From a virus, in the IMG/VR virus record IMGVR_UViG_3300035698_001539, positions 1-21,358 of that record: a DNA stretch of 21,358 nucleotides, one strand, 5' to 3'. This document shows, piece after piece, positions 1 through 21,358 of the stretch; position 1 is the stretch's first letter, and each line of letters opens with the position of its first letter. The notes under the pieces were generated by a model, which ran no database searches, had not been told where the DNA came from, and saw only the letters and a list, made by a program, of their open reading frames with translations. Position numbers and translations under genes: made by a program.

Positions 1-25
1 ATACTATAACCTAACTGGAGATAAT

Positions 26-892
26 ATGGATTATCCTATCGACATACAACTAAAGATGTTCCTTGAGAAGGCTGCCTCTGGAGAACTAACAGAATTTCCT
101 GAGGACTTGATGGAGGAATTTAAAGACTCCTGTGCTGAGTCGCTGAACAGTATCTTCTCTAATAGAGCTAATGAGGACTTCCGTCTGCGTATGTCTAACA
201 TTGGACAAGACCCTCGTAAACTATGGTTAGAGAAACAGTATGGTAGACCTCACCCTACACCTAACTTCCTGTTGAAGATGTTGTATGGTCACCTCATTGA
301 GAAGGTATTCATGACGTTACTCAAAGCAGCCGATGTAAATATAGAAGCTGTTAATGAGAAGGTAACATTAGACCTTGACAAGATTACCCTTAAAGGTGAG
401 TATGATAGTAAGATATCAGGGTACCATTGGGACTTTAAGACAGCATCCCCCTTCTCGTATGATATGAAGTTTGTTAACGCAGACTCCCTACTTGAGGATG
501 ATGCCTTCGGATATGTGGGCCAAGCAGTGGCCTATTCAGAGGCTGATGCTACTCCCTTTGGTGGCTGGTTCGTATTCAATAAGGTGACAGGAGACTTCAA
601 AGTAGTAGATGGTACTGCACTTAATAGACCAGCCCTACGTAAGGAGATTCTAGGTAACCTAAACCATACAGTAGATATTGTTAATGGTGATGAACCAGTA
701 CCCGAATGTACTGGTGTAGTAATGGAGACTCGTTACAAGAAAGAAACAGGCAATAAGATAATTGGGAATAAGTGCAGGTTCTGTGATCATAAAGAGAAGT
801 GCCATCCCACTGTTCAATACATACCTAGTCGTTGTAGTACAGCTTCAACTAAACCTTGGGTATATTATACGGAGATAAACGACGATGCTTAA
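26..892 (+). CDS. PD-(D/E)XK (RecB/Cas4-like) phage exonuclease
   Basis: Probable DNA exonuclease of the RecB/Cas4-like PD-(D/E)XK superfamily, working in phage recombination or host DNA breakdown. Visible in 288 aa are a GHxxE helix motif (G88-H89, E92), an acidic GEYD strand with D127, the DFK core (D136, K138) and the QxxxY helix motif (Q166, Y170). A cysteine cluster near the C-terminus (C228, C250, C253, C259) resembles the Fe-S cluster of Cas4/AddB-type nucleases. However, the usual N-terminal cysteine after the 'SxxG' motif is absent (SNIGQDPRK, 57-65), so a cluster is possible but unproven. The ATG has a TGGAG ribosome site at about 16-20. The 3' end overlaps nrdA by 8 bases, implying translational coupling. 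The fold assignment is confident; the exact substrate and polarity are not readable. Confidence 0.85.
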   Translation: MDYPIDIQLKMFLEKAASGELTEFPEDLMEEFKDSCAESLNSIFSNRANEDFRLRMSNIGQDPRKLWLEKQYGRPHPTPNFLLKMLYGHLIEKVFMTLLKAADVNIEAVNEKVTLDLDKITLKGEYDSKISGYHWDFKTASPFSYDMKFVNADSLLEDDAFGYVGQAVAYSEADATPFGGWFVFNKVTGDFKVVDGTALNRPALRKEILGNLNHTVDIVNGDEPVPECTGVVMETRYKKETGNKIIGNKCRFCDHKEKCHPTVQYIPSRCSTASTKPWVYYTEINDDA

Positions 893-3644
893 TATTGATT
901 ACGATAGAGACTCCCTACTGACTGAGGTAGCACTATCTACCCTACATGACAGGTATCTATTACCAGAGGAGAAAAGCCCACAAGATGCTTTCGCTCGTGC
1001 AAGTAACGCCTATGCAGATGGGGAAGCTCATGCCCAACGAATATACGATGCTGTGTCTAAAGGATGGTTTATGTTCAGCACCCCTATCCTCTCTAATGGT
1101 GGTACTGAGCGTGGTATGCCTATCGCTTGCTTTGGTGGGTACGTGCCTGATAGTAGGGGAGGCATTACGGATCACTACACGGAGAATGCTTGGCTATCCT
1201 CTATGGGTGGCGGTATCGGTGGTTACTGGGGTGATATCCGTGCTGACGGTCAGTCTACTAGTAAGGGCAGCAAGTCTACTGGCAGTATCCCTTTCATAAA
1301 GGTAGTTGATAGTCAGATGTTAGCCTTTAGTCAGGGGAGTACCCGACGTGGTAGCTATGCTGCCTACATGAATGTCTCTCATCCAGAGATTGAAGAGTTC
1401 ATTACTATCCGTAAGCCTACCGGTGGTGATCATAATCGCAAGTCATTGAATCTTAACAATGCAGTGTGTATCCCCGATGTATTTATGGATAAGATTACGG
1501 GTGTTGATCCTGATCCAGCATGGGATCTGATAGACCCTAATAGTTTAGATGTAATCAAGACTGTTGATGCACGTAACCTATGGATGTCTATCCTTGATAC
1601 ACGCTTGGAGACAGGTGAACCGTATATCATGTACAGTGACACAGTGAACGCTGCCCTACCACAGACACAAAAGGACATGGGACTACTAGTACGACAGAGT
1701 AACTTATGCGTATCGGGTGATACTCCTATCTTAACCAAAGAGGGTTATGAAGCTATTGGTGGTCTAGTGAATCAAGAGCTAGAGGTATGGAATGGGCAGC
1801 AGTGGTCTACTACTACTGTTAGGCAGACAGACACTGATGCTACATTAATGATGGTTCAATTTAATGATGGGTCTTCTATCAAATGTACACCCCAGCATAA
1901 GTTCTATATTCAAGAGGAATATGGACAAGAACCTAAATGCTATAGTGCTAGTGAGTTATATGTAGGAGCTAAGCTGGAGAAGTTTGATTTACCTACTTCA
2001 ACTGTTATTAATTATCCACCTATGGACGATGCATACTCTCGGGGATTCTATGCAGGTGATGGTAATAACGGGTATAAATTCTCATGGGTCTACCCTGCTA
2101 AACATACTGTTATACCTAAGTTGGTGGGCACCTTCTCTGAGCCGAACGAGATAGGTCGAATACGTTGGACGCATAAGCAGTGGGAGAAGTTTATTGTACC
2201 CTTTAATGCTGATTGGGATTCACGTATGGAGTTTTTAGCAGGTTTACTAGATGCCGATGGATGTGTCACTGCTAGTGATAACTGTCAGAACATACAGCTA
2301 GTGTCTACTCAACCCCAGTTCTTACAAGAATTGAAGCTTTTATTACAGGAGATGGGCGTACATTGTACTGTGTCATTCCGCAGAAATGCAGGTGATTATA
2401 TGTTACCAGCTAATGACGGATTAGGTAGTAATAAGTTATATTCTTGTCAAGAGTTATGGATGTTAAGTATTAACGGTACTGGAGTACAACGGTTAGTGGA
2501 TGCAGGTAATCTACATACCCGCTGTCAACGATTGGTTATCAGCCCCGATCAGAATCCACAGCGTAACGCTAATAGGTTTGTAACTGTTGTTAACACAGTA
2601 GATAATGTATCAATAGAAGATACCTACTGCTTTACTGAACCCCTACGTAACAGGGGGGTATTCAATGGTGTACTGACTGGAAATTGTAGTGAGATAACCC
2701 TAGCTACTGATGAGTCTCGCACCTTTGTATGTTGCCTATCATCAGTCAACCTAGAGAAGTATGATGAGTGGAAAGATACTACATTGATAGCCGACCTTAC
2801 TAGGTTCCTTGATAACGTATTAACATGGTTTATTGCTAATGCACCTGATGCCCTACATAAGGCAGTATACTCTGCCTCTCGTGAGCGTGCTATTGGTATT
2901 GGTGCTATGGGATTCCACTCCCTACTACAGAAGAGGGGGATACCGTTTGAGTCTGCCCTTGCTACTAGTCTTAACCTCAAGGTATTCGCTGATATGAATG
3001 AGAAGGCTATAGCTGAGTCAGAGAAGCTAGCCTTAGAACGTGGTGAACCTGATGATATGCAGGGGACAGGCCGACGTAACAGTCATCTGTTTGCTATTGC
3101 ACCCAATGCTAGTAGTGGATTGATTGCTGGTACTAGCCCAGGTATTGAACCTTGGGTAGCTAATAAATTTACTCAGAAGACATTGAGTGGTTCCTTTAAC
3201 ATGGAGAATAAGTATCTTAAACTACTACTAGATAAGCATGGTCTTGATACTAAGGATGTATGGAAATCTATTACTGCTAACAAGGGTAGTATTAAACACC
3301 TGACTACTATACCTGAGTACGATAGAGATGTATTCAAGACAGCAGGTGAGATGGACCAACAGTGGTTAGTACAACATGCTGCTGATAGACAACCCTTCAT
3401 CTGTCAGGCTCAAAGCCTTAACCTATTCTTCCCACCTAACGCTAATGGTGAAGTAGATATGTCGGAGGTACACCAATGCCATGTTAACGCATGGAAGAAA
3501 GGGGTTAAGACTCTCTACTATCTACGCTCACAGGCAGTAGCTCGTGTAGAGAACGTGGAGATCAAGGTAGAACGTAAGGAATTGGCTGGTGCAACCATCA
3601 GTCCAGTAAATCAGGAGACCACATGCATGGCATGTGAGTCATAA
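885..3644 (+). CDS. nrdA: Class I ribonucleotide reductase large subunit with in-frame intein
   Basis: Catalytic alpha subunit that reduces ribonucleotides to deoxyribonucleotides, feeding phage replication. The 919-aa product contains a 326-aa intein (residues 275-600), leaving a 593-aa mature enzyme. That is shorter than E. coli NrdA (761 aa) and lacks an obvious N-terminal ATP-cone, so dATP feedback inhibition is probably missing. Conserved parts are a redox cysteine C82 (ACFGGY), the N-L-C-x-E active site (N273-L274, then C601 and E603 after splicing; C601 matches the thiyl-radical C439 of E. coli), and the second redox cysteine at C617. The phosphate-binding PNASSG-type loop, the radical-transfer pair Y878-Y879 and the C-terminal shuttle cysteines C914/C917 are also present. 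All key residues are intact, so the enzyme should be active once spliced. The GGAG ribosome site at 871-874 lies inside the upstream gene. nrdB follows after one intervening gene. Confidence 0.97.
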   Translation: MLNIDYDRDSLLTEVALSTLHDRYLLPEEKSPQDAFARASNAYADGEAHAQRIYDAVSKGWFMFSTPILSNGGTERGMPIACFGGYVPDSRGGITDHYTENAWLSSMGGGIGGYWGDIRADGQSTSKGSKSTGSIPFIKVVDSQMLAFSQGSTRRGSYAAYMNVSHPEIEEFITIRKPTGGDHNRKSLNLNNAVCIPDVFMDKITGVDPDPAWDLIDPNSLDVIKTVDARNLWMSILDTRLETGEPYIMYSDTVNAALPQTQKDMGLLVRQSNLCVSGDTPILTKEGYEAIGGLVNQELEVWNGQQWSTTTVRQTDTDATLMMVQFNDGSSIKCTPQHKFYIQEEYGQEPKCYSASELYVGAKLEKFDLPTSTVINYPPMDDAYSRGFYAGDGNNGYKFSWVYPAKHTVIPKLVGTFSEPNEIGRIRWTHKQWEKFIVPFNADWDSRMEFLAGLLDADGCVTASDNCQNIQLVSTQPQFLQELKLLLQEMGVHCTVSFRRNAGDYMLPANDGLGSNKLYSCQELWMLSINGTGVQRLVDAGNLHTRCQRLVISPDQNPQRNANRFVTVVNTVDNVSIEDTYCFTEPLRNRGVFNGVLTGNCSEITLATDESRTFVCCLSSVNLEKYDEWKDTTLIADLTRFLDNVLTWFIANAPDALHKAVYSASRERAIGIGAMGFHSLLQKRGIPFESALATSLNLKVFADMNEKAIAESEKLALERGEPDDMQGTGRRNSHLFAIAPNASSGLIAGTSPGIEPWVANKFTQKTLSGSFNMENKYLKLLLDKHGLDTKDVWKSITANKGSIKHLTTIPEYDRDVFKTAGEMDQQWLVQHAADRQPFICQAQSLNLFFPPNANGEVDMSEVHQCHVNAWKKGVKTLYYLRSQAVARVENVEIKVERKELAGATISPVNQETTCMACES
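1707..2684 (+). mobile_element. Intein with LAGLIDADG homing endonuclease, inserted in nrdA
   Basis: A 326-residue protein-splicing element. It begins at Cys (block A, CVSGDTPILTKEGY), has block B CTPQHKF with the usual Thr and His, two dodecapeptide homing-endonuclease motifs (GFYAGDG near 388-394, FLAGLLDADG near 454-463), and ends with a block F/G region finishing VLTGN before the +1 Cys of the host protein. The residue before the terminal Asn is Gly instead of the usual His. The insertion lies between L274 and the catalytic radical cysteine, so a functional reductase needs exact excision. The endonuclease motifs look intact, so the element may still be mobile. By hand count its leucines are about 15 of 27 TTA, against about 7 of 52 in the flanking reductase, which suggests recent arrival from another genome. 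Confidence 0.95.
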
Positions 3645-3656
3645 CAGGAGGGTATT

Positions 3657-4490
3657 ATGGTTTATAACTTAAACATAGGGGTTCGTCTTGGCTTTATAGT
3701 AGAGTCTATGCTTGAGAGAATAGCACAGGAGATACATGCTCCAGTGTTCATCTGTGCTGCTACCTGTCTAGATGCTATCCTAGGTACTCCGCAAAGGGTG
3801 ACACCCACCTTTATTATGGAGGACAAAGCTGCCCTTGTTAGGGGGGTAACGGCCTTAGAGTCAATAGAAGATTGTGACGTTCATACACGTGGTAGCTATA
3901 TATGGGATGTGTATCTTCGAGGTATCCTACGGGTACATCTACGGATTGTAGATGATCATATGCCTAAGGATTTCCCTATTGCTGGGGTTGTTCAATTCCT
4001 TTCATTCTCTGAGGTTGGGTACCGAAAGGAGTTTGAGGAAGCCTTAACCCATAGGGTAGTACAGATACCTGAACTCCTTAGTGCAGCCCAATCCTCGTAC
4101 TATAGAGCTATTGTAGATGTACTTGCTATGTATAACGAGGTAGGGGGTTCAGACTCCCCCCGTAAGGTATTGAGTGGGTGTCGTACTAATAGACATATTG
4201 TTAATACAGGACCAAGACCTTTTACTATTAAGGGGTGGGATAACCTTATAGGCTCCAGTGCCTCTGATGTTAGTCCGTCTCAGGATACAGCCCCTTCTGT
4301 TGGGTATCAGGGTACTACCTTCTGGGATGCTGCTCAGCTACCAACGGAGTTCCCCGCTATAGATACCCCTTCATTTGCTACTACTAATTATAGCAGGAAT
4401 GTAGAGAGTGGGGAGAGAGCTATATCGTCTTCATTACAACCTTCCTTAGACCTATATAACCTAGGAGGCAACATTGACATTACTAGATAA
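3657..4490 (+). CDS. Unknown protein encoded between nrdA and nrdB
   Basis: A 277-aa protein I do not recognise. Residues about 1-165 look like a folded alpha/beta domain with a conserved-looking central stretch rich in Asp, Arg and His (EDCDVHTRGSYIWD, then RVHLRIVDD). Residues about 170-277 are Ser/Thr/Pro/Asn-rich and probably flexible. There is no signal peptide, clear membrane segment or cysteine cluster. The ATG has a strong AGGAGGG site at 3648-3653, directly after the nrdA stop. The 3' end overlaps nrdB by 17 bases and contains the nrdB ribosome site, so the two are probably coupled. The position suggests a role near nucleotide metabolism, but this is context only. A nucleotidyltransferase-like fold crossed my mind and could not be supported. 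Confidence 0.85.
   Translation: MVYNLNIGVRLGFIVESMLERIAQEIHAPVFICAATCLDAILGTPQRVTPTFIMEDKAALVRGVTALESIEDCDVHTRGSYIWDVYLRGILRVHLRIVDDHMPKDFPIAGVVQFLSFSEVGYRKEFEEALTHRVVQIPELLSAAQSSYYRAIVDVLAMYNEVGGSDSPRKVLSGCRTNRHIVNTGPRPFTIKGWDNLIGSSASDVSPSQDTAPSVGYQGTTFWDAAQLPTEFPAIDTPSFATTNYSRNVESGERAISSSLQPSLDLYNLGGNIDITR
4463..4476 (+). promoter_or_regulatory. Shine-Dalgarno and TTG start of nrdB
   Basis: AGGAGG at 4463-4468 lies five bases before TTG at 4474. This strong site fixes a non-ATG start for nrdB and lies entirely within the end of the preceding reading frame. It fits translational coupling, with the strong site offsetting the weak start codon. Confidence 0.8.
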
Positions 4491-5481
4491 GAGAGAGTAT
4501 TATAAACCCTTTAATTACCCGTGGGCATATGAAGCATATAAACAACAACAACGTATCCATTGGCTACCTGATGAAGTACCACTACGTGAGGATGTACGGG
4601 ATTGGAACAGGAACCTAGATGAGGGGGAGAAGAACCTCCTTACCCAGATCTTCCGGTTCTTTACTCAAGGGGATGTAGATGTAGCACAAGGCTACCTTCA
4701 TAAGTATATCCCTATCTTCGGACACCAGCCTGAGTTAGCTATGATGCTTAGTAGCTTTGCTAACATGGAGGCTGTGCATGTAGATGCGTATAGTCTACTA
4801 CTTGATACCTTAGGGTTACCTGAGTCAGAGTATCAGGCGTTTAGTAAGTACACAGCTATGGCTAACAAGCATGAGTATCTATCAGATGTTGATACAAGAG
4901 AGATTGTTATTGAGGCAAGACCAGTAGGGGCATCTTTTGCCTATAAGCAGAGGACAGCTAAAGGATTAGCTGTATACTCTGCCTTCACTGAGGGGTTACA
5001 GCTATTCAGTAGCTTTGCTATCCTGCTTAACTTCCCCCGTCATAATAAGATGAAGGGTATGGGGCAGATTGTTACATGGTCTATTCGTGATGAGAGCCTA
5101 CATGTGGAGAGTATGATTAAACTCTTTGAGACATTCATCAACGAGAATCCTGAGATATGGACTGATGACTTTAGAGGTGAGTTGTATCAGGTATGTCGTG
5201 ACATGGTAGACTTAGAGGATGCCTTCATTGATCTAGCCTTTGAACAAGGTGGTATACAGGATATGGAAGCTACTGATGTGAAGCAGTATGTACGATTCAT
5301 TGCAGATAGACGACTACTACAGCTAGGCTTAAAGCCTAACTATGGAGTTAAAGATAATCCCCTACCCTGGATTGATGATATGGTTAGTGGTGTAGAACAT
5401 GCTAACTTCTTCGAGACAAGAGCAACAGAGTACACCCGAGCTAATGGCACAGGGTGGGGTAACATATTCGATAACAACTAA
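4474..5481 (+). CDS. nrdB: Class I ribonucleotide reductase small (radical) subunit
   Basis: Dimetal, tyrosyl-radical beta subunit that partners NrdA. The 335-aa ferritin-like helical protein shows the ligand set of class I R2 proteins: D67 (or D69) in FFTQGDVD, E99 and H102 in the EAVH motif, E173 (FTEG), and E207 with H210 (RDESLH). The radical tyrosine is Y106, four residues after H102, as in E. coli Y122. The spacing from E173 to E207 (34) equals that of E. coli. The start is a TTG at 4474 with a near-perfect AGGAGG at 4463-4468, both inside the preceding gene. No ATG near this position fits as well. The class I type means the host grows with oxygen during infection. Confidence 0.97.
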   Translation: MTLLDKREYYKPFNYPWAYEAYKQQQRIHWLPDEVPLREDVRDWNRNLDEGEKNLLTQIFRFFTQGDVDVAQGYLHKYIPIFGHQPELAMMLSSFANMEAVHVDAYSLLLDTLGLPESEYQAFSKYTAMANKHEYLSDVDTREIVIEARPVGASFAYKQRTAKGLAVYSAFTEGLQLFSSFAILLNFPRHNKMKGMGQIVTWSIRDESLHVESMIKLFETFINENPEIWTDDFRGELYQVCRDMVDLEDAFIDLAFEQGGIQDMEATDVKQYVRFIADRRLLQLGLKPNYGVKDNPLPWIDDMVSGVEHANFFETRATEYTRANGTGWGNIFDNN

Positions 5482-5493
5482 CAGGAGAGACTT

Positions 5494-5772
5494 ATGACTA
5501 ACGTAACTAATATAGACCTAGCAACAACAGATCCTAACGAACGTATGGTAGCCACCTTTGCAGAAGAGGGCATTCAGATCTTATCTATTGCCCTGCTGAC
5601 TGGTGCTACTAGTGGTGTTCGTATTACTAATAACCAATTTGAAATGTTAGCGTTACATTATGGAACCATCAAACACCAAGCATCCAAACTTACTAGCACG
5701 GATAACGAAGGAGCGGTTGAAGCCTCAGACGATACCGAGCAAGAAGAAACAGAAGCTAGAGAAGCAAGCTAA
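5494..5772 (+). CDS. Small acidic protein of unknown function
   Basis: A 92-aa protein, not recognised. Residues about 1-65 could form a small helical domain with a hydrophobic stretch (IQILSIALLTGA, about 27-38). The tail from about 66 on is Glu/Asp/Thr/Ser-rich and likely disordered. The ATG follows a clean AGGAGAG site. It lies 12 bases after nrdB, so it is part of the same operon. No domain, cysteine motif or signal peptide is seen. Confidence 0.75.
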   Translation: MTNVTNIDLATTDPNERMVATFAEEGIQILSIALLTGATSGVRITNNQFEMLALHYGTIKHQASKLTSTDNEGAVEASDDTEQEETEAREAS

Positions 5773-5786
5773 GAAGGAGAAAGATT

Positions 5787-6020
5787 ATGAGTAATACAAA
5801 TTTAATAGAACATATACGTAATCAGATTACTACCCTTGAGCAAGAAGTAGAAGAGTCCTCAATATTAAATGACCCAGACTTTAACATCCAAGACTACTGT
5901 GGTGGTAATTTTGATGATGCTTATGACATGGGGTGTGATGTTGGGAGTACAACTGGGCAATTAGGAGTATACAAGAACCTGCTACGTCTATATACAGACA
6001 ATAATTATAAGGCAGCTTAA
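5787..6020 (+). CDS. Small acidic protein of unknown function
   Basis: A 77-aa acidic protein. The N-terminal 25 residues look like a helix or short coiled coil (EHIRNQITTLEQEVEESS). The middle is rich in Asp, Gly and Cys (DYCGGNFDDAYDMGCDVG, about 36-53). AAGGAGAAAG gives a good ribosome site. Its TAA shares one base with the ATG of the endonuclease I gene (TAATG), which implies coupled translation. It is not recognised. Confidence 0.75.
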   Translation: MSNTNLIEHIRNQITTLEQEVEESSILNDPDFNIQDYCGGNFDDAYDMGCDVGSTTGQLGVYKNLLRLYTDNNYKAA

Positions 6021-6412
6021 TGTCTTACGGCAAGAAGACAGGACGATACCGTAGTATCTACGAGTCTGCTGTCGCCAAAGCAATGCGTACCTTAGGTATC
6101 AAGTTCAAGTATGAGAACATGAAGTTAAAGTATGCAGTCCCAGCAAGGGTAGCGACCTACACTCCCGATTTTGAATTACCTAATGGTATTATTATTGAGT
6201 GTAAAGGTCGCTTCACCCCTGCTGATAGGAAGAAGATGTTGTTTGTTATAGAGTCACACCCTAAGCTAGATATACGTATGCTGTTTCAAAACAGTAAGGT
6301 TAAGATACGTAAAGGTAGTAAGACCAGCTACGCTGATTGGTGCGATAAGAACAATATTGTATGGGCACACGGGATGGTGCCTCAAGCATGGCTTAAAGCT
6401 AAGGGGAGATAA
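6020..6412 (+). CDS. Endonuclease I, Holliday-junction resolvase (T7 gp3 family)
   Basis: Homodimeric junction-resolving nuclease that debranches replicating and recombining phage DNA before packaging. In T7 it also helps degrade host DNA. The 130-aa length is close to that of T7 gp3 (149 aa). The active-site set is complete and spaced exactly as in T7: E15, D50, E60 and K62 here versus E20, D55, E65 and K67. The core reads YTPDF...IIIECKG. A basic stretch (KVKIRKGSK) follows. The ATG overlaps the preceding stop by one base, and the next gene starts two bases after this stop. The assignment is firm. Confidence 0.95.
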   Translation: MSYGKKTGRYRSIYESAVAKAMRTLGIKFKYENMKLKYAVPARVATYTPDFELPNGIIIECKGRFTPADRKKMLFVIESHPKLDIRMLFQNSKVKIRKGSKTSYADWCDKNNIVWAHGMVPQAWLKAKGR

Positions 6413-6414
6413 CG

Positions 6415-7161
6415 ATGAGTGAGATTAAGAAGTTATTCTGGGACATAGAAACTAGTAAGATGACAGTACGTTCATTCAGTCTATACCCAGATTATATATC
6501 ACCAGATGATATTATCAAAGATTGGCATATCATTAGTATTGCCTACAAGTGGGCAGGTAGTGACAAGGTACACGTCCTACGTAAGCGTGGTAAGGACGAT
6601 GACTCTGTTATGATTGCTAAGATGCATAAGGTATTGAGTCAAGCTGACTTACTGATCCATCATAATGGAGATTCATTTGATATGCCTAAGTTCCTATCTC
6701 GTATGATTGAGTTAGGACTACCACCACTACCTAAGATCAAGAGCTTTGATACTCTTAAGGCTGCACGTAGAGCTAAGTTCAGTAGCCGTAAGCTAGACTA
6801 CCTACTCAAGGTACTCTGTGACCACGGTAAGCTAGAGAACCCTAAGGGGTTATGGAACGATGCTACTGATGGGGATAGGGTAGCTATCGATCACATGGTT
6901 AAATACAACAAACAGGACGTAGTGCTACTAGAAGAACTATATGATATCCTATTACCGTACAACCTGATCGCCCATCCTAATGAGAATATGTTTAGTGCTG
7001 ATGGTACTACTGATAACTGTCCTACATGTGGGAGTCCCGATCTAACTAAGCGGGGATTCAATATGACTAAGGTAGCTAAGTATCAACGGTATCAATGTAA
7101 CAGTTGTCATGGTTGGAGTCAGGGAAAGAAGAATGTAGCAGAGGTCATGGAGATACGATGA
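6415..7161 (+). CDS. DEDDy 3'-5' exonuclease with C-terminal zinc ribbon
   Basis: RNase H-fold exonuclease similar to the proofreading domain of family B polymerases, but without a polymerase domain. Motif Exo I is FWDIETS (D10, E12), Exo II is HNGDSFDMP (D89), and Exo III is YNKQDVV (Y164, D168), giving the DEDDy type. After residue 200 comes a zinc ribbon (C202-P-T-C205 ... C228-N-S-C231) probably used for nucleic-acid contact. The 248-aa length fits stand-alone phage exonucleases. It lies directly after endonuclease I, in a DNA-processing block. GGGAGATAACG precedes the ATG. The substrate (DNA or RNA) cannot be read from the sequence. Confidence 0.88.
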   Translation: MSEIKKLFWDIETSKMTVRSFSLYPDYISPDDIIKDWHIISIAYKWAGSDKVHVLRKRGKDDDSVMIAKMHKVLSQADLLIHHNGDSFDMPKFLSRMIELGLPPLPKIKSFDTLKAARRAKFSSRKLDYLLKVLCDHGKLENPKGLWNDATDGDRVAIDHMVKYNKQDVVLLEELYDILLPYNLIAHPNENMFSADGTTDNCPTCGSPDLTKRGFNMTKVAKYQRYQCNSCHGWSQGKKNVAEVMEIR

Positions 7162-7320
7162 AAGCTATATACACAGCCCCTAACGGGGTCACTCCTAGAT
7201 TATCTCAATAGGTATAAGAGGGGTACTAATCTACCAGAGGAATTCTGGGAACTGTTAGAGCAAGAGGTGGGTAATAGGGTAGATGAGTTTAGAGATAAGT
7301 ATACTACTAGACAACACTAG
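7158..7320 (+). pseudogene. Small gene with apparent +1 frameshift (about 53 aa)
   Basis: An ATG at 7158 has an excellent GGAG site at 7149-7152 and overlaps the exonuclease stop (ATGA), but its own frame stops after 17 codons (TAG 7209-7211). The +1 frame is open from 7162 to the TAG at 7318-7320 and looks coding (LDYLNRYKRGTNLPEEFWEL...), yet it contains no suitable early start. Removing one A from the AAA after the ATG would join the two into one 53-residue protein beginning MKLYTQ. This could be a sequencing error in a short homopolymer, a real inactivating mutation, or a translational frameshift. A small GC-rich hairpin (7177-7188) lies just downstream but is too weak to argue for recoding. 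Confidence 0.45.
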
Positions 7321-7351
7321 GAGGTGGGAGTCAGCATACCCAGGCCAGATA

Positions 7352-7360
7352 TGGTATAAT
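7352..7360 (+). promoter_or_regulatory. Extended -10 host sigma70-type promoter
   Basis: TGGTATAAT at 7352-7360 is a perfect extended -10 (TGnTATAAT). The -35 region is poor (about 7331-7337, TCAGCA/CAGCAT), as is usual for extended -10 promoters. Transcription would start near 7367, just before the AGAAGGA ribosome site of the gene at 7385. It lies in one of the few gaps between plus-strand genes and would feed the accessory block. This is from motif reading only. Confidence 0.5.
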
Positions 7361-7384
7361 CGTACGAAACAGAAGGAAAATAAG

Positions 7385-7699
7385 ATGACAGATAACATTG
7401 AAGAGATACTAGAAGAACGTGGTAAGACACACGGTGACTTTAAAGAACATGCCGAGTATACACAACGTATGAAAGACATGATCGTAGAGTCAGAGCAGGG
7501 GGGTATGCAAGTAGATGGAGGGGTAGATACCTCCAATAATATGAACATGTCCCAGACGGAAGCACTAGAGATGATCATGCATAAGATCGGTCGTATCTTA
7601 GCTGGTAGTCCCCACCATAATGATCACTGGGATGACATCGCTGGGTATGCTAAGCTAGGGAGTAAGGCTTGTTTACGGAGTGAACCACATGAAGATTGA
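7385..7699 (+). CDS. DUF6378-like phage protein
   Basis: A 104-aa helical protein matching, as far as I recall, the DUF6378 family of phage proteins. It has an N-terminal ERGKTHGDF motif and a C-terminal conserved block EMIMHKIGRILAG...DHWDDIAGYAKL, with His, Lys, Arg and Asp residues in MazG-like helical spacing. The family has no established activity, and an all-alpha NTP-pyrophosphatase relation is speculation. The frame stays open upstream to 7283, but the ATG at 7385 has AGAAGGA at 7371-7377 and the promoter start near 7367, so 7385 is preferred. The 3' end overlaps the next gene. Confidence 0.8.
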   Translation: MTDNIEEILEERGKTHGDFKEHAEYTQRMKDMIVESEQGGMQVDGGVDTSNNMNMSQTEALEMIMHKIGRILAGSPHHNDHWDDIAGYAKLGSKACLRSEPHED

Positions 7700-7910
7700 A
7701 GAGCTAGTTCCCTACGTGGAGGCCATCACAAAGGTTATAGCATACCGTGAAGCTAAGTATGGTGAGTGGGTGTTTGTTGTACGGTTAGATGATGAACGTG
7801 ATGCACAGATTCGTATCAGACAAGTACCTCGTACTAAGATGGATGAGGCTATCTCAGCAATACACAACGCTATTAAGATGGAACAGGTGGGTAGTAATGC
7901 CATCCATTAG
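7689..7910 (+). CDS. Small protein of unknown function
   Basis: A 73-aa protein, not recognised. It looks alpha/beta: an N-terminal helix (IEELVPYVEAITKVIAYRE), a beta hairpin (EWVFVVRL...AQIRIRQV) and a C-terminal helix (MDEAISAIHNAIKM). This would make a compact single domain. The ATG at 7689 has GGAG at 7677-7680 with good spacing, and is preferred to an in-frame GTG at 7680. Both ends overlap neighbouring genes by about 11-14 bases, typical of this block. Confidence 0.7.
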   Translation: MKIEELVPYVEAITKVIAYREAKYGEWVFVVRLDDERDAQIRIRQVPRTKMDEAISAIHNAIKMEQVGSNAIH

Positions 7911-8259
7911 CAACCTAACAAGAGATGAAGAAGAGGTGGGTAGTATGTTAAAGAAGAAGAAGAAGGTTGTAGATGGTATTGAAGAGGTAGCTATTACTAC
8001 CACTAATATACACTTTGAATATGGGGGTATTAAATATGCTTCTATGAAGGCTGCATTAGAGGATAAGCAGTATAATGAGCTACCCCCCCTTAAGAAGATT
8101 GATCTGGCATTAACTGACTATTGGGGGAGGGCTAGTATGATTAGAGGTAGTGCCTACACTAGAGCAATGAGGCATTCCTGTACCCCTTATGACGCAGAAC
8201 CCCTTTCCAGCTTAGCTGAGGCTACTCTAAAGACTATAGAAAGGATACTAAGAACATGA
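7897..8259 (+). CDS. Protein of unknown function, lysine-rich near N-terminus
   Basis: A 120-aa protein of unknown role. A run of lysines (LKKKKKVV) near residues 18-25 is followed by a short beta/alpha region (IHFEYGGIKYASMKAAL) and C-terminal helices. Two starts are equally good: ATG 7897 overlapping the previous gene, and ATG 7945, which gives 104 aa and begins MLKKKKK. Both are preceded by almost the same string, AGGTGGGTAGT, so the start cannot be decided here. No catalytic motif or membrane segment is seen. Confidence 0.65.
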   Translation: MPSISNLTRDEEEVGSMLKKKKKVVDGIEEVAITTTNIHFEYGGIKYASMKAALEDKQYNELPPLKKIDLALTDYWGRASMIRGSAYTRAMRHSCTPYDAEPLSSLAEATLKTIERILRT

Positions 8260-8414
8260 GCGATTCAATAACTAGCCAAGTTAAAGATATCTGTATCTGG
8301 CTTGAGGACGAAGACCCAACAGGGTTCCAGCACTTAGGGGATGCAGTTACTAAGAGAGATGTGTATCGTATTGTGCAGTACATTAAGAAGATCTTAAAGG
8401 AGAATGACCTATGA
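8256..8414 (+). CDS. Very small unknown protein (52 aa)
   Basis: A 52-aa helical, acidic peptide (MSDSITSQVKDICIWLEDED...). Its ATG at 8256 overlaps the previous stop by four bases (ATGA), its end overlaps the next ATG the same way, and AAGGA lies upstream. The tight double overlap is the main reason to call it real. The function is unknown. Confidence 0.65.
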   Translation: MSDSITSQVKDICIWLEDEDPTGFQHLGDAVTKRDVYRIVQYIKKILKENDL

Positions 8415-8608
8415 CTATGATAGATGAAGTTAAAGATATAACAGTAGCTGTGAAGCGTAAGAAGATTATACCTAAGGTACCTCTCTACCGTGAGTACCGT
8501 GTAGGGTACACTAAACAAGCCACGTATAACCCAGAGAGCTTCCTTAAGTATTTCTCTGAGTATGAGATGATCCCTGATATCCAAGTAGTAAAGGACATGA
8601 TACGATGA
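8411..8608 (+). CDS. Small basic protein of unknown function
   Basis: A 65-aa basic protein with a KRKKIIPKVPLYREYRVGY core (about 16-34). The start ATGA overlaps the preceding stop, and the end overlaps the Fic gene start by four bases. AAGGAG at about 8396-8401 is the ribosome site. It lies directly before the Fic-family gene, so a partner or antitoxin-like role is conceivable. It has no recognisable antitoxin motif, and the Fic protein carries its own inhibitory segment. Confidence 0.7.
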   Translation: MTMIDEVKDITVAVKRKKIIPKVPLYREYRVGYTKQATYNPESFLKYFSEYEMIPDIQVVKDMIR

Positions 8609-9096
8609 CAGGTAGATGGTTAGACACCGTAGAGATGAATGAGTTAATGAACTTTATCATTGAATCCAATAAGATTGAAGGCATACTACGTTACCCTACT
8701 GATAAGGAGATTAAGGAGGCTGGTCGCTTTCTTAGTCTTAAGGAGGTAACAGTAGATGACCTAGTACAGTTCGTATCTGTGTATCAACCTAATGCAGTAC
8801 TACGTGATAACTACAATGTATCTGGAGTTCGAGTAGGTAAGCATATAGCACCTATGAGTAGCCCCGAGATTAAAGTTAACCTCCAACTCTTATTGGATAA
8901 GGTCAATGATTGGGAGTTCTATGGTACTAACAACTCATGGCAGACTCATGTAGAGTATGAGACCCTCCACCCCTTTACTGATGGTAATGGTCGGTCCGGT
9001 AGAATGCTATGGGCATGGCAACAGAGAGATTTAGCCCTAGGTTTCCTACATGCATTCTACTATCAAACATTAGATAACAGTCAGGGAGGGGATTAG
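8605..9096 (+). CDS. Fic-domain enzyme with own inhibitory helix motif
   Basis: Fic-fold protein, a family that usually transfers AMP (or another phosphate-containing group) from a nucleotide to Ser/Thr/Tyr hydroxyls of target proteins. The 163-aa product has the full catalytic motif HPFTDGNGRSGR at 122-133 with catalytic H122, and a flap-like segment near 73-86 (SGVRVGKHIAPMSS). Residues 21-26, SNKIEG, fit the inhibitory (S/T)xxxE(G/N) motif whose Glu blocks productive ATP binding, so this would be a self-inhibited (class II-like) Fic. It is nearly all Fic core with no extra DNA-binding or membrane domain. It overlaps the upstream small gene by four bases. The target is unknown; a host or defence protein is a reasonable inference for a phage. 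Confidence 0.9.
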   Translation: MTGRWLDTVEMNELMNFIIESNKIEGILRYPTDKEIKEAGRFLSLKEVTVDDLVQFVSVYQPNAVLRDNYNVSGVRVGKHIAPMSSPEIKVNLQLLLDKVNDWEFYGTNNSWQTHVEYETLHPFTDGNGRSGRMLWAWQQRDLALGFLHAFYYQTLDNSQGGD

Positions 9097-9097
9097 T

Positions 9098-9175
9098 ATG
9101 GATAGGGTATTACACATTATAAGTATCAAGAACTTCTTAGCAACCATAAAAAAGCCCCCAGTACAGAAGTACTAG
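9098..9175 (+). CDS. Doubtful 25-aa ORF
   Basis: An ATG at 9098 with a purine-rich GGGAGGGG site opens a 25-codon frame (MDRVLHIISIKNF...). Its last third runs through the minus-strand terminator hairpin, so the frame may be accidental. The upstream site may simply be the coding end of the Fic gene. It is listed because the spacing is good and nothing else occupies this strand here. Confidence 0.22.
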   Translation: MDRVLHIISIKNFLATIKKPPVQKY

Positions 9176-9179
9176 AGGC
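9148..9179 (-). terminator. Intrinsic terminator for the minus-strand late operon
   Basis: Read on the minus strand, GCCTCTAGTAC - TTCT - GTACTGGGGGC forms an 11-bp stem (two G-U pairs) with a four-base loop, followed at once by six T (bases 9148-9153 on the plus strand are A). On the plus strand the two wobble pairs become C-A mismatches and no T tract follows, so the element points leftward. It is the only convincing rho-independent terminator I found in the window. It lies about 840 bases past the last lysis gene, beyond three plus-strand genes. Confidence 0.85.
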
Positions 9180-9208
9180 AAGTTACCAGACGGGTGGGGA
9201 ATAGGGAT

Positions 9209-9460
9209 ATGAATAATAAACGATTATGTAAACTATTTACTGAGGCATTCAATAAGACAGATACCATCTCTGTGTTAGATAGTCTGAAGTTTAAGAAGTC
9301 TAGGTATGAGGGGGAGGAGACCTATAAGGTTAGTGGTAAGGTAATTACCTATAATCACCCAGACAAGGACTTTACCTTTAATCTAACTAGGGACTTTAAG
9401 AGAGAACTACTACCAGTATGGGCAAACGGATTAGCAATGGAGTTAGAGAAAGATGAGTGA
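9209..9460 (+). CDS. Small charged protein of unknown function
   Basis: An 83-aa protein rich in Lys, Glu, Asp and Phe. It has an N-terminal helix (RLCKLFTEAF) then likely beta strands (YKVSGKVITYNH, FTFNLTRDF). An in-frame GTG exists at 9194 but lacks a well-placed ribosome site. ATG 9209 follows GGTGGGGAATAGGG and is preferred. The 3' end overlaps the next gene by eight bases. It lies inside the region predicted to be covered by antisense late transcripts. Confidence 0.65.
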   Translation: MNNKRLCKLFTEAFNKTDTISVLDSLKFKKSRYEGEETYKVSGKVITYNHPDKDFTFNLTRDFKRELLPVWANGLAMELEKDE

Positions 9461-9683
9461 TGTAGTGGACTTCTTATCAGCTGAACGTATGGTTTGGTCT
9501 TGCGAGTGTGGGAATCAATCCTACTATATCTATGATAACGGCTCAGTGGAGTGTGTGTTCTGTGAGAGTATTCAGGATGAAGAGGTTACAATGTGTGTAC
9601 CCCGCAAGCTGACACGTATGATGACAGATGAGGAACGTGAACGATTTAATAAAATAGACAAAGAGGTATCTCTAGATGAATAA
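9453..9683 (+). CDS. Small zinc-ribbon protein
   Basis: A 76-aa protein with a four-cysteine ribbon: C17-E-C19 and C34-V-F-C37, separated by a beta-like stretch (YYIYDNGSVE). The spacing fits a small rubredoxin- or zinc-ribbon-type knuckle binding one Zn. The C-terminal part is a charged helix (TDEERERFNKIDKEV). Such small phage ribbons often bind protein or nucleic acid, but the role here is unknown. It overlaps both neighbours by about eight bases. Confidence 0.75.
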   Translation: MSDVVDFLSAERMVWSCECGNQSYYIYDNGSVECVFCESIQDEEVTMCVPRKLTRMMTDEERERFNKIDKEVSLDE

Positions 9684-10029
9684 TACAGAACTGAGACGAG
9701 CAATTGAACAGGAACTACCTAAGGCTAGAAAGCATCCTATGTCTACCTTTGATGTAGAGTTCCTTGGATACATATACCTATCAGCATTATATGATCATCG
9801 TATACTCAATCGTATGCCTCGTGTATTATCTAACATACGACAGCTACCTAGAATTGGAGCTATTGTACTATTCCATAAGCCCCTACTTAGTCCTACTCTA
9901 GCATCTCGTATCCCTAGTGATGGTGTGCCCACTAAGGCTGAGGCTGCTGAGAACTATGAGCTACTATCCCTTGAGGGATTACTCAGTGGTAAGCTCAGAC
10001 AACGAGTAGAGGATGTACTAGCGGGGTGA
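9676..10029 (+). CDS. Unknown protein, last plus-strand gene
   Basis: A 117-aa mostly helical protein, not recognised. It has a mid-protein hydrophobic patch (FLGYIYLSALYD, about 29-40; IGAIVLFHKPLL, about 60-71) but no convincing membrane span. ATG 9676 overlaps the preceding stop. Its last 12 bases overlap the end of the convergent o-spanin gene. No plus-strand terminator follows. Confidence 0.7.
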   Translation: MNNTELRRAIEQELPKARKHPMSTFDVEFLGYIYLSALYDHRILNRMPRVLSNIRQLPRIGAIVLFHKPLLSPTLASRIPSDGVPTKAEAAENYELLSLEGLLSGKLRQRVEDVLAG

Positions 10030-10260
10030 CATGCAATCTCGTATTGTATCTCTCGTAACCTTATAGTCGGCAATGGCTGAGCGGGTAGCTCGATAAGTAC
10101 CCTCTCTCTTCATTACCTTTAGATCGTTCTTCAGTGCGGATTCTTCTACCTTAGTATAGGGTATGAGGACTCCGCATTTGTCGTTAGAAACCGCCGTTGA
10201 ACAACCTGTCAACATCATAGTCAGGATCACTGCGCTTAATAGCCTTTGCCAATGTTTCAT
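10018..10260 (-). CDS. Outer-membrane spanin lipoprotein (Rz1-like)
   Basis: An 80-aa protein with a lipoprotein signal. It has basic residues (MKHWQR), a hydrophobic core (LLSAVILTMM) and the lipobox LTGC with the lipidated Cys at 20. The 60-residue mature part is charged and has two further cysteines (C29, C76), which may allow disulphide linking. It would anchor in the outer membrane inner leaflet and pair with the upstream i-spanin to fuse the membranes in the last lysis step. Its start lies inside the i-spanin gene in another frame, the classic embedded Rz/Rz1 arrangement. It lacks the proline-rich stretch of lambda Rz1. It is the last late gene and overlaps the convergent gene by 12 bases. 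Confidence 0.82.
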   Translation of the reverse strand: MKHWQRLLSAVILTMMLTGCSTAVSNDKCGVLIPYTKVEESALKNDLKVMKREGTYRATRSAIADYKVTRDTIRDCMSPR

Positions 10261-10399
10261 TCTGTCTCTCCAATATGTCTATGGTCTTATCTCTACCTCG
10301 AATGGTGTACTCTAACTTAGCTACACTCTTACTCTGTCTATTGTAGAGATAGGCTAAGGTCAGGAGTCCCAACCCTAGCACTATACTTAGATATAACAT
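10184..10399 (-). CDS. Inner-membrane spanin (Rz-like)
   Basis: A 71-aa protein with one N-terminal membrane segment (about 2-19, YLSIVLGLGLLTLAYLY), then a charged helical part (about 24-55) suited to a periplasmic coiled coil. That is the i-spanin layout, though it is short compared with lambda Rz (153 aa). The first base of its ATG directly follows the holin TAG. Its last 77 bases contain the start of the o-spanin gene. The identification rests on topology, the embedded lipoprotein gene and the lysis-cassette position, not on sequence similarity. Confidence 0.75.
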   Translation of the reverse strand: MLYLSIVLGLGLLTLAYLYNRQSKSVAKLEYTIRGRDKTIDILERQNETLAKAIKRSDPDYDVDRLFNGGF

Positions 10400-10669
10400 C
10401 TATCGTTCTACCTCATCACCTACTGCCTTAGCTTTAAAGACATTCAATGCAGGTAGGTCAATCACTACAGCATAGATCAGGGCAGCCCATGATCCTTTAG
10501 CTGGTGTATTAGTGAGTGATGCAATTGTAGATGCTACTGTTACTACAGCAAATACGATAGGTAGGTATTCACCTACTAGGGGGATGTTCAGCATGAACTC
10601 TAGCACTTGAATCACAGTGTCCGAGTCTACTGGTAGTGATTCCACTACAGTTACTACTTCGTTTTCCAT
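10400..10669 (-). CDS. Probable holin
   Basis: An 89-aa protein with two membrane segments, about 36-54 (YLPIVFAVVTVASTIASL) and about 60-77 (SWAALIYAVVIDLPAL). The connecting turn is short, and charged residues sit at both ends. Size, topology and position between the amidase and the spanins fit a class II holin that opens the inner membrane to release the endolysin. The start overlaps the amidase end by 16 bases. There is no sequence signature that proves it. Confidence 0.75.
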   Translation of the reverse strand: MENEVVTVVESLPVDSDTVIQVLEFMLNIPLVGEYLPIVFAVVTVASTIASLTNTPAKGSWAALIYAVVIDLPALNVFKAKAVGDEVER

Positions 10670-11169
10670 TTCATTCTTCCTTTATCGTTTAGGTTTAATA
10701 CCACCCTGTAATCAAATACAGGACAGGTCTTATTCGCTACTTCTCTATGTCCTCTAAAGATGATAGCTCCTCCGTATGAGGTATCAATAGCCCTACAAAG
10801 CATTCTAAGCGCCTCTAGGCTATCATCTGTGAACTCTGCTAACCCACCTACACAGATAGCTATGCTACCCCTGTTGTGGCCCTTCTGAGCAGCTGGTACT
10901 GTATTGATGGGTCTACCGTTGTGGATAGTACCATCCTTACTGATATAGAAGTTGTATCCTATATCGTTAAAGCCCCGCTTCTTATGCCACCTACGAATGG
11001 TGCGTACGTTATCATGCTTAGGGTTATCAGTATCAGAACAATGAATGAACACTGTACGTACCACACGGTTAGGTTTCTTAAATTCGTATACTACCTCTTC
11101 TATTGGGGGTAGTGGTGTATGGGTTGGACTATTGATCCAACTCAACACCTTCATCATCCATTCTGGCAT
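10654..11169 (-). CDS. N-acetylmuramoyl-L-alanine amidase endolysin (T7 lysozyme type)
   Basis: Zinc amidase cutting the amide bond between N-acetylmuramic acid and the peptide stem of peptidoglycan. In 171 aa the zinc ligands are H43, H141 and C149, and the catalytic residues are Y72 and K147. The spacings match T7 lysozyme exactly (H17, Y46, H122, K128, C130). About 26 extra residues precede the domain; they lack a signal peptide or a long hydrophobic anchor, so export depends on the holin. The ATG has AAGGA upstream and lies 41 bases inside the end of the ejection-protein gene. T7 lysozyme also inhibits T7 RNA polymerase; whether this one does is unknown. Confidence 0.95.
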   Translation of the reverse strand: MPEWMMKVLSWINSPTHTPLPPIEEVVYEFKKPNRVVRTVFIHCSDTDNPKHDNVRTIRRWHKKRGFNDIGYNFYISKDGTIHNGRPINTVPAAQKGHNRGSIAICVGGLAEFTDDSLEALRMLCRAIDTSYGGAIIFRGHREVANKTCPVFDYRVVLNLNDKGRMKWKTK

Positions 11170-14100
11170 ATAGTCTTCCTTGTAGTCTATTATATAGTTG
11201 ACGTACTGTTAGGTACGCTCCGTCTTTGTTCTTAACTATGTGTGGGTTAGCTTTAAGTGCAGCGTCCCCTAGTACTCTATTTACTTTAAGGGTACTATCA
11301 GCACTACGGTTAACTTTAAGTAACTCAGTACCCTCTGATCTACCAAAGTGATGTAGAGTGTACACTTCAGTAGGGGTGACATGACTGTTGAATTTAGCCG
11401 TAGCATATAGTACATCATCACGTAACACAGCAGCAGACATTAGGGTTTCTGCATAATGGTTACCCCTCATAGATTTATCAACACCATACTTATCTCCAAA
11501 CTTATCAACTGCTAGGTTCCATGTACCATCAGTTAATTGCATTAGTCCATTAGCTGTAGAATCCCCAGCATCATTAGGTCTAGGTTTTAGATCAGACTCA
11601 GCCCATTGAATAGCAGTTAATAGGATAGGGGGTATCTGTGTAGCTTCACCTACAGAGGTATTCATACTGATGATAGCACTAGGGGTTATATTAGTCAGGG
11701 TAGCCAATTCCTCTAGCTTATCCCCATCAACATTGTAAGATACTTTAGCTGTGGGTGGAGGTGTCTTATCTTCAATAGCATCCCATTCTAATGGGGAGTC
11801 CTCTATTTCAGATAGACTCTCTCTAGGTTCTAGTACTCTACCTATAGTATCACTGATACCGTCAACCAACTGTAGGGTTAACAAGGTAAAGGAGCTAGCA
11901 TTAGATAGGTCATCAATCACAGTAGGACCGTTAGGCATAGACTGTATCTTATCTAGGGTACCCTTCATTACTTCATATCGTTGTAGCTTTAATTCATCTA
12001 GTAGCTCCGTCTTGAGTTGACTACCGAAAAAAGCACGGTCACCATTATTAACAAACCTAGTGTTCTGGTCATTCCGGATAAACCTACTATTCTTAGTAAT
12101 GGTCTTAAGGGTCTTTTGATCTTCTTGAATAACATCATGTATCTTTAATAACTCCCTGTTCTGATCATAGAATTTATTGAGATCTGATTCTGGTTCATCA
12201 CCTTGCTCCACACTCTCAATGAGTTTATCTCGTACACTAGCTGCTTGGTTAGCAGCCTCGGCTACACGATAGTATCGTTCAGAGGTCTTCCACTCATCAG
12301 GAGCTACTTGTTCACTGTTAGTGAAACCACCTACAAGGAACATCTCACCAGGTTTTAGCTTACGCATCTCTGGGGTGATTTCGTAGTAAGACAACATAGT
12401 GTCTGCTACCTGAGTGATCTTAGTAAATACTGTACCCGTTATACTATTCAAGAATTGTTCTGTTCTAGCAGGACTCCATGATGTACCAGTAGCCTCATGC
12501 ATCTTCTCCATCAGGATATTCATAGCTTGAGAGGTTCTATCATTTGTCTGTAGATAAGGGTCTTCATCTTCTAGATGATTCGGCACCGTCTTACCACCGA
12601 AGTAGGTACGACCTGATACAGCCTGAGCAGCAGCAGAGAGTACTGGTGGTGATATTCTGAACTGTGCATGTATAGCATCTAAGGCAGCCATAGGTATATT
12701 ATTACCAGAGGGATCGTAGTCATCCATAGCCTGTGCTACCTCAGGGAAGTTCTCCTTGATAGCATCCCTCATAATATCGGGAGCTACACTATAGAGGACA
12801 CTAGCTAATGTCAGAGAGAACTCATCAATAATAGATGTGCCTTGGGCTACGAATCCTCTACTTAGACTCAACCAACCCAGTTGTATCTTATTACGTTGGG
12901 CTATATCCCCCTCATTCTCCTTAGTGAATAGGCTAGCTACTCCTTCTTCATTAACAGCAGCCTTGGTACCCATGATAGCAAGGGAGGTAAAGACAGCTCC
13001 TTTAATGAAGCGTCCTCTAGCGTATGCAGCACGAGAGAATAGAATATCTTGAGAGTTAACCATAGATCTAGCGAAGGCAGTATGAGCGATAGCATTATCT
13101 ACGAAGTTACTATACAGAACCCATGATACACCATCAAAGGACATACCAGCCCACCCTTGGGTAGAGCGGAGGTTGTGTTTAGCCTTACGTATTAGAGCCT
13201 TATCTCCTGAAGCTTTAGCCTTCTCGTACTCCTTACGTAGTAGCAGTACCATGTTCTTACGTGCTCCCTCATCTACACCATAACCCTTCTGGGAGAAGTT
13301 AACACCTCTCTCCTTCATTAGAATGATAGCTTCTCGGGGGGTATGTCCTATTTTAACAAGACCCTCATACTCAGCAACACGGATCATCATATCGAACCTA
13401 GTTAGATAAGCATGATACCCCTCGTTAAAAGCAGCACCCACAGAGAATGAACCATCCTCAGGGGTTAAGGTAGAGCGTCCACTAGTCTCATCAGTAAGGA
13501 ACGTCTTAAAGAGTCCCTTGTTCTTCTTGGCAGCCATAGCCCTACGGAGTCCTTCACCTGACTCTTTGCCAGGTAGGCTCTCCATGATACCGGCACGGTT
13601 ACCTAGTCCATAGTTTACACTGAGGAACTCATATAGCTCAGGGGTTCTCTCTTTAGATACAGCAGCCCTAATATATCGCATAGGGTTAATGGCATCTCTG
13701 ATCCTCATCTGTGACATGATAGCAGAATCAATCAACTCCTTGGCTGTAATAGCTGGAGTGAAGATACCAGTTACAGGTACACGGATAGCAGCGTTAACAT
13801 GACGATAAGCCTTCCATCCTCGGGACATCAACTTACGGTTATTAGCTGTACCTTCTAGTAGGTGCCATAGATCCTTATCTTTAATGGTAAGCTGCATAGT
13901 CCCACCATCAATACTAAAGGTAATAATATCGGGGGGAGTCTCAACGGGGATACCATCATCCCCTACTTGGTAGGAAGGTTCGTGTCCTCCGAATTCATCA
14001 TAGGTTATGTCCTTCCTAGCGCCTGTACGTAGGCTTTCAATCGCCTGTTTAATCTCGGTAGGGCTTTCTCTAAATACGTTATCAAGGCCCTCTTCGAAAT

Positions 14101-16570
14101 TATCAATAAAGTAATCAAGAATAGTACGTCTAATATGAGCATTTTCAAGTCCTCTTCCTACTTGGTCTATATATTCTGTTTGAGTATCTAATGGTGGACG
14201 GGTCTCTACAGGTACAATCTTACGTACCTTCTTTAATGAACCAGTACTAGAAGCACTAACATACGTCTTCTCCGTGGTACCAGTAGCGTTATGTATAACC
14301 TTATATGAGGGTACAAATGCAGGACGTAGAGCTATCCATTTATCAGCTACTGCTTGAGATAACTCCCCTGCTTTTACACGTTGTTGTAGTATGAATTTAT
14401 TAAACTCACTATATTCTTGTATGAACTGTTGTGCCCAAGGTTTATCTTTAAAGCGGGATAGCTTCTCTTCAGCTTGTCCACGAGATAGATGGGAACGTCT
14501 AGCAGTATCATCTAACATATCTTCGATAATAACCCCTACCTTATCCTTTGTGGACTTCAGTAGGTCAGCATCCTGTATCATACTATCAATATCATTGGCA
14601 AGCTTCTGTGCCTCCGATAGGATAGGTTGATATAACTCATCAGTCTCTGCTTTAGCAGCATCGAATACTGTAGCAAAGAACTTACCTAGGGTAGTACCCA
14701 GCTCTGTAGGGAGACCTAGATCCGTAGGATCAGGGGTACCTTGAGATATTACTCCTCGGGACTTAGAGACCTTACCATCTCCTGCTAGAGTCTCTAGGAT
14801 AGAGTTACCTTTATCGGCTAGTTCAGTATCAATAGTATAATAATCTGATATTACATTAGTAGCATCCAATAGATCATCAGGTTCTGTTACTAGTGCACCA
14901 TTCTCTGAGGCACGTTCAACCATAGTACGGAGATTATGTACTCCTTCTACTGTGTAGTGAGTACCATCCATCTCTAAGGTCTGTACGTACTTACTGTCTG
15001 TAGTGCTACCTACAGCATGGCTTGCCCATGTACCAGAGTTCTGATCAATCAGTTTAGCACCAGCCCAATCTGCATTATGAGCAGAAGGTGCTTGCATAAT
15101 ACCTTCGGCCTTACGTTTAGTACGTTCAATATCGTGCATTACCTTCCAGTTATCTATATGCATAGAATACAACTGGGGTAGAGCAACACCTTGATCGATA
15201 GTTACGTTACGGGTACTATAGTACTCATTCAATACACCCCGCACATAAGCAGGGCGTTCGTTATAGGGTACAGGTAGATTACTACCCCCACCGAAGTACA
15301 CATTACCAGTAGTAACGGTAGGAGGCTGTCCACCCATACCACCCCCCATATTGGTAAGGTAACCAATAGAGTTTAAGTCTACTAGGTCAGTAGAAGGGAG
15401 AGTAGAAGGGGGAGTAGAAGGGAGAGTAGTCATCTCTTCTACAACATCAGGCTCTATATTAATAGGGGTATCATTAAATGTGACATCCCCTAATTCTAAT
15501 TGTTCATCGTATGTAAGGAGGGATTGATCAGTAGGTTGGAATCCTAGTTGTTCCATCTCAGCTTTAACTGCATCTCCTTTTGCCCCACTAGCCTTAGTAA
15601 CTGCAATCTCAGCATCCTTACCAAAGATACTCTTGATGACTTGACGACCAGCTGGCAGTGCTCCACGAACAGCAGCATCACCGATGAAGCCCCCGATTAA
15701 TTCTTCCATACCACCCAGTATACGTCTAGAGAAAGGACTATTGACATCCTCCCCCATTAGTTCTGCTGATATAGGTTCGAAGGCTGTATCTACCCCACTG
15801 ACCATAGTAGAACCAGCAGCAAACTCGGAAGCTTCCTTACCTACTACTTTAGTGAACTCTCCTAGTTGTCCTAGTTTAGTACCCACCTTCTGGATAGCTC
15901 GGGGTTTGATCTGACTCAAACCTCCTACCATGAGGGTAGCGAAGTTGGTTACATCATCTGTATTTCTTGTCTCTTTAAGGACTGGGATATACGTATCTTT
16001 AATACGAGTAGTAAAGTCATCTATGGATTCACTGATAGCAGCACCATCATCACTAGCACCACGTAGGGCTTCAGTAAGGTGGGCTTCACCTGTATCTGAT
16101 AGGAGCATCTTAGGGACAAAGTTAAAAGGGTGTATCACATCAGTCTCTAGCTGGGAGGCTAGAAGGTCTGTGGAGATAGAGGCTACATCACTGGGTACTT
16201 GAGCGATAGCAGAAGCACCTTTAATCATTACATTGGTAGTATCCTTAGCACCTTCATTGAGTAACCCTACGAACATACCTAGATCTTCACCTAGGGGTAG
16301 GGACTCAGCAGTCTCTCTGGCTCCCTTATCCTTCTCACGGGCGTAATTACGGACAGCTAACATTACGTCACCTGCCATCTCACCTACTGTAGAATCAACG
16401 AACCAGTCTTTGACTGACTCCTTCTCAGTAGCTTCTTCATCTATATCGTCGAAGCTGAGAGGTTCTTCCTCGGCTATATCGTCGAAGCTTAGGGGGGCTT
16501 CTTCCTCGGCTATATCGTCGAAGCTTATAGGATCAACTGATCCATCGTCCATCTGGTATACGTTTAGCAT
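11129..16570 (-). CDS. Giant ejection/internal virion protein with C-terminal lytic transglycosylase
   Basis: A 1813-aa virion protein, probably ejected to carry DNA across the envelope. The N-terminus has three SFDDI-type acidic repeats (about 16-46), followed by a low-complexity Pro-Ser-Thr linker (about 381-396). A middle region (about 930-1160; e.g. GIFTPAITAKELID, RFDMMIRVAEYEG...NFSQKG) resembles large polyvalent protein LPD38-type segments, a match made from memory. The C-terminus (about 1625-1813) is a soluble lytic transglycosylase fold: AIQWAESD with likely catalytic E1658, then NGLMQL and a later helical part. This domain would cut peptidoglycan locally during entry. T7 gp16 carries its transglycosylase at the N-terminus, so the order here is reversed. 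The ATG directly follows the TAA of the 367-aa gene. Confidence 0.88.
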   Translation of the reverse strand: MLNVYQMDDGSVDPISFDDIAEEEAPLSFDDIAEEEPLSFDDIDEEATEKESVKDWFVDSTVGEMAGDVMLAVRNYAREKDKGARETAESLPLGEDLGMFVGLLNEGAKDTTNVMIKGASAIAQVPSDVASISTDLLASQLETDVIHPFNFVPKMLLSDTGEAHLTEALRGASDDGAAISESIDDFTTRIKDTYIPVLKETRNTDDVTNFATLMVGGLSQIKPRAIQKVGTKLGQLGEFTKVVGKEASEFAAGSTMVSGVDTAFEPISAELMGEDVNSPFSRRILGGMEELIGGFIGDAAVRGALPAGRQVIKSIFGKDAEIAVTKASGAKGDAVKAEMEQLGFQPTDQSLLTYDEQLELGDVTFNDTPINIEPDVVEEMTTLPSTPPSTLPSTDLVDLNSIGYLTNMGGGMGGQPPTVTTGNVYFGGGSNLPVPYNERPAYVRGVLNEYYSTRNVTIDQGVALPQLYSMHIDNWKVMHDIERTKRKAEGIMQAPSAHNADWAGAKLIDQNSGTWASHAVGSTTDSKYVQTLEMDGTHYTVEGVHNLRTMVERASENGALVTEPDDLLDATNVISDYYTIDTELADKGNSILETLAGDGKVSKSRGVISQGTPDPTDLGLPTELGTTLGKFFATVFDAAKAETDELYQPILSEAQKLANDIDSMIQDADLLKSTKDKVGVIIEDMLDDTARRSHLSRGQAEEKLSRFKDKPWAQQFIQEYSEFNKFILQQRVKAGELSQAVADKWIALRPAFVPSYKVIHNATGTTEKTYVSASSTGSLKKVRKIVPVETRPPLDTQTEYIDQVGRGLENAHIRRTILDYFIDNFEEGLDNVFRESPTEIKQAIESLRTGARKDITYDEFGGHEPSYQVGDDGIPVETPPDIITFSIDGGTMQLTIKDKDLWHLLEGTANNRKLMSRGWKAYRHVNAAIRVPVTGIFTPAITAKELIDSAIMSQMRIRDAINPMRYIRAAVSKERTPELYEFLSVNYGLGNRAGIMESLPGKESGEGLRRAMAAKKNKGLFKTFLTDETSGRSTLTPEDGSFSVGAAFNEGYHAYLTRFDMMIRVAEYEGLVKIGHTPREAIILMKERGVNFSQKGYGVDEGARKNMVLLLRKEYEKAKASGDKALIRKAKHNLRSTQGWAGMSFDGVSWVLYSNFVDNAIAHTAFARSMVNSQDILFSRAAYARGRFIKGAVFTSLAIMGTKAAVNEEGVASLFTKENEGDIAQRNKIQLGWLSLSRGFVAQGTSIIDEFSLTLASVLYSVAPDIMRDAIKENFPEVAQAMDDYDPSGNNIPMAALDAIHAQFRISPPVLSAAAQAVSGRTYFGGKTVPNHLEDEDPYLQTNDRTSQAMNILMEKMHEATGTSWSPARTEQFLNSITGTVFTKITQVADTMLSYYEITPEMRKLKPGEMFLVGGFTNSEQVAPDEWKTSERYYRVAEAANQAASVRDKLIESVEQGDEPESDLNKFYDQNRELLKIHDVIQEDQKTLKTITKNSRFIRNDQNTRFVNNGDRAFFGSQLKTELLDELKLQRYEVMKGTLDKIQSMPNGPTVIDDLSNASSFTLLTLQLVDGISDTIGRVLEPRESLSEIEDSPLEWDAIEDKTPPPTAKVSYNVDGDKLEELATLTNITPSAIISMNTSVGEATQIPPILLTAIQWAESDLKPRPNDAGDSTANGLMQLTDGTWNLAVDKFGDKYGVDKSMRGNHYAETLMSAAVLRDDVLYATAKFNSHVTPTEVYTLHHFGRSEGTELLKVNRSADSTLKVNRVLGDAALKANPHIVKNKDGAYLTVRQLYNRLQGRLYARMDDEGVELDQ
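15390..15425 (-). repeat. Three 12-base repeats encoding a PST linker
   Basis: A 12-base unit, GTAGAAGGGAGA with one base varying in the middle copy, occurs three times head to tail. It encodes a Ser-Thr-(Leu/Pro)-Pro linker within the giant ejection protein, around residue 381-396. This is a short tandem array that may vary in copy number between strains. Confidence 0.85.
16441..16526 (-). repeat. Three direct repeats encoding SFDDI peptides
   Basis: The 16-base core CTATATCGTCGAAGCT recurs at 16441-16456, 16474-16489 and 16510-16525 (plus-strand reading), spaced 33 and 36 bases. It encodes SFDDI-(A/D)-EE three times at the N-terminus of the giant ejection protein. The two right-hand copies are identical over a longer stretch. 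The near-identical DNA points to recent duplication or ongoing expansion and contraction. Confidence 0.9.
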
Positions 16571-17674
16571 TTAGTTACCCTTGCTTTTTAATCCGTCTAT
16601 ATCTTTCTGGGAGAGGGTACGTTTGGTACCATCCTTCATCTTGACAGTTTGTCCTACAGTGAGAGTCCTACCATTCTGTGTTATTGAATTTGGGGTAGCA
16701 TCCACCATACTCTCCTTGGTGTCACTTGTAGATGGGAACTCTACATCCCCATCTGTAGTAGGGTTATCTTGTATCTCTTCCAGCAAGGCTTCACCACCGT
16801 ACTTACGGAATAACTTCTTATCATCGTCACTAAGGAACTCTTTATACTCTGGATCAGTAATCTCGATACCATACTTCTCGAAGGTCTCGTCTGCTGACTT
16901 AATAGCTTCAAGAGCTTCCTTACGATACTTAGCACGTAGGGTATTCTTCTTACCAAAGGTGTCTAATGATATATCCTTAAAGAAGTTCTTACCTTTAATC
17001 AGGTTAGCAGTGGCGGTAGCTAGTTCAGCGGGGTTGTCTAATGCTACTGTACCTAGGCTACGACCTTGGTCATCCCTAGCAGTGAACTTCTTCTTAACAA
17101 CACTCATTAGGTTATCAAATTCTATCTCAGAACTCTTAAGACGATCATTATCAATACTACGGATCATAGTGTTAGCAAAGAAGGGGGAGGGATCATTCTC
17201 TCCACCTTTAGCTGCCTCTTGATCAAAGTCATTAGACCAGTTAGTCTCTAGCTCTGTCTTATCTAGATTTCTCTTACGGTCCTCCTCTTGAGCACTTTGG
17301 TCTCTCTTAGAACGAGTCTGATTAAGAGCCTGTCCTAACAGCTTAGCACCCTCGGTAGGATCATCAAGGATAGTCTGTTTAATAGTCTGTAGGTAACCTT
17401 CATCAAGTCCTTTAGTACGTAACTTCTCGAAGGTAGTGGATAAGGATCCCATATCATTACCCCCACTCTTACCGAAGTAGCGTTCAAAGGCATCCTCTGC
17501 CTCCATCTTCTTATTCTCACGCTCTAGGCGGTACTTAGTCTCAAGGGCTTCCTTAGTAGCCTTGGATGTCTCTAGTCTATCCTTAGTCTTCTCAGCAGCC
17601 TTCTGTCGAACAGCCTGATCTTCACGCATGTTCTCACCGAGAGCACCGATGAAGTAATCCATCTTACGTCCCAT
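16571..17674 (-). CDS. Charged helical virion-block protein
   Basis: A 367-aa protein of unknown family. Residues about 15-70 are a highly charged helix or coiled coil rich in Lys, Glu and Arg, and residues about 125-155 are similar. The C-terminal part has DNPTTDGDVEFPSTSD, then a small beta-like tail (GRTLTVGQTVKMKDGTKRTLSQKDIDGL, about 335-362). It sits between two small virion-like genes and the giant ejection protein, with stop and start touching on one side and ends overlapping by one base on the other. Position and helical character suggest an internal or ejection protein, perhaps in the place of T7 gp15. No sequence motif proves it. Confidence 0.75.
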   Translation of the reverse strand: MGRKMDYFIGALGENMREDQAVRQKAAEKTKDRLETSKATKEALETKYRLERENKKMEAEDAFERYFGKSGGNDMGSLSTTFEKLRTKGLDEGYLQTIKQTILDDPTEGAKLLGQALNQTRSKRDQSAQEEDRKRNLDKTELETNWSNDFDQEAAKGGENDPSPFFANTMIRSIDNDRLKSSEIEFDNLMSVVKKKFTARDDQGRSLGTVALDNPAELATATANLIKGKNFFKDISLDTFGKKNTLRAKYRKEALEAIKSADETFEKYGIEITDPEYKEFLSDDDKKLFRKYGGEALLEEIQDNPTTDGDVEFPSTSDTKESMVDATPNSITQNGRTLTVGQTVKMKDGTKRTLSQKDIDGLKSKGN

Positions 17675-18246
17675 TACTTAGACTCCTCTGTTAGTATACT
17701 ACCACCAGTTAACTCTCCAGAAGCGGGGTCATCATGGGGGTTATACTCTTCTTCTACTTCTATACCCATAGCTCCTGTTACGGGGGTAAGGATACTCTCT
17801 CCAGTCAGTTCACCACTAGCTGGATCTTCATCTGCTTCTCTCTGCTTACGGTCACCACGAGCTAGTAGTTCTCCTATAGCTCGTTCACGTTTAGCATCAG
17901 GACGTTTGTACTTAATATCCTTAGGGCTTACACCTTGTGCTACACCAGCAGCTACGACTGTAGCCATTGTACGTTTAGCAATAAGGGCAGCTACATCAGG
18001 TGTGAACTTACCGTCAGCAAATCCCTTTACAAGGATACCGTTGGTAATGTCACTAGCGTATACACCCTGCTCTAGGGCAGCAGCAATAGCTGGGCCTGTG
18101 TATTTATCTGAGATCTTATCCATCACATAGAACATAGCCTCCTCATCAGAAGCATACTGTGGGGGTTGCTCATAAGCAGCAGCACCTACAGGTTTAGTAA
18201 GGCTTTCACCTGGGATTGGTCTACTAAAAAGGTCGCGTTTGTTCAT
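17674..18246 (-). CDS. Unknown virion-block protein with duplicated C-terminal peptide
   Basis: A 190-aa protein. An N-terminal RDLFSRP motif is followed by a helical, Ala-rich domain (about 33-120) and an acidic tail. The tail holds two copies of DPASGELTGxSIL separated by about 20 residues. ATG 18246 (MNKRDLF) has GGGAGAT upstream and is preferred over an in-frame codon at 18294. The start overlaps the upstream gene by 23 bases, and the stop overlaps the next start by one base. It lies within the ejection-protein cluster, so a virion role is likely, but the family is unknown. Confidence 0.75.
   Translation of the reverse strand: MNKRDLFSRPIPGESLTKPVGAAAYEQPPQYASDEEAMFYVMDKISDKYTGPAIAAALEQGVYASDITNGILVKGFADGKFTPDVAALIAKRTMATVVAAGVAQGVSPKDIKYKRPDAKRERAIGELLARGDRKQREADEDPASGELTGESILTPVTGAMGIEVEEEYNPHDDPASGELTGGSILTEESK
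17692..17826 (-). repeat. Two copies of a 13-residue peptide with diverged codons
   Basis: Copies lie at 17692-17730 and 17788-17826 (both minus strand) and encode DPASGELTG-(G/E)-SIL. Twelve of 13 residues are identical, but only three of those twelve codons are identical (GCT, ACT, AGT). The rest are synonymous, including a Ser TCT/AGT switch and Leu TTA/CTG. The protein repeat is therefore old and has been kept. Confidence 0.9.
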
Positions 18247-18565
18247 CGTACTTATCTCCCTTAGCAATCTGGTAGATACGATCATACCAGTCATTACTTA
18301 TCTCTTTACCATCTGCTGACTTAATAGCTTGACTATCCCCTAAGGCTCTATCGAACTCAGCCATAGCTCCTACTGGTAGGTCTATACTATCATAGTCTGG
18401 TTTCTCTGTGGCAGTCTCTACAGCACTAGGTGTGGAGCCTCCAGCAAAGCTACCGGATACAGCTTTCACTACATCTAGTACCCCTTTATCATCTGTGATG
18501 TCTCTGAAGAAACCATCTACATCATCGTAGAATTCTTCTACACCATCTAAGAAATCGTCAAACAT
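18224..18565 (-). CDS. Small acidic virion-block protein
   Basis: A 113-aa, strongly acidic protein. Residues about 1-30 are rich in Asp, Glu and Phe (FDDFLDGVEEFYDDVDGFF), which could form an amphipathic helix. A Gly/Ser/Thr linker (about 38-56) and a helical C-terminal part follow. It is not recognised. It lies three bases after the 508-aa gene and overlaps the next gene by 23 bases, so it belongs to the same late operon. Confidence 0.7.
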   Translation of the reverse strand: MFDDFLDGVEEFYDDVDGFFRDITDDKGVLDVVKAVSGSFAGGSTPSAVETATEKPDYDSIDLPVGAMAEFDRALGDSQAIKSADGKEISNDWYDRIYQIAKGDKYDEQTRPF

Positions 18566-18567
18566 AT

Positions 18568-20094
18568 CTAGCTTCCTCCTGGAAATAATCCTATAATTGT
18601 AGAGATAATGTCAGCATAACCGCCACCTCCCGCTTTCTCTGCATCAAAGTTTGCACTTTGTGTGCCCTCTATTAATGCGTATTCATGTTTAATAGCTGCT
18701 AGAGCTAGGTTATAATCACGAGTAGTAGATGACTCACTAGCAGTAAATGCCCATGAGGCTTCATCACGTAGGGATTGCCATAGTGCATTAAGACTATAAT
18801 TACTTAAGTTAAAGGCATTCTGTACGTTGAGTTGGTTAGCTGCATTGATAGCAGCGGTGTTACTTGTATTGATCTGTCTACGCCATTGGGTGTTAGATTG
18901 GTCTACTACTTGTCCCATACTAGCATTGAACTGGTCTGTCTGGAAGTCCATGTTAGCATTGAACTGCTCAACTGCTGTACGCTGTTGTTCATTAAAGATA
19001 TCAGTAGAGACATCCATCTGACCTTGAGCTAGCTCCATCTGATTAAGTTGGGCTGCATTAAACTGCTCTAAGGCTGTAACACGGTTAGCATTCTGGTTAG
19101 CAATGTTGGATACTAACTCAGCTTGGAACATACTGATCTGTTGACCACTAGCTGCATTGAATTGATTAGCTGCATTGATAGCTGCTTGATCGGAGAGTAG
19201 AGCTTGCTGTCTATTCTGTGTATTGACCATAGCTGCTTGTTGTTCGTTAGCTAGGTTCTGCATATCCATCTGGAAGTATGTGCTGGCATCGTGACTAGCT
19301 ATCTGTATGGCTGATTGCTGTACTGCCTCTGTGATTGCACCTACACCAATAGAGCTGTTACCTAGGCCTCGTGAGGCCATAGCATCGGTTGCTACACGAA
19401 CTGCACCTTGTGCCCATTCTGCAATAGCTCCGTTATCTGTGTCGTTGTATAGCTTAGTAAGCTGGCCCACCATCGTACCTAGCTCGGATACCTGACCCTG
19501 AGCTGCTGTCATCTGTGCTTCAGTACCGGCTACGGTAGCTGCACTGTAGTTGGCAGGAGTAGCGATGTATTGCTGTCCGGTGTTAGGGTTTACTACGATG
19601 TTAGAACCATCAGCTTGGGCTACATTCATCGTGGGGTTGCCTACTGCATTGGCATCACTTATACCTGTATTAGAGATAGGGGTATAGGTCATTAGCTCAC
19701 CATTCTGAGCTGTCATAGTAAAGGGTACCATCTCAGCACCATTAGGTAATGAGGGATCATTGACGTTGTTAGCTAGGTGGGCATTGATAGTAGTAGGAGC
19801 GTTAACAGTACCAGTAGTCCCTGTGGTAGCAGTGGTAGCCGTAGTAGTAGTGCCTGAGGACGCTGTAGCGGTAGGGGTACCTGCCCCAGCAGATAACCAT
19901 GCAGCACCTTGTGAGGCTGACATGTTATTACGTAGTGCTTGGAGTTCTGCTGCTGCTTGAGGGTTGGATGCTGCTATCTGACTAGCAACACTATTACCAC
20001 TTGCAGCTTCACCGTAGGTAAGACCTGTAATACCATACTTAGCTGCAACATTAGCTGCTAGTTGTTGGGCGTTGTTAGTTGGGTTAGTTGTCAT
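18568..20094 (-). CDS. Gln/Asn/Ala-rich internal virion protein with hendecad repeats
   Basis: A 508-aa protein, probably an ejection-type or tail-internal protein by position and composition. Residues 1-70 are Ala-rich. A Thr/Ser/Gly linker (about 70-105) leads to a small beta-like domain (about 115-185). From about 195 to 460 it is helical and very rich in Gln, Asn and Ala. Within it, a (N/E/D)Q(F)NA motif recurs every 11 residues: F312, F323, F345, F367, F378, F389, then S400, S411, L422, Y433 in the same register. Such an 11-residue period fits a hendecad helical bundle. The C-terminus ends in a short hydrophobic segment (YADIISTIIGLFPGG, about 493-507) that might touch membrane. The start has AAGGGGAT upstream. 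Confidence 0.8.
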   Translation of the reverse strand: MTTNPTNNAQQLAANVAAKYGITGLTYGEAASGNSVASQIAASNPQAAAELQALRNNMSASQGAAWLSAGAGTPTATASSGTTTTATTATTGTTGTVNAPTTINAHLANNVNDPSLPNGAEMVPFTMTAQNGELMTYTPISNTGISDANAVGNPTMNVAQADGSNIVVNPNTGQQYIATPANYSAATVAGTEAQMTAAQGQVSELGTMVGQLTKLYNDTDNGAIAEWAQGAVRVATDAMASRGLGNSSIGVGAITEAVQQSAIQIASHDASTYFQMDMQNLANEQQAAMVNTQNRQQALLSDQAAINAANQFNAASGQQISMFQAELVSNIANQNANRVTALEQFNAAQLNQMELAQGQMDVSTDIFNEQQRTAVEQFNANMDFQTDQFNASMGQVVDQSNTQWRRQINTSNTAAINAANQLNVQNAFNLSNYSLNALWQSLRDEASWAFTASESSTTRDYNLALAAIKHEYALIEGTQSANFDAEKAGGGGYADIISTIIGLFPGGS

Positions 20095-20104
20095 TATTAT
20101 CCCC

Positions 20105-20812
20105 TTACGGTGTGTTTCCTGTGATTGCTACTGAAGCATTGTTAGTCCATACTGGACGGACATCATCTGTAGTAGCATCGGTATTTACTGATACCCTACT
20201 CCATAAGTCGGTGAGGCCAGTAGTGTCTTGCATCTTACCAGCGGTCCCATCAAATATTTCAGCATTAGTAGGATTAGAGCCACTAACAAATGTGGATTGA
20301 AATAGGTACCCAGCAAAATCACGACCTATCTGTGTGTTTTGGGTATCTGTATTGATCTCACTATACCAGTTATAAGAAGTGGCTGGGGATGACTCTGAGT
20401 TATTGACGTACACCTTAACTCTATCGGCGGCAGTACCTTGACTACCATCATAATCAACCTTAACGCAATACCATGTATTGGTTGTGATACTTGAGGGGAA
20501 CGCTCCAGAGATAGAGGTGCTATCGGCAGTATTTCGTAGCGATACCCCCACATTGCCGGTTCCAGAGTTGATATCAATCATAAATTCACTACCGGAGGAT
20601 GTGCCGCCCGTTACGCCTTTAAATATAACGTCATTACCCTGTGATAATGTCAAATAAACTGATCCAGCCCATGTCCATTGGGTGCGATCATACCCACCCC
20701 AATTAGTTGATGACATACTGAGCTTTTGTGATATGGAATCGATAAAGGCTAGGCTACTGGAAGGCACTCCACCATAGCTATGGAAAGGTACTATACTGGG
20801 TAATATCAACAT
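20105..20812 (-). CDS. LamG-like (concanavalin-fold) virion protein
   Basis: A 235-aa beta-rich protein resembling LamG jelly-roll domains of phage adhesins and decoration proteins. It starts with a strand pattern (KLSMSSTNW ... WTWAGSVYLT), continues with GNDVIFKG and a Gly/Ser/Thr loop, and then has the typical TNTWYCVKVDYDG...DRVKVYVNNSE block. Such domains bind glycans or protein. The position next to the fibre-like protein suggests a receptor- or surface-binding role. The ATG comes one base after the upstream stop with only a weak ribosome site, so translation is probably coupled to the fibre gene. Confidence 0.75.
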   Translation of the reverse strand: MLILPSIVPFHSYGGVPSSSLAFIDSISQKLSMSSTNWGGYDRTQWTWAGSVYLTLSQGNDVIFKGVTGGTSSGSEFMIDINSGTGNVGVSLRNTADSTSISGAFPSSITTNTWYCVKVDYDGSQGTAADRVKVYVNNSESSPATSYNWYSEINTDTQNTQIGRDFAGYLFQSTFVSGSNPTNAEIFDGTAGKMQDTTGLTDLWSRVSVNTDATTDDVRPVWTNNASVAITGNTP

Positions 20813-20813
20813 C

Positions 20814-21358
20814 TTATTGAAGTACCGTTACATGGGCTTGAGTGAAGCCATTAATCCTACGCACGTCGATGAAGAAATCATCAGCGTTAGTAGTAGTTAG
20901 ATCATCACCAGTCGTAACTGTGAAGCCACTTGTGGTGATAGCACCAGCCGAAGCATCATTCGTGTATTGGATAGTGATCACTGTATCGTTGGCAGGTGGG
21001 GCTAATGTATGAGCACCTCCATTGACAGCTTTCTGTATATTGCCGTTAGCTTCATCAGGGGTGAAGGTACCAGTAGTCTTGGTACCAGCATCAAAGGTCG
21101 TAGCAGCGTACCCTACGGATAGGGTGTCTGTTACATCTGCCTTGAGGATGTCTGCATCATATGCCTGTACGTTCACACCGATATCAGCATCAACTACGTA
21201 GGTAGCATCGTATGCCTGTACGGTTGTACCAATATCAGAGTTATATGTTATATCTGCTGTATCACTAAGATCTGTAGAGGCTACACTACCAAGGGCTACG
21301 GTAGGGTTACCTGTTACGCCAGTACCATTGGTAATAACAATCTTAGCATCAGCAGCTG
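20814..21358 (-). CDS. Tail-fibre-like protein, N-terminus outside the window
   Basis: The frame is open to the window edge, so only the last 181 residues are visible. The sequence is rich in Thr, Asp, Ala and Val. It contains two DIG-xx-VQAYDA repeats, a pattern common in phage tail fibres, followed by a beta-rich end (GAITTSGFTVTTGDD...DFFIDVRRINGFTQAHVTVLQ). A GTG at 21176 could be mistaken for the start, but the same frame continues upstream with matching fibre-like sequence. It is probably involved in host attachment. The stop is one base before the LamG-like gene start. Confidence 0.75.
   Translation of the reverse strand, partial: AADAKIVITNGTGVTGNPTVALGSVASTDLSDTADITYNSDIGTTVQAYDATYVVDADIGVNVQAYDADILKADVTDTLSVGYAATTFDAGTKTTGTFTPDEANGNIQKAVNGGAHTLAPPANDTVITIQYTNDASAGAITTSGFTVTTGDDLTTTNADDFFIDVRRINGFTQAHVTVLQ
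21153..21236 (-). repeat. Two fibre peptide repeats (DIG-xx-VQAYDA)
   Basis: An 11-codon unit occurs at 21204-21236 and 21153-21185, 51 bases apart, encoding DIGTTVQAYDA and DIGVNVQAYDA. The DNA is similar but not identical. It is probably the end of a longer repeat series lying beyond the window edge. Confidence 0.8.

Follow-up and report, generated by a model that had tools for sequence, protein, structure and literature searches.

Convergent early and late gene blocks are common in phages, and HMO-2011-type phages form an abundant marine group; to our knowledge, how the converging transcription fronts are kept apart has rarely been examined. The window analysed here, a 21,358-base IMG/VR virus record that is a fragment of a marine phage, raises this question directly: where do transcripts of its minus-strand block end, when the genes of that block stop at 10018 and the strongest terminator for their direction lies well inside the opposing block?

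Plus-strand genes span positions 1 to 10029 (a Cas4-like exonuclease, the large and small subunits of a class I ribonucleotide reductase, an endonuclease I-like protein, a polymerase exonuclease subunit, Fic, and three small genes, e1, e2, and e3), and minus-strand genes span 10018 to the right end (o-spanin, i-spanin, a holin-like protein, amidase, a 1,813-aa virion protein with a transglycosylase domain, and structural proteins). We call the plus block "early" and the minus block "late", labels that we infer from gene content. HMO-2011-type phages have a metabolism block on the plus strand that converges on a structural block on the minus strand; the window has homologues of their genes in the same order and on the same strands, and as judged from gene order and protein matches it comes from an HMO-2011-like marine phage. 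Searches with the structural protein (18568-20094) and the Cas4-like gene led to HMO-2011, Roseobacter CRP phages, and Pelagibacter HTVC phages; against homologues in the group, the Cas4-like exonuclease matched at 28-40%, structural protein g18568 at ~37-44%, g17674 at 25-32%, and the endonuclease at ~50%. The type itself is defined by a DNA polymerase with a partial DnaJ domain together with ten core genes (PMC9038755); the polymerase, helicase, primase, portal, capsid, and terminase genes fall outside the fragment, and a separate exonuclease-subunit gene is present in the window. In addition to that, the large ribonucleotide reductase subunit (885-3644) carries an intein (TIGR01445 match above cut-off at residues 275-342, with the exteins resuming near residue 600), and an extended -10 promoter-like sequence, TGGTATAAT, lies at 7352-7360 on the plus strand, upstream of the genes from ~7384, with two such matches in the window against 1.6 expected by chance.

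The features at and around the junction are the following:

8605-9096, plus strand: Fic/DOC-family gene (fic; PF02661, E 1.8e-06; motif HPFTDGNGR), last plus-strand gene before the putative late terminator
9148-9179, minus strand: putative late terminator, leftward only
9180-10017, minus strand: predicted 3' extension of the late RNA, 838 nt, antisense to e1, e2, and most of e3, with no intrinsic terminator inside
9209-9460, plus strand: e1, orphan gene, 83 aa, immediately downstream of the terminator
9453-9683, plus strand: e2, orphan gene, 76 aa, with a CxC...CxxC zinc-ribbon-like pattern read by eye
9676-10029, plus strand: e3, orphan gene, 117 aa
10018-10260, minus strand: probable o-spanin, last late gene (lipoprotein signal LTGC; weak match to an Rz-like spanin PHROG, E 0.04)
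10135-10176, plus strand: candidate early terminator within the o-spanin gene
10184-10399, minus strand: i-spanin, lysis cassette
10400-10669, minus strand: holin-like gene, lysis cassette
10654-11169, minus strand: amidase, lysis cassette

The stops of o-spanin (10018) and e3 (10029) overlap by 12 nt, and a 112-nt gap between fic and e1 holds the site at 9148-9179. On the minus strand the latter reads GCCTCTAGTAC-TTCT-GTACTGGGGGC, then TTTTTT (on the plus strand, an A-run at 9148-9153 and the stem at 9154-9179), giving an 11-bp stem with two G-U pairs, a TTCT loop, and a T6 tail. A sequence-only reading had described a late-operon terminator of exactly this structure at exactly this place. 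In a scan of the window for hairpins followed by a U-tail it was the strongest leftward site (dG -17.7); in the same scan, a shuffled whole window, both strands included, held on average 0.32 hairpins at or below -16 and 0.08 at or below -18. Folding of the minus-strand RNA of 9140-9185 gave -18.9 kcal/mol (z -4.95), which none of 200 shuffles equalled. Its d'Aubenton-Carafa score (d-score) was 34.4 leftward and -77 rightward, in agreement with the earlier claim that the site works leftward only; the low rightward value arises partly because the two G-U pairs turn into A-C mismatches on the other strand, where dG weakens to -8.9. The next-best minus-strand site in the window scored -45. With a stable G+C-rich hairpin, a U-tract directly after it, and values better than chance, the site is almost certainly a genuine intrinsic terminator. 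A 25-codon plus-strand ORF (9099-9176) with a good Shine-Dalgarno sequence (GGAGGGGATTAGT-ATG) begins right after fic and stops within the hairpin; it may have arisen by chance.

The distance from the late stop to this terminator is 839 nt. Between 9180 and 10260 the scan found no leftward U-tailed hairpin of at least -6 kcal/mol in strength, and nowhere else in the window is there an intrinsic terminator that could serve the 11-kb late block. The earlier statement that the late genes lack a terminator at 10018 therefore holds for intrinsic terminators, with Rho sites being possible, and the proposal that the late-operon terminator is buried in the opposing block is supported. That the late unit is served by 9148-9179 appears to us very probable.

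The second-best terminator candidate of the whole window points the other way and lies inside the o-spanin gene, at 10135-10176, 106 nt past the end of e3; all others score -30 or lower. The sequence-only reading had overlooked this hairpin, as well as the recurrence of crossed terminators in the phage group described below. Its hairpin is strong (-21.9 kcal/mol, and -14.5 on the other strand), and its poor tail, TTTGTCGTTA, accounts for a d-score of -10.7. Synonymous shuffling of the o-spanin gene produced no hairpin plus tail as strong in 400 trials, and one of -15 or better in a single trial. The two best hairpins of the window are thus each located within the opposing block, 955 nt apart, with e1-e3 between them; the late, one-way member of the pair is clear, and the early member combines a strong hairpin with a weak tail. 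Tentatively, and at somewhat less than even chance, the o-spanin hairpin might end the early RNA. If it is the early terminator, each unit would run into the opposing block before ending, and transcription would cover ~1 kb on both strands.

To place this arrangement in context, we scanned 44 further junctions of relatives (12 phage records and 32 IMG/VR contigs). Hairpins with a d-score of at least 0 were nearly confined to junctions, with a background of 7 in 486 kb outside them. Approximately half of the junctions had a strong terminator 0-222 nt past the stop of the block it served; the clear late terminators lay within this same distance of the late stop, beside or just within the last early gene, which they overlapped in CRP-212, CRP-3, and HTVC033P. 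Three designs were seen. In HMO-2011, CRP-1, CRP-345, CRP-207, and many contigs, as well as in the more distant CHOED and MQM1, a short gap holds one hairpin, which often works both ways. HTVC033P, CRP-235, CRP-212, CRP-3, and contig L201 have two one-way hairpins 15-66 nt apart in crossed order, with the late one lying on the early side. The third design, mostly in AT-rich, pelagiphage-like contigs, has no strong hairpin at all. Crossed pairs at the early/late junction of HMO-2011-type phages include the following:

L134, 6174-6285: crossed pair
L135, 5796-5900: crossed pair
L136, 5683-5794: crossed pair
L101, 7151-7217: crossed pair
L201, 11450-11523: crossed pair

A further 18 contigs (e.g., L223, L218, and L306) had a crossed pair 58-81 nt apart, with late arms (GCCTCT...GGGGGC-T6) in common with the window. 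We searched 217 loci with a pattern built on the arms and tail of the window's terminator, and only the window itself (L081) and CRP-235 matched. In IMG/VR the same pattern was found in 113 contigs, 19 of which also matched other window proteins, and 18 of these 19 had a crossed pair. Uncrossed, tail-to-tail pairs were absent from the junctions examined, with the caveat that many of these contigs are near copies of one another. The shared arm sequence may be convergent, because nothing in the other 94 contigs matched a protein of the window. The junction designs were clustered on a Cas4-like protein tree (8 changes, versus 26.0 in shuffles), and the window occupied a long, unsure branch outside the crossed-terminator clades, near HTVC103P and HTVC115P, both of which have no strong junction terminator. 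As the tree places the window elsewhere and most pattern-bearing contigs are other phages, we do not claim homology between its terminator and that of CRP-235; in design and place, the window's late terminator looks the same as those of the crossed relatives, and shared ancestry is at most a possible reason.

Neither a DNA search nor searches with e1, e2, e3, or the 1,813-aa virion protein found a close relative of the window, and the relatives found with the amidase were unrelated phages with only that gene in common. Buried hairpins in the late direction in L158 (15670-15699, 742 nt beyond, d-score 0.4) and L207 (15021-15045, 749 nt, d-score 11.3) were set aside, with ~0.8 chance matches expected over all junctions. 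Separately, contigs without a junction terminator shared a conserved late-direction hairpin, TGTTGGGGC...CACCCCAACA-TTTAT, in or beside the Cas4-like gene:

L104, 9689-9723: Cas4-like-gene hairpin
L105, 10353-10387: Cas4-like-gene hairpin
L108, 10118-10152: Cas4-like-gene hairpin
L110, 15078-15112: Cas4-like-gene hairpin
L112, 11634-11668: Cas4-like-gene hairpin
L125, 10979-11013: Cas4-like-gene hairpin

Coding constraint or a far-displaced late terminator could lie behind this hairpin; in view of its coding sequence and weak tail, we did not retain it as the late terminator of the AT-rich relatives.

Taken together, we favour as the probable reading that 9148-9179 is the intrinsic terminator of the minus-strand late unit, in a crossed junction that has been stretched to ~955 nt, most simply by gene insertion. 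In such a junction, the late polymerase would come to its own one-way terminator only after passing the early stop point, and the converse would hold for the early polymerase; in the window, the usual spacing of 15-81 nt would have been extended to take in e1-e3, with the late terminator left on the far side. The simplest history would be that genes entered between the old late terminator and the late block. An insertion between the lysis cassette and its old terminator had also been offered by the sequence-only reading, and this part of it fits best with the relatives, where late terminators stay close to the late stop and homologues of e1-e3 are absent; the searches above brought up no close relative lacking e1-e3. 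Homologues of e1-e3 above chance were likewise not found in the phage collection, the 217 loci checked, or Pfam and PHROGs; e1 had no Pfam match over its cut-off, no PHROG match, and no phage tblastn match. We judged the hit of e1 to a Cas13 model in PADLOC (15.4 bits) to be spurious. The coding composition of the three genes is not foreign-looking, which counts against insertion, and we would give an insertion origin of the gap even chances. The lysis cassette may belong to the same growth of the junction, because in HMO-2011 and CRP-235 the late block ends with the large virion protein gene.

Other readings of the hairpin have to be weighed against the stretched crossed junction. As a class, terminator-like patterns were hardly more frequent in the window than in shuffles (10 versus 9.2 expected), as would suit a chance palindrome or artefact; this particular site, however, stands far above both the shuffles and the background of the relatives, which at ~0.007 such hairpins per kb per strand makes a chance origin unlikely, and its arms and tail are common to the junction terminators of relatives, so that we give this reading next to no weight. 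Slightly better placed, and still very improbable, is a terminator that serves not the late operon but an independent antisense or small RNA begun leftward within 9180-9400. A weak promoter-like match on the minus strand (9252-9223) could start such an RNA, but it agrees at only 9 of 12 positions, promoter-like sites are no more numerous than expected (38 in 20 kb versus 44.7), and the whole late block would then be deprived of its one intrinsic terminator in the window.

The remaining alternatives concern what happens to the late RNA. A late polymerase leaving o-spanin would run ~840 nt antisense to e1-e3 and halt at 9148, and this extension follows from the anatomy of the junction unless Rho or a head-on polymerase collision stops the polymerase earlier. 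Late RNA might normally fall short of 9148 in this manner, through Rho acting on untranslated C-rich antisense RNA or through collision near the junction, with the hairpin as a backstop that keeps antisense transcription away from the nucleotide-metabolism genes to its left. Rho might load on the stretch 9440-9680, whose antisense RNA holds much C and little G: its excess of C over G places it at the 99.4th percentile of the window's antisense stretches, and the G/C ratios of e1 and e2 are the highest of all window genes. Head-on RNA polymerase collision is reported to end convergent genes in E. coli (PMC13082048), and convergent transcripts in Rickettsia often have no site-specific ends (PMC3027695). 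Against this, C-richness is absent from the initial ~330 nt of the extension, and so strong a terminator would hardly be needed; we regard such premature termination as possible but distinctly the less likely course, and on balance expect a sizeable share of late RNA to reach 9148. A timed antisense switch, or excludon, would go further: late RNA running through e1-e3 would shut them down, whether by forming duplexes or by polymerase interference, with early RNA in turn repressing o-spanin until late. The two best hairpins do bracket e1-e3 from within the opposing blocks, and one of the excludon types described consists of convergent genes whose 3' ends overlap over a long distance (PMC7154746). 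At the same time, e1-e3 have no recognised function or conservation in Pfam, PHROGs, or the 217 loci, the arrangement was seen in one genome fragment only, and the overlap in crossed-terminator relatives is ~100 nt, hardly a switch. We therefore find such a switch unlikely, and antisense regulation of e1-e3 equally doubtful as something that would matter to the phage. A shade less likely still is the general form of the idea, in which crossed, buried terminators would act as a built-in switch, with late RNA silencing the genes between, early RNA holding o-spanin low until late, and the gap serving as a landing site for early-on/late-off cargo genes. Under the stretched crossed junction, if e1-e3 were silenced, or o-spanin by early RNA, this would be incidental or a secondary use.

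Junctions of this phage group thus come in three designs that cluster on the tree, and the crossed design would force RNA ends to overlap, in one genome over a stretch of three genes. The window is a place where one could test whether phage timing is under the control of antisense 3' ends, or whether these are merely a consequence of gene insertion. In a limited search of open-access literature, we found no description of crossed one-way pairs as a recurrent phage junction design, or of their stretching over three genes. The nearest counterparts are the crossed pairs of CRP-235, CRP-212, and CRP-3 (Roseobacter) and HTVC033P (Pelagibacter), which share with the window the same junction, the crossed order, and one-way hairpins (and, in CRP-235, the same late arms and T6 tail), but have a spacing of 18-66 nt rather than ~955 nt, no genes between, and another late gene at the junction. 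Overlapping convergent transcripts and bidirectional terminators are already known, also in phages with convergent blocks such as phage tf, where a single bidirectional terminator separates the blocks (PMC3517423). As in HMO-2011, CRP-345, and phage tf, both units of the window would end at one convergent junction; those phages, however, use one two-way hairpin in a short gap, as opposed to two one-way hairpins in opposing blocks. In E. coli, bidirectional termination with head-on RNA polymerase collision (Ju 2019 and Wang 2023, as cited in PMC13082048) likewise gives convergent genes overlapping RNA 3' ends, but there a central hairpin sets the collision point, whereas the hairpins of the window lie far apart. 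Finally, type b excludons, in which convergent genes have overlapping 3' ends (PMC7154746), resemble the window in having two convergent units with no terminator between them and a long 3' extension over the opposing genes, which in the window is predicted; unlike them, the window has a strong one-way terminator past three genes, and mutual repression in it is only hypothetical.
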